From Vagococcus sp. CY52-2 (GTDB lineage Bacteria > Bacillota > Bacilli > Lactobacillales > Vagococcaceae), in assembly GCF_022655055.1 (NCBI RefSeq), contig NZ_CP093384.1, forward strand, positions 930,001 to 994,000: a stretch of DNA of 64,000 nucleotides, read 5' to 3'. Below the pieces are notes generated by a model. The model had not been told where the DNA came from, made no database searches, and saw nothing but the letters and a program-made list of their open reading frames with translations. Positions 1 through 64,000 of this stretch are shown here, one piece after another. The position numbers and the translations under genes are program-made. Positions within the stretch are counted from its first letter, which is position 1. Each line of letters opens with the position of its first letter.

Positions 1-1
1 A

Positions 2-985
2 ATTAATATTGAAACAGCAGTTATTGTGCCACAAGAAGACGTCATGGTGAGTGTGACGCGTGAAGGGTATGTTAAACGAAGTAGTTTAAGATCATATGGA
101 GCATCCAAAGATGATGCGATTGATATGAAAGAATCTGATCAACTGATTTATGCTGGACAATTAAATACTCATCATCATGTATTATTTGTGACAACTAAAG
201 GAAATATCATTTATCGACCTGTGCATGAATTAACAGATAAAAAATGGAAAGATGTTGGTGAACATTTTTCACAAACGCTAAGTACCCTTCTTCCAAATGA
301 GCAAATATTAAAAGTCTTTCCTTATGAAACACTTGATGAGACGAAAGAATTTGTCTTTGTCACAAAGGAAGGCATGATTAAACGAACACCAATGAGCGAA
401 TTTTCTAGTTGGCGAACCTATAGGAGTAGACCGTTGATGTGTATGAAACTTAAAACAGACACAGACGAATTGATTAGTGCAAATTTGGTATCAGCTCAAA
501 TAGAGTACGAAGTCACATTAATAAGCCACTTAGGATTTGGACTACGTTATGATTTAAGTGAAGTGCCAACAGTTGGAGCAAAAGCATCTGGCGTTAAAGC
601 CATGAACTTAAAGGAAGGAGATTATTTGGTTTCCAGTCATATTTTCCCAATTAGTACGGCAGAACATTTGGTGACAGTCGTGACACAACGTGGATCAGTC
701 AAGAAAATGGATGTATTAGAGATTAGTAAATTAGGGCGAGCAAAACGTGGTTTGATGGTTTTAAGAGAATTGAAAAATAATCCACACCGCGTCTTTTTAG
801 CGATATCAACTAATGGTGATAATGAATTAATTATAATAGAAACCAAAAACGGTTCAAGCTATACAGTTGATACAAAGGACATCCCTATAAACGATAGAAC
901 GTCTAATGGCTCATTTATTTCGAATGAAAAAGTAGATGGAGAAGTGATTAAATTAACTGTTTCACAAAAAGAAAAAGAAGATTAA
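2..985 (+). CDS. parC: DNA topoisomerase IV subunit A, C-terminal part
   Basis: Only the last 327 residues are present; the open frame runs off the left edge, so the GTG at 26 is internal and not the start. The visible part is the C-terminal beta-propeller that binds and wraps DNA for the ParC/ParE decatenase. Propeller-blade signatures recur at about 45-50 residue spacing: VTREGYVKR, VTTKGNIIY, VTKEGMIKR, VTQRGSVKK. The sequence MKESDQLIYAGQL and the absence of a perfect GyrA box favour ParC over GyrA. The breakage-reunion domain and active-site tyrosine lie upstream and cannot be judged. A strong terminator follows. Confidence 0.9.
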   Translation: MNIETAVIVPQEDVMVSVTREGYVKRSSLRSYGASKDDAIDMKESDQLIYAGQLNTHHHVLFVTTKGNIIYRPVHELTDKKWKDVGEHFSQTLSTLLPNEQILKVFPYETLDETKEFVFVTKEGMIKRTPMSEFSSWRTYRSRPLMCMKLKTDTDELISANLVSAQIEYEVTLISHLGFGLRYDLSEVPTVGAKASGVKAMNLKEGDYLVSSHIFPISTAEHLVTVVTQRGSVKKMDVLEISKLGRAKRGLMVLRELKNNPHRVFLAISTNGDNELIIIETKNGSSYTVDTKDIPINDRTSNGSFISNEKVDGEVIKLTVSQKEKED

Positions 986-986
986 T

Positions 987-1023
987 AAAAAGAAGAAATC
1001 TTTAAAAGGTTTCTTCTTTTTTT
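987..1023 (+). terminator. Rho-independent terminator after parC
   Basis: AAAGAAGAAATC and GGTTTCTTCTTT form a stem around a short AT loop, followed by a run of T. Confidence 0.85.
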
Positions 1024-1155
1024 CTGTTATACGACACGATTTAAAATGTAACCGCTGTTGTAATACAGATGGGTACAGGAAATAAAACAGATAAGTGGAA
1101 AAACTTCCTTAATAAAATTTTAAGAAAGTCACTAAAGCTAGGGGTTAAACGGAAA

Positions 1156-1173
1156 TTGTGTTTTTTTTAACAA
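1156..1173. promoter_or_regulatory. Candidate Rex operator upstream of pflB
   Basis: The 18-mer TTGTG-N8-AACAA differs by one base from the TTGTG-N8-CACAA pattern of the NADH-sensing repressor Rex. A weaker copy, TTGTG-N8-AACAT, covers the -10 region at 1217-1234. Rex control of pflB is known in several Firmicutes; here it is an inference from motif and position. The remainder of the 305-base gap (1024-1155) shows nothing recognisable. Confidence 0.45.
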
Positions 1174-1200
1174 AATTAGTATTTTTTTTCACTATAACAC

Positions 1201-1228
1201 TTGCGTGAATCTGTTTTTGTGTTATACT
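1201..1228 (+). promoter_or_regulatory. pflB promoter
   Basis: TTGCGT, 16-base spacer, TATACT with an upstream TG-type extension. It lies 62 bases before the pflB start and overlaps the weaker Rex-like site. Confidence 0.6.
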
Positions 1229-1290
1229 GAACATGTAAATAAATGAAATATAAAACTTTGAAACAACTAACTTAAGGAGGTTCTCATATT

Positions 1291-3537
1291 ATGGGATACT
1301 GGGATGGATTTAAAGGTAGTAAATGGCGCACAACTGTGGATGTTAGAGATTTTATTCAAGCAAACTACACAGAATACAAAGGTGACGACAGTTTCTTAGA
1401 GCCAGCTGCTGACAGCACAGAAAAATTATGGACAAAATTACAAGAATTATTTGAAGTACAACACGAACAAAATGGTGTTTATGACATGGATAACAACATC
1501 CCTGCTACAGTAACATCACATGAACCTGGTTACTTAATTAAAGAAGAAGAAAAAATCGTTGGATTACAAACTGATGTTCCATTAAAACAAGCATTCATGC
1601 CATTTGGTGGTATTAACATGGCAAACAATGCTTTAGTATCAAATGGATACGAAATTGACGACGAAATGACTAAAATCTTCACTGACTGGAGAAAAACACA
1701 TAACCAAGGTGTATTTGATGCTTACACTCCAGAAATGAGAGCCGCTCGTAAAAATAAAATTATTACAGGTCTTCCAGATGCTTATGGCCGTGGACGTATT
1801 ATCGGTGACTACCGTCGTTTAGCATTATACGGAATTGACTTCTTAATCGCTGAAAAGAAAAAAGACTTATCTAACGTAGGGAACAAAGTGATGACAGATG
1901 ATGTGATTCGTTTACGTGAAGAAGTGTCTGATCAAATCAAAGCATTAGTTGCCATTAAAGAAATGGCGACTTACTACGGATTTGATATTTCTAAACCTGC
2001 TAAAAATGCTCAAGAAGCGATCCAATGGGTGTACTTCGGTTACTTAGCAGCCATTAAATCTCAAAATGGTGCGGCTATGTCAATTGGACGTATCTCTGCA
2101 TTCTTAGATATCTATATCCAACGTGACTTAGAAAATGGCGTAATCAACGAAGCGGAAGCACAAGAATTAATTGACCACTTAATTATGAAATTACGTATGG
2201 TTAAATTCGCTCGTACGCCTGAATACAACCAATTATTCTCTGGATACCCAATTTGGGCAACCTTATCAATTGCTGGTATGGGAATTGACGGACGTTCATT
2301 AGTAACTAAAAATGATTTCCGTATCTTACATACCTTAACAAACATGGGACCATCTCCAGAACCAAACTTAACAGTATTGTATTCTTCTCATTTACCAGAA
2401 GGATTCAGAACTTACGCAGCTAAAATTGCAAAAGAAAGTTCTTCAATCCAATTTGAAAATGACGATTTATTACGTGCTAACTGGGGATCAGATGACTGTG
2501 CGATTGCTTGTTGTGTGTCTGCCACTGTTATGGGTAAAGACATGCAATTCTTCGGAGCTCGTGCTAACTTAGCTAAAGCTGTGTTATATGCAATTAACGG
2601 TGGGGTTGACGAAGTGACGAAAGCACAAGTTGCACCTCGTTTCCGTCCAATGACTGGTGATACATTAAACTATGATGACTTCATCACTCGTTACAAAGAT
2701 ATATTAGATTGGTTAGCAGAATTATATGTAAACACATTAAACGTTATCCATTACATGCATGATAAATATGCTTATGAAGCACCACAATTAGCATTCATGG
2801 ATACTGACTTAAAACGTACATTCGCAACAGGTATCGCTGGTATCTCTCATGCGGCTGATAGTATCATGGCTATCAAACATGGTAACGTACAAGTTATCCG
2901 TGACGAAGATGGATTAGCAGTTGACTATGTACCACAAAATGAGTTCCCAACTTACGGAAATGACAATGAAGAAGCAGATGCAATGGCAAACTGGATCTTA
3001 GATTACTTCATGACTCAAATTAAACGTCAACATACTTATAGAAACTCAACACCTACAACATCATTATTAACGATTACTTCTAATGTTGTTTATGGTAAAG
3101 CAACTGGTAACACACCAGACGGACGTCGTGCAGGTAAACCATTAGCACCAGGTGCTAACCCAAGTTACCAAGATGGTAAATTCTTAGGTGAGAAAAATGG
3201 TCTTTTAGCATCATTAAACTCAACTGCAAGACTTGCTTATACATCAGCTTTAGATGGTATCTCAAATACACAAACGATTAACCCTAATGGTTTAGGTAAA
3301 GATGATGATACTCGTATTAACAACTTACGTAACGTAATGGATGGCTACTTCGATAGAGGTGGATACCACTTGAACGTAAACGTCTTTACAACTGACTTAT
3401 TATTAGACGCTCAAGCTCATCCAGAAAAATATCCAAACTTAACTATCCGTGTATCTGGATACGCAGTTAAATTCCGTGATTTAACTCCAGAACAACAAGC
3501 AGACGTTATTTCTCGTACTGCTCATGATAGAATGTAA
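1291..3537 (+). CDS. pflB: Formate acetyltransferase (pyruvate formate-lyase)
   Basis: Glycyl radical enzyme, 748 residues (normal for the family), converting pyruvate and CoA to formate and acetyl-CoA under anaerobic conditions in the cytoplasm. The adjacent catalytic cysteines are C407 and C408 (IACCVS), and the radical glycine is G723 in RVSGYAVKF near the C-terminus. ATG start follows the strong site TAAGGAGG. The gene has its own promoter and terminator, and the activating enzyme is the next gene, as is typical in lactic acid bacteria. Codon use is that of a highly expressed gene (many -AAC, -TTC, CGT codons). Oxygen would cleave the protein at G723 in the radical form. Confidence 0.98.
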
Positions 3538-3557
3538 TTAAACAATTCGTAAAATAA

Positions 3558-3590
3558 GAGGATGGCTGTTTTAGCGGTCATCCTTTTTTA
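3558..3590 (+). terminator. Terminator between pflB and pflA
   Basis: AGGATG...CATCCT stem with an inner pairing, followed by TTTTTT. It makes pflA at least partly a separate unit or reduces read-through. Confidence 0.8.
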
Positions 3591-3615
3591 AAAGCAAAGT
3601 TAGGAAGTGACGATA

Positions 3616-4389
3616 ATGACAGAATCAGTAACAGGAAGAATTCACTCAACAGAAAATTTAGGGACAGTTGACGGTCCGGGTGTACGTTTTATAGTCTTTA
3701 TGCAAGGGTGTAAAATGCGTTGCCAGTTTTGTCATAATCCTGATACTTGGAAAATTGGTGGAGGGCGCGAAGTAACAACTGATGAAATATTAGAAGAAGC
3801 ATTGCGTTATAAATCTTACTGGGGCGAAGATGGAGGCATTACAATTAGTGGTGGTGAGCCATTACTTCAACTTGACTTCATCATTGATTTATTTAAAAAA
3901 GCGAAAAAACATGGAATTCATACAACGGTAGATACTTGTGGTAAACCATTTACGTTTGACGAACCCTTTTTTAGTAAATTCAATGAAATGTTGAAATACA
4001 CTGATCTGTTTTTATTTGATATCAAACATATCGATCCACAAGGTCACAAAGAACTAACGATGCATACTAATGATAATATTCTTGAAATGGCGAAGTATTT
4101 ATCTGATATTGGTCAACCTGTATGGATTCGACACGTTTTAGTACCGCAAAGAACAGATTATGATGAATTTTTGATTCGTCTAGACGATTTCATAAAAGAA
4201 TTAAAAAATGTCGACAAAGTTGAAGTGTTGCCATATCACACAATGGGTCTTTTCAAATGGCAAGACTTAGGGATTGATTACCCATTAAAAGGCATTGATC
4301 CACCAACTCAAGAGCGAGTAAAAAATGCCCAAGAATTACTTCATACGGCAGACTATAATAAGTACAAAGAAAAACGTGCAGTGAAATAA
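3616..4389 (+). CDS. pflA: Pyruvate formate-lyase activating enzyme
   Basis: Radical SAM enzyme, 257 residues, which abstracts the hydrogen from the PflB radical glycine using S-adenosylmethionine. The iron-sulfur cluster motif CX3CX2C is C32, C36, C39 (GCKMRCQFCHNPDTW), followed by the SAM-binding segment TISGGEPLLQ. I prefer the ATG at 3616 over the in-frame GTG at 3607, because AGGAAG at 3602-3607 is then 8 bases upstream. It sits directly after pflB, its substrate gene. Confidence 0.96.
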   Translation: MTESVTGRIHSTENLGTVDGPGVRFIVFMQGCKMRCQFCHNPDTWKIGGGREVTTDEILEEALRYKSYWGEDGGITISGGEPLLQLDFIIDLFKKAKKHGIHTTVDTCGKPFTFDEPFFSKFNEMLKYTDLFLFDIKHIDPQGHKELTMHTNDNILEMAKYLSDIGQPVWIRHVLVPQRTDYDEFLIRLDDFIKELKNVDKVEVLPYHTMGLFKWQDLGIDYPLKGIDPPTQERVKNAQELLHTADYNKYKEKRAVK

Positions 4390-4396
4390 TGAATGA

Positions 4397-4425
4397 CCTA
4401 GAAGTGCTATCTTCTAGGTTTTTTA
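4397..4425 (+). terminator. Terminator after pflA
   Basis: CCTAGAAG and CTTCTAGG form a perfect 8-base stem with a 6-base loop, followed by TTTTTT. Confidence 0.88.
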
Positions 4426-4535
4426 GTTTGTATGGAAAGAACGAGGTTAAAGTCATTTTTAAGTGGGTTTTTATTTTCATAAAACGTACTTTATGATAAA
4501 ATTGTATTAAGAAAAACAAAAGGGGAGAATGAGCA

Positions 4536-5153
4536 ATGAAAAAAATAATCTTATTAAGTAGTGTGGTTTTATCGTTAGGAGTGTTTGCAGGGTGTTCATC
4601 CCAAAACATAGATTCGGGTAAGACGACTAAGTCATCAAGCTCACAAGTTTCAGCTTCAAGTATCGCAGTTAGTTCATCAACGAGTGAATCAAGTGTAAGT
4701 GAACCAGTTTATAAGGTGAGTTTATCAGACGCGATAGAAACATATAAAGAAACGTATCCAAATACTGATATCATATCCATTAGTTTAGATACTAGTTTTG
4801 GGCAAACCATTTATGATATTGAAGGGATAGATGATAATAAAGAATATTCATTAAAAATCAACACTGATACAAAAGAAATAAAAAAAGAACGCGAAGAAAA
4901 TTTAGATCGTGATGAGAAAGATGGCGTAAAACGCAAAGAAAATAAATTAGACTTAACGAATTTAATAGACATGAATGAAATATTTGATATTGCTTTGAAA
5001 GAAGCTGGTTCTGGCAAAATAGATGATTGGGAAATCAAAGAAGATATGGGTGTCACTTATTGGGATATTTCAATTAAAACTGGTTTGACAAAAGAAATTG
5101 AGTACAAGATTAATGCCCAAACTGGAGAAATTATTGAAACAGATATAGATTAA
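4536..5153 (+). CDS. PepSY-domain lipoprotein
   Basis: A 205-residue secreted lipoprotein. Signal peptide and lipobox VFAGC place the modified cysteine at C20. A serine-rich linker (about 22-55) leads to two PepSY-like modules, each of the pattern alpha helix then ...YDIEGIDDNKEYSLKINTDTKEI and ...YWDISIKTGLTKEIEYKINAQTGEI. PepSY modules are associated with inhibition of or interaction with extracellular proteases; the actual role here is unknown. Strong site AAGGGGAG precedes the ATG. Monocistronic: terminators on both sides. Confidence 0.85.
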   Translation: MKKIILLSSVVLSLGVFAGCSSQNIDSGKTTKSSSSQVSASSIAVSSSTSESSVSEPVYKVSLSDAIETYKETYPNTDIISISLDTSFGQTIYDIEGIDDNKEYSLKINTDTKEIKKEREENLDRDEKDGVKRKENKLDLTNLIDMNEIFDIALKEAGSGKIDDWEIKEDMGVTYWDISIKTGLTKEIEYKINAQTGEIIETDID

Positions 5154-5161
5154 ATAAAAAG

Positions 5162-5200
5162 CAGATAGGTTAGTTATAACGACTAACCTATCTGTTTTTT
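5162..5200. terminator. Terminator after the PepSY lipoprotein
   Basis: A perfect 13-base stem, CAGATAGGTTAGT with ACTAACCTATCTG, around a 7-base loop, followed by TTTTTT on the plus strand. Confidence 0.9.
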
Positions 5201-5598
5201 ACATAGTTTTATTTAGTTTGGTGATAAAATAAAATGTTAATGCTGTGTGAATCATAAATAAACCAACGAGTGTTGCTGTAATCCAAAGAGCTTGCTGTGT
5301 GGCGGATGTGATCAGAGATAAAATAACTACTAAGATAGATAAAATAGAGCTAGATTTTGCTGGTGCAATCGTGCGTATTTCAATGTTACGAGGGTCATTT
5401 TCTTCTATTTGATATTGTTTGGCATATTGGGGGTTGGTAACAAATTTTTTGTATTTCAGTTAGTTTGCAATCGCTCCTCCAATAAATCCTGAGCCAAGGC
5501 CAATTGAGATAGAGGATAAATTTGATTGAATTAATAAACCGATAAGTACCCAATCTTTAGTGCTAAGATAATAGAAGGATGATATGTTCCTTTTTCAA
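5199..5598 (-). pseudogene. Decayed small membrane protein (DUF2178-like)
   Basis: Read on the minus strand this region codes for FYYLSTKDWVLIGLLIQ... then a glycine-rich helix ending GGAIAN, an in-frame TAA (complement of 5460-5462), and a second part with a charged loop (ENDPRNIEIR) and two hydrophobic helices, ending at 5199. The layout of helix, DERN/DPRN-type loop, two helices resembles small membrane proteins encoded next to XRE-type regulators. The internal stop and the missing start make it a pseudogene. Family name is a guess from the layout. Confidence 0.6.
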
Positions 5599-5704
5599 GT
5601 GAAATGATGGTTTGTCTAGAAATATTTAACACACTGGCTAAGTCTTGTTGAGTCGTTTTTTCTTTTTTTAATGTTAGCTAAATTGTTTTTTATCGCTCCT
5701 CCTT
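5575..5704 (-). pseudogene. Decayed XRE-family (YozG-like) regulator
   Basis: On the minus strand an ideal ribosome site (AAGGAGG, 5698-5704) is followed by ATA (5691-5693) where ATG is expected, then NNLANIK, a one-base frameshift in a run of A, then TTQQDLASVLNISRQTIISLEKG, the typical helix-turn-helix of short XRE regulators. The C-terminal end (usually ..DLFEL) is missing and the frame runs into the membrane-protein remnant. Lost start, frameshift and truncation together show a dead gene. Confidence 0.72.
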
Positions 5705-5777
5705 GTGTAAAGCGCCCTTTCCATTTATAGGTTGCTAAATATGATTAAAAATTTCTGCTTATTGATGATAAAAATTG

Positions 5778-5786
5778 TGATATAAT
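5778..5786 (+). promoter_or_regulatory. Extended -10 promoter of ppaC
   Basis: TGA-TATAAT, a consensus -10 with TG extension 35 bases before the ppaC start; no good -35 was seen. Confidence 0.55.
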
Positions 5787-5821
5787 ACAAATTGTATGAC
5801 ATTAATTGGAGGGATATAACT

Positions 5822-6751
5822 ATGACAAAGGTATTAATTTTTGGTCATCAAAATCCGGATACAGATGCAATTGCTTCAGCAATCTCATTTGCTTATCTAC
5901 AAAATAAACTAGGTGTCGAAGCTGAAGCCGTTGCTTTAGGAACACCAAATGAAGAAACAACGTATGCATTAAACTATTTTAACGTGGATGCACCAAGAGT
6001 GATTGAAAACTGTGCAAATGAAACAACACAAGTGATGTTAGTCGATCACAATGAAGCACAACAAAGTGTGAGTGATATTAAAGAATTAGATGTATTAGCC
6101 GTAGTGGATCATCACCGTATTGCAAACTTTGAAACAGCTAATCCATTGTATTATCGTGCTGAGCCAGTTGGTTGTACGAATACCATTATCTTAAAAATCT
6201 ATAAAGAACATGGTATTGACATTCCAAAAGACATAGCAGGAATGATGCTTTCAGCTATTGTGTCTGATTCATTACTATTCAAATCACCAACCTGTACGGA
6301 TGAAGACATTAAAGCAGCGAAAGAATTAGCTGAAATTGCTGGTGTTGATTTAGAAGGTTATGGTTTAGAGATGCTTAAAGCAGGAACCAATCTTTCAACT
6401 AAAACAGCATTAGAATTAATCAATGCGGATGCTAAAACTTTCCCAATGGGTGATAAATCAGTTCGTATTGGTCAAGTTAATACAGTAGACGTGACTGACG
6501 TATTATCTCGTCAAGCAGAATTAGAAGAAGTAATGGCAAAAGAAAACACTGATAACGGGTTTGATTTATTTATCTTAGTAATTACAAACATTTTAGATAG
6601 TAATTCAGTGGCTCTTGTTGTTGGAGAACCAAAAGAAAAAGTGGAAGCAGCTTTTGGTGTGACATTGGAAAATAATACAGCTGAATTAGCTGGCGTCGTG
6701 TCACGTAAAAAACAAGTGGTTCCACCACTAACAAACGCATTTAATGCATAA
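5822..6751 (+). CDS. ppaC: Manganese-dependent inorganic pyrophosphatase (family II)
   Basis: 309 residues; hydrolyses pyrophosphate to two phosphates in the cytoplasm. DHH-family metal ligands are visible: H9, D13 and D15 in [10 protein letters not shown]75 in VDHNE, and the DHH motif at 96-98. The C-terminal DHHA2 domain ends with the substrate-binding SRKKQVVP segment. ATG at 5822 is chosen because TTGGAGGG precedes it; the in-frame TTG at 5792 would add ten residues not found in the family. Own promoter and terminator. Confidence 0.97.
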
Positions 6752-6759
6752 AAACCTAA

Positions 6760-6789
6760 AAATCTCTGAGGAAACTTGGAGATTTTTTT
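6760..6789 (+). terminator. Terminator after ppaC
   Basis: AAATCTC and GAGATTT stem, 12-base loop, run of T. The next gene starts only 20 bases later, so some read-through is likely. Confidence 0.75.
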
Positions 6790-6808
6790 CAAATGAGGCG
6801 TTAATTTA

Positions 6809-7762
6809 ATGTATCAATTTATAACATTACAAACAGAACAGACTTATCGGTCATTAATGCAAGATAAAGCATTTCAACAAGTCGTTAATTTTATGATTGA
6901 ACAAGGAGAAAGTGTGACCTTACGCGATATAAAACGTACCTTGCCTGATGTGGAAGAGATCGAAGTGGTAATCGAAACATGGATATCAGCTGGACTTATC
7001 ACACGTTATCATGGACGATATGAGTTAGTTGGATATGTGATGTCCGAAGAAAAACAAGAGGAATTAAAACAGACCTATCAGTCATTTTTTTTATCTTGTG
7101 TGGAAAAATTAAACGCTAAATGTAGACAATTGGATTTATCGACAAAAGACGTTGCTTTTTATTTACTATATGCCTTGCATCAAAAAATACAAGGCAATAT
7201 AGCTTTGGGTCAGTATGCAGAAGATACTCCAGCATTAGCTAAGATAAAGCAGTTGCCTTTCTATTTTCAACAATTAACTGGTAAAAAAACAGAATGGCTA
7301 TCGTTTGAAAATTTAACCAATTTAGCTGAATGTGTCAGTTTGCCAAGTTTTTTTTATGAAGAAACTTACCGAGAAAACACACGAGCGCCTCAGTTTTTAT
7401 TGTTAGACAAACGATTGGGCGATGTAAATGAGTCTTATTTTTTAACATATGCTGAACGAAAGTTACGTCGTATTGAAAAGGGACGAATCATGTCATCCGA
7501 TACACCTGATATTTTTTTAGACGCACTTGTCACGTTGGGTTATTTAACCATAGAGGCACGTCATTACAAGTTAAATACACTAAGTGTTGAGGAACATGTG
7601 ATAGAAGAGATTCATCAAGAGCTGGATCCAATCATTGAGTTATTTGATGAAACCTTTAATAGACCCTGGGAGATAGTGGTAATTTATACTCTCTTAGATG
7701 CGATGGATTTAGTAGATACGTTGGAACATTATCCTACTCTATTTGGGCTTAAACCGCTTTAG
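6809..7762 (+). CDS. DUF1803-like protein
   Basis: 317 residues, soluble, acidic, no signal peptide. The N-terminal about 75 residues (QVVNFMIEQGESVTLRDIKRTLP...GLITRYHGRYELV) look like a small winged-helix fold with the TLRDIK segment. The rest is helical without a motif I know. A DUF1803 gene next to ppaC is common in streptococci and enterococci, which supports the name. Function is unknown. Weak ribosome site (GAGGCG). Translation probably depends on read-through from ppaC, because no promoter fits in the 20-base gap. Confidence 0.6.
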   Translation: MYQFITLQTEQTYRSLMQDKAFQQVVNFMIEQGESVTLRDIKRTLPDVEEIEVVIETWISAGLITRYHGRYELVGYVMSEEKQEELKQTYQSFFLSCVEKLNAKCRQLDLSTKDVAFYLLYALHQKIQGNIALGQYAEDTPALAKIKQLPFYFQQLTGKKTEWLSFENLTNLAECVSLPSFFYEETYRENTRAPQFLLLDKRLGDVNESYFLTYAERKLRRIEKGRIMSSDTPDIFLDALVTLGYLTIEARHYKLNTLSVEEHVIEEIHQELDPIIELFDETFNRPWEIVVIYTLLDAMDLVDTLEHYPTLFGLKPL

Positions 7763-7771
7763 GCATAAAAG

Positions 7772-7807
7772 TTGGATTAACCTTGGTCTCTTTATATAAT
7801 AAAGAGA
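7772..7807 (+). promoter_or_regulatory. Promoter with palindrome over the -10
   Basis: TTGGAT (7772-7777), 17 bases, TATAAT (7795-7800). The -10 lies inside a perfect 9-base inverted repeat, TCTCTTTAT (7787-7795) and ATAAAGAGA (7799-7807), which could be a repressor site. Confidence 0.6.
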
Positions 7808-7825
7808 GAAATGAGGGGAAACGTT

Positions 7826-8164
7826 ATGTTTGAAAAAGTTTATGACATCAATCAATTAAATGAACAAGTGTCTCAAGAAGGATTGACGATGGTTTATTTT
7901 GGCCAACCAAATTGTAGTGTTTGTCACGGATTGAAACCACAAGTAGAGAAAAAATTAGCTGAATTTAGTGAAGATGTAACATTTTTAGAAGTGAATACGT
8001 TTGATATACCAGAAGTATCTGGAAAATATCAAGTAATGACAGTACCTGTCATATTATTGTTTTTAGATGGCAGAGAATATTTAAGAAAAGCAAGGTTTGT
8101 TCCCATTGAGGAATTATATAAAGATATAAAAAAAATCGTCGATGGTGTCAATAGCATGAGCTAG
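7826..8164 (+). CDS. Thioredoxin-family protein
   Basis: 112 residues, cytoplasmic thioredoxin fold. The redox pair is C30 and C33 in PNCSVC, and the cis-proline segment is VMTVPVILLF. The CSVC active site differs from the CGPC of true thioredoxin, so this is a thioredoxin-like protein of the YtpP/bacillithiol-type group of Firmicutes rather than TrxA. ATG at 7826 follows GAGGGG; the ATG at 7811 overlaps that site and is unlikely. It is followed after 19 bases by a small membrane protein, probably in the same transcript. Confidence 0.88.
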   Translation: MFEKVYDINQLNEQVSQEGLTMVYFGQPNCSVCHGLKPQVEKKLAEFSEDVTFLEVNTFDIPEVSGKYQVMTVPVILLFLDGREYLRKARFVPIEELYKDIKKIVDGVNSMS

Positions 8165-8183
8165 CCTTTAGAGGAGATAAGAC

Positions 8184-8549
8184 ATGAAAGTATTTAAACG
8201 AATTTTTTCTATTTTAATTTTAGTCATTATTATTGGTGGGGTAGGTTATTACTTTTACACTGAACAAATAAAAGGTGGCGCACCTGATATTGTGGCAAAA
8301 GATACAGGAAGCATTGATTTATCCAAAATAGAGCAAACGGATGATTCGAAAACTGATTCAAAAACAACAGACGAAGGAAAATACACAGAAGAATTTGAGT
8401 CCTGGGATGCACTAGATGATAAAGCTAAAGATGGTATTTATGTGTTAGATCAATACCCTGATAAGTCATTGTATCTAATCTCTGCAACGAAACAAGCCAA
8501 TGGAAAGATAGTGGCAGTGTTCGATGATGAACCAATTAAAGACAAATAA
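8184..8549 (+). CDS. Small single-helix membrane-anchored protein
   Basis: 121 residues with one N-terminal hydrophobic helix (about 5-25, ILILVIIIGGVGYYFY), a charged Ser/Thr/Asp linker, and a compact C-terminal domain (ESWDALDDKAKDGIYVLDQYPDKSLYLISATK...). The N-terminal helix without a cleavage site suggests an extracytoplasmic domain tethered to the membrane. Not recognised. Good site TAGAGGAG; shares the promoter at 7772 with the thioredoxin-like gene. Confidence 0.75.
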   Translation: MKVFKRIFSILILVIIIGGVGYYFYTEQIKGGAPDIVAKDTGSIDLSKIEQTDDSKTDSKTTDEGKYTEEFESWDALDDKAKDGIYVLDQYPDKSLYLISATKQANGKIVAVFDDEPIKDK

Positions 8550-8559
8550 TAATAATTTG

Positions 8560-8597
8560 GACAGTGTTTTATATTTAAAAAAACATTGTCTTTTTTT
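8560..8597 (+). terminator. Terminator of the thioredoxin-like unit
   Basis: GACAGTGTTTT and AAAACATTGTC pair with one mismatch, followed by seven T. Confidence 0.8.
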
Positions 8598-8690
8598 GTT
8601 ATGTTATATTTTATTAACTATACCACTTTTAAATAGATGTCGTTTAGAATGATGCATGAAGCAATAGGTCTTTATTTTAACAAATAAAAT

Positions 8691-8732
8691 AAGCAAGTAT
8701 TCATCCATGGGTTTAGGGGTGAATACTTGCTT
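8691..8732. terminator. 13-base inverted repeat between convergent genes
   Basis: AAGCAAGTATTCA (8691-8703) and TGAATACTTGCTT (8720-8732) form a perfect 13-base stem with a 16-base loop. It lies just beyond the 3' end of the minus-strand small gene; a T-rich stretch follows in that direction. Confidence 0.7.
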
Positions 8733-8757
8733 TAATTACTGGGTTCTTCCAATGTAA

Positions 8758-8916
8758 TTACTCCTTAACAAGTTGATTTAAGTTATCTTTAGCTTCTTCA
8801 ATTGTTGCGCCTGTTGCAAAGATTTCATCGTTTGTTGCATCAAATACAATAAAGATATTTTCATCAGTATTTAATGTCACACGGTATTGAATGGCTTGTT
8901 GTGTAAATACCATCAT
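8758..8916 (-). CDS. Small hypothetical protein, HicB-like fold suspected
   Basis: 52 residues. ATG at 8916-8914 is preceded by AAAGGAGGA, a very strong site; upstream in-frame codons are not needed. The order strand-strand-strand, then GATIEEAKDNLNQLVKE, resembles the beta-beta-beta-alpha part of HicB-type antitoxins (..GDTLEEAKENL..), but there is no HicA or other toxin next to it. It may be a free-standing small protein. Function unknown; the ribosome site and terminator argue it is real. Confidence 0.65.
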   Translation of the reverse strand: MMVFTQQAIQYRVTLNTDENIFIVFDATNDEIFATGATIEEAKDNLNQLVKE

Positions 8917-9229
8917 ACATTCCTCCTTTAAAAAACATTCATGGAAGACATTTGTCAACCACATTACTAATTTAACATATACCAATTATTTAATCAACTA
9001 ATTTACCATGAAGTTTATGAATAGAGTGTAAACATTATGTAAAAAAATATAATTATCAAAAGTAAAAATTGTATAAAATAAAAGGAATAACTAAACAGAT
9101 TAAATTTATTTTTATATAAAAAATAAATTATTGAATAATATGTGGATAATTTGTTGGATAAAAAACTATTTACTTTGCAGAAAACGTTATTTATACTTCT
9201 ATTTATTGTTATTTTTAGGAGGGATTTTT

Positions 9230-9919
9230 ATGGAATGGATTAAATTAATTGGTATTCTGATTATTTTAGTCGGGTTTATTTTTAAGTTTGATACGATTGC
9301 TGTTGTCATTGTTGCGGCATTATCAACAGCTCTTGTATCAGGTATGTCATTATACGAATTTTTTACCATGTTAGGTGAAGCGTTTGTTAATAATCGTTTG
9401 GTGACAATATTTTTATTAACCTTACCAATGATTGGTTTATCTGAACGATTTGGATTAAGACAACAGGCAGTTATTTTAATAAAGAAAATAAAGGGACTCA
9501 CGCCCGGAAAATTTATTACACTATATACTGCACTACGTGAATTAGCCGGTTTATTTGGGATTCGTTTATCTGGGCATCCTCAGTTTGTGCGTCCAATTGT
9601 TAACCCAATGGCTCAAGCAGCAGCCAAACATACTTATGGGGATATTTCAAAAGAAGACGAAGATAACATTAAAGCAAGAGCTGCAGCAAACGAAAATTTT
9701 GCTAACTTTTTTGCTCAAAATACGTTTATTGCCTCAGCAGGTGTGCTATTGATTTACGGAACACTAAAAGATTTAGGTTATAAAGTAAGTGACGCAAGTA
9801 TTGCGCGTATGGCGTTACTTGTGGCAGTGATCGCTTTAATTCTTTCTGCTGTGTCAAACTGGTTATTTGATAAAAAATTAGCTAAAAAATACAATAAAAT
9901 AAAAGGAGTAGACAAGTAA
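9230..9919 (+). CDS. 5-oxoproline transporter, DUF969-family subunit
   Basis: 229 residues, integral membrane protein with several hydrophobic segments and the conserved stretch GLFGIRLSGHPQFVRPIVNPMA. ATG at 9230 follows TTAGGAGGG; the open frame extends further upstream without a ribosome site and is not used. DUF969 and DUF979 proteins form a pair and usually occur with pyroglutamyl peptidase, as here, which is the basis for assigning 5-oxoproline (pyroglutamate) transport. Overlaps the next gene by one base (TAATG). Confidence 0.85.
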   Translation: MEWIKLIGILIILVGFIFKFDTIAVVIVAALSTALVSGMSLYEFFTMLGEAFVNNRLVTIFLLTLPMIGLSERFGLRQQAVILIKKIKGLTPGKFITLYTALRELAGLFGIRLSGHPQFVRPIVNPMAQAAAKHTYGDISKEDEDNIKARAAANENFANFFAQNTFIASAGVLLIYGTLKDLGYKVSDASIARMALLVAVIALILSAVSNWLFDKKLAKKYNKIKGVDK

Positions 9920-10839
9920 TGGCACACTATATTCCAGCGATTTTAGAATTTTTTTATATTTTGATTGGTCTACTTTCTATGATGACAGCTGTTCGTTGTT
10001 TTAAAGACAAGACCAATAGTGCCCGTATTGGTACTGGGCTTTTTTGGTTAATCCTTGGGGTGATTTTTGCAGCTGGAAAGCTAATGCCTTATGTTGTTTC
10101 AGGCATATTATTAGCTGTTATTGGTTTATTAACGTTGTTTAAACAAGTTAACGTTGGGAAATTAGCCGAGATTAGTGAAGAAGAAGGTCAAAAATCAGCC
10201 GAAAGAATCGGAAGTTGGATCTTTTTCCCATCTGTTTTATTAGCAATTGTCGCTGTGGTGATTTCGTACACACCACTTGGAGGGCAAGTGGGGATTGGTG
10301 TGGCTTCGATTGTCGCATTACTTGTGGCGATGGTGATTACGAAAGCTCCACCAAAAACGGCATTAGAAGATACTGACCGCATGTTACAATCGGTGGGGAC
10401 GACAGGTATTTTGCCACAGTTACTAGCAGCGCTTGGTGTGGTATTTAATGCAGCAGGTGTAGGTGATGTAATCTCCCATGCTATTTCGGGTATTGTTCCA
10501 GAAGGCAATCGTTTAGCTGGCGTCATTGCTTATTGTTTAGGTATGATGATATTTACCATGGTAATGGGTAATGCGTTTGCCGCTTTTACTGTTATTACAG
10601 CAGGAATTGGTGTTCCATTTGTGATGATGCAAGGGGGGGACCCTGTTGTTGCTGGGACACTTGCGATGACGGCAGGATTTTGTGGGACACTCTTAACGCC
10701 AATGGCCGCTAATTTCAATGCGTTACCGGTGGCGTTGCTTGAGATGGATGATACAAATGGTGTCATAAAAGCTCAAGCCCCAATGGCTATTATGATGATG
10801 ATCATTCATATCATTTTGATGTATGTGTTAGCTTTTTAA
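9919..10839 (+). CDS. 5-oxoproline transporter, DUF979-family subunit
   Basis: 306 residues, about eight to nine hydrophobic helices. Conserved segments include GNAFAAFTVITAGIGVPF and GGDPVVAGTLAMTAGFCGTL, which resemble the re-entrant loops of secondary transporters. The start overlaps the stop of the DUF969 gene, so the two subunits are translationally coupled. Upstream of pcp in the same operon. The transport substrate is inferred from the pairing, not visible in the sequence. Confidence 0.87.
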   Translation: MAHYIPAILEFFYILIGLLSMMTAVRCFKDKTNSARIGTGLFWLILGVIFAAGKLMPYVVSGILLAVIGLLTLFKQVNVGKLAEISEEEGQKSAERIGSWIFFPSVLLAIVAVVISYTPLGGQVGIGVASIVALLVAMVITKAPPKTALEDTDRMLQSVGTTGILPQLLAALGVVFNAAGVGDVISHAISGIVPEGNRLAGVIAYCLGMMIFTMVMGNAFAAFTVITAGIGVPFVMMQGGDPVVAGTLAMTAGFCGTLLTPMAANFNALPVALLEMDDTNGVIKAQAPMAIMMMIIHIILMYVLAF

Positions 10840-10859
10840 TAAAGAGAGGAAGATATTAG

Positions 10860-11507
10860 ATGAAAATATTAGTAACAGGTTTTGATCCATTTGGTGGAGA
10901 ATCAACTAACCCAGCTTTAGAAGCTGTTAAAAAATTACCAGAAACTATTTTAGATGCAGTTATTATAAAACTTGAAATACCAACTGTTTTTAACAAATCA
11001 GCAGAAGTAGTGAAAGAAGCAATGATAAAACATCAACCAGATGTTGTCGTAAATATTGGTCAAGCTGGTGGACGATTTTCTGTGACGCCAGAACGAGTGG
11101 CAATCAATATAGATGATGCACGGATTCCAGATAATGAAGGCAATCAACCAATTGATGAAGTAATCCAAAAAGACGGTCAAGCAGCTTATTTCACTCAATT
11201 ACCCGTCAAAGCGATGGTAGCGTCCATGAAAGAAGCTGGCTTACCTGGAGCCGTATCAAATACGGCAGGAACATTTGTATGCAATCATATCATGTATCAA
11301 GTTCAATATATGATTGATAAAGAATTTCCAAATGTAAAAGGTGGGTTTATCCATGTTCCTTTTATCCCATCACAAGTGGTTGATAAGCCAAATCAACCAA
11401 GTATGAGTTTGGATGATATTGTACAATCTTTAGAAAAAGCATTAGAAGCCATTGTATTGTTTGACAATAAGAAGGATATTCGAGTGATTGGTGGAGAAAC
11501 TCATTAA
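10860..11507 (+). CDS. pcp: Pyroglutamyl-peptidase I
   Basis: 215 residues, the normal length for this cytoplasmic cysteine peptidase, which removes N-terminal pyroglutamate from peptides. The catalytic triad can be placed: E78 (TPERVAIN), C141 ([10 protein letters not shown]) and H165 (GFIHVPFIP). N-terminal [18 protein letters not shown] is diagnostic. AGAGAGGAAG precedes the ATG. As third gene of the operon it releases 5-oxoproline inside the cell, while the two upstream genes move it across the membrane. Confidence 0.97.
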
Positions 11508-11522
11508 TTTCGGAGGTCAAAA

Positions 11523-11574
11523 AAACAAGAAGATAACGTGAAGAAAAAAAACGTTTATCTTCTTGTTTTTATTA
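11523..11574 (+). terminator. Terminator of the 5-oxoproline operon
   Basis: AACAAGAAGATAACGT and ACGTTTATCTTCTTGTT pair over about 16 bases with one bulge, followed by TTTTATT. Confidence 0.85.
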
Positions 11575-11785
11575 AAATAGTCTTTAAATTTGAAAAAAAT
11601 AACATAATTAGTGAAACATGATTCAAAGATTAAATATTTATTTAAAAAAATAACGCAATCATTGAAATGTTTGACATTATTTTGTAAAGTTATTTAGGTG
11701 CTTTTATAACGATTCTGTTCATTTTAGTTCCATGTACGTTCTAAAAAGAGTATACTATTAGAAGAAATGTGAGGTAGGTGTTAGT

Positions 11786-12160
11786 TTGATATTTAATTTT
11801 GTGGGAATGTTAATGACAGTAGTGGGTGTCATTTATCTGATTTTTCCTTCTAGAAGACGAGAAAATAAATACGGATATCGTACGCAGCGAGCAAGATATA
11901 CAGATGCCACATTTAAGTATGCTCAAAAAGTGGCTGCTAAAATCTTGCTGTTGATTGGAGTGGCAACATGGTTAATTGGGTTTTTAATAAAGAGTAGTGG
12001 TATAACACAATTCTTTCTTTTAGAAATATTTTTGATAGCAATACCTATTATTAGTGTGTTCTATCAGATTGAACGACGCCTTGAGTTGTTCAACGATGAG
12101 CTTGACCGAGAAATGAGTAAAACTAAAGAGGAGGATACACATGAAATTATTAATGATTGA
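11786..12160 (+). CDS. SdpI-family membrane protein
   Basis: 124 residues. Hydrophobic helix at 1-20, then RRRENKYGYRTQRARYTDATFKYAQK, the conserved cytoplasmic loop of the SdpI immunity family, then two more helices and a charged tail. The start is TTG at 11786, 7 bases after GAGGTAGG; the protein then begins exactly where family members begin. Overlaps the response regulator gene by 20 bases, so it belongs to the two-component operon. SdpI-like proteins give immunity to a membrane-active toxin in Bacillus; here the role is open. TATACT at about 11752 is the likely -10. Confidence 0.8.
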   Translation: MIFNFVGMLMTVVGVIYLIFPSRRRENKYGYRTQRARYTDATFKYAQKVAAKILLLIGVATWLIGFLIKSSGITQFFLLEIFLIAIPIISVFYQIERRLELFNDELDREMSKTKEEDTHEIIND

Positions 12161-12866
12161 AGACAACGAGTCTGTCTCAGAAATGATGAAAATGTTTTTT
12201 TTGAATGAGGAATGGGACGTTACGTTTAAAGATGATGGAAAAGAAGGATTAGATGCCTTTTTAGAAGATCCAACATCTTGGGATATGATTACGCTAGATT
12301 TAAATTTACCAACAATGGATGGAGTGAGTGTCTGTCGTGAAATGAGAAAACATTCGTCATCCGTTCCAATCGTGATGTTAACCGCAAGAGATTCTGAAAG
12401 TGATCAAGTCATTGGACTAGAGATGGGAGCAGACGACTATGTCACAAAACCATTTAGTCCTATCACATTAATCGCTAGAATTAAAGCGTTACATAGAAGA
12501 GCTCAAATCAAAGAAGACGGTGATGGAAATACAGATCATAGTAAAAATGATGACTTTGATGTGAAAACTGAACATTTTAAAATTAACATTAAAACACGTG
12601 AAGCGTATTTTGATGAGGAATTGGTGAGTGGTTTAACGCCAAAAGAATTTGATTTATTATTAACATTAGCGAGAAAACCAAGACAAGTATTCTCTCGTGA
12701 AAAATTATTGGAATTAGTTTGGGATTACCAATATTTTGGTGATGAACGAACAGTTGATGCACATATCAAAAAATTAAGACAAAAAATTGAAAAAGTTGGT
12801 CCGCAAGTGATTCAAACTGTTTGGGGAGTTGGCTACAAATTTGACGATTCAAACATTAAAGAGTAG
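12141..12866 (+). CDS. Response regulator, OmpR/PhoB family
   Basis: 241 residues: receiver domain (1-120) with acidic pocket IEDN, phosphoacceptor D53 in ITLDLNLP, T in MLTARD and K in DDYVTKPFSP; then an acidic linker and a winged-helix DNA-binding domain (about 140-236) with LTPKEFDLLL and WDYQYFGDERTVDAHIKKLRQK. It starts inside the SdpI-like gene with AGAGGAGG before the ATG and is followed after 6 bases by its kinase. Which named system it corresponds to cannot be settled by eye. Confidence 0.95.
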   Translation: MKLLMIEDNESVSEMMKMFFLNEEWDVTFKDDGKEGLDAFLEDPTSWDMITLDLNLPTMDGVSVCREMRKHSSSVPIVMLTARDSESDQVIGLEMGADDYVTKPFSPITLIARIKALHRRAQIKEDGDGNTDHSKNDDFDVKTEHFKINIKTREAYFDEELVSGLTPKEFDLLLTLARKPRQVFSREKLLELVWDYQYFGDERTVDAHIKKLRQKIEKVGPQVIQTVWGVGYKFDDSNIKE

Positions 12867-12872
12867 TGCGCT

Positions 12873-14309
12873 ATGAAATACCTACTACAACAGATGATTG
12901 CGTTTGTTGTGATTATCTTGACGGTATTAATTATTTTTGGTGTCTCGTTTCGTTCGTACACTAGGCGAACGGTAACAGAAACCTCTTATGCTCAATTGAA
13001 AGGGTACTCTGATACCATCATTGATAATATTAAACAACAAAATTGGACACTTCAACAATCCCTTGATACTTCTCAGTCTGTGTTGAAAAAACAAAAAGTA
13101 GCCTTTACGATGCTTAACCCAGATTTAACGGTGAGTTATCCAGTAGAATTTGAAGGACAAAGTGGTTCGAGTTATGTGACTGAGACGGAGTTAGATTCGT
13201 TAAAAAATGGAAACACGATAAAAAAGACGGTAAAAGATACGCACTTATCAACTAATAGTCAACCAACATCCTTGTTTATTCAACCACTTTTTTCTTCACC
13301 AGATTTAAAATTTATGGGGCTTTTATTGGTTTCTAGGCCAGATAGTAGTATCGACGCTAGTTTGAAATCACTGACCAATGACTTATTGAAAGGTTTTTTA
13401 ATTTCAACCATTATTGCTATTTGGTTGAGTTACTTTTTAGCGAAATTTCAAGTCAAACGAATTGATCGCATGAAACAAGCGACGAACCAATTAGCTAATG
13501 GAAATTATGATGTGCAAATTAAAGTGAAAGATAAAGGTGATGAACTCGATGAGCTTGCTTCTGACTTTAATTTACTCGCTATTGCGTTAAAAGAATCGCA
13601 AGAAGAAATTGAGCGCCAAGAAGAGCGACGCCGTAATTTTATGGCAGATGTGGCTCATGAAATGCGAACCCCTTTAACGACGATTAATGGTCTCTTGGAA
13701 GGCATTTCTTATGGCGCCATACCAAAAGATCAAGAAGAAAAATGCATTACACTTATGCAAAATGAAACCAGACGATTGATTCGTTTAGTGAATGAAAACC
13801 TTGATTATGAGAAAATTCGAACCAATCAAATTAAAATGGTTATACAACAATTTAATGCAACTGAAGTGTTGGAACTAATCATTGAACAATTAAAGGGTAA
13901 GGCTGGGGATAAAAACGATCAACTTATTCTAGATACAACTGAGCCAATTAAGGTATGTGCTGATTATGATCGATTTGTTCAAGTCGTGGTAAATATTACA
14001 ACCAATGCCATCCAATTTACACAAGACGGAGAGATTAGATTGTCTCTATCACGTTTAGAAAATGCGACAGTTGTCTCTATTTCTGATAATGGGATTGGAA
14101 TGGATAAAGAGCAACAAAAAAATATGTGGGATAGATATTATAAAGCTGATCCATCAAGGAAAAACACAAAATATGGTGAATCAGGATTAGGTCTATCGAT
14201 TGTTGATCAGTTAGTGAAACTTCATAAAGGCTCTATCCAGGTCATTAGTGAGTTGGGTGTTGGAACCACCTTTAAAGTGACGTTTCCAGATCATGAGATT
14301 AAAAAATAA
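12873..14309 (+). CDS. Sensor histidine kinase
   Basis: 478 residues. Helix at 5-27, an extracytoplasmic sensor of about 140 residues, second helix at about 172-192 followed by HAMP (RMKQATNQLANGNYDV), then HisKA with phosphoacceptor H262 in DVAHEMRTPL and an HATPase domain with N box NITTNAIQFT, G1 DNGIGM and G2 GESGLGLSI. Forms a pair with the preceding regulator. The weak ribosome site and 6-base gap suggest translational coupling. The signal is unknown; the SdpI-like protein in the same operon hints at envelope or peptide stress. Confidence 0.95.
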   Translation: MKYLLQQMIAFVVIILTVLIIFGVSFRSYTRRTVTETSYAQLKGYSDTIIDNIKQQNWTLQQSLDTSQSVLKKQKVAFTMLNPDLTVSYPVEFEGQSGSSYVTETELDSLKNGNTIKKTVKDTHLSTNSQPTSLFIQPLFSSPDLKFMGLLLVSRPDSSIDASLKSLTNDLLKGFLISTIIAIWLSYFLAKFQVKRIDRMKQATNQLANGNYDVQIKVKDKGDELDELASDFNLLAIALKESQEEIERQEERRRNFMADVAHEMRTPLTTINGLLEGISYGAIPKDQEEKCITLMQNETRRLIRLVNENLDYEKIRTNQIKMVIQQFNATEVLELIIEQLKGKAGDKNDQLILDTTEPIKVCADYDRFVQVVVNITTNAIQFTQDGEIRLSLSRLENATVVSISDNGIGMDKEQQKNMWDRYYKADPSRKNTKYGESGLGLSIVDQLVKLHKGSIQVISELGVGTTFKVTFPDHEIKK

Positions 14310-14315
14310 CTATTG

Positions 14316-14356
14316 GCCAAAAAAGACAGTTTTCTTCGTCTTTTTTGGCTTTTATT
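14316..14356 (+). terminator. Terminator after the two-component operon
   Basis: GCCAAAAAAGAC and GTCTTTTTTGGC, perfect 12-base stem, 10-base loop, then TTTTATTT. Confidence 0.9.
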
Positions 14357-14435
14357 TGTTTTTACTATCTCTTTGGTGATTTTTTTGATACACTTTTAAC
14401 TAGATAATATTACGATAAAGAGAACAGGTGAGCGT

Positions 14436-14726
14436 GTGAAAGAAAATTTTACGTATCCAATGAATCCCGATTGGACAACAGATGAGTTGATAAAAGTGAT
14501 GGGAGTTTGGCAAGCAGTCGAACAAGCGTATGAATCGAAAATAGACGTGGATGAATTTTTTGATACTTATAAAGAATTTAAATCCGTGGTAAAAAGTATC
14601 GGTGAAGAGCGCCAATTAGGTCGTGAGTTTGAAGAAGTTAGTGGTTATTCCTTATATCGTGTGGTGCAACTAGCAAGAAAAAAACAAGCAGGTTTGATTA
14701 AGAGAAAGGATTTAGTGAATGGATAA
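14436..14726 (+). CDS. UPF0223 family protein
   Basis: 96 residues, small helical cytoplasmic protein matching the YktA/UPF0223 pattern: FTYPMNPDWTTDELI near the start, then KIDVDEFFDTYKEFKSVVKSI and RQLGREFEEVSGYSLYRVVQLA. GTG start at 14436 after AGGTGAG. Overlaps the next gene by 8 bases; the same order (UPF0223 then inositol-monophosphatase-like) is known from Bacillus yktA-yktC. Molecular function unknown. Confidence 0.88.
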   Translation: MKENFTYPMNPDWTTDELIKVMGVWQAVEQAYESKIDVDEFFDTYKEFKSVVKSIGEERQLGREFEEVSGYSLYRVVQLARKKQAGLIKRKDLVNG

Positions 14727-15495
14727 CAAACAATTAATGTTACAAGTCAAACAGTGGATGGAAGAAGCAGGTCAATACATTAAAGATGAGTTAAAACAAG
14801 TGGTGACAGTAGAAGAAAAAACGAATCGCAGTGATTTGGTAACAAATGTTGATAAAGGAACAGAATCCTTTTTAGTAAAAAAAATAAACGAGGCGTATCC
14901 CAATGATTTAATTATTGGTGAAGAAGGAACAGGAAGAGAGGTTTCTTCAACAAAAGGGAGAATCTGGATTATTGATCCAATTGATGGCACATTGAATTTT
15001 GTCAAACAACAAGAAAATTTTTGTGTGATGATTGGCATTTTTGAAGACGGAAACCCATTATTAGGGTTTATCTATGACGTGATGAAAAATGAATTTGTTT
15101 ATGGTGGTCCTTCTACGGGTGTTTATTTAAATGGCACCCCATTACATGCTCCAGAAGATAGTTCTCTAGCAGATGGACTGCTAGGCTGTAACGTGGGAAT
15201 GTATTCAGAGAATTATGAGCACAGTCGTGAGATTGCCTCAGCAGCTATTGGTGTTAGAATGTTAGGATGTGCTGGATTAGATTTTTTAAATGTTATTCGA
15301 GGTAAGCAAAATGCTTACATTTCCAATCTAGCTCCTTGGGATTTTGCAGCAGGAACGGTTTTATCACAAGCGTTAGGATTAGTCTGTCGTCAATTTCCTG
15401 ACCTAGACTATAATATATTAGGAAAACGCCAGTATTTTATTGTTGCAACACCACAGACTTTTCGTGATATTCAAAAATTTTTTAAAAATAAGTGA
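14719..15495 (+). CDS. Inositol monophosphatase family protein
   Basis: 258 residues, magnesium-dependent, lithium-sensitive phosphatase fold. Metal-binding motifs: GEEGTG (E of motif 1), WIIDPIDGTLNFV (DPxDGT, motif A) and APWDFAAG (WDxxAG, motif B). Could act on inositol phosphate, fructose bisphosphate or 3'-phosphoadenosine phosphate; the sequence does not decide. Translationally coupled to the UPF0223 gene. Its stop codon lies inside the terminator stem. Confidence 0.92.
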   Translation: MDNKQLMLQVKQWMEEAGQYIKDELKQVVTVEEKTNRSDLVTNVDKGTESFLVKKINEAYPNDLIIGEEGTGREVSSTKGRIWIIDPIDGTLNFVKQQENFCVMIGIFEDGNPLLGFIYDVMKNEFVYGGPSTGVYLNGTPLHAPEDSSLADGLLGCNVGMYSENYEHSREIASAAIGVRMLGCAGLDFLNVIRGKQNAYISNLAPWDFAAGTVLSQALGLVCRQFPDLDYNILGKRQYFIVATPQTFRDIQKFFKNK

Positions 15496-15520
15496 AAAAT
15501 GAAAAACTTTCACTTTTTTT
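15491..15520 (+). terminator. Terminator overlapping the upstream stop codon
   Basis: AGTGAAA and TTTCACT, 10-base loop, seven T. The TGA stop at 15493-15495 is part of the left arm. Confidence 0.82.
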
Positions 15521-15536
15521 CATGGAATTTTTTTGT

Positions 15537-15579
15537 TATACTGAATAGTCGGTTAATTTAAGCGAGGATTAATCGCTTA
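15537..15579 (+). promoter_or_regulatory. typA promoter -10 and leader hairpin
   Basis: TGT-TATACT extended -10 at 15534-15542, then in the untranslated leader a 7-base stem TAAGCGA / TCGCTTA (15559-15579) that ends about 16 bases before the AAGGAG site. The hairpin could shape translation; no known riboswitch is recognised. Confidence 0.45.
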
Positions 15580-15611
15580 TGTTTTTTAAACAGTAAGGAG
15601 AGTATATAATA

Positions 15612-17456
15612 GTGAAATTAAGAGAAGATATTCGTAATGTGGCAATTATTGCCCACGTTGACCACGGTAAAACAACGTTGGTAGACGAATTGTTAAAACA
15701 ATCTGATACATTGGAAGGCCATACACAGTTACAAGAACGTGCAATGGACTCTGGTGATATTGAAAAAGAACGTGGTATTACGATTTTAGCTAAAAATACA
15801 GCCATCAACTATGCTGGAAAACACATCAACATCTTGGACACGCCAGGACATGCGGACTTTGGTGGAGAAGTTGAACGTATCATGAAAATGGTAGACGGTG
15901 TGGTGCTTGTTGTCGATGCGTATGAAGGAACAATGCCTCAAACACGTTTTGTGTTGAAAAAAGCCTTAGAGCAAAAATTAACACCAATCGTGGTTGTAAA
16001 TAAAATTGATAAACCAACTGCTCGTCCAGCTGAAGTAGTGGATGAAGTATTAGAGTTATTTATCGAGCTTGGTGCTGATGATGACCAATTAGAATTCCCA
16101 GTTGTTTATGCTGCAGCTGTAAACGGAACATCAAGTTTATCTGATGATCCAGCTGATCAAGAACACACAATGAATCACGTACTTGACTCTATTATTGAGC
16201 ATATTCCAGCTCCAGTTGATAATAGTGATGAGCCATTACAATTCCAAGTATCATTACTTGATTACAATGATTACGTTGGGCGTATTGGGATTGGTCGTGT
16301 ATTCCGTGGAACAATCAAAGTTGGGGACCAAGTTGCTTTAATGAAATTAGATGGTTCTGTTAAAAAGTTCCGTGTCACTAAATTATTAGGTTTCTTAGGC
16401 CTAACTCGTGTGGAAATCAATGAAGCTAAAGCGGGAGATTTAATTGCGGTTTCAGGTATGGAAGATATCTTCGTTGGAGAAACTGTTACACCTGTTGACC
16501 ACCAAGATGCTCTACCAATCCTACACATTGATGAGCCAACATTACAAATGACTTTCTTAGTAAACAACTCTCCATTTGCAGGTCGCGAAGGTAAATACGT
16601 GACGGCTCGTAAAATCGAAGAACGTCTACAAAACCAATTACAAACAGATGTGTCTCTAAAAGTTGAAGAAACTGAATCGCCAGATAAATGGATCGTTTCT
16701 GGACGTGGAGAATTGCATTTATCTATCTTAATAGAAAACATGCGTCGTGAAGGATACGAGTTACAAGTATCTCGTCCGAGTGTTATTTATCGTGACGTTG
16801 ATGGCGTATTATGTGAGCCATTTGAACGTGTGCAAATTGACACACCTGAAGAATACATGGGTGGGGTTATCGAGTCATTAGGTCAACGTAAAGCAGAAAT
16901 GCAAGACATGATCAACTCAGGTAACGGTCAAGTCCGCTTAATCTTCTTAGCTCCAGCCCGTGGATTAATTGGTTACTCAACTGAATTTATGTCATTAACT
17001 CGTGGATATGGTATCATGAACCACACGTTTGACTCATACCTACCAGTAATCTCTGGTTTAGTCAGTGGTCGTCGTAACGGTGCCTTAGTCTCTATCGACC
17101 AAGGTAAAGCTACAACTTACTCTATCATGAGTATTGAAGAACGTGGGACTGTCTTTGTTGAGCCAGGTACAGAAGTATACGAAGGAATGATCGTAGGTCA
17201 AAACTCTCGTGAAAATGACTTAGGTGTTAACATCACAAAAGCAAAACAAATGACTAACGTGCGTTCTGCAACAAAAGACCAAACATCAGTGATTAAAAAA
17301 CCAAAAATCTTAACATTAGAAGAATCATTACAATTCTTAAATGACGATGAATACTGTGAAGTAACACCAGAAAGCATTCGTTTAAGAAAACAAATCTTAA
17401 ACAAAGCTGAACGTGAAAAAGCAGCGAAACGTAAAAAACAAGCAGACAATGCTTAA
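15612..17456 (+). CDS. typA: Ribosome-associated GTPase TypA/BipA
   Basis: 614 residues, the usual length. Translational GTPase with G1 [11 protein letters not shown]2 ERGITI, G3 DTPGHADF, G4 NKID; followed by beta-barrel, EF-G-like domains and the BipA-specific C-terminal domain ([24 protein letters not shown]). Binds 70S ribosomes and supports ribosome assembly and growth under cold or stress. GTG start, 11 bases after AAGGAG, a long spacing. Rich in highly expressed codons. Confidence 0.97.
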
Positions 17457-17463
17457 TTAAATT

Positions 17464-17497
17464 GAAAGGACTGGCCTTTGTGGTCAGTCTTTTTTAT
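17464..17497 (+). terminator. Terminator after typA
   Basis: AAAGGACTGGCC and GGTCAGTCTTTT with a 5-base loop and one mismatch, followed by T-rich sequence. Confidence 0.82.
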
Positions 17498-17612
17498 TTC
17501 ATCGAATACTTATTGATCATGACAAAAAAATATTTTTTAATTAATAATCGTGAGTTATCCACAATAAAAGATTAGCAGAAAATATTTATAAAATCTGAAT
17601 TTAGCATATAAG

Positions 17613-17628
17613 ACACTATATATAGTGA
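17613..17628. promoter_or_regulatory. NrdR-box-like palindrome 1
   Basis: ACACTATATATAGTGA; the central 14 bases are a perfect palindrome. It fits the NrdR box consensus (acaCwATATaTwGtgt). The regulator gene nrdR is at 37961 in this window. Interpretation as NrdR site is inference. Confidence 0.6.
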
Positions 17629-17653
17629 GTTTTATAGCTTTTTAGAAAAATAT

Positions 17654-17669
17654 ACACTATATATAGTTG
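17654..17669. promoter_or_regulatory. NrdR-box-like palindrome 2
   Basis: ACACTATATATAGTTG, 41 bases (about four helical turns) downstream of the first, with one palindrome mismatch. NrdR sites normally occur as helically phased pairs, commonly three turns apart. Confidence 0.58.
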
Positions 17670-17772
17670 AAAAAATAATTTTTTAATAATAGAATGAAAC
17701 TGTTAGAAAAATGTCGATACAAATAAAATGTATTGAATAATTTTCTAAATATACAAGAATGGAGATGATTCG

Positions 17773-17787
17773 ATGAACTAATAATAA
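17773..17787 (+). other. Two-codon leader mini-ORF with triple stop
   Basis: GGAGATG (17761-17767) is correctly spaced before ATG-AAC-TAA-TAA-TAA. A ribosome would initiate and stop at once. It may regulate the downstream leader ORF or be chance in AT-rich DNA. Confidence 0.35.
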
Positions 17788-17820
17788 AAAATATTTACTG
17801 ATTAAAAAAGGGGGGATAAG

Positions 17821-18003
17821 ATGGTTATTGGCAGAAAAAAACCTTTTTCTCTTAGTCTTGGCGGACGAGAAAAAGGCAATAAGTATTCTTTTCTGTCTTT
17901 ATCATCTCAAAAATGTTGCTTTTTAGCAACAAACTTAGATGAAAAGAGGAGATTTTTTAATGAAAAATTTAAAAAAATATGTACTGAGTACACAGGAAAG
18001 TAG
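17821..18003 (+). CDS. Possible 60-residue leader peptide
   Basis: A short ORF with a very strong site (AAGGGGGG) before its ATG; basic, serine-rich (GRKKPFSLSLGGREKGNKYSFLSLSSQKCC), no family known. Its coding RNA contains two hairpins: 17842-17851 with 17867-17876 (10 bases) and 17914-17920 with 17925-17931 (7 bases, loop TTTT). It overlaps the start of the winged-helix-like gene by 44 bases in another frame. More likely a regulatory leader than a functional protein, but the initiation signal is better than that of many real genes. Confidence 0.4.
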   Translation: MVIGRKKPFSLSLGGREKGNKYSFLSLSSQKCCFLATNLDEKRRFFNEKFKKICTEYTGK

Positions 18004-18328
18004 TATTTATGAAATGATTCCTCATGGACTAGAGAACGCTAAGCGAGTTAAAGATATCTCAACACCGTTAAAACTTGATGAAAGAGAAGTGCATAATGCA
18101 ATTAATTCAATGTGCCATAAAAATATACCTATTTGTTCGTCAAGAAAAGAACCTTTTGGTGTGTACATTCCTTTAAACGAAGAAGAAAGACGAATAGGAT
18201 TAGTATCTTTAACTAATCAAGTAAATAATATGAGCGCTCGTGTTGAATTAGTTGGAAGAATAGATTTAAATTCATGGGAAGAAACGATTGAAACAACTTA
18301 TCAGGCTAAACTACATGATGAATACTAG
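17960..18328 (+). CDS. Small winged-helix-like protein of phage type
   Basis: 122 residues. ATG at 17960 follows AGAGGAG. A helical N-terminal half (SIYEMIPHGLENAKRVKDISTPLKLDEREVHNAINSMCHKNIPICSSR) followed by a wing-type segment PFGVYIPLNEEERRIGLVSLTNQVNNMSARVELV. The pattern of a short HTH, a P[IL]xSS/CSS turn, then GxYxPxNEEE and a long helix is familiar from small phage-encoded DNA-binding proteins. No phage genes adjoin it. It lies downstream of two NrdR-box-like sites and a structured leader, so control by nucleotide supply is possible. Function not known. Confidence 0.7.
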   Translation: MKNLKKYVLSTQESSIYEMIPHGLENAKRVKDISTPLKLDEREVHNAINSMCHKNIPICSSRKEPFGVYIPLNEEERRIGLVSLTNQVNNMSARVELVGRIDLNSWEETIETTYQAKLHDEY

Positions 18329-18821
18329 CAGTAACTAAAAAATCTAGTTATTAGCTTAATAGATTTTAGAAAAAATGAAATAGCATTATGAAATTTGTTA
18401 AAGGTCAATTAATTCTATAAAGAAAAAAATTAGCTAATAATCGTTTTAGAAAACATAAATATTAAAAAAGGTTACAAATGCTGATACAAATGATTTAAGT
18501 GATTGAGTACCTAGTCAATCAGTATAAAAAATTTGTATCAGCTTTAAAATTTGTCATGCATTTAAATGTAGGTTTTCCTCTTATTGTTGAATAGTCATGA
18601 TAATTTGATTTGAAAATACATTAAAAGTAAACAATAACATTAATGATTCCAAGCATAGATATTTTACCTTAAAGCATTTCTTTATAACTTTTTCACTATT
18701 TGTAATTTAATACGTTATATTAAAAAGTTACCATAAATAACACAAATCATACTGTTAATAGCATTTAAAAAAATTTGATTAGTGTTATAATAAGATTAAT
18801 GATGAAAAGTGAGGCGAATAT
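18329..18821. other. AT-rich gap with a nested inverted repeat
   Basis: 493 bases without a gene. The only structure seen is at 18480-18542: a perfect 12-base inverted repeat GCTGATACAAAT (18480-18491) / ATTTGTATCAGC (18531-18542) enclosing a second stem GATTGA (18501-18506) / TCAATC (18515-18520). No T-run follows directly on the plus strand. The trmK promoter (TGT-TATAAT, 18783-18791) is at the right end. Confidence 0.6.
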
Positions 18822-19523
18822 ATGGATTATCAACAATTATCAAACCGTTTGGAAGCAGTAGCAAATTTAGTGCCACAGGATAGCTTTTTAGCTGATATCG
18901 GCTCTGACCATGCGTATTTGCCTGCTCATTTAATATTAAATAATCAGATTACAGGAGCTATTGCCGGTGAAGTCGTCAAAGGTCCATATGAATCTGCTGA
19001 AAGATTGGTCAATGATTTATTACTGACAGATAAAATAGATGTTAGATTAGGAGATGGCTTAGAAGTCATCAAACCTTATGATAACGTAAGTGCTATCACG
19101 ATTTGTGGGATGGGTGGCACACTCATTCGAGATATTTTAGAACGTGGCAAACACAAGAAATGCCTAACACGTAAAGAATTATTAATCTTGCAACCAAACG
19201 TTGGCTCTCATGTCCTAAGACGTTGGTTGGTAGAGAATCATTACATCATTCAAGATGAAAAAATATTGAGTGAGAATGATAAAACATACGAAATTATTGT
19301 TGCTGAAGCATCTGATAAAAAAGTAGAGCTAACTGAATCAGAAGAATTATTTGGCCCCATTTTGATGAATGAATCATCTGAAGTGTTTAAAGCAAAATGG
19401 CAATTTGAATTAGAACAATATGAACGCGTAATACGTCAGTTGTCTCAATCTAAAACAAGCCAAGATGAAAAAATAGCACAAATCAATCATCAGTGTGATT
19501 TAATCAAGGAGGTACTGTCGTGA
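18822..19523 (+). CDS. trmK: tRNA (adenine-22-N1)-methyltransferase
   Basis: 233 residues, class I SAM-dependent methyltransferase that modifies A22 of tRNA. SAM-binding motif I is LADIGSDHAYLPAHLI; family segments ICGMGGTLIRDIL and LILQPNVGSHVLRRWL are present, with a helical C-terminal domain. Start ATG after GTGAGGCG. Overlaps the Nif3-like gene by four bases (GTGA); this gene pair is conserved in Firmicutes. Confidence 0.95.
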   Translation: MDYQQLSNRLEAVANLVPQDSFLADIGSDHAYLPAHLILNNQITGAIAGEVVKGPYESAERLVNDLLLTDKIDVRLGDGLEVIKPYDNVSAITICGMGGTLIRDILERGKHKKCLTRKELLILQPNVGSHVLRRWLVENHYIIQDEKILSENDKTYEIIVAEASDKKVELTESEELFGPILMNESSEVFKAKWQFELEQYERVIRQLSQSKTSQDEKIAQINHQCDLIKEVLS

Positions 19524-20638
19524 AAATAACAGGAGCTGAATTTATTAAACAATTTGAATCAGTCGTCCCACTAGAACTTGCTGAAGATAATGATCCAGTT
19601 GGGTTACATATTGGCACGCTTAATAAACCGATTAATCGTGTGATGATGACACTAGATGTTAGACCTGATGTGGTGCAAGAAGCGATTGATAAAAAGATTG
19701 ATTTAATCGTGGCGAAACATCCGCCGATTTTTCGTCCAGTGAAGCATTTGTTGGTCGATGATTTTCAAACTAAAATGTATGCTGATTTATTAAAGCATGA
19801 CATCGCCGTCTACGCTGCACATACTAACATGGATATTGTCGATAATGGGTTGAATGACTTGTTTTGTGAGATGTTGGGTATTGACGTGACGGATTATTTA
19901 CGTCAAACTCACGAATATTTTTACCGTAAGTTAGTAGTTTATGTGCCGACAACTCATGCAGAGTCACTACGAGAAGCATTTGGTGCTGCAGGCATCGGTG
20001 CTTACCATGATTATGATTACACAAGTTTTTCATCTAGCGGAACAGGTCGTTTTCGTCCACTTGAAAAGGCTCAACCAGCAATTGGTGAGAATAACGAGCT
20101 GACAAGTGTTGAAGAAGAAAAAATTGAAGTGATGTTTTTACCCCAAGAGTACCCAACAGTGCTGTCAATTATTAATGAGTATCACCCGTATGAAGAGCCG
20201 ATGTTTGATATTTTCCCACTAGAAAATATATCAAAAACATATGGAATCGGTCGTATGGGTACTCTACCACAACCAATGCCATTGCTTGATTTTGTTGAAA
20301 AAGTTAAACAGACATTTGGCTTAAATGCCATTCGTTTAACGACTGACACAAAAGATAAACAAGTAAAAACAGTGGCTATTTGTGGTGGTAGTGGTGAGAA
20401 ATTTTATAAAGACGCTCTTAAAAAAGGGGCAGATGTGTATATTACCGGAGATGTGTATTATCATACGGCTCATGATATGATGGAAGAAGGGTTATCAGTG
20501 ATTGACCCAGGACATTATATAGAGTCAGTTTGTAAAAAATACTATGTTGAGTTATTTAATCAATGGAAACAACAAAATGATTGGGATGTCACGTTTATCG
20601 AAAGTGACGTGAATACTAATCCATTTGAAATAATATAA
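19520..20638 (+). CDS. Nif3-like dinuclear metal centre protein (GTP cyclohydrolase I type 2 homolog)
   Basis: 372 residues, long form with an inserted PII/CutA-like middle domain (about 130-235), as in Firmicutes. Metal-binding residues are in KHPPIF, AAHTNMD and the C-terminal [11 protein letters not shown] and DPGHYIE segments. The biochemical role is unresolved; the family name includes GTP cyclohydrolase I type 2, but this is not proven. GTG start with GGAGG inside the trmK gene; translationally coupled. Confidence 0.93.
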
Positions 20639-20651
20639 GGGAGTGTCAATT

Positions 20652-21887
20652 ATGTATACAAATTTAGTACCAAGATTTATCAAGTATGTTAAGACAGAAA
20701 CAAGATCGGACGCAACAAGCAAGACAACACCATCAACACCAACTCAAATTGCCTTTGCTAAAGAGTTGAAAAAAGAATTAGAAGATATTGGGATGTCAGA
20801 TGTATTCCATAACGAAGAAAACGGATTTGTGATTGCGACATTACCAAGCAATACAGATAAAGACGTGCGTAGCATTGGATTTATCGCACATATGGATACA
20901 GCTGATTTTAACGCTGTTGGTGTGAACCCACAATTTGTAGAAAATTACGATGGTCAAAGTGATATTCCTTTAGACAAAGAAGGCAAGTTTAAGTTAACCG
21001 TTAAAGATTTCCCTAACTTAGCTAACTATAAAGGTCAAACATTGATTACAACGGACGGTTCAACTCTTTTAGGAGCAGATGATAAATCAGGTATCGCTGA
21101 AATTATGACTGCGATGGAATATTTAGTGAATCATCCAGAAATTAAACATGGTAAAATCATGGTAGCGTTTGGTCCAGACGAAGAAATCGGTGTTGGAGCG
21201 GATAAATTTAATGTCGAAGAATTCCCAGTAGACTTTGCTTATACGATGGATGGTGGACCAGTTGGTGAATTACAATTTGAAACATTTAGTGCTGCTCAAG
21301 CAGAAATTTCAATTGAAGGTAAAAACGTTCACCCAGGTACAGCAAAAGACACCATGATTAATGCCTTGCAAGTAGCCATTGACTTACATAATAAATTACC
21401 ACAAGATGAAGTTCCTGAAAAAACAGATGGATATGAAGGATTCTTCCATTTATTACAATTAGATGGTGTGCCTGATGAAGCAACGATGACTTACATTATT
21501 CGTGATCATGACCGTGAAAAATTTGAAGCACGTAAATCACTACTTGAATCCATCGTAAAAGAATTTAACGACAACTTTGGTCAAGAACGTGTGTCATTAA
21601 ACTTATTTGACCAATACTACAACATGCGTGAAGTTATCGAAAAAGATATGAGTATCATTGATTTAGTAGACGAAGCAATGCGTAATTTAGACATTGAACC
21701 AAATAAAGCACCCGTACGCGGTGGAACAGACGGTTCTAAAATTTCTTACATGGGATTACCTACACCAAATATTTTTGCTGGTGGGGAAAACATGCATGGA
21801 CGTTTTGAATATGTGGCAGTTGAAAGCATGGAAAAAGCGACTAGCTTAATCGTAGAAATTGTTAAACTTAATGAAGAAAAAGCGTAA
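20652..21887 (+). CDS. pepT: Peptidase T (tripeptide aminopeptidase)
   Basis: 411 residues, M20B metallopeptidase that releases the N-terminal residue of tripeptides in the cytoplasm. Zinc-site segments: [35 protein letters not shown], and the C-terminal histidine in [12 protein letters not shown]; dimerisation domain in between. ATG at 20652 is chosen (AAGGGAG 8 bases upstream); the GTG at 20643 is part of that site. Downstream terminator. Confidence 0.96.
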
Positions 21888-21895
21888 ATAGTTTG

Positions 21896-21925
21896 AAGAC
21901 TCGGTGATAATCGAGTCTTTTTTAT
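21896..21925 (+). terminator. Terminator after pepT
   Basis: AAGACTCG and CGAGTCTT, perfect 8-base stem with 8-base loop, followed by TTTTTT. Confidence 0.88.
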
Positions 21926-22026
21926 GTCTTTTGATGAAAACTGTCGTTTTAAAGACCTAAAAAGTGTGGTTTTAATCACTTATATATATTAGAATAAACT
22001 TAACAGTTTGATGTCGAGTCTTTTTG

Positions 22027-22056
22027 TTTGACCTATTTTGACCTATGGTGTAAAAT
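22027..22056 (+). promoter_or_regulatory. CtsR operator overlapping the clpB promoter
   Basis: TTTGACC-TAT-TTTGACC (22027-22043) is the exact reverse complement of the CtsR heat-shock operator GGTCAAA-NAN-GGTCAAA. The -35 TTGACC (22028-22033) is inside it, and TAAAAT (22051-22056) lies 17 bases further, so bound CtsR would block polymerase. No HrcA CIRCE element seen here. Confidence 0.9.
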
Positions 22057-22089
22057 ATATTTTGTAGTTAAGAATAAGGGGGTAATGAT

Positions 22090-24687
22090 ATGAATATAGA
22101 AAAAATGACTACGACATTGCAACAAGCAATCGCAGAAGCGCAACAAGTTGCAATCACTCGAAAAAATCAAGAGATTGATATTGTCCACTTATGGAAAATA
22201 TTCTTACAACCCAATCATTTTGCTAGAAACTTATATGCCGGTATTGGCTTAGATGTTGATGCATTTGAAAGAGAAGTCGATAATGAATTAGATAAATTAC
22301 CAACCGTTAGTGGAAATGTCCAATATGGACAAAACTTAAGTCAAAACTTGTTTCACTTATTGCAAGAAGCAGATAAAATTAGAGAATCATTTAATGACGA
22401 CTATTTGTCAACCGAAGTAGTGGTTTTAGCCTTAATGAAACTTAAAAACTTTAGTTTAACCCGTTTCTTAATGGCACAAAAAGTGACCGAAGCTGAACTA
22501 ACTGAACGTATTAAAGATTTGAGAGGAGGAGAACGTGTGACTAGTCAAAATCAAGAAGAACAATATGAAGCACTAGAAAAATACGGAACAAACCTTAATG
22601 AAGCAGTAAAATCTGGAAAACAAGATCCAATCATTGGGCGTGACGAAGAAATTCGTGATGTGATTCGTATTTTATCACGTAAAACAAAAAATAATCCAGT
22701 ATTAATCGGTGAACCTGGTGTTGGTAAAACAGCCATCATCGAAGGATTAGCACAACGTATTGTGAAAAAAGACGTTCCTGAAAACTTAAAAAATAAAACC
22801 ATCATCTCATTAGATATGGGGTCATTGATTGCTGGAGCGAAATTCAGAGGGGAATTTGAAGAACGTCTAAAAGCAGTTCTAAAAGAAGTCAAAAATAGCG
22901 ATGGCGAAATTATTTTGTTCATCGATGAAATTCATACAATAGTAGGGGCTGGGAAAACAGAAGGTAGTATGGATGCCGGAAACTTACTTAAACCAATGCT
23001 TGCTCGTGGTGAGTTGCATTGTATTGGGGCGACAACACTTGATGAGTACCGTGAATACATGGAAACTGATAAAGCGTTAGAAAGACGTTTCCAAAAAGTA
23101 TTAGTGAAAGAACCAACTGTAGAAGATACCATTAGTATTTTACGTGGATTGAAAGAACGTTTTGAAATCCATCATGGGGTAAACATTCACGATAACGCGT
23201 TAGTCGCTGCAAGTACATTGTCTAATCGCTACATCACTGATCGTTACTTACCAGATAAAGCAATTGATTTAGTCGACGAAGCGTGTGCGACTATTCGTGT
23301 TGAGATGAATTCAATGCCAACTGAATTAGACCAAGTAACGAGACGTTTGATGCAATTAGAAATTGAAGAAGCAGCTCTTAAAAAAGAAGATGACGATGCA
23401 AGTAAAAAACGTTTAGACATTCTTCAAGGTGAGTTGGCTGAATTAAGAGAAGAAGCCAATACACTAAAAATGCAATGGGAGACTGAAAAAGAAGAATTAA
23501 ACAAAATAAATGAAAAACGTTCTGAGTTGGATCAAGCCAGAACACAACTTGAAAACGCAGAAAGTAACTACGATTTAGAAGAAGCTGCTGTGTTACGTCA
23601 TGGAACGATTCCAAAACTTGAAAAAGAGTTAAAAGAATTAGAAGAAAAAGAAAAACATGATGGCCGTATGGTACAAGAAGTGGTAACTGACAAAGAAATC
23701 GCAGTTGTAGTTGGTCGTTTGACTGGTATCCCTGTGAAACGACTTGAAGAAGGCGAAAGAGAAAAAATCTTACGCTTAAACGAAACACTCCATAAACGTG
23801 TGATTGGTCAAGATGAGGCAGTCGATGCGGTGTCTGATGCGGTGATTCGCTCTCGTGCTGGATTGCAAGACCCTAATCGTCCACTTGGGTCATTCCTATT
23901 CTTAGGACCTACTGGTGTGGGTAAAACAGAGTTAGCGAAATCATTAGCTGAAAACTTGTTTGATTCTGAAGACCATATGGTACGTTTGGATATGAGTGAG
24001 TACATGGAAAAACATAGCGTGTCTCGTTTAGTCGGAGCTCCTCCTGGATATGTTGGTTACGAGGAAGGTGGCCAATTAACAGAGGCAGTAAGAAGAAGTC
24101 CGTACACTATTGTCTTGCTTGATGAAATTGAAAAAGCTCATCCAGATGTGTTTAACATTTTACTTCAAGTGCTAGATGATGGTCGTTTGACTGACTCTAA
24201 AGGTCGTGTCGTTGACTTTAAAAACACTGTGTTAATCATGACAAGTAATATTGGGTCTCAACTATTGCTTGATGGCGTAGATGAAGATGGAAACGTATCT
24301 GAGAGTGCTAAAGAAGGGGTTCTTGACATGTTACGTGGTCACTTCAAACCAGAATTCTTAAACCGTATTGATGATACTATCTTGTTTAGTCCGCTTACTC
24401 TAGACAACGTGAAAGATATCATCGTGAAAATGACTGAAAGCTTAACAAGACGTTTAGCTCATCAAGATATCAAATTAACAATCTCTGAGGATGCGAAAAC
24501 TTGGATTGCTGAACAAGCATACGATCCAATTTACGGCGCTCGTCCAATCAAACGTTTCTTAACAAAAGAAGTGGAAACACCTCTTGCTAAAGAAATTGTT
24601 GCTGGAAAAATTGGTCCTAAAACAGACGTCATGATTGAAGTAGTAGAGGGTAAATTATCATTTACTGCATTACAAACCGAAGAGTAG
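22090..24687 (+). CDS. clpB: ATP-dependent disaggregase ClpB
   Basis: 865 residues. Order: Clp N-domain (1-145), first AAA+ module with Walker A GEPGVGKT at 207-214 and Walker [11 protein letters not shown], the ClpB-specific coiled-coil middle domain (about 400-530, rich in E/K/L), second AAA+ module with GPTGVGKT at 606-613 and [10 protein letters not shown], and the C-terminal sensor region GARPIKRFL. The middle domain and lack of an IGF/IGL ClpP loop separate it from ClpC and ClpE. It resolubilises aggregated proteins together with DnaK. Monocistronic, under CtsR. Confidence 0.97.
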
Positions 24688-24697
24688 TATAATAAAA

Positions 24698-24729
24698 GGC
24701 AAAGATGTTAAATCATCTTTGCTTTTTTT
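24698..24729 (+). terminator. Terminator after clpB
   Basis: GCAAAGATG and CATCTTTGC, perfect 9-base stem, then seven T. Confidence 0.9.
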
Positions 24730-24749
24730 AATAAGGAGAGGAGCTAATC

Positions 24750-25352
24750 ATGAAACATAAAAAACAATTATTAGTAGTGGGATTATTAAGTATGACAGTA
24801 ATCATGTTATCAGGTTGCCAAGATATTATGAATTCTTTTAAGCAGTTTGAACAAAGTTTTAAAGGTTTAGAGATGACTGTTAGAACGTATGATGAACAAA
24901 GCCAAGTGATGGATAAAGTTCAAGGAAAATCTGTCAAAATTGAACGAGATAATACCTTCGACACAGATGAAGACAGTAAAGACTCCAGTGTGATTCAAAT
25001 TACTGTCGGTAAAAATGAAATGCATCATGTTGGCTCATCAATGATTATTGAGGAAAAAGGACTAACCAACGTTTTTGATGAATATGCTGACAAAGTAGAT
25101 ATCAACAATACTAAAAGAAGTGTGCCAATGATTAACTCAATGGTGAATGATTTTAGTAATTCGTTTAAAGGAAAAGACAAAGTGATTTTGATAAGAAGTC
25201 AAAATGGAACCCCGCTAGCAACTTATGCTGGAAATAAAGTATCAATGTATTCAACGGATGTGCCAAAAAGTACAGGGATTTTAATTGATGGAAAATATTT
25301 GTTTATTTACCGATGTGATTACACGATTTATGATAAAGCATTAGTTGATTAA
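24750..25352 (+). CDS. DUF5052-like lipoprotein
   Basis: 200 residues with lipoprotein signal peptide; lipobox LSGC gives modified C23. The mature part starts with a short helix (FKQFEQSFKGLEMTVRTYDEQ) followed by beta-rich sequence with GKSVKIERD and SVIQITVGKNEMHHVGSSMIIEEKG. This layout matches DUF5052 lipoproteins of streptococci and enterococci; assignment from memory, function unknown. AAGGAGAGGAG precedes the ATG; no separate promoter is obvious after the clpB terminator. Confidence 0.75.
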   Translation: MKHKKQLLVVGLLSMTVIMLSGCQDIMNSFKQFEQSFKGLEMTVRTYDEQSQVMDKVQGKSVKIERDNTFDTDEDSKDSSVIQITVGKNEMHHVGSSMIIEEKGLTNVFDEYADKVDINNTKRSVPMINSMVNDFSNSFKGKDKVILIRSQNGTPLATYAGNKVSMYSTDVPKSTGILIDGKYLFIYRCDYTIYDKALVD

Positions 25353-25364
25353 TCTTTAATATTG

Positions 25365-25396
25365 AAAAGAAGCGATTATTATGGCTTCTTTTTTTA
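25365..25396 (+). terminator. Terminator after the DUF5052-like gene
   Basis: AAGAAGC and GCTTCTT stem with 10-base loop, then a long T run. Confidence 0.83.
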
Positions 25397-25613
25397 GTTA
25401 ATCTGATAGGTTTCATTGTATGTATAAAGAAATCATATTGATTTTTTTATGTTATTTTCCAATTATATTACTCTTTTAAAGTAATGATGAGTGAAATAAT
25501 AGGATTGAGAGCGTTTTTAAATGATAGGATTTTAGTAAAATAATGTCATTTGAGTTAAAAAATACTTATTTTGTGATACCATGATAGGTATATTAGATTA
25601 GGAGGAAGTTAGT

Positions 25614-26051
25614 ATGACAGTTCAAACATTTAAAACAGTAGCAGAGAATACTCAAGGAGTACAAGTTTCCGTAAAATCAAGAGGTTTTGAATTTATATTA
25701 GATGAACCTAAAAATCTAGGCGGAAATGATACTGGAATGAATCCAGTGGAAGCGTTATTAGGTGCATTAGGGGCTTGTAAGGTCATCGTAGCTAAGAGCT
25801 TTGCTGCTTATCATAAAATTAATCTAAAATCTATCAAAGTAGAAGTAGAAGGCGAATTAGATACAGATGGTTTTTCAGGAAAAAATCCAAATGCTAAAGT
25901 TGGTTTTTCTAAAATCGTGTCAAATTTTTATATCGACGCTGATAACACAGACGAAGAAATTGCTGATTACGTGCGTTTTATCAACAAAACATGTCCAGTA
26001 GCCGATACAATTGAAAACGCTCCTGAAATGGAATCGTATATTATTAAATAA
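25614..26051 (+). CDS. OsmC-family peroxiredoxin-like protein
   Basis: 145 residues, OsmC/Ohr fold. The two redox cysteines are in GALGACKVIVAKSF and NKTCPVADTI; R in SRGFEFILDEP is the usual supporting arginine. NPVEALLGALGAC is the family hallmark. Cytoplasmic reduction of organic hydroperoxides or handling of sulfur species is expected; it is of the YhfA-like branch rather than clear Ohr. Ribosome site TTAGGAGG. A 261-base gap upstream holds its promoter but no striking element. Confidence 0.9.
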   Translation: MTVQTFKTVAENTQGVQVSVKSRGFEFILDEPKNLGGNDTGMNPVEALLGALGACKVIVAKSFAAYHKINLKSIKVEVEGELDTDGFSGKNPNAKVGFSKIVSNFYIDADNTDEEIADYVRFINKTCPVADTIENAPEMESYIIK

Positions 26052-26065
26052 TGTTTTCACTAGAC

Positions 26066-26089
26066 TAGTCCTTAGGGCTAATTTTTTTA
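26066..26089 (+). terminator. Probable short terminator after the OsmC-like gene
   Basis: TAGTCC and GGGCTA with a 3-base loop (one G-T pair), then ATTTTTTT. Short stem, hence moderate certainty. Confidence 0.5.
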
Positions 26090-26174
26090 TTGATTGGGTG
26101 CTAAATAAGATTAACAAAAGCCATTTAGTTTGGTATAATGCGTATTGTGTTATATATAAGGGAGGAGTGAATTA

Positions 26175-26498
26175 ATGGCAAATAATCAGTCGAACAATAA
26201 ATATCACTTATTATTAAAAGGGTTTTTGGTTATTTATGTGATTGAATTAATTTGGTTTTTATATTCTCAAATTATTAAACCACTAATGAATGGAAATACT
26301 TTAAATATGGGCTCAGTTGAGCTAGCTATTTTATTGGCAGTTGCTCTTATTGTTGTATTAATCTTTTACATGTTGAAAAAATCGCATAAAGTTAGCGGTA
26401 TTGTGTTATCTATTTTTGGTGTTAGTTTAATTCTTTTTGGTATTCTTGCCCCACTGTTAGATGTGTATATACCGTTTCTATGGCATTTATTCCACTAA
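26175..26498 (+). CDS. Small three-helix membrane protein
   Basis: 107 residues with three hydrophobic segments (about 13-34, 46-67, 73-97), a short basic loop KKSHK between the last two, and no signal cleavage site. Not recognised. TGG-TATAAT upstream at about 26133-26141 and a strong ribosome site (AGGGAGGAG) show it is expressed on its own. A good terminator follows. Confidence 0.75.
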   Translation: MANNQSNNKYHLLLKGFLVIYVIELIWFLYSQIIKPLMNGNTLNMGSVELAILLAVALIVVLIFYMLKKSHKVSGIVLSIFGVSLILFGILAPLLDVYIPFLWHLFH

Positions 26499-26508
26499 AT
26501 AAACAAGG

Positions 26509-26545
26509 AAAGTACAAAGTGAAATCTTTGTACTTTTTATTTATT
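26509..26545 (+). terminator. Terminator after the small membrane protein
   Basis: AAAGTACAAAG and CTTTGTACTTT, perfect 11-base stem, 6-base loop, then TTATTTATTT. Confidence 0.85.
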
Positions 26546-26616
26546 TAACGTTAAATTAGATGTTTTCTATCTAGAGGTATGTTAGAATAAATAAAGTGAA
26601 ATTAAAGGAATGATAA

Positions 26617-27414
26617 ATGATGAATTTTTCTGATAAGCGTAAACACTTTCGATTTCCTGTTTATGATGATGAGACAGGAGTCAAATTAAATAGACCATCA
26701 CAACAGTTGGGTGATAATGCTAAACGAACTGTGAGTAGTCAAGAAAATGACACAGTTATCTTAGATCCTATCGAAATGGTTTCTGAACCAAAATATTTTG
26801 GGGAAGATGGTTTGCCAGAGATGGAAATCGAACGAGCTGAACCGAATCGAAGTGTGCAACAAAAAATTAACGTAAAAAAAGCTAAAACACCTTTGACTTC
26901 TAAAACGGTGACACCAAAGAAAACAGCAGAAAAGACGGTTAACTTAAATAATAGCAATATTGAAATTAAGAAGATGACTAATCAGGTCTATGCTGAGCCT
27001 AGTGAACAAGAATATAAAGCACCACAATCATCTTTTTCTAATAAGTTATATGAGACAGATCAAAATGGCCAAGCTAAATACCGTAAACGACATCATAATC
27101 GTAAACCATTTTCTTCTTCTTATCACTTACCTGGAGAAAACCCACAAGATTTATTCAAACCTAAGTATATTCCAGCATCATTGATTGATGATAAACCAGC
27201 TAGTAATAGTGAGATTGAATCAACACAAGTCATGAAAGAGTTAAGACAATCGGCTAAAGACCATTTGTTAATGATGGATGAATTAGACCCAGTAGAAATG
27301 GTTGATGATACCACACCAATATCAGCTAAAAAAAATAATCGATTAGAAAAATCATTGTCTGGTATTATGCAAGATGAATCAAGACAAGACTCAGACAACT
27401 TTTATTTTGATTAG
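26617..27414 (+). CDS. Disordered, charged protein upstream of murC
   Basis: 265 residues, no membrane helix, very rich in K, E, N, S and P; most of it should be disordered. A short motif LDP(I/V)EMV occurs twice, at 49-55 and 223-229. The segment LFKPKYIPASLID resembles the F..(Y/V)PS.I linker of FtsK/SftA-type DNA translocases, and in Bacillus the gene before murC is sftA. It could therefore be a shortened relative that lost the motor domain, but this is speculation; no FtsK ATPase motif exists here. Start ATG after AAAGGA. A terminator separates it from murC. Confidence 0.6.
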   Translation: MMNFSDKRKHFRFPVYDDETGVKLNRPSQQLGDNAKRTVSSQENDTVILDPIEMVSEPKYFGEDGLPEMEIERAEPNRSVQQKINVKKAKTPLTSKTVTPKKTAEKTVNLNNSNIEIKKMTNQVYAEPSEQEYKAPQSSFSNKLYETDQNGQAKYRKRHHNRKPFSSSYHLPGENPQDLFKPKYIPASLIDDKPASNSEIESTQVMKELRQSAKDHLLMMDELDPVEMVDDTTPISAKKNNRLEKSLSGIMQDESRQDSDNFYFD

Positions 27415-27416
27415 GG

Positions 27417-27458
27417 AAATACTTACTGGAATCAGTGGATTCTTGTAAGTATTTTTTA
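27417..27458 (+). terminator. Terminator before murC
   Basis: AATACTTAC (27418-27426) and GTAAGTATT (27445-27453) with an inner GGAATC/GGATTC pairing, then TTTTTT. Confidence 0.85.
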
Positions 27459-27466
27459 TTGAATTG

Positions 27467-27503
27467 TTATCTTAATTGTAAGATAATACAGGATAGTCAT
27501 AAT
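27467..27503 (+). promoter_or_regulatory. Palindrome and promoter of murC
   Basis: TTATCTTA-ATTG-TAAGATAA (27467-27486) is a perfect inverted repeat. It overlaps a possible -35 TTGTAA (27476-27481) followed by CATAAT (27498-27503). Could be an operator; the regulator is unknown. Confidence 0.4.
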
Positions 27504-27530
27504 TTATTATATTAATAGAGGAGCTTTTCT

Positions 27531-28868
27531 ATGGAACTGAATAAAAATAAAACGTACCACTTTGTCGGAATTAAAGGAACAGGAATGAGTGCATTAGCTC
27601 TTATTTTGCATCAAAAAGGATTTACAGTACAAGGATCTGATATTGACAAATATATCTTTACTCAAAGAGAATTAGAATTGGCTAACATTCCGATTAAACC
27701 ATTTCAAGAAGTGAATATACAAGATGATATGGTGATTATTGCTGGAAATGCGTTTCCAGACAGTCATATTGAAATAAAAGCAGCACTTAAAAAAGGATTA
27801 CCGGTTATTCGTTATCATAAATTCTTAGGAGAATTTATTAAGCACTTTACAAGCATTGCGGTAACGGGTTCTCATGGAAAAACAACGACTACAGGATTGT
27901 TGTCTCACGTCTTTTCAGGAATTGAGCCAACAAGTTACTTAATCGGAGATGGGACTGGACATGGTGAGCCCGGAGCGAAATTCTTCTGTTTTGAAGCATG
28001 TGAATATCGTCGTCACTTTTTAGCATATTCTCCTGACTATGCGATTATGACAAACATTGATTTTGATCACCCTGATTATTATCATGGCATTGAGGATGTG
28101 TTTGATGCATTCCAGTCATTTGCTAATCAAGTGAAAAAAGGAATCATCGCATTTGGTGATGATAAAAACTTAAGACGTTTGAAAACAGATGTGCCAGTTT
28201 ATTATTATGGATTAAATGAGACGGATGATTTCCAAGCGGTTAATATTGAGCGAACAACTGAAGGGTCATCATTTGATGTACTCCATAAAGGAGATATGAT
28301 TGGCTCATTTAAAGTGCCAACATACGGCGTGCACAATATTTTAAATGCTTTAAGTGTGATTGCGATTTCTCACCTAGAAGGATTTGATATGAGTTTAGTC
28401 GCCAAAGAGATGCTAACATTTGGTGGCGTGAAACGTCGTTTTAGTGAAAAACGCGTTTCTGATATGATTATTGTAGATGATTATGCTCACCACCCAGCAG
28501 AAATCAAAGTAACGATTGATGCGGCAAGACAAAAATATCCTGAAAAAGAAATTATTGCTGTCTTCCAACCACATACGTTTACTAGAACCATTGCGTTATT
28601 GGATGAATTCGCTGAATCACTAGATCATGCTGACCAAGTTTATTTATGTGACATCTTTGGTTCTGCAAGAGAAGAAATTGGTTCGGTAAAAATTGAAGAT
28701 TTAGGCGTTAAAATTTCTAAAGGTGGCGATTTAATTACACTAGAAAATATGTCACCACTACTTGATTACAAAGAGGCTGTTGTGATTTTTATGGGAGCAG
28801 GAGATGTACAGAAATTTGAAGTGGCGTATGAAAGTTTATTAGGAAACACTCGTCCAAATACAATGTAG
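27531..28868 (+). CDS. murC: UDP-N-acetylmuramate--L-alanine ligase
   Basis: 445 residues; adds L-alanine to UDP-MurNAc in peptidoglycan precursor synthesis. N-terminal nucleotide-sugar binding [17 protein letters not shown] loop [11 protein letters not shown], central motif DFDHPDYY, C-terminal [10 protein letters not shown] and FQPHTFTRT. Start after AGAGGAG. The hotdog gene follows after 51 bases. Confidence 0.97.
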
Positions 28869-28919
28869 TTGGTGATTGTTTTCTGATATGATAAGATAAA
28901 AAGGAAGGGAGAGGTAATC

Positions 28920-29396
28920 ATCGATTCGTCAAAAAATAAAATTAAAGCCATTACGGAATTTAATGAGGGAGAGATTTTAAGCATCACAGAAACCTTAGAA
29001 GATAGCCAAATTTTACTCTATCTAGGATTAACCAAAGATGCAAATCCTTTATTTATTCAAACAGAATTTGCAGAAGAAACGATTAATGATGCGCCAATTG
29101 TACCAAGTATCATGTTAATGGGAATTATTTCAAGTAATATCTCAAAACATTTACCTGGTCCAGGATGGAATATTGTAAATCTAACATTTAACTTACTTCG
29201 AAATGTGTATCACGGTGAAACACTGACGTTTCATTTTGAAATCATAAACATTGACGAGTTGAAGAGAACGATGACACTTTCTGTTAAAGCGTATGATTAT
29301 GATGATGAACGTCTTTTAAATTCGGTGGTTATTGTCGAACTTAATACAAAAGAGAAAGTGAGCGATGTCAATGAATCAACAACATCAAACAATTGA
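28920..29396 (+). CDS. MaoC/hotdog-type acyl dehydratase-like protein with non-standard start
   Basis: 158 residues if read from the ATC at 28920. The C-terminal part PSIMLMGIISSNISKHLPGPGWNIVNLTFNLLRNVYHGETLTF has the layout of MaoC dehydratases (HGML.., LPGPG.., F..PVY.GDTL..), and NPLFIQTEFAE upstream is also family-like, so the fold needs residues before the ATG at 29112. Between the upstream in-frame TGA (28884) and 29112 there is no ATG, GTG or TTG. A strong site, AAGGGAGAGG, ends 5 bases before ATC-28920. The catalytic D...H pair of true hydratases is not evident. It overlaps the next gene by 32 bases. Either a rare ATC start, a start-codon mutation, or a sequencing error. Confidence 0.7.
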   Translation: MDSSKNKIKAITEFNEGEILSITETLEDSQILLYLGLTKDANPLFIQTEFAEETINDAPIVPSIMLMGIISSNISKHLPGPGWNIVNLTFNLLRNVYHGETLTFHFEIINIDELKRTMTLSVKAYDYDDERLLNSVVIVELNTKEKVSDVNESTTSNN

Positions 29397-30060
29397 ACAT
29401 ACAAATGGTTTAGCGAAATTTTACAGTAAAGTATATGGCTATTTAGGCGTTGGCTTAGGTATTAGTGCCTTAATTTCTTACTTAGTGCTTAATGTATTTG
29501 CTGAATCTGTTTTACCCGTTATTTTTGGTAATCCATTACTATTTTGGGGTATGTGGATAGCACAACTTGTACTAGTTGTTTACCTTGGAAAAAATGCATT
29601 TAATGATTCAGCTAAATCATTCATTGGGTTTATCGCCTATTCCGCTTTAACTGGTGTGACCATTTCTGTCACGCTTGCGATGTACAATCAACAAGCCATT
29701 GTTCGTGCGTTTGTTACAACAGCGATTATGTTTGTTGGGATGTCACTACTTGGTGTGTTTATCAAAAAAGATTTAAGTGCCATGGGTCATGCTTTATATA
29801 GTTTAGTGATTGGTGTGATTATTGCGACACTGATTAACGTCTTTTTCTTAAAAAGTGCCCCAGTTGATTATTTTATTTCTTATTCAATGGTTGTCATTTT
29901 TGCTGGATTGATTGCATATGATAATCAAAAAATTAAAGTAATTTATCAAGAAAGTGGTGCGAAAACAGCATCAGGTTTAGCTGTTTATTGTGCATTAAGC
30001 TTATACCTTGATATCGTCAACTTATTCTTAGCGTTAGTAAGAATTTTCGGTAGAGATTAA
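29365..30060 (+). CDS. Bax inhibitor-1/YccA family membrane protein
   Basis: 231 residues, seven predicted helices, UPF0005/BI-1 family: FYSKVYGYLGVGLGISALISY at the N-terminus, ALTGVTIS in the middle, and the conserved end YDNQKIKVIYQ...LAVYCALSLYLDIVNLFLALVRIFG with the aspartates of the pH-sensitive calcium-leak site. Likely a calcium/proton leak channel or protease modulator of the cell membrane; bacterial role uncertain. Starts inside the hotdog gene with AGAGAAAGTGAG upstream. Confidence 0.93.
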   Translation: MSMNQQHQTIEHTNGLAKFYSKVYGYLGVGLGISALISYLVLNVFAESVLPVIFGNPLLFWGMWIAQLVLVVYLGKNAFNDSAKSFIGFIAYSALTGVTISVTLAMYNQQAIVRAFVTTAIMFVGMSLLGVFIKKDLSAMGHALYSLVIGVIIATLINVFFLKSAPVDYFISYSMVVIFAGLIAYDNQKIKVIYQESGAKTASGLAVYCALSLYLDIVNLFLALVRIFGRD

Positions 30061-30068
30061 TACAAGTA

Positions 30069-30103
30069 AGAGAAGTCCTTTTAAAAAGGGGCTTCTTTTT
30101 TTT
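30069..30103 (+). terminator. Terminator after the BI-1 gene
   Basis: AGAAGTCCTTTT pairs with AAAGGGGCTTCT (one G-T), followed by eight T. Confidence 0.85.
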
Positions 30104-30110
30104 GACACCT

Positions 30111-30165
30111 TTTTTGTTATAGTTGACATATAATATTTTTTGTTATACTATAACTATAACAAAAA
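30111..30165. promoter_or_regulatory. Promoter and operator of the GntR-type regulator
   Basis: TTGACA (30123-30128) and TGT-TATACT (30144-30149) form the promoter. Three copies of TTTTTGTTATA are present: 30111-30121 and 30137-30147 direct, 30155-30165 inverted. The last two make an 11-base inverted repeat with a 7-base spacer over the -10; the first and last form a 14-base exact inverted repeat (TTTTTGTTATAGTT / AACTATAACAAAAA). Autoregulation by the following GntR protein is likely. Confidence 0.7.
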
Positions 30166-30176
30166 GAGGTGAGACC

Positions 30177-30566
30177 ATGATAGAGATTGATACAGAGAGT
30201 ATTATCCCAATATATAGTCAGCTAATGTTTCAAATAAAGCGAGCAATTGTATTAGGGAATCTAAAGAGGGGGCAAAGTATGCCAAGCGTGAGATCGCTGG
30301 CTGGAGATATTGGTGTGAATTTGCATACGATTAATAAAGCGTACAAATTACTTGTAGAAGAGGGTGTATTGGTTCAAGAAAAAAAAGGCTTTACAGTGAG
30401 TTGTGAAAAACCAATTCAAACCAGTGAAGAAAATAAAAAACAAATTCAACAAAAATTAGATGAAATTATTATTGATGGGTTAATTTTTGATCTAGATATA
30501 GAGGCATTAATTGAGCAAAGATTAAATATACTTGAAGGATGTGAAATAAATGATTTGGATAATTAG
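30177..30566 (+). CDS. GntR-family regulator, YtrA subfamily
   Basis: 129 residues. N-terminal GntR winged helix: PIYSQLMFQIKRAIVLGNLKRGQSMPSVRSLAGDIGVNLHTINKAYKLLVEEGVL. The short helical C-terminal tail without an effector domain is typical of YtrA-type dimerising repressors. ATG at 30177 after AGAGGTGAGA is used; upstream in-frame codons lie in the promoter. Overlaps the next gene by 17 bases, so the pair is coupled, like other YtrA-type operons that carry a membrane protein or ABC transporter. Confidence 0.92.
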   Translation: MIEIDTESIIPIYSQLMFQIKRAIVLGNLKRGQSMPSVRSLAGDIGVNLHTINKAYKLLVEEGVLVQEKKGFTVSCEKPIQTSEENKKQIQQKLDEIIIDGLIFDLDIEALIEQRLNILEGCEINDLDN

Positions 30567-31626
30567 TGCGTTACTTTTATTTTTAGGGTTTTCAATGTCT
30601 ATGACACCTTACATAACACAAAGAGGGATTATTTTTGGTGTGACTTTATCAAAAGAAACCGATGACATCATTCAGTTAAAGAAACGATATTTTAATCAAA
30701 ATATGCTATTAAGCATAGTGATAATACTATTGTTTATTTTTTTTGATAAAGGATTAAATCTATCAGAGGAAACATTGAGCATTATAATGGTGGTCTTTAT
30801 CTCTCTTCAAATGGTATTTGGGATTGTCGCCTATTTCATTGCGAATCGACAAGTAGCATGTTATAAAAACCAACTAATTAAAGAAGGCTATCAACCAAAC
30901 AAAAAAATGGTGCTTGATTTAAATTACCGAGAAACTATGACGATTTTTCCGACGTGGTTATTAGTTGCTATTCAACTTATTATTATCGCAATCGAAATAA
31001 TTATCACGATCAAACATCAAGCAATTATCCCTAATAAAATCATCATGCAATGGGATTTTCAAGGAAATCCTACAAGAATAGTTGATAAAACATGGTTTAA
31101 TATTTATTCTTTACCCATTATTCAATTAGTCATGGTATTTATATTAAGCATCACCAATGAATCATATAAACGTGGCAAACAACGAGTGATGAATAATCAA
31201 TCAGTTAAATGGAGTCAGTCTTTTAGAAAAATATCTTCTTATGTAGGAGTAGTGATTGCGGTATTAGTCCAAATCACGATATTTAGTATCCAAATGACCA
31301 GTGTGGTACCACTGCTCACTGAGAAGACACTGTTTAAAATATTCATTATCCTTTTAGGACTCATGTTACTCACTATTATCAGTTTAATGGTGATTTATGG
31401 ACAAAGTGGTTCTAGATTAAATCCGTCAAGTGTGATACCACAAGCCTATGATGATGATAAATACTGGAAATGGGGGATGTTTTATTATAATCGAGAGGAT
31501 CCATCCTTTTGGGTTGAAAAGCGAATGGGGATTGGCATGACGATTAATCTGGCTAATTGGAAAGCAGTCGCATTTGTGGTGATACCGATTGTTTTTATGT
31601 TAGGCGTGTCGTTTTTTATTAGTTAA
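30550..31626 (+). CDS. DUF1648/DUF5808 membrane protein
   Basis: 358 residues, about eight hydrophobic helices. The middle carries the DUF1648 pattern IPNKIIMQWDFQGNPTRIVDKTW (x-I-x-x-x-W-x-x-x-G-x-P); the C-terminal DUF5808 pattern is DDKYWKWGMFYYNREDPSFWVEKRMGIGMTINL. Such proteins are often encoded with YtrA-type regulators and linked to envelope stress in Bacillus (SdpI-related). Substrate or partner unknown. Starts within the regulator gene. Confidence 0.87.
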   Translation: MIWIISALLLFLGFSMSMTPYITQRGIIFGVTLSKETDDIIQLKKRYFNQNMLLSIVIILLFIFFDKGLNLSEETLSIIMVVFISLQMVFGIVAYFIANRQVACYKNQLIKEGYQPNKKMVLDLNYRETMTIFPTWLLVAIQLIIIAIEIIITIKHQAIIPNKIIMQWDFQGNPTRIVDKTWFNIYSLPIIQLVMVFILSITNESYKRGKQRVMNNQSVKWSQSFRKISSYVGVVIAVLVQITIFSIQMTSVVPLLTEKTLFKIFIILLGLMLLTIISLMVIYGQSGSRLNPSSVIPQAYDDDKYWKWGMFYYNREDPSFWVEKRMGIGMTINLANWKAVAFVVIPIVFMLGVSFFIS

Positions 31627-31630
31627 CGAT

Positions 31631-31664
31631 CAAAACACAGAATCTAAGGGTTTTGTGTTTTTTT
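31631..31664 (+). terminator. Terminator after the GntR operon
   Basis: AAAACACA and TGTGTTTT, 14-base loop, then TTT-rich sequence. The following 220 bases hold only the polA promoter (TGA-TAGAAT at about 31850-31858). Confidence 0.75.
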
Positions 31665-31888
31665 ATTAATTATTATTGGTATGGCTGGCAATGAATAGAA
31701 ATCATTTTTTTTTTATTTTACTGGTTATTATAAAGATTTATTTACATAAACTATTATCGCAAACAAGATAATCTTTCAAAAGAATAATGCAGCTAGACAA
31801 AAATAAACCCCTTTAGGATTTTTAACTTTCGCAATAGCATGTAAAATTTGATAGAATATTAACAGAAGAATAGAAATGGAGTGTCATA

Positions 31889-34540
31889 ATGGCGAAGAAA
31901 AAATTATTATTAGTCGATGGAAATAGTATTGCGTTTAGAGGATTCTATGCACTCTATCAGTCACTTGAACGTTTCAAAAATAACAATGGTTTACATACAA
32001 ATGCGTTATATGCAGTCAATAATATGTTAGAAAATATATTAGCTAAAGAAGAACCAACTCATGTATTAGTAGCATTTGATGCAGGGAAAACAACCTTTAG
32101 ACATGCATTTTACGAAGATTATAAAGCGGGACGAGCAAAAACACCAAGTGAATTTAAGGAACAAATGCCTTATTTACGAGATTTAATTGAAGGTCTTGGG
32201 ATGAAGCATTTTGAACTAGATAATTATGAAGCAGATGATATCATTGGAACACTTGCGACAAACTATGCCTCGGAGGAAATAGATGTTGTGGTGTTATCTG
32301 GAGATAAAGATTTAACTCAACTAGCAAGTGAGCACACGAAAGTGGATGTAACGGTGAAAGGTGTCAGTGAAATCGAAAGTTATACACCTGAGCATATTAT
32401 GGAAAAATATGAATTAACTCCGTCACAAATTGTCGACATGAAAGGTCTAGCAGGAGATCAATCAGATAATATTCCTGGTGTCACTAAAATTGGTGAAAAA
32501 ACAGCTATCAAGTTATTAAAAGAGTATGGCACAGTTGAAGGTATCTATGAACACATTGATGATATGAAAAAAAGTAAAATGAAAGAAAATCTGATCAATG
32601 AAAAAGACATTGCCTTATTAAGTAAAAAACTAGCCACCATTGATACAAATGTTCCACTCGATATGACGCTAGATGATTTAGTTTATAATGGGAAAGATTT
32701 AGAAAAGTTGATTCCTTTTTATAAAGAAATGGATTTTAATTCATTCTTGGCAAAATTAGATACCAGTCATGTAGAAAGTGATTTAGTTGAAAAAGTCGCG
32801 ATTCATTATGAGGTTGTGTCAGATTTAAGGGAAGATATGTTTACTTCAGATATGACGTTTTATGCAGAGATGTTAGGAGAAAATTATCATACTTCCCCAA
32901 TTGTTGGGTTTGCTTTTGGAAACAAAGAAAAAGTCTATGTGACAGATAATATGGACTTACTTTCGCATCCATTGTTGGTTCAATGGCTTCAAGACAATGA
33001 AAAAACGAAAAAAGTTTTTGATGCAAAAAGACAATATGTAGCGTTAAATCGTTATCACATTAAACTTGAAAATGTTAAATTTGATATGCTATTAGCTGCG
33101 TATTTAGCTGATTCAACGAATAATAGTGAAGACTTAGCTCAAATCGCTCATTTTTATGATTATTATGATGTGGATCGTGATGAAGTGGTTTATGGTAAGG
33201 GAGCAAAGAAAGGGTTACCTGAATCCATTGACACGTTATATGAGCATTTAGCTCGTAAGGTTATCGCAATAGACTCATTGTATGAGCCAATCATGACCGA
33301 TCTTGAAGATAAAAACCAAGCTGATTTATTTTATAATATCGAATTACCAATTGCCTTGATTTTAGCTGATATGGAAATAGAAGGCATTACGGTGAATGCG
33401 AGTCGATTGCAAGAAATGAAAGGCGAATTTGCTGAGAGATTAAGTGAGATTGAACAAACGATTTACGGTATTGCCGGCGAAGAGTTTAACATTAACTCGC
33501 CAAAACAATTGGGTGTGATTTTATTTGAAAAAATGGGATTGCCTGTTATTAAGAAAACAAAAACCGGTTATTCGACAGCGGTTGACGTATTAGAAAAATT
33601 ACAGGGTGAGTCACCCATCATTGATAGTATTTTGTCTTACCGACAGTTAGCTAAAATTCAATCAACGTACGTGGAAGGATTATTAAAAGTCATTTTTGAA
33701 GATAATAAAATCCATACCAGATACATTCAAACACTAACTCAAACAGGGCGACTAAGCTCAGTTGACCCTAATTTGCAAAATATTCCAATTCGATTGGAAG
33801 AAGGACGTCAAATTCGTCAAGCATTTGTTCCACGACAAAAGGGATGGAAATTGTTCGCATCCGACTATTCTCAAATTGAGTTGCGTGTGTTAGCGGCTAT
33901 TTCTGATGATGAACATTTAAAAGAAGCGTTTATTGAAGGAATGGATATTCATTCAAGTACAGCGATGCGTGTGTTTGGTATTGAAAAAGCTGAAGACGTA
34001 GATAGCAATATGCGTCGCCAAGCAAAAGCCGTTAACTTTGGGATTGTGTATGGGATCAGTGATTATGGTTTATCACAAAATTTAGGCATTACACGAAAAG
34101 AAGCGCAAGAGTTCATCGACCGTTACTTTACAATGTATCCAGGTGTTAAAAAATATATGGAAGACATTGTGCGAGAAGCAAAAGATAAGGGGTATGTTGA
34201 AACGATGTATCATCGTCGCCGTTATTTACCAGATATCAATGCTAGAAACTTTAATCTGCGCTCATTTGCTGAAAGAACAGCGATTAACACGCCAATTCAA
34301 GGAAGTGCTGCTGATATTTTAAAAATTGCGATGATTCAGATACATAAACGATTAAAAGAAGAAAACCTGCAAGCAACGATGTTGTTACAAGTACACGATG
34401 AGTTAGTATTTGAAGCACCAGAGGAAGAAATTCCAGTCTTGCAACAATTAGTCGAAGAAACCATGAATCATGCCGTTGAATTATCTGTCCCACTTAGAGC
34501 AGATAGTAGTTATGGTGACACATGGTATGATGCCAAATAA
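31889..34540 (+). CDS. polA: DNA polymerase I
   Basis: 883 residues. N-terminal 5'-nuclease/flap domain (1-290; VLSGDKDLTQLA, GDQSDNIPGVTKIGEKTA), a vestigial 3'-5' exonuclease domain (about 300-470) in which the DTE motif expected near TFYAEMLGEN is lost, and the polymerase domain with motif A SDYSQIELRVLA, motif B RRQAKAVNFGIVYG and motif C QVHDELVFE. Works in Okazaki-fragment processing and repair, without proofreading by sequence, as known for other Gram-positive Pol I enzymes. First gene of polA-mutM-coaE. Confidence 0.97.
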   Translation: MAKKKLLLVDGNSIAFRGFYALYQSLERFKNNNGLHTNALYAVNNMLENILAKEEPTHVLVAFDAGKTTFRHAFYEDYKAGRAKTPSEFKEQMPYLRDLIEGLGMKHFELDNYEADDIIGTLATNYASEEIDVVVLSGDKDLTQLASEHTKVDVTVKGVSEIESYTPEHIMEKYELTPSQIVDMKGLAGDQSDNIPGVTKIGEKTAIKLLKEYGTVEGIYEHIDDMKKSKMKENLINEKDIALLSKKLATIDTNVPLDMTLDDLVYNGKDLEKLIPFYKEMDFNSFLAKLDTSHVESDLVEKVAIHYEVVSDLREDMFTSDMTFYAEMLGENYHTSPIVGFAFGNKEKVYVTDNMDLLSHPLLVQWLQDNEKTKKVFDAKRQYVALNRYHIKLENVKFDMLLAAYLADSTNNSEDLAQIAHFYDYYDVDRDEVVYGKGAKKGLPESIDTLYEHLARKVIAIDSLYEPIMTDLEDKNQADLFYNIELPIALILADMEIEGITVNASRLQEMKGEFAERLSEIEQTIYGIAGEEFNINSPKQLGVILFEKMGLPVIKKTKTGYSTAVDVLEKLQGESPIIDSILSYRQLAKIQSTYVEGLLKVIFEDNKIHTRYIQTLTQTGRLSSVDPNLQNIPIRLEEGRQIRQAFVPRQKGWKLFASDYSQIELRVLAAISDDEHLKEAFIEGMDIHSSTAMRVFGIEKAEDVDSNMRRQAKAVNFGIVYGISDYGLSQNLGITRKEAQEFIDRYFTMYPGVKKYMEDIVREAKDKGYVETMYHRRRYLPDINARNFNLRSFAERTAINTPIQGSAADILKIAMIQIHKRLKEENLQATMLLQVHDELVFEAPEEEIPVLQQLVEETMNHAVELSVPLRADSSYGDTWYDAK

Positions 34541-34558
34541 GATAAAGGGGTAGAGTGA

Positions 34559-35389
34559 ATGCCTGAATTACCAGAAGTTGAAACAGTCAGAAAAGGACTG
34601 GTTCAACTTGTTAAAGGAAAAGAAATTAGTAATGTTATCGTCGATTGGGGAAGAATTATTGAGTCTCCTGAAGTAGACGAATTTATTCATACATTAGTCG
34701 GTCAAACGATTTTAGATGTGGACAGACGTGGTAAATTCTTGATTTTTAAATTAAGTCATCACGATATGATTAGCCACTTGCGAATGGAAGGAAAATTTGA
34801 ATATCATAGTCAAACCGATGAGATTCAAAAACACACGCACGTTCGTTTTCAATTTACTGATGGAACAGAATTACGTTATCTCGATGTGAGAAAGTTTGGT
34901 CGTTTGTCGCTTGAAGAAAAAGACCATGGAGAAGATTACAAAGGTATAAAAAAATTAGGTCCGGAACCGATTTTACCTGATTTTGATTTAGAGGTTTTTA
35001 AACAGCAATTAAAGAAAAAACATCGTGCGATTAAACCGTTATTACTGGATCAAACTTTAGTGACTGGATTAGGAAATATTTATGTTGATGAAGCATTGTA
35101 TCAATCGTGTATTCATCCAGAGCAGATAGCATCAAAACTAACGGACAATGAAGTTGAAACACTTCATCAATCTATTATTGATGTCTTAGCGATAGCTGTA
35201 GAGGCTGGTGGAACAACTATTAGAACTTATAAAAATGCTTTAGGCGACGCTGGTAATTTTCAAGTGTATTTATCGGCATATGGCAAACAAGGTGAACCTT
35301 GCAAACGCTGTGGTCATACGATTGAAAAAATAAAGGTCGCTCAACGTGGGACTCATTTTTGTCCTGTTTGTCAAGTCGCTCATGATTAG
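34559..35389 (+). CDS. mutM: Formamidopyrimidine-DNA glycosylase
   Basis: 276 residues; removes 8-oxoguanine and formamidopyrimidines and nicks the abasic site. Catalytic N-terminus PELPEVE (proline 2 after Met removal, glutamate 3), H2TH domain around TGLGNIYVDEALYQ, and C-terminal zinc finger CKRCGHTIEKIKVAQRGTHFCPVC with four cysteines. 18 bases after polA and 12 bases before coaE, so one operon joining repair synthesis and base excision. Confidence 0.97.
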   Translation: MPELPEVETVRKGLVQLVKGKEISNVIVDWGRIIESPEVDEFIHTLVGQTILDVDRRGKFLIFKLSHHDMISHLRMEGKFEYHSQTDEIQKHTHVRFQFTDGTELRYLDVRKFGRLSLEEKDHGEDYKGIKKLGPEPILPDFDLEVFKQQLKKKHRAIKPLLLDQTLVTGLGNIYVDEALYQSCIHPEQIASKLTDNEVETLHQSIIDVLAIAVEAGGTTIRTYKNALGDAGNFQVYLSAYGKQGEPCKRCGHTIEKIKVAQRGTHFCPVCQVAHD

Positions 35390-35401
35390 GAGGGGTAAGC
35401 C

Positions 35402-35995
35402 ATGTCTTATTTGTTAGGATTAACTGGTGGCATTGCTTCTGGAAAATCAACCATTAGTCAGTTTTTCAAATCAAAACACATTCCTGTGATTGATGCAGAC
35501 TTAGTTGCTAGAGAAGTGGTAGAGCCTAATACAACTGGGTTAAATCAGATTGTGGCTCATTTTGGTGAAGAGATTCTGTTGTCCAATGAAAAACTTAATC
35601 GAAAAAAATTAGGATCGATTATTTTTGAGGATGAAAAAAAAAGAGAACAATTAAATACCATATTGTCAAAAGAAATTCGTCAAAATATTTTAGAGAAAGT
35701 GACTTATTTCCAGTCGAGAAAAGCACCTCTCATTGTGCTTGATATTCCACTTCTTTATGAAGGAGCATATGATGAGATGGTAGATAGTGTCATGGTTTGT
35801 TATGTACCGAAAAAGACTCAATTACACCGATTAATGTTGCGTGATGGGTTAAATGAGGAAGACGCCTTGAAACGAATTGATAGTCAAATGAGTTTGGATG
35901 ATAAAAAAAATCTGGCTGATACAATAATTGACAATAGTGGATCAATCGAAGAAACATTAAAACAAGTCGATAATTGGCTAACACACTTTTCATAA
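35402..35995 (+). CDS. coaE: Dephospho-CoA kinase
   Basis: 197 residues; last step of coenzyme A synthesis, phosphorylating the 3'-hydroxyl of dephospho-CoA. P-loop GLTGGIASGKST at 6-17, DADLVAREVVEP after it, and LDIPLLYE in the substrate domain. ATG after TTAGGAGGGG. Third gene of the polA-mutM-coaE order seen widely in Firmicutes. Confidence 0.96.
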   Translation: MSYLLGLTGGIASGKSTISQFFKSKHIPVIDADLVAREVVEPNTTGLNQIVAHFGEEILLSNEKLNRKKLGSIIFEDEKKREQLNTILSKEIRQNILEKVTYFQSRKAPLIVLDIPLLYEGAYDEMVDSVMVCYVPKKTQLHRLMLRDGLNEEDALKRIDSQMSLDDKKNLADTIIDNSGSIEETLKQVDNWLTHFS

Positions 35996-36001
35996 AAAAA
36001 C

Positions 36002-36036
36002 CACCTGAGCGTTTTCGTTCAGGTGATTTCGTTTTT
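36002..36036. terminator. Bidirectional terminator between coaE and the exporter
   Basis: CACCTGAGCG and CGTTCAGGTG form a 10-base stem with a TTTT loop. T runs lie on both sides (GTTTTTTT on plus, GGTTTTTTT on minus), so it can end both convergent transcripts. Confidence 0.9.
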
Positions 36037-37653
36037 TTATTCTGTTGCTTTATCTTTTCGTTTATAAAGACCAAACGTTAAAATAAAACTAATAAACATA
36101 ATAATGGAGGCAATACCAATTGTTTTAACCACACTATTTGTAAAGTTGTGATCTAATTTTGTAACGATATTAGCTTGAATTGATTTTGTTAAATGCAATG
36201 TTTCAGGATTTGATTGTTTTAACACACGAATAGATGATCCTGCACTATCAATCACACTTGATTCAAGTGAATGTTGGACTTGTGTTGGTAATCCAACATT
36301 GTCTAACGTATTTGGAATATCATGTTGTAATTGTAAACCAAATACTGTTCCAATAATCGCAATTCCTAAAGCTGAACCAATTTGACGAACAGTGGATTGA
36401 ATACTTGATCCTTGACCAGATTGAGCAGGAGGCACATCTTTTAATACAATTGACGTTAATTGAGCAGATGCAAAACCTAATCCGATACCGTATACGACTA
36501 ACCAAACAATAATCCAAGTTAAGCCATTATTTGGATCAACGGTTTTAAAGAAACCGAAAAATCCAAGTGTTTCTAGGAATAATCCAAGAGAAACAACAAA
36601 TGAAGCAGATGTTTTTTCAACAATAAAGGATGCCATTCCACCAGCTAAAAAGGCACCAAGTCCCATCATCGCTAAAATAGCACCTGATTTAATTGGACTA
36701 AGTGTTAAAATATTTTGTAAAAATAGTGGTAATAAGAATAATAAACCTGATTCCCCAATTGCTACAATTCCTGCAATCGTGTTACCCAATGAAAAACTTT
36801 TGAATTTAAATAGTGATAAATCAAGTAAATGAGATTTATTTGTTTTACTTAGATGTGCTTCCCAAACTAAGAATAAAGCAAAGAAAATAGCTCCTACAAC
36901 AAGTAGAGTTGGGATGATAGATAAGTTAAAGAGAGTGGGATGATCGCCTTTTACGTGCCACCAACCATAATTACGTCCTTCAATAATACCAAATACTAAT
37001 AAAATTAACCCAATAGTTGATAAAATAAAGCCAATAAAATCAAAACCGTTCGTCATCTTTTCACCATAAGTTTCAGGTAAAAATTTTAAAGCCGCTAAAA
37101 TAATAAATAATCCAATTGGTAAATTAATCCAGAAAATCCAATGCCATGTCATATAAGTGGTAAAATACCCACCTAACAATGGTCCAATAGCTGCCATACC
37201 AGAAATCACTGAGCCCCATACAGCAAAAGCGACAATACGATCTTTTCCAAAGAACAGTGCATTAACAGCTGATAAGGTAGTTGGTAAAACCGTAGCTCCT
37301 CCAATACCTTGCATGGTTCTAGCCGCTAACATAAAGGTAATATCTTTTGAAAAACTAGCCATTATAGAGCCAACTAAAAAAATAATGATTCCAGTAATGA
37401 GCATTTTTTTTCGACCAAAATTATCTGCAATGCGTCCCATGGTAATTAATAAAGAAGAGAAAATTAAAGAATAAAGCGTAATAATCCATTCAGCATCTGT
37501 AAAAGATAATTTTAAATCTTTCATAATGACGGGTAAAGACACATTAACAATGGTTCCATCTATTACAACTAGAGATACAGACAGAGCGAGTACGGCTAAT
37601 GCCCACCATTTATGTTTGACAGTTTGTTGTTGTGCAGTTGTAGTATCTGCCAC
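36037..37653 (-). CDS. MFS drug exporter, DHA2 (EmrB/QacA) family
   Basis: 538 residues, 14 membrane helices, which is the DHA2 count. Motif A MGRIADNFGRKKMLI, motif C-like GPLLGGYFTTYMTWHWIFWINLPIGL, and motif D1 near VVIDGTIVNVSLPVI are present. Probably proton-driven export of drugs or toxic organics; substrate not predictable. GTG at 37653 follows GAGGTG with 6-base spacing; the GTG at 37662 lies in that site. Divergent from nrdR with a palindrome-rich gap; no regulator gene adjacent. Confidence 0.92.
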   Translation of the reverse strand: MADTTTAQQQTVKHKWWALAVLALSVSLVVIDGTIVNVSLPVIMKDLKLSFTDAEWIITLYSLIFSSLLITMGRIADNFGRKKMLITGIIIFLVGSIMASFSKDITFMLAARTMQGIGGATVLPTTLSAVNALFFGKDRIVAFAVWGSVISGMAAIGPLLGGYFTTYMTWHWIFWINLPIGLFIILAALKFLPETYGEKMTNGFDFIGFILSTIGLILLVFGIIEGRNYGWWHVKGDHPTLFNLSIIPTLLVVGAIFFALFLVWEAHLSKTNKSHLLDLSLFKFKSFSLGNTIAGIVAIGESGLLFLLPLFLQNILTLSPIKSGAILAMMGLGAFLAGGMASFIVEKTSASFVVSLGLFLETLGFFGFFKTVDPNNGLTWIIVWLVVYGIGLGFASAQLTSIVLKDVPPAQSGQGSSIQSTVRQIGSALGIAIIGTVFGLQLQHDIPNTLDNVGLPTQVQHSLESSVIDSAGSSIRVLKQSNPETLHLTKSIQANIVTKLDHNFTNSVVKTIGIASIIMFISFILTFGLYKRKDKATE

Positions 37654-37704
37654 ATTGAACACCTCACTTAATATAGTTATTTACGTTTCTATACTACACC
37701 TAAA

Positions 37705-37719
37705 GTGACGATGTGTCAC
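37705..37719. promoter_or_regulatory. Inverted repeat near the exporter promoter
   Basis: GTGAC-GATGT-GTCAC, about 50 bases upstream of the exporter start, next to a minus-strand TATAGA-type -10. A repressor site is plausible. Confidence 0.35.
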
Positions 37720-37760
37720 ACAGTTTGCGATATTAACACATATTTTTTACATAGTCATAA

Positions 37761-37794
37761 AATAGTCACTATTTAAAGGTAAATAGTCACTATT
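37761..37794. repeat. Two tandem palindromes AATAGTCACTATT
   Basis: Identical 13-base palindromes at 37761-37773 and 37782-37794, 21 bases (two helical turns) apart, between the exporter and nrdR. A related element AATAGT-GCT-ACTATT lies at 37910-37924 and a partial one at about 37889. Phasing suggests cooperative binding of a regulator. Confidence 0.65.
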
Positions 37795-37960
37795 AAATAC
37801 AAAATAATTAGAAAAGATTTCTTGTTTTTTAGTATGGAGAAAAATTTGTTATAATGGCTTAATCTGTCTAAACTAGTTTGCCTATACCAATAGTGGTGTT
37901 ACATGTTATAATAGTGCTACTATTTTGTCTATTGAGACAGTTTATGAAGAGGTGAAAAAA

Positions 37961-38425
37961 ATGCAATGTCCAAAATGTAGCTATAATGGATCGCGAGTAG
38001 TAGATAGTCGTCCTGCAGATGACAATCGTGCTATTCGTCGTAGAAGAGAATGTGAAAAGTGTGGCTTTCGTTTTACCACATTCGAGCGTATTGAAGTTGC
38101 TCCTTTACTTGTTATAAAGAAAAATGGGGCAAGAGAAGAGTTTAATCGCGAAAAAATACTAAGAGGTTTGGTCCGTTCAGCTGAAAAAAGACCAGTGTCA
38201 ATGGATCAGATGGAACAAGTCGTTGAACGCATAGAAAATAGAGTCCGACAAAAAGGAGATAATGAAGTATCGACGAATCTAATTGGAGAATATGTCATGG
38301 AAGAATTAGTCAATCTTGATGAGATTGCCTATATTCGTTTTGCCAGTGTCTATCGCCAGTTTAAAGATATGAGTGTCTTTTTGAAAGAATTACAAGAAAT
38401 TATTGATAAAGAAAAACATGATTAG
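37961..38425 (+). CDS. nrdR: Transcriptional repressor NrdR
   Basis: 154 residues. Zinc ribbon MQCPKC...[17 protein letters not shown] at 1-45, followed by the ATP-cone domain (about 49-139, [29 protein letters not shown]). It senses ATP/dATP and represses ribonucleotide reductase genes at NrdR boxes. ATG after GAGGTG is used, not the TTG at 37925. Forms an operon with dnaB and dnaI. Two extended -10 elements lie upstream (37850-37855 and 37907-37912), the second within the AATAGT palindrome. Confidence 0.97.
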
Positions 38426-38447
38426 AAAGTGAAGTGAGTATTAGGTG

Positions 38448-39854
38448 ATGAACACACAGACCCATTTAAAGCCTAAAGATACATTTGAAGTTCATGGTTA
38501 TTGCCTGTTAAATGGAGAAGATACACGTGTTTTGAACCTACTGTATCAACCAATCATTGGTGGGAATGCTTTAATGCTATATCATAACTTATTAAGCAAT
38601 GTATCGGTATTTAAGAAACCAACCGCTCATTTTGTGTTACAAGATATAATAAATAATGGGCTTCAGGAATTATACCAATCACGTATCAAGTTAGAAGCTA
38701 TAGGTCTATTAAAAACTTATGTTAGAAAAAAAGATGAGGGGTATCATTATATCTATCTATTAGCAAATGTTTTACCACCGCATATTTTTTTAGCTGATGA
38801 TGTCTTGAGTCTATTATTATTAGACAGGGTGGGAGAACAACGATTTCAATTATTAGTTGACATGTTTCAACCTGATCAACCTGATTTATCAAATTATAGC
38901 GATATTACGAATAAGTATACTGATACGTTCCAGTTAAGTTCTGAGCGATTAATCCCATCTAATAAATTAATTGAACAAACAAATCAAATCATGAAGCAAA
39001 TGCCAACATCTGTTAAACCCACGCTAGAAAGTGAAACATTTGATTGGGAATTTTTCGTAGATAACTTGTCTGGTTTAAACATTGATCAAACCTTTTTAAC
39101 CAATGAATTTAAACCACTTGTTTACACAATTCATGGCTTATATGGCATAAATGAACTAGAGATGGTGAGTCATGTCAAATATTGTTTAGACTATGTCACA
39201 AACAAAATTGATGTGACAGAATTTAAACGTCATATTTATAAAAAATATCATCAAGCTAAATCGACAGCATTGAATGTAAAAAACAATCAAGTGACACCAT
39301 TAACGCTTAAAGAACAAGATCAAGCAATTGAACGTCATAAAAATGATTTGAAACATCAAGGATTTTCTCCAGAAGAGATTGCCGTGATTACATCGTGTGA
39401 AAGAATTGCCCCCCTTATTTTTTTAAAAGCCATTAAAGAACAAAAAAATGGATTTGTCGCGCAAAATGAACGTTGGACGATTGAAAATTTAAAAGCTCAA
39501 TCTAACTTGCCGGATGAAGTGATTAATATGTTAATTCATTATTCATTGGTCGTGTTAAACAATCCATCACTTAATCAAAATATGGTGAATACGATTGCGA
39601 ATAATTGGGCACAAAATAAAGTGTTTAAAGCATCTGAAGCTTTAAAACAAGTGAAAAACTTCAAACAAGAATCGACTAAGAAAGCAACAAGCAAGAATTA
39701 TCGTCGAAACTACTCGACAAAACCAACGAGAAAAGAAACATTACCAGACTGGGCGACAGATGACAGTCGAAAAGAAACGCCTCTTTCAGGAGAAGAATTA
39801 TCTCTGTTAGAGCAACAATTAAAGAAATTTAATCAAGGTGGTGAGTCATCATGA
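38448..39854 (+). CDS. dnaB: Replication initiation and membrane attachment protein DnaB
   Basis: 468 residues. DnaD/DnaB-type N-terminal winged helix region (DTRVLNLLYQPIIGGNALMLYHNLL), a second DnaB_2/DDBH2 region (about 300-400, with ERIAPLIFLKAIKEQKNGFVAQNERWTIENLKAQ), and a basic C-terminal tail. In Firmicutes it works with DnaD and DnaI to load helicase DnaC at oriC and in restart. It is not the helicase named DnaB in E. coli. Either GTG 38445 or ATG 38448 may start it. Overlaps dnaI by four bases. Confidence 0.94.
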   Translation: MNTQTHLKPKDTFEVHGYCLLNGEDTRVLNLLYQPIIGGNALMLYHNLLSNVSVFKKPTAHFVLQDIINNGLQELYQSRIKLEAIGLLKTYVRKKDEGYHYIYLLANVLPPHIFLADDVLSLLLLDRVGEQRFQLLVDMFQPDQPDLSNYSDITNKYTDTFQLSSERLIPSNKLIEQTNQIMKQMPTSVKPTLESETFDWEFFVDNLSGLNIDQTFLTNEFKPLVYTIHGLYGINELEMVSHVKYCLDYVTNKIDVTEFKRHIYKKYHQAKSTALNVKNNQVTPLTLKEQDQAIERHKNDLKHQGFSPEEIAVITSCERIAPLIFLKAIKEQKNGFVAQNERWTIENLKAQSNLPDEVINMLIHYSLVVLNNPSLNQNMVNTIANNWAQNKVFKASEALKQVKNFKQESTKKATSKNYRRNYSTKPTRKETLPDWATDDSRKETPLSGEELSLLEQQLKKFNQGGESS

Positions 39855-40783
39855 AACATATTAATCAACAACTGAATCGAACCGTTAATAACCAAAATAT
39901 CCAAGACCGTCTAGTTAAACTAATGGAAATTGTGCAAAAAGATCAAGATGTTCAAACGTTTATTGCAGAGCATCGTGATCAGTTGACCGATGATGATATT
40001 TTAAAAAGTTCAGCTAAACTATATGAGTTTGTCAAAGAAAAAGAAAAATTTCTTACCAATGACGCCAGTATGATTGCCCCAGGATACGAGCCAAAACTAT
40101 TTTTAAATCATCATTTTATTGATGTTACCTATGTTCCGACTGAAGAACTATTGAAGAAAAAAGAGTATGAGACCATTCGCAATCGCGTACAAGCCATTTC
40201 TATGCCAAAAGACATAAAAGACGCCTCATTAGATCAGTTTAATATTACGGCTGAGAGAAAAGAAGCATTGAGCGAAGCCATAATGTTTATGAATGATTAC
40301 TATGAAAACCCCAAAGAATTTCATCAAGGGCTGTACTTATATGGTACATTTGGCGTAGGAAAAACCTATTTGTTAGGAGCTATTGCGAATGGATTAGCAA
40401 CAAAAGGGATTCGAACGACCATTATCCATTTTCCAACCTTTTGTGTGGAGATGAAGCATTCCATTAAAGATGACAGCGTCGCATCAAAAATTGATACCGT
40501 AAAAAAAACACCCATCCTGATGCTGGATGATATCGGGGCTGATTCTATGAGTGCCTGGATACGAGATGATGTATTAGGAGTTATTTTACAATACCGTATG
40601 CAAGAAAAACTACCAACCTTTTTTTCTTCTAACTTAGATATGAAACAGTTAGAGGAAGAACACCTTCGTTTTTCACAAAAGGGAGACGATGAACCATTGA
40701 AAGCAAAACGTATTATGGAGCGAATTAAGTATCTTTCAAAGCAAATCACCATGATTGGTGAAAACCGCCGATTGGATAATTAA
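39851..40783 (+). CDS. dnaI: Helicase loader DnaI
   Basis: 310 residues. N-terminal helicase-binding domain (1-130) followed by an AAA+ ATPase with Walker A GTFGVGKT at 165-172, Walker B ILMLDDIGAD, and sensor segment TFFSSNLD. The N-terminal zinc-binding cysteines of Bacillus DnaI are not obvious. Loads the replicative helicase at the origin. ATGA overlap with dnaB couples the two. Confidence 0.95.
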   Translation: MKHINQQLNRTVNNQNIQDRLVKLMEIVQKDQDVQTFIAEHRDQLTDDDILKSSAKLYEFVKEKEKFLTNDASMIAPGYEPKLFLNHHFIDVTYVPTEELLKKKEYETIRNRVQAISMPKDIKDASLDQFNITAERKEALSEAIMFMNDYYENPKEFHQGLYLYGTFGVGKTYLLGAIANGLATKGIRTTIIHFPTFCVEMKHSIKDDSVASKIDTVKKTPILMLDDIGADSMSAWIRDDVLGVILQYRMQEKLPTFFSSNLDMKQLEEEHLRFSQKGDDEPLKAKRIMERIKYLSKQITMIGENRRLDN

Positions 40784-40813
40784 AGTAAACCCTATGATGT
40801 TATTAAAAACTGA

Positions 40814-40842
40814 TTGACAAAGGAATTACAGACTAGTATAAT
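40814..40842 (+). promoter_or_regulatory. Consensus promoter of yceD-rpmF
   Basis: TTGACA, exactly 17 bases, TATAAT: a perfect sigma-A promoter, fitting for a ribosomal-protein operon. Confidence 0.9.
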
Positions 40843-40869
40843 TATTTTTGTTGCTTAAGGAGTGATAGA

Positions 40870-41427
40870 ATGAAGTGGGCATTGTCCGAATTAAATAAGT
40901 TTAGAGGAAGTCAAGTTGATTTCTTAGAAACAATTGATTTATCAGCCTCTTTAAAGAAAAGAGAACCATCTATTATTGATATTTCTCCAATTAAAGTCAA
41001 TGGGTTTTTAGAAGTCGATGAGATAGGTTATTATGCTCATATGACGATGGAAACCATTCTTACTGTTCCATCATCTCGTTCGTTAGAACCTGTGGAATTG
41101 CCATTAAATCTTCTGATTGATGAAGAATACATGACACCAAAACAGTATGATGCATTGAAAGATGTACCAGAAGATGATAAAAACTTGATAATTATTTTGG
41201 AAAAAGATTTGATTGATTTAACAGAAGCAATTGAAGATTTTATCCTATTAAATTTACCATTACAAGTCTTAACAGAAGAAGAAAAGCAATCAACAGAATT
41301 ACCAAAAGGTGACTTTTGGCAAGTTGTTTCAGAAGATGATATTAAGGTAGAACACGAAACTGAAGCAGCATCAACCATTGATCCTCGTCTTGCTAAATTA
41401 TCTGACTTTTTCAAGGAAGATGAGTAG
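40870..41427 (+). CDS. YceD family protein (DUF177)
   Basis: 185 residues, acidic. Family pattern: MKWALSELNKFRGSQVDFLETIDLS at the start and the C-terminal IDPRLAKLSDFF that ends almost all members. Always encoded just before rpmF, and thought to affect ribosome or 23S rRNA maturation; mechanism unclear. Usual members have CxxC near PxxCxRC; here these cysteines are absent, as in some Firmicutes. Start after AAGGAGTG. Confidence 0.9.
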   Translation: MKWALSELNKFRGSQVDFLETIDLSASLKKREPSIIDISPIKVNGFLEVDEIGYYAHMTMETILTVPSSRSLEPVELPLNLLIDEEYMTPKQYDALKDVPEDDKNLIIILEKDLIDLTEAIEDFILLNLPLQVLTEEEKQSTELPKGDFWQVVSEDDIKVEHETEAASTIDPRLAKLSDFFKEDE

Positions 41428-41485
41428 TAGGATTGGAATATATGTGACTTGTCACGTATTTAAGTTAGTAGGGAGGTGTATCTAA

Positions 41486-41665
41486 ATGGCAGTACCAAAA
41501 AGAAAAACGTCAAAAGCTCGTAAAAATAGACGTCGTACTCATTACAAATTGTCTGCACCAGGTTTAACAGCTTGCAGTAACTGTGGTGAAATGAGAAAAT
41601 CTCATCATGTGTGCCCTTCATGTGGTCATTATGATGGAAAAGACGTTATGACTAAAGAAGCATAA
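41486..41665 (+). CDS. rpmF: 50S ribosomal protein L32
   Basis: 59 residues, too short for many gene tracks. Sequence begins [21 protein letters not shown] and has a zinc ribbon: [18 protein letters not shown] with two CxxC pairs, i.e. the zinc-binding (C+) form. Strong site GGGAGGTG before the ATG. Follows yceD, same promoter. Confidence 0.97.
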
Positions 41666-41686
41666 TTACATTTTTATAGAAAATGT

Positions 41687-41725
41687 AAAACCGTTAGACT
41701 AACCATGGAGTCTAACGGTTTTTTG
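41687..41725. terminator. Terminator between rpmF and plsY
   Basis: AAAACCGTTAGACT and AGTCTAACGGTTTT, perfect 14-base stem with 8-base loop, then TTG-TTTTT on the plus strand. The plsY stop codon (41712-41714, minus) lies within the right arm. Confidence 0.9.
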
Positions 41726-42344
41726 TTTTTCTTAAACCAAAATTTACTTTGCTTTCTGTCCCTGCTTTGATTCGCTTGATATTATCGCGGTGACGAATAA
41801 TAATAAATAATGTAATCGCCACAGCAAGTGTGGTTAATAACCAGTTTTGTTCAGCTAAAATAAATGGTGCATAAATTGGTAATACTATAGTAGAAATGGT
41901 AATAATAATCGCACTAATCATGCTTGATAAACTAACTGTACTAGTTAAAAATAAAAAGATGATAAACAAACTAGCTGAATAGATGAAAAAAGTCGGTGAA
42001 TAGGCTAGTAACATCCCAGCGCTTGTCGCCACAGCTTTACCACCTTTAAAGTGTCCAAATATTGGAAAAGTATGTCCCAATATCGCGGCGACACCAAACC
42101 ACAATGGATCAATTGATAAACCAAACCACATTGGTAAACAAGTTGCTACCGTTCCTTTTAGGATATCCATAAATAATACGGCTGTTCCAGCTCGTTTTCC
42201 TAATACACGGAAAGTATTGGTTGTCCCAGTATTACCACTACCAAATTCTCTAATATCTTTATGATAAAAAATCTTGCCAATCCAAACCCCTGATTGTATC
42301 GAGCCTAACAAGTAGGCTAATATAAATAACGAAATAGTTTTCAC
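41712..42344 (-). CDS. plsY: Acyl-phosphate glycerol-3-phosphate acyltransferase
   Basis: 210 residues, five membrane helices. Transfers acyl groups from acyl-phosphate (made by PlsX) to glycerol-3-phosphate, the first step in phospholipid synthesis. The three conserved loops are visible: GSGNTGTTNTFRVLGK, GHTFPIFGHFKGGKAVATS, and IRHRDNIKRI. GTG start after AAGGAGGA. Single gene, convergent with rpmF. Confidence 0.96.
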   Translation of the reverse strand: MKTISLFILAYLLGSIQSGVWIGKIFYHKDIREFGSGNTGTTNTFRVLGKRAGTAVLFMDILKGTVATCLPMWFGLSIDPLWFGVAAILGHTFPIFGHFKGGKAVATSAGMLLAYSPTFFIYSASLFIIFLFLTSTVSLSSMISAIIITISTIVLPIYAPFILAEQNWLLTTLAVAITLFIIIRHRDNIKRIKAGTESKVNFGLRKTKNR

Positions 42345-42475
42345 GTTGTATCCTCCTTAAGGTCAGTCATTATTTTACCATGAAATATACGGGTGAACAA
42401 TTGAGAGAGGCACTTTAAAGGAAGTAAATGGTAAATTTTGTTATAATTGACCTATAAAATAGGGAGGTCATTAAT

Positions 42476-42892
42476 ATGGCATATAAAGATTTAGGCGAAA
42501 AAAAAGTAAAAGAGATTTTAACTAATGCAAAGACTATCGCAGTTGTTGGTCTAAGTGATAATCCTGAAAAAACAAGTTACCGTGTAGCAGAAGTCATGCA
42601 AAATGCTGGATATAAGATTATTCCAGTTAATCCAATGAAAGAAGGGAAAACAATTTTAGGTGAAAAAGTCTATCCTTCTATTGAATCAGTTGATCAACCA
42701 ATTGATATTGTCGATGTCTTTAGACCAAGTTCAGCATTAGTTGATGTGGCGAAAGATTTCTTAAAATCAGATGCACCCGTTTTTTGGGCACAACTAGGAA
42801 TAGAAAATGATGAAGCAGCTGACCTTTTATATGATAGCGGGATAACAGATGTTATCATGAATCGCTGTATTAAAATCGAATTACAAAAATAA
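42476..42892 (+). CDS. CoA-binding domain protein (YccU type)
   Basis: 138 residues, one Rossmann CoA_binding_2 domain: TIAVVGLSDNPEKTSYRVAEVMQNAGYKIIPVNP, then IDIVDVFRPS and FWAQLGIEN, and the final NRCIKIEL. It resembles the CoA-binding domain of succinyl-CoA synthetase without a ligase partner; function unknown. TGT-TATAAT at 42439-42447 and AGGGAGG precede it. Own terminator. Confidence 0.92.
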   Translation: MAYKDLGEKKVKEILTNAKTIAVVGLSDNPEKTSYRVAEVMQNAGYKIIPVNPMKEGKTILGEKVYPSIESVDQPIDIVDVFRPSSALVDVAKDFLKSDAPVFWAQLGIENDEAADLLYDSGITDVIMNRCIKIELQK

Positions 42893-42922
42893 AAAACAAG
42901 TGCATTTTTGCACTTGTTTTTT
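42892..42922 (+). terminator. Terminator after the CoA-binding protein gene
   Basis: AAACAAGTGCA and TGCACTTGTTT, 11-base stem, TTTT loop, T run. Confidence 0.92.
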
Positions 42923-42999
42923 TAATCTTCCTTTACCGTTAATTTAATGTAAAAGTAAGGTAAAATATTCGTTTTTAAGACATTTTTTTGTAAATGTAA

Positions 43000-43027
43000 T
43001 TGCTTTTATATTGTTAAATGCTATAAT
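43000..43027 (+). promoter_or_regulatory. Promoter of the phn operon
   Basis: TTGCTT, 16 bases, TATAAT. No clear PhoP (TTAACA repeat) box was found upstream. Confidence 0.6.
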
Positions 43028-43075
43028 TTAAGAGTGTTCAAGTATGTGAATACAGACGATTAAAAGGAGGAACGA

Positions 43076-44134
43076 GTGTTGTTTAAAAAAGTTGTGAAGT
43101 ATACAGGTCTAGTTGCATTGGTAGCAACTTTAGGCGCATGTGGTAGCGATTCTGCTAAAGATAAAGGTAGCGAATCAAGTAAAGGTAAGGATGACAAAAC
43201 CATTGAAACATTATCAGTTGGTTTTGTCCCATCAAGAGATCCAGAGGAAATTGTTTCAGCAACAGAACCTCTGAAAGAATTAATGCAAAAAGAGTTAAAA
43301 GAACAAGGATACGATGTTAAAAAAATCGATATCACTGTTGGAACTAACTTTGAAGCTGTTGGTGAGTCACTAGATTCAGGTACACTTGACATTGGATTTA
43401 TTCCAGGTGGTACATATGTATTATATGATCAAGGGGCAGAACCTATCTTAACTGCAACACGTTCTGGATTGTCAATCGACTCAGACGAAGCAAAAGTTTG
43501 GAATGAAAATAAACCAACTGAGCCAACTGACAAACAAGTTGATTCTTACCGTGCGTTAATGATTGCTGGACCATCTTCAAAAGGCCAAGCAGTTGCTGAT
43601 AAAGTAAATAAAGGTGAAAAAGTATCATGGGATGATTTAAATAACCTTTCATGGAGTGTGATGAGTTCATCTTCTCCAGCTGGATATATTTACCCAAGTC
43701 TATGGTTAAACGAAAACTACGACAAAAAAATCACTGATTTAAAAAATATCGTTCAATCAGATTCTTACGGTAGTGCCTTTGCTCGTTTAGCTTCAGGTCA
43801 AGTTGATGTGGTATTAACTTATGCTGATGCTCGTCGTGACAATGAAGAAAACTGGAAAAAAGAGTTTGGCCGCAACAAATCTATCTGGGATGAAACAAAC
43901 GTTATTGGTGTAACACCAGCGATTTATAACGATACTATCTCAGTAAGTAAAAACTCAAAAACAATGACAGATGATTTGAAAAAAGCGTTACAAAAATCAT
44001 TTATCAACATCGCTAAAACAGATGAAGGTAAAAAAGTTATCGGTATCTACAGTCATGAAGGCTATGTCGAAGCAAATCCTAAAGACTATGATAATGAACG
44101 AAAAGCACAAAAATTAGTTCAAGACGCTAAATAA
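43076..44134 (+). CDS. phnD: Phosphonate/phosphate-ester ABC transporter, substrate-binding lipoprotein
   Basis: 352 residues. Lipoprotein signal with ATLGAC, modified C22. PhnD/PtxB/TauA-type binding protein: TLSVGFVPSRDPEE, IGFIPGGTYVLYD, SWSVMSSSSPAGYIYPSLWL and GSAFARLASGQVDVVLTY line the phosph(on)ate site. GTG 43076 or TTG 43079 starts it, both close to AAGGAGG. First gene of a five-gene operon; a hairpin after it may raise its level over the others. Ligand could be phosphonate, phosphite or a phosphate ester. Confidence 0.92.
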   Translation: MLFKKVVKYTGLVALVATLGACGSDSAKDKGSESSKGKDDKTIETLSVGFVPSRDPEEIVSATEPLKELMQKELKEQGYDVKKIDITVGTNFEAVGESLDSGTLDIGFIPGGTYVLYDQGAEPILTATRSGLSIDSDEAKVWNENKPTEPTDKQVDSYRALMIAGPSSKGQAVADKVNKGEKVSWDDLNNLSWSVMSSSSPAGYIYPSLWLNENYDKKITDLKNIVQSDSYGSAFARLASGQVDVVLTYADARRDNEENWKKEFGRNKSIWDETNVIGVTPAIYNDTISVSKNSKTMTDDLKKALQKSFINIAKTDEGKKVIGIYSHEGYVEANPKDYDNERKAQKLVQDAK

Positions 44135-44154
44135 ATTTAAGAAAAACGACACGT

Positions 44155-44195
44155 CAAACTGCGATCATCTCTTTTGATGATGGCAGTTTGTTTTT
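44155..44195 (+). terminator. Intra-operon attenuator/terminator between phnD and phnC
   Basis: CAAACTGC-G-ATCATC (44155-44169) pairs with GATGAT-G-GCAGTTTG (44176-44190) over 15 positions with one mismatch, loop of 6, followed by TTTTT. Since phnC starts 16 bases later without its own promoter, partial termination is likely. Confidence 0.75.
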
Positions 44196-44210
44196 AGAAA
44201 GGATTTTAAG

Positions 44211-44960
44211 ATGATAAAGTTTGATAATGTCCAAATGGTTTATCCAAATGGTTATGTGGGATTAAAAGATATTGATTTAGAAATTGAACAAGGTGAGTTT
44301 GTTGCAATCATCGGACTATCAGGAGCAGGTAAATCAACCTTAATTCGTTGCGTCAACCGTATGCATGACATTACAGAAGGAACATTGATGGTTAATGAGA
44401 CAAACGTTGGCAAAATTAAAGGAAAAGAAATTAGAGCGTTTCGTCGTCAAATTGGAATGATTTTCCAATCATTTAATTTGATTACTCGTGCAACTGTATT
44501 AAAAAATGTCATGATTTCGTCTGTTCCAGAACTTCCTTGGTGGAGACGTGTGTTTGGTATTTTTCCAGAAGACGTCAAAGTGACAGCTTTAGAGTCTCTT
44601 GATAACGTTGGAATTTTAGACAAAGCGTTTGTCAGAGTGGATCAACTATCTGGTGGGCAACAACAACGTGTGGCCTTAGCTAGAACACTCGCCAGTCATC
44701 CTGAAGTGATATTAGCCGATGAGCCAGTTGCCGCTCTTGATCCTGTCACAGCAAAAACGGTCATGGATGATTTTAAACGCATTAACAAAGATTTAAATAT
44801 TTCCGTATTAATTAATATTCACCATGTTGATTTGGCATTAGAATATGCTGATCGAGTGATTGGAATTAGACAAGGACAAATCGTGTATGATGGTCCATCA
44901 AAAGACGTGACAGAAGATGTGTTATCAACCATTTATGATGGGGATAAGAAAGGAGAGTAA
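44211..44960 (+). CDS. phnC: Phosphonate-type ABC transporter ATPase
   Basis: 249 residues. Walker A GLSGAGKST at 35-43, Q-loop GMIFQSFNLITRATV, signature LSGGQQQRVALAR, Walker B VILADEPVAALDP, H-loop INIHH. The sequence SSVPELPWWRRVFGIF in the helical domain is characteristic of PhnC. Energises import through the two PhnE subunits encoded next. Confidence 0.95.
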   Translation: MIKFDNVQMVYPNGYVGLKDIDLEIEQGEFVAIIGLSGAGKSTLIRCVNRMHDITEGTLMVNETNVGKIKGKEIRAFRRQIGMIFQSFNLITRATVLKNVMISSVPELPWWRRVFGIFPEDVKVTALESLDNVGILDKAFVRVDQLSGGQQQRVALARTLASHPEVILADEPVAALDPVTAKTVMDDFKRINKDLNISVLINIHHVDLALEYADRVIGIRQGQIVYDGPSKDVTEDVLSTIYDGDKKGE

Positions 44961-44962
44961 CC

Positions 44963-45763
44963 ATGCGTAAAAAAACGATCACTTTGCCGAATGGAAAACA
45001 AGTCGTTCAAAAAGCATCTTACACTCCGCTCATTGTGTTATTGGTTCTTATTTTCATGTACATCTCTATACAAGTAACACAATTTAACTTCACGCAATTA
45101 CTAACTCGTGGCGATCAGTTTTTTGTGATGCTAAAAGCTATGTTTCCACCTAAAATGGACTTTTTAAGTAAAGTTTGGACACCACTGTTTGACACGATTA
45201 AAATGTCACTCTTAGGGTCACTTATTGGGGCATTATTAGCTGTTCCATTTGCTATATTGGCTTCTAATAATATTGTAAAAAACCGCTTTGTTTCGTCATT
45301 ATTCAAATTGATTTTAAGTTTCTTACGAACATTACCAACGATTGTTATTGCATTAATCGCAACCTTTGTATTTGGTTTAGGAACAATGGCAGGAACTGTT
45401 GCTATTTTTATTTTTACTATCTCTTATGTTGGTAAATTAACGTACGAACAAATCGAATCACTGGATATGTCGACATTTGAAGCACTAGAATCAATGGGGC
45501 TAACACGTTTGCAAGCCTTTCGTTATAGTGTGATTCCAGCTATTTTACCATCTTATCTATCGACATCTTTATTTAACTTCGAAGGAAACTTACGATATGC
45601 CTCCATTTTAGGGTATGTTGGAGCCGGTGGGTTAGGTATCTTGTTGAATGAACAATTGGGTTGGCGTGATTATGGAAATGTTGGGACGATTTTAGTGGTC
45701 TTAGTTATCACTGTTGGCATCATCGAAACAATCAGTGAATATTTCCGCAAAAAATTACAATAG
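44963..45763 (+). CDS. phnE: Phosphonate-type ABC transporter permease 1
   Basis: 266 residues, six helices. MetI-like permease fold with coupling-helix (EAA) region FEALESMGLTRLQAFRYSVIPAILPSYLSTSLF. FLRTLPTIVIALIATFVFG and the following GTMAGTVAIFIFTISYVGKL are PhnE signatures. Two bases after phnC; GAAAGGAGAG precedes the ATG. Confidence 0.94.
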   Translation: MRKKTITLPNGKQVVQKASYTPLIVLLVLIFMYISIQVTQFNFTQLLTRGDQFFVMLKAMFPPKMDFLSKVWTPLFDTIKMSLLGSLIGALLAVPFAILASNNIVKNRFVSSLFKLILSFLRTLPTIVIALIATFVFGLGTMAGTVAIFIFTISYVGKLTYEQIESLDMSTFEALESMGLTRLQAFRYSVIPAILPSYLSTSLFNFEGNLRYASILGYVGAGGLGILLNEQLGWRDYGNVGTILVVLVITVGIIETISEYFRKKLQ

Positions 45764-45778
45764 AAAAGGAAGACATAT

Positions 45779-46588
45779 ATGAATCAACGTATTTTAACTG
45801 AATTAAACAAAGAACCAAATAAGACAAAGCAATACGTTATTTTAGTAGCTGTCTTGCTTGGGGCGTTTATCTGGTCATTGTCAGCGTTAAATTTTAACGC
45901 GATGGACGAAGGTGGCGGCAAAATCGCTGCAAACATTCTTAAAGGGATTGTTCAACCAGATACCAATCTATTATTTAACGGCACAAAACAAGGTGTCCCT
46001 TACTTGCTATTTGAAACAATTTGTATTGCCTTTTTAGGAACGATTTTTGGGGCGATTTTATCGATTCCTATCGCTTTTTTAATGGCACCAAGTATTATGC
46101 CAAAACCAGTTTATCTATTCATGAGAGCTTTTGTAGTTGTCATTAGAACGATTCCAGCATTAGTCTATGGGTTAATGTTTATCCGTGTGACTGGACCTGG
46201 TCCATTTGCCGGTGTGATGACTATGTCTCTTACCTCGATTGGAATGGTATCAAAATTATATGTAGATGTTATTGAAGAAATTGATACAGGTATTTTAGAA
46301 TCAATGGATTCTTTTGGGTGTACAACGTTTGAAAAAATTCGTTTTGGGATTATCCCACAATTAATTGCTAACTTTACCTCAATTACTATCTATCGTTTCG
46401 ATATGAACTTACGTGATGCAACTATTCTTGGTTTAGTAGGAGCTGGAGGTATTGGAGCGCCGCTTATTTTTGCGATGAACTCATATCGTTGGAATCAAGT
46501 TGGCTCAATTTTAATTGGATTAATCGTGTTAATCTTAATTGTTGAAGTCGTATCAAATTATTTGAGAGGAAAATTAGTCAATGGATAA
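45779..46588 (+). CDS. phnE: Phosphonate-type ABC transporter permease 2
   Basis: 269 residues, six helices, second PhnE paralogue forming a heterodimeric channel with the first. EAA region LESMDSFGCTTFEKIRFGIIPQLIANFTSITIYRFD; FMRAFVVVIRTIPALVYGLMF corresponds to the same element in permease 1. Starts after AAAAGGAAG, and overlaps the phosphatase gene by 8 bases, tying that gene to the transporter. Confidence 0.94.
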   Translation: MNQRILTELNKEPNKTKQYVILVAVLLGAFIWSLSALNFNAMDEGGGKIAANILKGIVQPDTNLLFNGTKQGVPYLLFETICIAFLGTIFGAILSIPIAFLMAPSIMPKPVYLFMRAFVVVIRTIPALVYGLMFIRVTGPGPFAGVMTMSLTSIGMVSKLYVDVIEEIDTGILESMDSFGCTTFEKIRFGIIPQLIANFTSITIYRFDMNLRDATILGLVGAGGIGAPLIFAMNSYRWNQVGSILIGLIVLILIVEVVSNYLRGKLVNG

Positions 46589-48125
46589 GATAACAATTCT
46601 TTCTACCAGTGATACACATGGTTATTTATACCCGACAGATTTTAGAGCAGTCAATCAAGATTTGTCATTTGGGTTATCAAAAGCTGTTACAGCCATTAAA
46701 GATGAACAGGCTAAACAAGATGGGACTGTTGTATTAATCGACAATGGCGACTTTTTACAAGGCTCACCAATGAGTTACTATCTATCAAAACAAAAGAATA
46801 GTAAACAAGTCGCTGATATCATGAATTCAGTTGGCTATGATGTGGGTGTTCTTGGTAATCATGAATTTAATTATGGCGTTGAGTACTTACTTGATACAGT
46901 GGGTCAACTTAACTACCCAATTGTTTGTGCCAATATTTTGAATGACAAAAATGAGCCACTAACAGGCCAAGCATATGTGATATTAGAAAAAAATGGGTTA
47001 AAAATTGCCGTTCTAGGACTGACAACACCTTATATTCCAAATTGGGAGCAACCTGAAACGATTAAAGGACTAACTTTTTTATCTGCGCTTGAAACAGCAA
47101 AAGAATATGTGCCGAAACTTAAAGAAGAAGCAGATGTGGTAATCGTGAGTTATCATGGTGGATTTGAAAAAGATTTGCAGACTGGTGAAGCAACTGAAAA
47201 CTTAACAGGGGAAAACGAAGGCTATGATATCGTGACCCAAGTTGAGGGAGTTGATGCGTTTGTTACCGGACACCAGCACAGAGTAATTGCTGAAAAAGTT
47301 AATGACACACCTGTTACTCAGCCAGGAGATAAAGCCAAACATGTTGGAAAAATGACCTTGACGCTAGATGATAATAAACAAGTGACTGACTCAACAGCTG
47401 AGTTATTATCAATGTCTGACTATGATGCCGATAAAGACATTGTCGATACATTTAATCCAGTCTTAGATACTGTCGAAAATTGGTTGGATCAACCACTTGG
47501 ACACATTGAAGGTGATATGACAATTACTGATCCAATGAGTGTGCGAATTAATGGGCATGCCTACATTGAATTCATTCAAGATGTGCAAATGGATGCGACA
47601 GGCGTTGATATCTCTGGTACAGCTCTGTTTGATAATGATAGTAAGGGATTCCAGTCTGATGTGACCATGCGTGACATCGTGACAAATTATATTTATCCGA
47701 ATACTTTAGCTGTTTTAACTGTTTCTGGACAGGACTTGAAAGATGCGTTAGAACAAAGTGTTGAGTATTTTGCTCTTAATGAGGATGACGAAATTGTCGT
47801 GAGTGACAAATTTTTATATCCTAAAACCGAGCATTATAACTATGATATGTATAGTGGTATTGGTTATAAAGTTATCGTATCAAATCCTGTAGGGCAACGT
47901 GTTGTTGAACTGAGTTACAAAGGCAAACCAATCAAGATGGATGATTCACTAGATATTGTCATTAATCAATATCGTGCAGTAGGTGGCGGAAATTATGCAA
48001 TGTTTGATGCGTCAAAAATCATCAAAGAAGTCACAGTTGATATGACCGAGCTTATTTCCAACTTTTTACAAACACATCCAACTTATCAAGCAAAAACAGA
48101 ATTTGATTTTAAAGTAGAAAAATAA
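46581..48125 (+). CDS. Cytoplasmic 5'-nucleotidase/2',3'-cyclic phosphodiesterase-like phosphatase
   Basis: 514 residues, UshA-type layout: N-terminal metallophosphatase domain with the dimetal ligands in STSDTHGY, NGDFLQGSP, GNHEFNYG, SYHGGFE and GHQHR, and C-terminal nucleotidase domain (about 310-510) with LTVSGQDLKDALEQS and AVGGGNYAMF. Unlike UshA it has no signal peptide or LPXTG anchor, so it acts inside the cell. It overlaps the second phnE gene, which suggests that it dephosphorylates the imported compound or a derived nucleotide. The true substrate cannot be read from the sequence. Confidence 0.88.
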   Translation: MDKITILSTSDTHGYLYPTDFRAVNQDLSFGLSKAVTAIKDEQAKQDGTVVLIDNGDFLQGSPMSYYLSKQKNSKQVADIMNSVGYDVGVLGNHEFNYGVEYLLDTVGQLNYPIVCANILNDKNEPLTGQAYVILEKNGLKIAVLGLTTPYIPNWEQPETIKGLTFLSALETAKEYVPKLKEEADVVIVSYHGGFEKDLQTGEATENLTGENEGYDIVTQVEGVDAFVTGHQHRVIAEKVNDTPVTQPGDKAKHVGKMTLTLDDNKQVTDSTAELLSMSDYDADKDIVDTFNPVLDTVENWLDQPLGHIEGDMTITDPMSVRINGHAYIEFIQDVQMDATGVDISGTALFDNDSKGFQSDVTMRDIVTNYIYPNTLAVLTVSGQDLKDALEQSVEYFALNEDDEIVVSDKFLYPKTEHYNYDMYSGIGYKVIVSNPVGQRVVELSYKGKPIKMDDSLDIVINQYRAVGGGNYAMFDASKIIKEVTVDMTELISNFLQTHPTYQAKTEFDFKVEK

Positions 48126-48166
48126 AACTTAACCTTATCATTCTTAAAATTTTAATGATACATCTT

Positions 48167-48200
48167 TACCGGCTAGCTAACACTAGTCGGTATTTTTGTG
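48167..48200 (+). terminator. Terminator of the phn operon
   Basis: TACCGGCTAG and CTAGTCGGTA (one G-T), 6-base loop, then TTTTTG. Confidence 0.8.
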
Positions 48201-48214
48201 TTAATGAGTTATCT

Positions 48215-48243
48215 TTGACACGATTGTTAAATTTAGTTATACT
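48215..48243 (+). promoter_or_regulatory. Promoter of the mazEF-type pair
   Basis: TTGACA, exactly 17 bases, TATACT. Confidence 0.85.
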
Positions 48244-48274
48244 TAGTTTAACAAACCATTAGGAGATGAAAATC

Positions 48275-48508
48275 ATGGAAACAGTCGCTCGAAAAATTGG
48301 CAATTCTGTTGGTGCTATTTTTCCTAAAGATATTTCTCCAGAAGTAGGAGATACGTTTACTATTACTAAAGTTGGAGAGGCCTATATTTTAAAACCTAAA
48401 AAAGAAGACATTTTTAAACATGCAGATGATTGGGCAGGATTTAGAGATTCTGTGGTACAAGAAGATGCCGAGTGGGATATTATGATGTCTAAAGGGAACG
48501 AACACTAA
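48275..48508 (+). CDS. MazE-like antitoxin (AbrB/SpoVT fold)
   Basis: 77 residues. N-terminal swapped-hairpin DNA-binding fold: VARKIGNSVGAIFPKDISPEVGDTFTITKVGEAYILKPK, then an acidic tail (EDIFKHADDWAGFRDSVVQEDAEWD) of the type that wraps the toxin. ATG at 48275 is chosen over 48266, which overlaps the AGGAG site. Its stop abuts the toxin ATG. Expected to repress its own promoter. Confidence 0.88.
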   Translation: METVARKIGNSVGAIFPKDISPEVGDTFTITKVGEAYILKPKKEDIFKHADDWAGFRDSVVQEDAEWDIMMSKGNEH

Positions 48509-48835
48509 ATGGATACGCCAAAACAGAAAGATATTGTTTGGATGGACTTTGATCCATCAAAAGGTAAAGAAATTAAAAAACGTCGACCAGCTTTAGTTGT
48601 GAGTCGCGATGAGTTTAATCAGCATACGGGTTTTTGTTTGGTGTGCCCCATCACGTCAACAAATAGAGACTTTTCTACCTATGTGACGATTAAGCAACCA
48701 CAACAAGTAGAAGGTGAGATTGTGACTCATCAGTTGAGATCGATTGATTTTACCAAACGTCATTTAGAAAAAATCGAGCAATGTGACATATTGACCTGGT
48801 TAGAGGTTGTCGAGGTCATAGATATGTTTATATAA
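48509..48835 (+). CDS. MazF/PemK-family endoribonuclease toxin
   Basis: 108 residues, CcdB/PemK fold. QKDIVWMDFDPSKGKEIKKRRPALVVSRDEFN holds the catalytic arginine region; CPITSTNRDFSTYVTI and GEIVTHQLRSIDFTKR the threonine and the second arginine. Family members cut mRNA at short sequences. The gene begins right at the end of the antitoxin gene with no ribosome site of its own, so translation is coupled. All family elements look intact. Confidence 0.92.
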   Translation: MDTPKQKDIVWMDFDPSKGKEIKKRRPALVVSRDEFNQHTGFCLVCPITSTNRDFSTYVTIKQPQQVEGEIVTHQLRSIDFTKRHLEKIEQCDILTWLEVVEVIDMFI

Positions 48836-48839
48836 CATC

Positions 48840-48878
48840 TAAGAAAACTTATCTTTATAGGTAGGTTTTTCTTTTTTT
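48840..48878 (+). terminator. Probable terminator after the toxin gene
   Basis: AAGAAAACTTATC and GGTAGGTTTTTCTT form an imperfect stem followed by T-rich sequence. Confidence 0.5.
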
Positions 48879-48889
48879 AAATTAGGTGT

Positions 48890-49532
48890 TAAGTAACGTC
48901 ATTGGAAGGTGCGTCATCCACCTATTGCAAAAGGTATCACCCTTTTATTTGATAAGGGGAAACAGTCAACTTATATTGGAACATTGCATCATGACATAAT
49001 AGAAATAGACCAGGATTTGAGAGGATTGAGATAAACGGAGAAGGACTCGTTCAACTAACGGTTAACATTAATCATGCTTCGTGGGAATCATTTGAGGATA
49101 GTACGTTTGATACGTTATTAGCAGCTCATATTTAAAGGAAAATACTTATATAGATGTAGACGACTTAGAATGATGGAAATACAAATCACTATTTAGAGCT
49201 ATTCAACTTGCTTGGTCTTATGGCGATATGACATAAGGAAACGATCAAAGAGATGTCACATTATATGAAGATTTTCAGCAAAAACTAGCAGAATATAAAC
49301 GGTTAAATAAACAAAATATCGTCACAAATATTCAGATAGATAAGGTAAAAGTAACTCGTGCTACACAACATAATGCTTTAAAAAAGGATTGTTTGAGGAA
49401 ATGTTGATAGACTATTTTGAAGAAAACGGCGTGCTACCGGGTGGTGAAATTCAGACTGTATCATTTAAAGATATCTGGATAATTGAAAGCGTAGAGGGAA
49501 AAATGGTTGTTAGAGATAGTCAAAATGTATAG
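48890..49532 (+). pseudogene. Gene debris, unidentified
   Basis: No ORF above 60 codons, yet protein-like stretches in changing frames are visible: PIAKGITLLFDKGKQSTYIGTL, then IEINGEGLVQLTVNINHASWESFEDSTF and a stop, VDDLE-stop-WKYKSLFRAIQLAWSYGD, and finally IDYFEENGVLPGGEIQTVSFKDIWIIE before a stop at 49532. Several stops and frameshifts show a decayed gene or genes. I do not recognise the family. Confidence 0.6.
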
Positions 49533-49616
49533 AGATGTCCTATCATGGACTTTAATAAACAAAGATTGGTATATTTAATTATGATATAACGATTAAAACG
49601 AAATGAGGTTATGCCC

Positions 49617-49850
49617 ATGTCAGATAAAAAATTATTAAAATCAGAGAAACTACGTTTAAAAAATGATAAATTACGAGCAAAAGGAAAAGACCCATTAAAA
49701 GGATGGGGAAAGATGGTTAATACAGGATTAGGTGGTATAAATAAAGGTGCAACGATTGAAAATAGGGCAAGTATGATTGATACAAAGGATTTTATCAAGG
49801 ATTTACAAAAAGATATAGCAAGTGAAAATAACAAAAAGAATTTATCATAA
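49617..49850 (+). CDS. Small basic hypothetical protein
   Basis: 77 residues, highly basic N-terminal half (DKKLLKSEKLRLKNDKLRAKGKDPLKGWGKM) followed by NTGLGGINKGATIENRASMIDTKDF. ATG at 49617 is 8 bases after TGAGGT. Followed by a strong terminator, which supports expression. It faintly recalls DUF6366-type short proteins, without certainty. Embedded in the accessory region between gene debris and the adhesin. Confidence 0.6.
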   Translation: MSDKKLLKSEKLRLKNDKLRAKGKDPLKGWGKMVNTGLGGINKGATIENRASMIDTKDFIKDLQKDIASENNKKNLS

Positions 49851-49861
49851 CATAGAATAAA

Positions 49862-49912
49862 AAATATCATAGGATGACAAGGTATACCTTGTTATCTTGT
49901 GATATTTTTTTA
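49862..49912 (+). terminator. Strong terminator upstream of the adhesin
   Basis: AAATATCA...TGATATTT outer stem (49862-49869, 49900-49907), inner palindrome ACAAGGTATACCTTGT, then a T run. Confidence 0.88.
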
Positions 49913-50061
49913 TTATTTAAACTAATAATTATAATATAGTCTCAAAACATAGATAAAAAAACGTTATATAAAACCTTTTTTAAAAAATAAATTTTATATT
50001 GTGTATACCTTGTGTTTTATATTACAATATAATTAAATTTATAAATAAAAGAGGAATAAAT

Positions 50062-52953
50062 ATGAAAAAAATATCGATTTTCTTGTTTTTAGTAGTAGGA
50101 ATTATTTTTTCAACGTTTAATATTCAAGCTGAAGCAAGTAAATTACCAGATGAGCCAAAAAAAAATGTTAGACTTGATATTAATTTGAAAGATAATCCGG
50201 ATGTTCATTTAAATAATTTAAATTTGTTGCCTTCAAGATTATATACCGTAACAGATGATAATCAACATATTTATTTTTGTTTAGATGAAGGTAGATACTA
50301 TCCTGATAACGTTGATTATACGTTAGATACAAATAGAAAACTATCTGGTCCAGTTCTATGGTTGATGCAAAATTTTTATACAAATATTGATAAAGATAGT
50401 CCTGTAAATAATGTACCTGATTATCAGCAAGCGAATCATTTAACGAGGTATGCTGCCACACAAATCGCTATATGGAAATTAACCGGATCAAATTTTAATA
50501 ATAGTTTGATTGAATCAAATCCTTTAATTCAACAATTATATGAAGAAGCAAAAGAAAAAACAGATGATAATGATAGTTATCAACAAATTATCAATAAAAT
50601 AGACAATATAGAAATAAACGTTAAAGAGATTATCCCAAACGGGGAAGATAAAGATAATTATTACTATAATATGATCTTTGAAGACAATATGGATGCTGAA
50701 ACAGAAAAACTAGTTGAAATTGATGATAAAGATACCAATATTCAAGTTCAATTACTTAATGATGGAAAAATAACGGATATCACAAATGAGGTCTCAACCC
50801 AGCCAGATTTTGCAAGTAGAACAATAAAAATAAGCATTCCTAAAAAAATTATTGATGAAAATAAAGCATCTGATTCAGAATTATATTGTAATATTGATGC
50901 TATTATTAGAAGTAAAGAATCTTATTATGTTGTCTACTATGCTAAACCGATTCTACAGCCAATGGGGTCCTTACAACAAATAGAAAAAAGATTAGTTACT
51001 CGTGCTAGTATTGATTTTGATAGTGCTGAAACGTCATTTTCAGTATTAAAGCATTGGAACGATCGAGATAATCAAGATGGTTTAAGACCTCAGAACTTAG
51101 CAGTACAGCTATATCAAAGTGACCAACCTTACAGTTTTGACCAATCTGAAAGTATTACCACTGGAAAAGAGACAAAATTTGGAGACATTAAATATCTAGA
51201 TGAAGCAAATGATTGGGAATATATTTGGAAAAATCTTCCATTAAAAAATGAAAATGGTCAAACTGCCTATTATACCGTTAGGGAAGAATTTGATTCTAAA
51301 GACTACAATTTAAGTATTCAAGCGACCGATGATGGTAAAGCTTTATATTTAAAAAATGAACATACACCAGAAAAAGTAACTATTGAAGGAGAAAAAATTT
51401 GGAATGACTCAAACAACCAAGATGGTATTCGCCCTAACGCAATTAATGTTGAGTTGTTTGCTAATGGAACATCTGTTATGAGTCAAGAAGTATCTAAACA
51501 AACTAATTGGAAATATAAATTTGAAGGATTACCTAAATATGAAAATGGAAAAGAAATTATTTATACAATAAAAGAAAAAAATATTCCAGAAGGATACACA
51601 TCTGAAGTAACAAAAAATGAAGATGGTAACATGTTTATTACAAACTCTCATGAACCAGAAAAAACAGAAGTTTCTGGCAAGAAAACCTGGGATGATGCCA
51701 ACAATCAAGATGGTAAACGCCCAGAATCAATCAAAGTCAATTTATTAGCAAATGGTATCAAAGTTGATTCGAAAACAGTGACTGAAAAAGATAATTGGGC
51801 GTATACGTTTAGTCATTTAAATAAATATGACAATGGCAAACCAATTATTTATACGGTTAATGAAGACAGTGTACCTGGCTACACCGTCTCAATTAAAGAC
51901 AACGATATTACAAATAGTTACACACCAGGAAAAACCAGTGTCACTGTATCAAAACATTGGAATGACTCAAACAACCAAGATGGTATTCGTCCACAAGATA
52001 TTAGTGTTCAACTTTATGCCGACGGCAAAGAATCAGGTAAACCTGTGACACTAAACGAAGGTAACAAGTGGCAATATACTTGGAAAGAATTAAATGAAAA
52101 GAAAGATGGAAAAACCATTGAGTATACGGTGAAAGAAACAAATGTACCAAAAGGCTATAACTCAACCATTGCAAATAATGACAATGGCAATATTATAATC
52201 ACAAACTCTCATGAACCAGAAAAAACAGAAGTTTCTGGCAAGAAAACCTGGGATGATGCCAACAATCAAGATGGTAAACGCCCAGAATCAATCAAAGTCA
52301 ATTTATTAGCAAATGGTGTCAAAGTTGATTCGAAAACAGTGACTGAAAAAGATAATTGGACGTATACGTTTAGTCATTTAGATAAATATGACAATGGTAA
52401 ACCAATTATTTATACGGTTAATGAAGACAGTGTACCTGGCTACACCGTCTCAATTAAAGACAACGATATTACAAATAGTTACACACCAGGAAAAACCAGT
52501 GTCACTGTATCAAAACATTGGAATGACTCAAACAACCAAGATGGTATTCGTCCACAAGATATTAGTGTTCAACTTTATGCCGACGGCAAAGAATCAGGTA
52601 AACCTGTGACACTAAACGAAGGTAACAAGTGGCAATATACTTGGAAAGAATTAAATGAAAAGAAAAATGGAAAAACCATTGAGTATACAGTGAAAGAAAC
52701 AAATGTACCAAAAGGCTATACTGCTACTGTCACAGATGATGGTAAAGGACACCTCACTTTGACAAACTCTCACAATGTATCAAAAGTACCTGGAACTAGT
52801 GGAAGTGGTACAACAAGTGGAAATGGCACAACAAATAATAATAAACCGAATTTACCAAGTACAGGTGAAGATCATTCAATGAGTCTTATGTTCTATGGAG
52901 CAAGCATATTATTAATGTCAATGGGTGCTTTTTATATTAGAAGAAAACATTAA
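50062..52953 (+). CDS. LPXTG surface adhesin with thioester domain and six Cna-B domains
   Basis: 963 residues. Signal peptide (1-27, cleavage near QAEA). A thioester domain follows, with C73 (IYFCLDEG) and Q134 (AATQIAIWKLTG) as the likely internal Cys-Gln bond that lets such adhesins attach covalently to host proteins. Six Cna-B stalk domains start at about 324, 439, 535, 625, 722 and 812, each with K in WND/WDD strands and a closing T(V/I)(K/N)E that gives lysine-asparagine or lysine-aspartate bonds. A Gly/Ser/Thr/Asn linker precedes LPSTG at 931-935, a hydrophobic helix and RRKH. Domains 3-4 and 5-6 are near-identical copies. No sortase gene is nearby. ATG at 50062 after AGAGGAA. Confidence 0.93.
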   Translation: MKKISIFLFLVVGIIFSTFNIQAEASKLPDEPKKNVRLDINLKDNPDVHLNNLNLLPSRLYTVTDDNQHIYFCLDEGRYYPDNVDYTLDTNRKLSGPVLWLMQNFYTNIDKDSPVNNVPDYQQANHLTRYAATQIAIWKLTGSNFNNSLIESNPLIQQLYEEAKEKTDDNDSYQQIINKIDNIEINVKEIIPNGEDKDNYYYNMIFEDNMDAETEKLVEIDDKDTNIQVQLLNDGKITDITNEVSTQPDFASRTIKISIPKKIIDENKASDSELYCNIDAIIRSKESYYVVYYAKPILQPMGSLQQIEKRLVTRASIDFDSAETSFSVLKHWNDRDNQDGLRPQNLAVQLYQSDQPYSFDQSESITTGKETKFGDIKYLDEANDWEYIWKNLPLKNENGQTAYYTVREEFDSKDYNLSIQATDDGKALYLKNEHTPEKVTIEGEKIWNDSNNQDGIRPNAINVELFANGTSVMSQEVSKQTNWKYKFEGLPKYENGKEIIYTIKEKNIPEGYTSEVTKNEDGNMFITNSHEPEKTEVSGKKTWDDANNQDGKRPESIKVNLLANGIKVDSKTVTEKDNWAYTFSHLNKYDNGKPIIYTVNEDSVPGYTVSIKDNDITNSYTPGKTSVTVSKHWNDSNNQDGIRPQDISVQLYADGKESGKPVTLNEGNKWQYTWKELNEKKDGKTIEYTVKETNVPKGYNSTIANNDNGNIIITNSHEPEKTEVSGKKTWDDANNQDGKRPESIKVNLLANGVKVDSKTVTEKDNWTYTFSHLDKYDNGKPIIYTVNEDSVPGYTVSIKDNDITNSYTPGKTSVTVSKHWNDSNNQDGIRPQDISVQLYADGKESGKPVTLNEGNKWQYTWKELNEKKNGKTIEYTVKETNVPKGYTATVTDDGKGHLTLTNSHNVSKVPGTSGSGTTSGNGTTNNNKPNLPSTGEDHSMSLMFYGASILLMSMGAFYIRRKH
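51640..52200 (+). repeat. Adhesin tandem repeat, copy 1 (561-base period)
   Basis: Encodes Cna-B domains 3 and 4 (187 residues). Bases 51640-52159 match 52201-52720 almost exactly; I count six differences by eye, several of them silent. Confidence 0.92.
52201..52720 (+). repeat. Adhesin tandem repeat, copy 2
   Basis: Encodes domains 5 and 6. The similarity ends at AAAGGCTATA; after it the last domain has its own end (CTGCTACTGTC), suggesting the original C-terminal domain. Confidence 0.92.
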
Positions 52954-52965
52954 AATTCCTGTTTA

Positions 52966-53016
52966 TAAACATCAATTTATGATGAGTGGAAATCTCGTCA
53001 TAGATTGATGTTTTTT
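52966..53016 (+). terminator. Terminator after the adhesin gene
   Basis: AACATCAAT-TTATGATGAG pairs with CTCGTCATAG-ATTGATGTT over about 18 positions with few mismatches, then six T. Confidence 0.85.
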
Positions 53017-53084
53017 GTATTTGAAACGATTAATACCCAAAAACATCATGAGTGGGTATAAAAGAAGAAATAACGATTTCTGAT

Positions 53085-53138
53085 AATAATCTATTAAACT
53101 AGCTACCTGTATAGTAATATAGAGATAGATTATTTTTT
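53085..53138 (+). terminator. Second hairpin upstream of the hsdR remnant
   Basis: AATAATCTAT (53085-53094) and ATAGATTATT (53125-53134), perfect 10-base stem with a 30-base loop, then TTTTT. The loop carries CTGTATAGTAATAT, which recurs at 59147-59160 after lepA. Confidence 0.4.
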
Positions 53139-53139
53139 A

Positions 53140-54254
53140 TTAAAGAAACGAAAAAGAAGTTAAAAATCAATGGCTTTATCAAACATGGTTTGGTTTTACA
53201 GGTACACCAAACTTTTACGATGATACACTGAATGATGTGAATACCACATAAGATATTTCAACACATGATATTTTCGGAAAAAGACTTCATAGCTACACAA
53301 TCAAAGATGCGATTGGCGATGTTTTAAGATTTGACGTGACGTATTATAGACCAGAGTATACCATCACTAATCCGTCAGAATACTTTACTGAAAAAGAAAT
53401 ATATAGTAGTATTCCATATAGGCAACAAGTGGTTCAGGATATACTAGGAAAGTAGTCAAATAGAGGAATTATCTCCGTCTGTTAGTCGATTGAAACAATT
53501 AGCAGGAGAAGGTTTCAGTTAAATCCCTCGTTCTGAAACGGAACGTGAAGAATTTGCTAAATTAGCTGCATTAACACAAGACAAACTCCAACGTCTAATG
53601 AGACAAGGGGATGATTTTGGTACAGAGGTTGAGAAATTTAATGCAGATAATGAGCCAACTGGTGAAAAATTCATGTTGGATATCAAAAATAGCGAAGAGC
53701 TGGGAGTATTACAAGCACGTCTGAATGATGTAGCCGAATTATTACCACCAGAAAAACGTCCAGATATTACAGAAATTTGTGTGGCACTGAAAAAATACTC
53801 TACCGAAATCATTGACTATGATAAATTAGTTGAGCTGTTGAATAATTACATTGATAAGACTGACGAAACTAATAAACAAGCCATTGAGGAGTACGTTATG
53901 TCAATGGACGAAGACAGTCGTTAAGAAATTCATGATATTGTGGGAGACATTGCATCAGGTGATATCACAGAACATTTTAAAACTGAGACATTGGCGACCA
54001 TACGAAAAAAATATCGGATAGAAAAACAAGAATTAGAAATCAGACGATGGACAGCCACTCAAGACGTCAATCATAATCGTATCATGGAAGCTTATGAAAC
54101 CTATATTCCTTGGCATTCATTACTAGATAACCCTAGGTTAGCAGAGATTGTGCATGAAATTGAGGACTAAGAAAACATTGGATTTTTTGGCGCTTTAGAG
54201 TTTGAAGAGTCATTAATGGAGTTTTTTGATAGGTTGTCATTTAATCAGGTATAA
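53140..54254 (+). pseudogene. hsdR: Decayed type I restriction enzyme R subunit, C-terminal half
   Basis: In successive frames one reads NQWLYQTWFGFTGTPNFYDD (helicase motif III, FTGTP), THDIFGKRLHSYTIKDAIGDV, FDVTYYRPEYTI, a stop at 53455, then IEELSPSVSRLKQLAGEGF-stop, a 108-codon open stretch (53598-53924) and another (53940-54170; GDITEHFKTETLATIRKKYRIEKQELEIRRW) that match HsdR's C-terminal helical region, each ended by stops, the last at 54254. The nuclease and first helicase parts are missing, as are hsdM and hsdS. Dead remnant of a restriction system. Confidence 0.8.
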
Positions 54255-54255
54255 T
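54226..54255 (+). promoter_or_regulatory. Promoter of the GTPase gene inside the hsdR remnant
   Basis: TTGATA, 18 bases, TATAAT; the -10 overlaps the last stop of the remnant. Confidence 0.6.
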
Positions 54256-54298
54256 GTTTTATCATGTTAGTGATTCTTATAAAAGGAGGTAAAAGAAC

Positions 54299-55423
54299 AT
54301 GGATCAAGCGAATTATAAAAAATATGTTGAAGAAACATTTAATAATGTTAAGAAAGAAAATAAAGAGCTAAAAAAGGTGAATCTTTTGATTGCTGGAAAA
54401 AGTGGCGTTGGAAAATCCACATTGATTAATACGGTATTTGGTGAAGATTTAGTAAAAACGGGCGTTGGTAAACCTGTTACAGAGGATATTCATTTGATTG
54501 AACAGAAAAATTTTCCTGTTAGAATTTATGATACTGTAGGATTTGAAATTAGTAAGATGGGATTTGATATAAAAAGCGTGGTCAAATCATTCAAACGAAA
54601 TCCTATCCAACAACTAATAAAAAAAGTTCAAGCAACTGAAACAACAGACGATGATGTCCATGTTGTGTGGTATGTTATTTCTGGATCAGGTGCTAGAATT
54701 GAAGAGGCTGAAATATCATTTATCAAGTGGTTAGTTGATCAAAAGTTACCTGTTATTATTGTATTGACAAAATGCTTTGACCTAAAAGAAGCCACTCTTT
54801 TAAAAAATGAAATAGAAAAATTAATCGACTCTTCTTTTGATATTATATTAGTGCTAGCAAAGCAAACGGAATATCAAGATATCTTTGGGGTTGAAGAATT
54901 AATCGATGCTACTGTTAAACTGTTACCTGAAGGATTACAAGCGTCATTTATCCATTCACAAGAAGCTTCTATCAAAGTCAAACATAATGAAGCTGTTAAA
55001 GTTGTGACCGCTACTATGGCTGCTAATTTTGGAACGGGATTTGCTCCCATACCTGGGGCAGATGCTCCGATAATGATGACATCACAAACAGCGATGATGA
55101 CCAAAATCACCTCAATTTATGGTATTGAAGTTGATAAGCAAAAAATAGAAACAGCTTTAACTAGTATGTTAGGGGTCTATGCTGCAATGATATCAGGAAA
55201 ATCATTAGCTGGTAATATTGCTAAACTAGTACCAGGTGTTGGAACACTTAGTGGAGGCCTTATATCTGGTGGTGTCGGAATGGTTATTACTGGTGCATTG
55301 GGGTATGCCTATATAGAATTAATGGAACTCGTTATTAAAGGACAAGTTGATTTAAGTACTATGACACCTGATGCTTTAACAGACTTATTATTAAAGCTGT
55401 TACCAAATTATTTACCAAAATAA
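54299..55423 (+). CDS. GTPase with DUF697 membrane-associated C-terminus
   Basis: 374 residues. Era/TrmE-like G domain (about 25-215): G1 GKSGVGKST at 33-41, G3 DTVGFE, G4-like VLTKCFD; then a DUF697-type C-terminal region with VVTATMAANFGTGFAPIPGADAPIMMTSQTAMM and two glycine-rich hydrophobic stretches (VGTLSGGLISGGVGMVITGALGYAYIEL) that can sit in or on the membrane. The combination occurs in YcjF/YcjX-like and other stress- or defence-linked GTPases; function here unknown. AAAGGAGG before the ATG. Confidence 0.85.
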   Translation: MDQANYKKYVEETFNNVKKENKELKKVNLLIAGKSGVGKSTLINTVFGEDLVKTGVGKPVTEDIHLIEQKNFPVRIYDTVGFEISKMGFDIKSVVKSFKRNPIQQLIKKVQATETTDDDVHVVWYVISGSGARIEEAEISFIKWLVDQKLPVIIVLTKCFDLKEATLLKNEIEKLIDSSFDIILVLAKQTEYQDIFGVEELIDATVKLLPEGLQASFIHSQEASIKVKHNEAVKVVTATMAANFGTGFAPIPGADAPIMMTSQTAMMTKITSIYGIEVDKQKIETALTSMLGVYAAMISGKSLAGNIAKLVPGVGTLSGGLISGGVGMVITGALGYAYIELMELVIKGQVDLSTMTPDALTDLLLKLLPNYLPK

Positions 55424-55480
55424 TATAATGTTTGACTAATTGTTAAGTTGTTTTACAATGAAAAAATAGGAGGTGATTAT

Positions 55481-55876
55481 ATGATAAACGCTTATAGAGA
55501 ATATTGGAATAATATGACAGTTATGAATGCTTCATCTACAAGAGCTCAATATTGGTGGCCACAAGTGATCAATTATTTTGTTTTAGCTCTCTACACTAGT
55601 CTGACAGGGACCTACAAGTACATTGATTTTATGTCTGACGGTTCAAGAGTCATTAAAGAATGGAATTCAGTAACGATTATTTTTGTTGTGCTAACTATTT
55701 TAATTTGGTTAGCTAACTTTACAGTCAGGGCAAGAAGGTTGCATGACAGGGATCATAGTAACTGGTGGATTTTATTTTATCTTTTACCTGTTATTGGTAA
55801 TTTTATTATCTTCATTACATTAATTTTACCAAGCAAACAGCAAACTAGATGGCCAATAAATCAATCTGATATATAG
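55481..55876 (+). CDS. DUF805 membrane protein
   Basis: 131 residues. Family pattern: AYREYWNNMTVMNASSTRAQYWW (R-x-x-YWW/FW), then three to four hydrophobic helices and the signature VRARRLHDRDHSNWWIL, ending with PSK. ATG at 55481 follows TAGGAGGTGAT, a near perfect ribosome site. Inner membrane protein of unknown function. Own terminator. Confidence 0.92.
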   Translation: MINAYREYWNNMTVMNASSTRAQYWWPQVINYFVLALYTSLTGTYKYIDFMSDGSRVIKEWNSVTIIFVVLTILIWLANFTVRARRLHDRDHSNWWILFYLLPVIGNFIIFITLILPSKQQTRWPINQSDI

Positions 55877-55877
55877 G

Positions 55878-55922
55878 AAAAAGGACTTAACAAGACATGA
55901 ATTCTTGCTAAGTCCTTTTTTA
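55878..55922. terminator. Terminator between DUF805 and the acetyltransferase
   Basis: AAAAAGGACTTA and TAAGTCCTTTTT with an inner CAAG/CTTG pairing; symmetrical enough to serve both convergent genes. Confidence 0.88.
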
Positions 55923-55939
55923 TGAAATCAAACACGTTA

Positions 55940-57163
55940 TCAGAAATAATCACTAAAGTATGCTTCTTGATCAGGAATGATTCTCTCAAGCGTTCTAAGT
56001 GTTTCTTTATCCGTTTTTAATCGTTCAATACGATAAAGATATGACGGACGTTTATAACTCATTAGAAGAGCAGTGAGCGTCTGAATATCAACATAAACAG
56101 GATTTCCAATAGCTTCATTTGTTACAGTCAAATGATTATCCTCATCCCACATTAAACTAAAGTGGTTATTATTCCACTCAGCAATAGGATCAGTCACAAC
56201 AAAGTGGAATGGTTTACCCGTAGTGATAAACGGGTATTGTTTGATGAATTGCTCAACATCTACAATGCGTGCCATAAAGTAAGGCTCAATGGATTCTTTT
56301 ATTTCACTGTCTTCAAATAAAAAGGCAATTGGCTCATTTTTATAGGTAGCACCAACAACACGGTCAATCATTGAAAAATGGGCAGACACAAAATTCCAAA
56401 GCCCTTTTCTAGCTTCTTGGTTTAAATAAAACATCTCTTTGATATGAAACACTTCTTCAGCTATCCAGTAAAAACAAACTCCACAAGGCTCGCCATCTGC
56501 ACTATAATAAATAGCGGCTGTTCGTTCTTCTTCATTTTCCCAACGCCAATATTCTTCCCAGTTTAAATCAGAACGAATCATTGCCCCATGGTTTTGTTCA
56601 GCAAATGCGTCATAGACTTTGTAAACATCTTCATGGTCAATATCCTCGCGTTCAACATAACCAGGCACGTCAACTGGTTTTGGAAGTTGTGTGTCTTTTA
56701 TTTCAAATGATATTTTATCGGACATAATTTCCCAGCCCTTACGACGGTAGTAAGGGATATTATAAGGGTAGAGATAAGAAATCCATTGCTTATTATCACG
56801 CATTTTAACTAAACCCAATTTAATCAACTCACTCATTAATCCCATGTTAGTGTATTCTGGGTACGTTCCAACACCAGTTAAACCAGCCATTTCATAGACA
56901 GTATCATGGATGTTAATCTCACAAGGATAGATAGCTAATTGAGAAATTAACTCATCATCTTGAGTAAACCAACCATAAACATCTGCTTCACGTAAGACAG
57001 GACGTTTGGCACGAATAATTTCAGATTCATCTTCATAGCCACTCTCCTCAATATCAGAGTCAGTAACTTGAAAGACATAACGAAGTAACTCATTAAATTG
57101 TTTCAAATATTTTAGTTCGACCTTTTTTAAGGTTAAATTCTCGTGTGCATCTTTTGATTCCAT
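55940..57163 (-). CDS. Eis-family GNAT N-acetyltransferase
   Basis: 407 residues with the Eis layout: N-terminal GNAT domain (AGLTGVGTYPEYTNMGLMSELIKLGL, acetyl-CoA loop), a second GNAT-like domain with tryptophan-rich WEEYWRWENEEERTAAIYY, and a C-terminal sterol-carrier-like domain; the chain ends in Phe, whose carboxylate is the general base in Eis enzymes. Similar to enterococcal and Bacillus homologues. Members acetylate amines such as aminoglycosides in mycobacteria, but resistance cannot be assumed here. Start after AGGAG; divergent from lepA. Confidence 0.9.
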   Translation of the reverse strand: MESKDAHENLTLKKVELKYLKQFNELLRYVFQVTDSDIEESGYEDESEIIRAKRPVLREADVYGWFTQDDELISQLAIYPCEINIHDTVYEMAGLTGVGTYPEYTNMGLMSELIKLGLVKMRDNKQWISYLYPYNIPYYRRKGWEIMSDKISFEIKDTQLPKPVDVPGYVEREDIDHEDVYKVYDAFAEQNHGAMIRSDLNWEEYWRWENEEERTAAIYYSADGEPCGVCFYWIAEEVFHIKEMFYLNQEARKGLWNFVSAHFSMIDRVVGATYKNEPIAFLFEDSEIKESIEPYFMARIVDVEQFIKQYPFITTGKPFHFVVTDPIAEWNNNHFSLMWDEDNHLTVTNEAIGNPVYVDIQTLTALLMSYKRPSYLYRIERLKTDKETLRTLERIIPDQEAYFSDYF

Positions 57164-57284
57164 TTATCTTTCTCCTATTATTTGATAATGTTTATTATAT
57201 CAAACATATATTGAAAATACTTTAAAAACACTCAAAAGATTGGTATAATTGAAAATGCTGATTAATAGAAAGTAGGAGATAACG

Positions 57285-59123
57285 ATGAATTTTGATGAAA
57301 TGAAAAAAAGACAAGAATCTATTCGGAATTTCTCCATCATAGCACATATTGACCATGGAAAATCAACGCTTGCTGACCGTATTTTACAACAGACCGAAAC
57401 CGTTTCTGACCGTGAAATGCAAGAGCAGTTACTTGATTCAATGGACTTAGAAAGAGAACGCGGTATTACAATCAAATTAAATGCCGTTGAGTTAACTTAT
57501 AATGCGAAAGATGGAAAAGAATATATTTTTCACTTAATAGATACACCTGGGCATGTCGATTTTACTTATGAAGTGTCACGCAGCTTAGCCGCTTGTGAAG
57601 GGGCTGTACTTGTGGTAGATGCAGCTCAAGGGATTGAAGCTCAAACGTTAGCCAATGTGTATTTAGCCGTTGATAATGATTTAGAAATTTTACCAGTTAT
57701 TAATAAAATAGATTTACCTGCAGCAGATCCTGAGCGTGTTAGAAAAGAAATCGAAGACGTGATTGGGATTGACGCGAGTGAAGCCGTACTAGCTAGTGCA
57801 AAGGCTGGAATTGGGATTGAAGATATCTTAGAACAAATCGTTGAATACGTACCAGCTCCTGACGGTGATTTGAACGCACCACTAAAAGCACTGATTTTTG
57901 ACTCTGTATACGACTCTTATCGTGGGGTTGTATTAAATATTCGTGTCTTTGATGGGGTCGTAAAACCAGGAGATACGATTCAATTAATGAATAACGGTGT
58001 TCAATACGAAGTTAGTGAAGTGGGCATTTTCTCTCCAAAAGCTGTTCCAAGAGATTTCTTGATGGTAGGGGACGTTGGTTACTTAACAGCAAGTATTAAA
58101 AATATTCAAGATACACAAGTAGGGGATACCATTACATTAGCGGATAATCCGGCGAGTGAACCTTTAGATGGTTATCGTAAAATGAACCCAATGGTGTATT
58201 GTGGATTATACCCTATTGATACATCAAAATACAATGATTTACGTGAAGCACTTGAACGTTTGCAATTAAATGACTCTGCTCTTGATTTTGAGCCAGAAAC
58301 ATCTCAAGCATTAGGGTTTGGATTCCGTTGTGGGTTCTTAGGACTACTACATATGGACGTTATCCAAGAGCGTTTAGAGCGTGAATTTAATTTAGATTTG
58401 ATTACAACGGCACCGTCTGTAATTTATCATGTCAATTTAACTGATGGGTCACAAGTTGTCGTTGACAACCCGGCAGAATTCCCAGAGCCAGGTGTAATTG
58501 ATAGCGTGGAAGAGCCTTATGTTAAAGCACAAATCATGGTACCAAATGATTATGTTGGGGCTGTCATGGACATTTCTCAACGTAAACGTGGTGAGTTTGT
58601 GACGATGGATTATTTAGATGATTACCGTGTAAATATCGTCTACAATATTCCATTATCTGAGATTGTCTTTGACTTCTTTGACAAATTAAAATCAGGGACA
58701 AAAGGCTATGCCTCACTTGATTATGAATTGATTGGTTATCGAACAAGTAACTTAGTTAAAATGGATATTTTACTAAATGCTGAAAAAGTTGATGCCTTGA
58801 GCTTTATCGTGCATAAAGACTTTGCGTACGAACGTGGGAAAGCCATCGTTGAAAAACTACGCAAGTTAATTCCAAGACAACAATTTGAGGTGCCTATCCA
58901 AGCCGCAATTGGTGCGAAAATTGTCTCTCGTACGGATATCAAAGCCTTACGTAAAAACGTGTTGGCGAAATGTTATGGTGGTGACGTCTCTCGTAAACGT
59001 AAATTGCTGGAAAAACAAAAAGAAGGTAAAAAACGGATGAAACAAATCGGATCAGTTGAAGTCCCACAAGAAGCCTTCATGGCCGTTCTTAAAATGGACG
59101 ATGACGAGCCGAAGAAGAAATAG
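57285..59123 (+). CDS. lepA: Elongation factor 4 (back-translocating GTPase)
   Basis: 612 residues. G1 [15 protein letters not shown]2 ERGITIK, G3 [13 protein letters not shown]4 NKID, then domains II-III, and the LepA-specific C-terminal region ([27 protein letters not shown] ... [24 protein letters not shown]). Acts on ribosomes under ionic or cold stress. ATG after TAGGAG; TGG-TATAAT at 57241-57249 is an extended -10. Confidence 0.98.
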
Positions 59124-59161
59124 TAGCTTATTAGATTAGGTATCAACTGTATAGTAATATT

Positions 59162-59219
59162 TTCCAACAACTTACTGACTATCAATATAAAATGTTAGCA
59201 GGTTGTTGGAATTTTTTTG
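59162..59219 (+). terminator. Terminator after lepA
   Basis: TTCCAACAAC and GTTGTTGGAA, perfect 10-base stem around a 30-base loop, then seven T. Confidence 0.8.
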
Positions 59220-59332
59220 TAGTTTCTAATTTATTAATTGTTTATTTTTTAAATTTTCTTGATTATATGAGAATATGTATAAACATTAGTTAATTAATGG
59301 TATAGGGAAAATAAAAAGAACTAGTAAAAACC

Positions 59333-59797
59333 TTAGTTCTTACTTTTTGATTTTATGTCATTTAAAATAACTCTGGCCAGATTAGGGTATTTTAAAGATT
59401 TTGATAACGATTCTGCTTCTTGTAGAATTGCTACCTCCAGATTTTGGTACACTCTTTCAAAGTCAGATTCTATATCATGTAAACTTTTATCAAATTCAAG
59501 TGTAATTATTTCAGCACTTAAATAATAATATTCTGGAATGATTTCGCTAGAATCTTTCCCTAGATATTGAATGTTTTCCATAATTAATTTGGTGAATTCT
59601 TGTCGAATATGTAGAGGAAGTTTACTATGCTTCTGTTTAGAATAACTTAAATGCATAGTTTTACTCATAAAAGGCACATAAAATGTTTCATATCGTTTTA
59701 AGTCAACCTCATCTTTTTTTGTTGCTTTATTAGAAAATAAACCCAGAAAATATGAAAAAAGTATCGTTAAAAACGGAATTATATAACTGGACCACAA
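59333..59797 (-). CDS. Hypothetical membrane-anchored protein
   Basis: 154 residues. An N-terminal hydrophobic helix (WSSYIIPFLTILFSYFLGLF) is followed by a charged, helical cytoplasmic domain (KDEVDLKRYETFYVPFMSK...). Start is TTG at 59797, with AAGGATG upstream. I do not recognise it; proteins of this layout are frequent in accessory regions. Its surroundings are decayed, so it may be a recent or fading resident. Confidence 0.65.
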   Translation of the reverse strand: MWSSYIIPFLTILFSYFLGLFSNKATKKDEVDLKRYETFYVPFMSKTMHLSYSKQKHSKLPLHIRQEFTKLIMENIQYLGKDSSEIIPEYYYLSAEIITLEFDKSLHDIESDFERVYQNLEVAILQEAESLSKSLKYPNLARVILNDIKSKSKN

Positions 59798-59921
59798 TTA
59801 AATCACATCCTTTTAGAAAAGCATACCAAATTTGTAGTAAAGGATAAATCTAATTTCCACTAACATTAATACAGTAACGAAAAGTCGAAGCCATATATCT
59901 TTATAAAAAGACTAATAAGTT

Positions 59922-60144
59922 TATATTAAATAAAATTAGTATAGAAGATGTTTTTAAAATAACTCTTGAAGAGTAACTTATTGTACTATAAGCGTTACAT
60001 AATCTGATTTATTTAATTAGTAGTAATAACTTTCCCAATTCTAGACTTGAACAAGCAAAGTACAACCCATCTCTTGAACTCGCTGTTAATATTTCAAGAG
60101 TCTTAGATGTTCCAATCGAAACATTATTTGAATTTGACAGATAA
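59922..60144 (+). pseudogene. Remnants of XRE-type regulators
   Basis: At 60040-60144 the frame reads SRLEQAKYNPSLELAVNISR then VLDVPIETLFEFDR and a stop: the second half of an XRE helix-turn-helix protein (..GKYNPSLELAFKIAKVLDV..). Just before, at about 59932-59973, KISIEDVFKITLEE-stop could be the end of another copy. No start or first half remains. The rest of 59798-60201 shows nothing else. Confidence 0.65.
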
Positions 60145-60155
60145 AAAGTTTTATC

Positions 60156-60203
60156 AAAAAACACCTTTCCTTTTGGTCTTATGTCAAAAGGGAAGGTGTT
60201 TTT
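60156..60203. terminator. Bidirectional terminator
   Basis: AAAAACACCTTTCCTTTTG and CAAAAGGGAAGGTGTTTTT, 19-base stem with one wobble pair, 9-base loop. The stop codon of the minus-strand gene lies in the right arm. Confidence 0.9.
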
Positions 60204-60723
60204 AGTTAACTAAGTGGTACTCTCTGGGTGATGTGCCATCATTATAGTCAATTATCATTTTTTCATTTGTGATGACATGTATCTGAGCAGCTTCACCCCC
60301 GATTGTGATATATAAAGTATCACTCATCGCATTATAGGAATCAATTTTCACATCTAATTGTCTTGGCTCACTTAGCCCCGCGGTTGTTGCTGACCAAGAA
60401 CCATCTTCATGAATCATTAGAAAACTATCTGTTGATGGTACTGCCCATTTACCCTGTAAAGAAATCATTTTGTTTAAGGCAATATCTTTTTGACTCATTG
60501 AGTCCTCGGAGTGTTGTGACTCATAGGTAATAGAAGAAACGTTGGTACTAACAGCTGTTTCCTTTATTGATGAAAGGGTACTACTGTTTAATGTTGACGA
60601 AAAAGAAGACCTTTCCTTTGTTGTGTCACTTTTTTCTCTATTTTGTGTTCCTAAAAAATACCCACCACCAGCAAAAATAATCACCACTAAAATGACAATC
60701 ACAATATCTCGTTTATCTTTCAT
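60202..60723 (-). CDS. Hypothetical anchored extracellular protein
   Basis: 173 residues. N-terminal helix (DIVIVILVVIIFAGGGYFLG), a Ser/Thr-rich linker (about 30-75), and a small beta-rich C-terminal domain (LQGKWAVPSTDSFLMIHEDGSWSATTAG...YNDGTSPREYHLVN) that resembles lipocalin-like DUF domains in Firmicute lipoproteins. ATG at 60723 follows TTGGAGGA; the codons before it are not needed. Not assigned to a named family. Confidence 0.72.
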   Translation of the reverse strand: MKDKRDIVIVILVVIIFAGGGYFLGTQNREKSDTTKERSSFSSTLNSSTLSSIKETAVSTNVSSITYESQHSEDSMSQKDIALNKMISLQGKWAVPSTDSFLMIHEDGSWSATTAGLSEPRQLDVKIDSYNAMSDTLYITIGGEAAQIHVITNEKMIIDYNDGTSPREYHLVN

Positions 60724-60931
60724 GTTATCCTCCAATATGATATGACTAGTTAGATTATCATTATATCATTAAGTATGATGTCAATGTTTACATTATCTGT
60801 TTTTTATTAGATTAACTATTTTATTATGTTAAATAATTATAGGTAAATATTATTGAGAATTGTTTTATTGTTTTATTGTTTTATTTTTTTCTATAATCAT
60901 CGATTTAAACTCTTTCTTTGTGAAGGGATAG

Positions 60932-61258
60932 GAATATTTATCTGATAGTTCAGATTTTTTAATACAAGAAGAGTTACCTAAAAAAGCGTTATTTATTGGT
61001 GCTGGGATTATCTCTTTTGCTTTTACGACAATTGCTAAAGCATTTGGATGCGACGTCACCGTGTTGCAGCATGATGAATTAGTTTTGAAAAATTTTGATC
61101 AGGAATTCGTCAGTGAATTGATTGAAATAAATAAAAAACGTGGTGTGTCTTTTTTCTTTAATGATGAAATTGAACGAATATCATCATACTCTTCAATTAG
61201 ATAAAACAGGGATTCTAGTAGATTCAAATGCTTATACATCAAAAAATTGCAAGCATTA
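60932..61258 (+). pseudogene. Fragment of a pyridine nucleotide-disulfide oxidoreductase
   Basis: The frame from 60932 reads EYLSDSSDFLIQEELPKKALFIGAGIISF, then IAKAFGCDVTVLQHDELVLKNFDQEF, to a stop at 61204: the NAD(P)-binding domain (GAGxISxE/A..A) of a glutathione-reductase-like flavoenzyme. After a frameshift it continues with HTLQLDKTGILVDSNAYTS to 61258. The FAD domain with the redox cysteines, and the dimer domain, are missing. Non-functional remnant. Confidence 0.75.
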
Positions 61259-61372
61259 AAAAATTAAAATAACTTTATTTTTAGGCAATTCCATCATGAG
61301 TGATTGCCTATTTTTATTGTTCATTTTATAAAGTTATGATACGTTTAATCAAACTAAAAAAGAGGTGTTAGA

Positions 61373-61792
61373 ATGAAAAAAATAATAAGGGTGATGGTGA
61401 CGTTGATTACAGGAACCGTCTTGTCTACTAATTTTTTCGAAAAATCATTACATGTCAAACCAGTTGATGGTCAACCTAATTGGTATCTGTGGCTTTATCT
61501 AGTAGGAATGGTCTTCATTATGGGAGGACTACTTTTAGGGGCAAAAGAATTAATTAGGTATTTATCACGAAAAACAAGCTTCCCTTTTTATCAGTCTCTC
61601 ACTTATTTTGTACTTGGAGGCGCTACTTTTGTTGCAACTTACAATGGACTTATGAAAGTGAAGCTACTAAATTTCTTAATTGATCCCTATTTTCTGTTGT
61701 TTCTTTTTAGCTTAGCTACTTTAGCATGGGCATTGGTATTATTGATTAGTGAACTATTTTCACTATATAAAGATAGACAAACAAAAAATTAA
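61373..61792 (+). CDS. Four-helix membrane protein, unknown
   Basis: 139 residues with hydrophobic segments at about 5-20, 38-60, 77-95 and 103-129, and charged loops (KELIRYLSRKT). AGAGGTG precedes the ATG. Not recognised. It might belong with the small ORF after it (61843-61959, about 38 residues, MRYLMTLMGLTAIVLGYY...), which is too short to judge and may be a remnant. Confidence 0.65.
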   Translation: MKKIIRVMVTLITGTVLSTNFFEKSLHVKPVDGQPNWYLWLYLVGMVFIMGGLLLGAKELIRYLSRKTSFPFYQSLTYFVLGGATFVATYNGLMKVKLLNFLIDPYFLLFLFSLATLAWALVLLISELFSLYKDRQTKN

Positions 61793-62048
61793 AGTTTATC
61801 CTTTGTCCCATAGGAAGTCATCCTCCAACAAGATAGACTGTTATGAGATACTTAATGACCTTAATGGGGTTGACAGCAATTGTATTGGGTTATTATGGTG
61901 ACTATGATACGAAGCCATTTAATATAACTGATGCAAAAATCATTTATCATTCATTGTAAAAAATCGTTTCAATTAATTTTTAACTAGTTTAATATAAATT
62001 AACATAAAAAATAGTTTAGTCATATCAATCCTTTTTAATTAACATAAA
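61793..62048. other. Gap before the copper ATPase
   Basis: Contains the 38-codon possible ORF 61843-61959 (one hydrophobic segment, no ribosome site) and two direct repeats of AATTAACATAAAA, near 61998 and 62038, about 41 bases apart, in front of the operator. Confidence 0.4.
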
Positions 62049-62065
62049 ATACCATTTAGTGGTAT
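62049..62065. promoter_or_regulatory. CsoR-like copper operator
   Basis: ATACCATTTAGTGGTAT, a perfect ATACCA-N5-TGGTAT inverted repeat, fits the ATACC-N-GGTAT form of CsoR sites better than the TACA-N2-TGTA of CopY. A further TACCA half-site follows at 62071-62075. It sits just upstream of the AAAAGGAGG site, so binding would also affect the leader. TAAAAT at 62045-62050 may be the -10. No csoR gene is in the window. Confidence 0.6.
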
Positions 62066-62090
62066 CCTAGTACCAAAAGGAGGTTTTATC

Positions 62091-64000
62091 ATGTCTAACA
62101 ATCAAAATAATAATCATAATATGCATGATATGCGACATGATTCTATGAAGCATACTGATCACGATATGTCACATATGTCAATGGATCATTCTAAGATGGA
62201 TATGAGTGATCATCAAATGGCAGGTATGGATCACTCCATGCATATGGGAAATTTTAAAAAGAAATTTTTTGTTTCTCTTATTTTAGCTATCCCTATTATA
62301 TTATTATCACCTATGATGGGAATGACACTTCCAATTCAAATTAGCTTTACTGGTTCTGAGTGGATTGTCATGGTTTTATCAACTATCTTATTTTTCTACG
62401 GTGGCCAACCATTTTTAAGTGGAGCACGTATGGAATTAAGTCAAAAGCAACCAGCAATGATGACACTCATCGCCATGGGGATATCGGTTTCTTATTTTTA
62501 TAGTTTATATGGGTTTATCATGAATCTTGTTAATCCAACTACTCATGTCATGAACTTTTTCTGGGAGCTTGCGACGTTAATTGTCGTTATGCTACTCGGT
62601 CATTGGATTGAAATGAATGCAGTAAGTAACGCCAGCAACTCATTAAAAAAAATTGCGGCATTATTACCAGATAATGTCACAAGAATCACACAATCAGGAA
62701 AAGAAGAACAAGTCTCTTTATCTGATGTTCATATTAATGACCAATTGATTGTACGCAGTGGGGATAAAATTCCAGCAGATGGAACGGTTATTAAGGGGAA
62801 TACCATGGTCAACGAATTTATGATTACAGGTGAATCACAAGGTATTGTAAAAAACATCGATGACAAAGTAATCGGCGGGACCATTAATGGAAATGGAACA
62901 ATTGAAATAAAAGTGACTGGCACTGGAAAATCCGGCTATATTTCAAAAGTAATGGACATGGTACAACAAGCTCAAAACGAAAAAATTCCACTAGAATCTT
63001 TATCAGATAAGGTAGCTAAATGGTTGTTTTATGTGGCATTAGGTAGTGGAATCATTAGTTTTATCATTTGGCTTATCATTAGTAAAGATGTTGGGATAGC
63101 ATTTGAGCGTATGGTAACAGTTTTAGTTATTGCCTGCCCACATGCACTTGGTTTAGCCATTCCTTTGGTTATTGCTCGTTCAACTTCTCTTGCTGCTCAA
63201 AATGGTTTATTATTAAAAAATAAAAAAGCACTTGAAGCAACTAACCATATTGACTATGTTTTCTTAGATAAAACAGGCACCTTAACTCAAGGGCAGTTTG
63301 CTGTAACTGGTTTTAACATGATTTCTGATCAGCTATCTGAAAACGAGGCATTAAAAATTATAGGGGCGCTAGAAAAAAATGCTAACCACCCTATCGCTAC
63401 AGGTATCATGGATTATATTAATCAAAAACAATTGACGCCTTATGATTCATCAGATACTCAAGCTATTTCTGGTGTTGGAGTTACAGCTGTAGTCAATGGA
63501 AAAACAGCAAAAATAGTAAATGAAAAAGGATTAACAGATGTGTCTACTCAATTTAATCCTTCAATAAAAAAAGAGTACCAAGAACAAGGAAATACATTGA
63601 GTTTCCTAATATATGATGGTTCACTTATTGCCATGATTGCTCTTGGTGATACCATTAAGCCTGAATCTAAAGAGTTTATTGCTAAATTAAAAGAGCAAGG
63701 TATCACACCTGTTATGTTAACTGGTGATAATCAACAAGCAGCTGAAACAGTTGCTAAATATCTTGGACTTGATCATTATTATAGTGAGTTATTGCCAGGT
63801 GATAAAGAAAAAATTGTGAAAGAATACGTTAATAAAGGTGATAACGTGATGATGGTAGGCGACGGAGTGAATGATGCTCCTAGTTTGATTAGTGCAACAG
63901 TTGGTGTGGCTATTGGTGCTGGAACTGACGTAGCTATTGATTCAGCCGATATTGTTTTAACTAATAGTAATCCTGAAGACGTATTAAAATTACTTAACTT
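62091..64000 (+). CDS. copB: Copper-exporting P1B-type ATPase (CopB type), 3' end outside window
   Basis: First 636 residues; the frame is open at the right edge. N-terminal histidine/methionine-rich tail (about 1-52, many HD, HM and MDH repeats) instead of CxxC domains, then membrane helices, actuator loop MITGESQG, the transmembrane CPH motif at C349-P350-H351, phosphorylation site D393 in DKTGTLTQG, HP in NHPIATG, and the hinge GDGVNDAP. CPH and His-rich N-terminus are typical of CopB-type copper/silver exporters, as in Enterococcus hirae. Start after AAAAGGAGG. Confidence 0.95.
   Translation, partial: MSNNQNNNHNMHDMRHDSMKHTDHDMSHMSMDHSKMDMSDHQMAGMDHSMHMGNFKKKFFVSLILAIPIILLSPMMGMTLPIQISFTGSEWIVMVLSTILFFYGGQPFLSGARMELSQKQPAMMTLIAMGISVSYFYSLYGFIMNLVNPTTHVMNFFWELATLIVVMLLGHWIEMNAVSNASNSLKKIAALLPDNVTRITQSGKEEQVSLSDVHINDQLIVRSGDKIPADGTVIKGNTMVNEFMITGESQGIVKNIDDKVIGGTINGNGTIEIKVTGTGKSGYISKVMDMVQQAQNEKIPLESLSDKVAKWLFYVALGSGIISFIIWLIISKDVGIAFERMVTVLVIACPHALGLAIPLVIARSTSLAAQNGLLLKNKKALEATNHIDYVFLDKTGTLTQGQFAVTGFNMISDQLSENEALKIIGALEKNANHPIATGIMDYINQKQLTPYDSSDTQAISGVGVTAVVNGKTAKIVNEKGLTDVSTQFNPSIKKEYQEQGNTLSFLIYDGSLIAMIALGDTIKPESKEFIAKLKEQGITPVMLTGDNQQAAETVAKYLGLDHYYSELLPGDKEKIVKEYVNKGDNVMMVGDGVNDAPSLISATVGVAIGAGTDVAIDSADIVLTNSNPEDVLKLLN

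Follow-up and report, generated by a model that had tools for sequence, protein, structure and literature searches.

NrdR has been characterised as a repressor that acts specifically on ribonucleotide reductase (RNR) genes (PMC9110341, PMC12051234). Its operators at nrdDG and nrdHEF in Streptococcus and Listeria are paired palindromic boxes in helical phase, with a spacer of 25-26 bp in most streptococci and of 15-16 bp in most bacteria (PMC12051234), and the NrdR consensus has been given as acaCwAtATaTwGtgt (PMC4009431). Four NrdR proteins have a second binding optimum at a spacer of 24-27 bp, the binding of SpnNrdR to its native sites (25-26 bp) is about 13 times weaker than to sites with 16 bp, and box 2 of S. 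pneumoniae nrdDG includes the -35 element (PMC12051234). NrdR operators at nrd operons, those with four-turn spacing included, are already known. In pneumococcus, RNA-seq revealed that phage infection raises operons with NrdR sites, one of which is non-RNR: SPD_1594-1595, where the site lies before a gene labelled an unknown transcriptional regulator, was raised together with the RNR operons (PMC6755750).

The locus presented here follows this configuration. In the window, by which we mean the whole stretch of 64,000 nucleotides of Vagococcus sp. CY52-2 DNA that was analysed, two palindromic boxes in helical phase are separated by 25 bp, close to the spacer of most streptococci (PMC12051234); however, unlike the nrdDG and nrdHEF operators, they precede a mobile-type winged-helix gene and not ribonucleotide reductase. 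The arrangement recalls SPD_1594-1595, with an NrdR site before a gene that here is predicted to encode a winged-helix protein; the two are likened by description alone, and whereas SPD_1594-1595 is not known to be mobile DNA, the window gene lies on mobile-looking DNA (PMC6755750). What appears to be new here is an NrdR-type operator with a probable promoter on satellite-related extra DNA. We consider it probable that the pair is a genuine, nrdD-like NrdR operator placed over a sigma-A promoter on DNA of the phage-satellite type, that it drives a leader and the 122-residue winged-helix gene, and that it is released when dATP falls, the promoter being most likely derived from nrdD. The basis, as read from the sequence, consists of the box pair, its spacing, the promoter hexamers, the extra DNA, the full-length gene, the predicted fold and the presence of nrdR in the genome. 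The elements of the locus are the following:

15612-17456, + strand: typA/bipA, the left flank (TIGR01394, E=2.7e-284)
17496-18732, no strand: a probable insert, comprising about 1,237 bp of extra DNA (blastn against the trmK loci of relatives)
17613-17628, + strand: NrdR box 1, ACACTATATATAGTGA (consensus match, pair statistics)
17654-17669, + strand: NrdR box 2, ACACTATATATAGTTG, the final three bases of which open the -35 (consensus match, pair statistics)
17667-17695, + strand: predicted sigma-A promoter, TTGAAA (17667-17672), 17 bp, TAGAAT (17690-17695) (consensus match only)
17703-17959, + strand: putative 5' leader, its start placed from the -10
17821-18003, + strand: putative small ORF of 60 aa within the leader, overlapping the main ORF (ORF list)
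17960-18328, + strand: predicted winged-helix protein of 122 aa, PHROG 2113, full length, with GAGGAG 5' of the ATG (profile, AlphaFold2, Foldseek)
18822-19523, + strand: the right flank, a putative trmK-like gene, with no NCBIfam match

The two 16-base elements fitting the NrdR consensus that the sequence-only reading had reported 41 bases apart are exactly where it placed them. The distance between their starts is 41 bp, about four helical turns, and compared with ACACWATATATWGTGT box 1 has one mismatch and box 2 has two. Both fit the consensus acaCwAtATaTwGtgt with their centres in helical phase; the right end of box 2 deviates from it, and box 2 of the strain's own nrdD does likewise. The window has no other pair of this quality (3 or fewer mismatches over both boxes, at a distance of 30-33 or 40-43 bp), and in sequence generated with a first-order Markov model such pairs were absent both from 8.0 Mb resembling the insert and from 6.0 Mb resembling the window. 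The genome, 2.1 Mb in two contigs, contains the exact pattern ACTATATATAGT-N27-32-ACTATATATAGT twice, here and at C1:378443 before nrdD, and the reversed control of this core-pair pattern has no matches. Loose single 16-mers (at most 3 mismatches) are not enriched in the genome, with 15 forward matches versus 20 for the reversed control, so the evidence lies in the pair and not in the single box. The 14-base core has 21 matches in the window versus 12.1 expected. A single box at C1:47582 was set aside, being inside a 320-aa ORF.

Comparison with the nrd operons of the same genome, in which a clearly different box sequence would have spoken against NrdR, favoured the proposal. The pair of the nrdD promoter, ATACTATATATAGTGT / ATACTATATATAGTTG, 42 bp apart, is nearly identical to the window pair, and that of nrdHIEF, ACACTAGATATTGTGT / CTACTATCTATTGTGT, 31 bp apart, is related to it. 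The large chain of nrdHIEF (C1:197331-198923) is class Ib according to NCBIfam, which also confirmed NrdD, NrdE and NrdR; H, I and F of this operon were named by eye. The putative repressor is encoded within the window:

37925-38425, + strand: nrdR, followed by a dnaB-like gene and then dnaI (TIGR00244, E=6.6e-60; ATP-cone match)

For the genes after nrdR, NCBIfam placed DnaI above its cut-off and DnaB below it, and the second ATP-cone match of the genome is the gene called NrdD by NCBIfam. Autoregulation of nrdR found no support, as 36501-38300 contains no pair at the tested spacings whose two boxes together have 8 mismatches or fewer. The sequence-only reading had also taken the four-turn spacing as unusual, and this did not hold: a pair with a 24-26 bp spacer is present in all nine nrdD promoters fetched by similarity to the insert, a set biased by that choice and mostly named by eye, and most streptococci share this spacing (PMC12051234). 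The spacing is thus ordinary here and was dismissed as a sign of novelty. Two of the nine promoters (L052 and L055) have weak pairs with 7 mismatches in total. In another genome, G005, nrdHIEF (L219) has the exact core pair at 1501-1539, off-phase at 27 bp, and also a 31-bp pair, in phase, that starts at 1318.

The -35 hexamer TTGAAA begins in the final three bases of box 2 both in the window and at nrdD, where the layout read by eye is TTGAAA, 17 bp and TAAGAT, and the overlap of box 2 with the predicted -35 repeats what is described for S. pneumoniae nrdDG (PMC12051234). Such hexamers are common, with 12 promoter-like sites found in the region versus 10.0 expected, so that the predicted promoter draws on its layout and not on its score. 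Downstream, the segment 17660-17970 folds as RNA with a z-score of -4.3 against 100 shuffles. The 60-aa ORF has no Pfam or PHROG match. As to known RNA families, the two matches obtained for the leader were below threshold and both map to the end of the typA gene and the terminator of that gene, so this identity was discarded.

The 122-residue protein that the sequence-only reading had described as winged-helix-like, and of phage type, is indeed a predicted winged-helix protein of the phage or satellite type. It matches PHROG 2113 with E=6.6e-19 (residues 9-115 of the 129-aa form against profile positions 2-109 of 113). The AlphaFold2 model, built from 9 sequences with a mean pLDDT of 84.4, has a winged helix followed by a long C-terminal helix, with helices at 11-19, 30-37 and 41-53 and strands at 59-61 and 67-70, that is, three helices and a beta hairpin. 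Foldseek gave weak matches of the MarR/GntR type in the PDB (best E 1.3e-3, TM about 0.4) and 11 viral models in BFVD at E<=0.001. The protein has no Pfam match above the cut-off and none in NCBIfam or PADLOC, and for lack of a PADLOC match a known defence protein was rejected as its identity. Relatives found by tblastn lie in 156 phage records, 155 of Streptococcus and one of Campylobacter, the best 30 being all Streptococcus satellite phages with 32-36% identity. Further relatives are present in 3 of the 13 other genomes of the genus and in 8 loci of named genomes, including V. elongatus (45%) and Enterococcus; among these eight, the match in a Holosporales MAG is short and weak, and two others are places already counted in the genus genomes. 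One relative on a Lactiplantibacillus plasmid, annotated as a DNA replication protein, lies near primase and VapE-family genes, and in the V. elongatus element (L041) the gene precedes two genes with primase/helicase PHROG matches. Only these neighbouring genes in relatives would suggest a replication role for the winged-helix protein, and a domesticated phage function is possible.

The PHROG 2113 genes of the Streptococcus satellite phages (Javan) and of the V. elongatus element belong to the same family as the window gene, with about 32-46% identity. In those elements, however, the gene sits within a multi-gene element, whereas the window gene stands alone, and the satellite and V. elongatus relatives examined lack the NrdR pair that the window gene has. 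A scan for box pairs with 6 mismatches or fewer found none near relatives of the gene in 13 loci, which amount to 11 distinct places (L020/L045 and L021/L046 being the same places) and 96.8 kb with overlaps; as a positive control, the same scan found pairs in 10 of 12 nrd loci. This lack of conservation is one of the outcomes that the sequence-only reading had named as refuting its proposal, and the gene is not a conserved NrdR target. With no pair at any of these places, the NrdR control would be particular to the window DNA and not to the family, and the PHROG 2113 family offers no evolutionary support for it.

The gene and its putative operator lie in DNA that the closest relatives lack. 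By blastn, the window segments 16501-17495 and 18733-19600 match stretches that are 1 base apart in G009, G012 and G001, and in G008 the flank matches are separated by about 85 other bases (L028). These four genomes are the closest relatives, with a TrmK-like protein 93-95% identical, and all of them are devoid of the extra DNA. All 14 genomes of the genus encode the TrmK-like protein; the remaining nine have a different neighbourhood, or one that falls outside the stretch compared. The extra DNA was thus found in one genome only, with one genome per species compared. By eye, the ends of the roughly 85 bases at the typA-trmK junction of G008 resemble the edges of the insert and could be a deletion scar, so DNA may have been lost in that genome rather than gained in the window strain. 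Among 29 family genomes, the sequences that match the insert best, itself aside, are nrdD promoters from within its clade, at 87% in G001, 86% over about 61 bases in the strain itself (E 8.8e-12) and 82% in G008, from which we infer that the insert promoter was likely copied or captured from a Vagococcus nrdD promoter, a derivation that in such AT-rich DNA is not proved. One DNA relative of the insert, matching 91 query bases, was found in an uncultured phage, and none in plasmids. The insert may be a satellite fragment; the combination of integrase, replication module and regulatory genes of a PICI-like satellite is not in it, since it has one recognisable gene and no integrase. A long imperfect palindrome at 18477-18545, 3' of the ORF and within the extra DNA, could be a terminator or the end of an element.

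The leader contains a hairpin whose loop was also seen on other mobile DNA:

17842-17876, + strand: leader hairpin CCTTTTTCTC-loop TTAGTCTTGGCGGAC-GAGAAAAAGG (z-score -3.7 on this strand)

The loop TTAGTCTTGGCGGAC is found with different stems around it in the leader, in phage contig C2 of the strain (L061:3113-3133), in two other Lactobacillales loci, L184 at about 1490-1527 and L188 at about 1490-1528, and, with one base less, in a CRISPR spacer of G010 (L098, at about 1498-1528). The ungapped stems, measured by script, have 10 pairs in the window, 13 in L188, 6 in the G010 spacer, 3 in C2 and 1 in L184. Folding supports a hairpin in L184, L188 and the window, with z-scores from -2.5 at the weakest to -4.4 (better strand or both), and gave no support for C2 and the G010 spacer (z 0.1, -0.6 and -0.6). 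In viral contigs, the two exact loop patterns have no matches, and the shorter pattern matched 17 contigs, none with an ungapped stem of more than 5 pairs. In 395 Lactobacillales genomes there are 11 loop matches in 9 genomes, namely the strain's C1, its C2 twice, G010, G112, G087 and five apparently by chance. On these pattern searches the loop was rejected as a widespread phage element. Contig C2 of the strain (G000; 78,932 bases) contains two stretches (L061 and L062) 39,466 bases apart that share 99.985% identity across an alignment of 6,536 bases with one gap, both carrying terminase genes, as if a phage of about 39.5 kb had been assembled as a dimer.

Pairs of the same kind occur in viral DNA. 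The exact core pair is present in 35 IMG/VR viral contigs, versus 3 (distances 32, 36 and 36) for a control palindrome pair of equal base composition, TACATATATGTA. With a wider pattern, 80 of the 92 matching stretches being listed, the set comprises 105 loci (L063-L097 and L102-L171) and 107 pairs, or 94 after dropping copies with identical flanks. The distances of these distinct pairs concentrate at three and four helical turns, with 63 at 31-33 bp, a further 16 at 41-43 bp and the remaining 15 at other distances; 79 of 94 at such positions would have a chance of about 7e-29 if distances were uniform over 25-45 bp, a rough figure given that the first pattern admitted only 27-45 bp and that related phages may count repeatedly. 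None of the 84 in-phase viral pairs (30-33 or 40-43 bp) falls within an ORF longer than 150 aa, a raw count with no background, and the off-phase pair of L074 falls within a 282-aa ORF. With the strain's NrdD (N-terminal 484 aa), NrdE, NrdF, NrdI and NrdR as phmmer queries, 3 of the 105 viral loci yielded RNR relatives, each of them an NrdD, which is an undercount because the loci are contig pieces and NrdG, NrdH and class II enzymes were not queries. For the first genes facing away from the pair (74 of 76, duplicates removed), the matches listed include HTH regulators, a DNA methyltransferase, portal and head-protease proteins, RNase H/exonuclease and one Gad1 anti-defence protein, among others, and no RNR family appears in the best 25 of 28 Pfam matches or of 87 PHROG matches. 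Of the 395 Lactobacillales genomes, 9 contain the exact core pair, in 10 copies altogether: 6 precede nrdD, 1 precedes nrdHIEF (off-phase at 27 bp) and 3 lie elsewhere, in the window, L218 and L220. L218 (pair at 1501-1544) and L220 (pair at 1501-1543) have no RNR match nearby, and the gene next to the latter resembles, by eye, a LOG-family protein. A literature search over titles and the beginnings of abstracts, mostly outside subscription journals, found no reports of NrdR boxes in phage genomes.

If the pair is the nrdD-like operator that we propose, then under ample dATP an NrdR tetramer with dATP and ATP would occupy both boxes and block RNA polymerase. A drop in dATP, brought about by phage replication, RNR inhibition or replication stress, would lift this repression along with that of the nrd operons, and the 122-residue protein would be made. 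As phage infection raises NrdR-site operons in pneumococcus (PMC6755750), the window gene may switch on when dATP falls. The arrangement would have arisen when the Vagococcus nrdD promoter was copied onto, or captured by, mobile DNA. An alternative is a relic, in which decaying mobile DNA carries a copy of the nrdD promoter that NrdR may still bind, the gene being useless to the cell. The small size of the DNA, with one recognisable gene and no integrase, its occurrence in one genome, the closeness of its promoter to the nrdD promoters of the same clade, the pair not being conserved with the gene and the possible loss in G008 all fit such a relic, but both boxes and the promoter are intact, as is the ORF, which is full length and has a ribosome-binding site, and we regard a relic as rather unlikely.

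The hairpin raises a different explanation, that the functional product is the leader RNA, whose loop would be complementary to RNA transcribed from the phage contig C2, so that it would act as an NrdR-switched antisense or decoy. The 21-base exact match in C2, with the larger ORFs around it on the opposite strand, the terminase genes of that contig and a leader that folds better than its shuffles (z -4.3) speak in its favour. However, the C2 stretch folds no better than shuffles on either strand (z 0.1 and -0.6), the loop in L184 and L188 has the orientation of the neighbouring genes, and that of L188 looks like an ordinary terminator; since folding of C2 and the spacer gave no support, we hold this explanation to be very improbable. 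Nor do we give much credit to the boxes being those of a different regulator whose palindrome is similar, or to a chance resemblance: the core is indeed a TA-rich palindrome in AT-rich DNA and loose single sites are not enriched, but the zero pairs in 14 Mb of model sequence, the near identity with the boxes and promoter layout of the strain's own nrdD and the helical spacing make it very unlikely.

Beyond this locus, it is conceivable, though doubtful, that phages and satellites have repeatedly taken over the host NrdR switch as a dATP gauge and that the window DNA is an infection-responsive cassette for the winged-helix protein, a proposal that draws on the spacing statistics and on one published infection experiment in another species. 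If true, genes behind NrdR pairs would be silent while dATP is plentiful and released when replication, either of the phage or satellite that carries them or of an invading phage, drains it, and the winged-helix protein of the window could act on the replication of phages or satellites, as a regulator or by interfering with it. The clean operator at a mobile-type gene, together with the many phased viral pairs, suggests that the dATP sensor of the cell is also read by mobile DNA, and an NrdR pair would be a simple means for a prophage, a satellite or a defence gene to sense phage replication.
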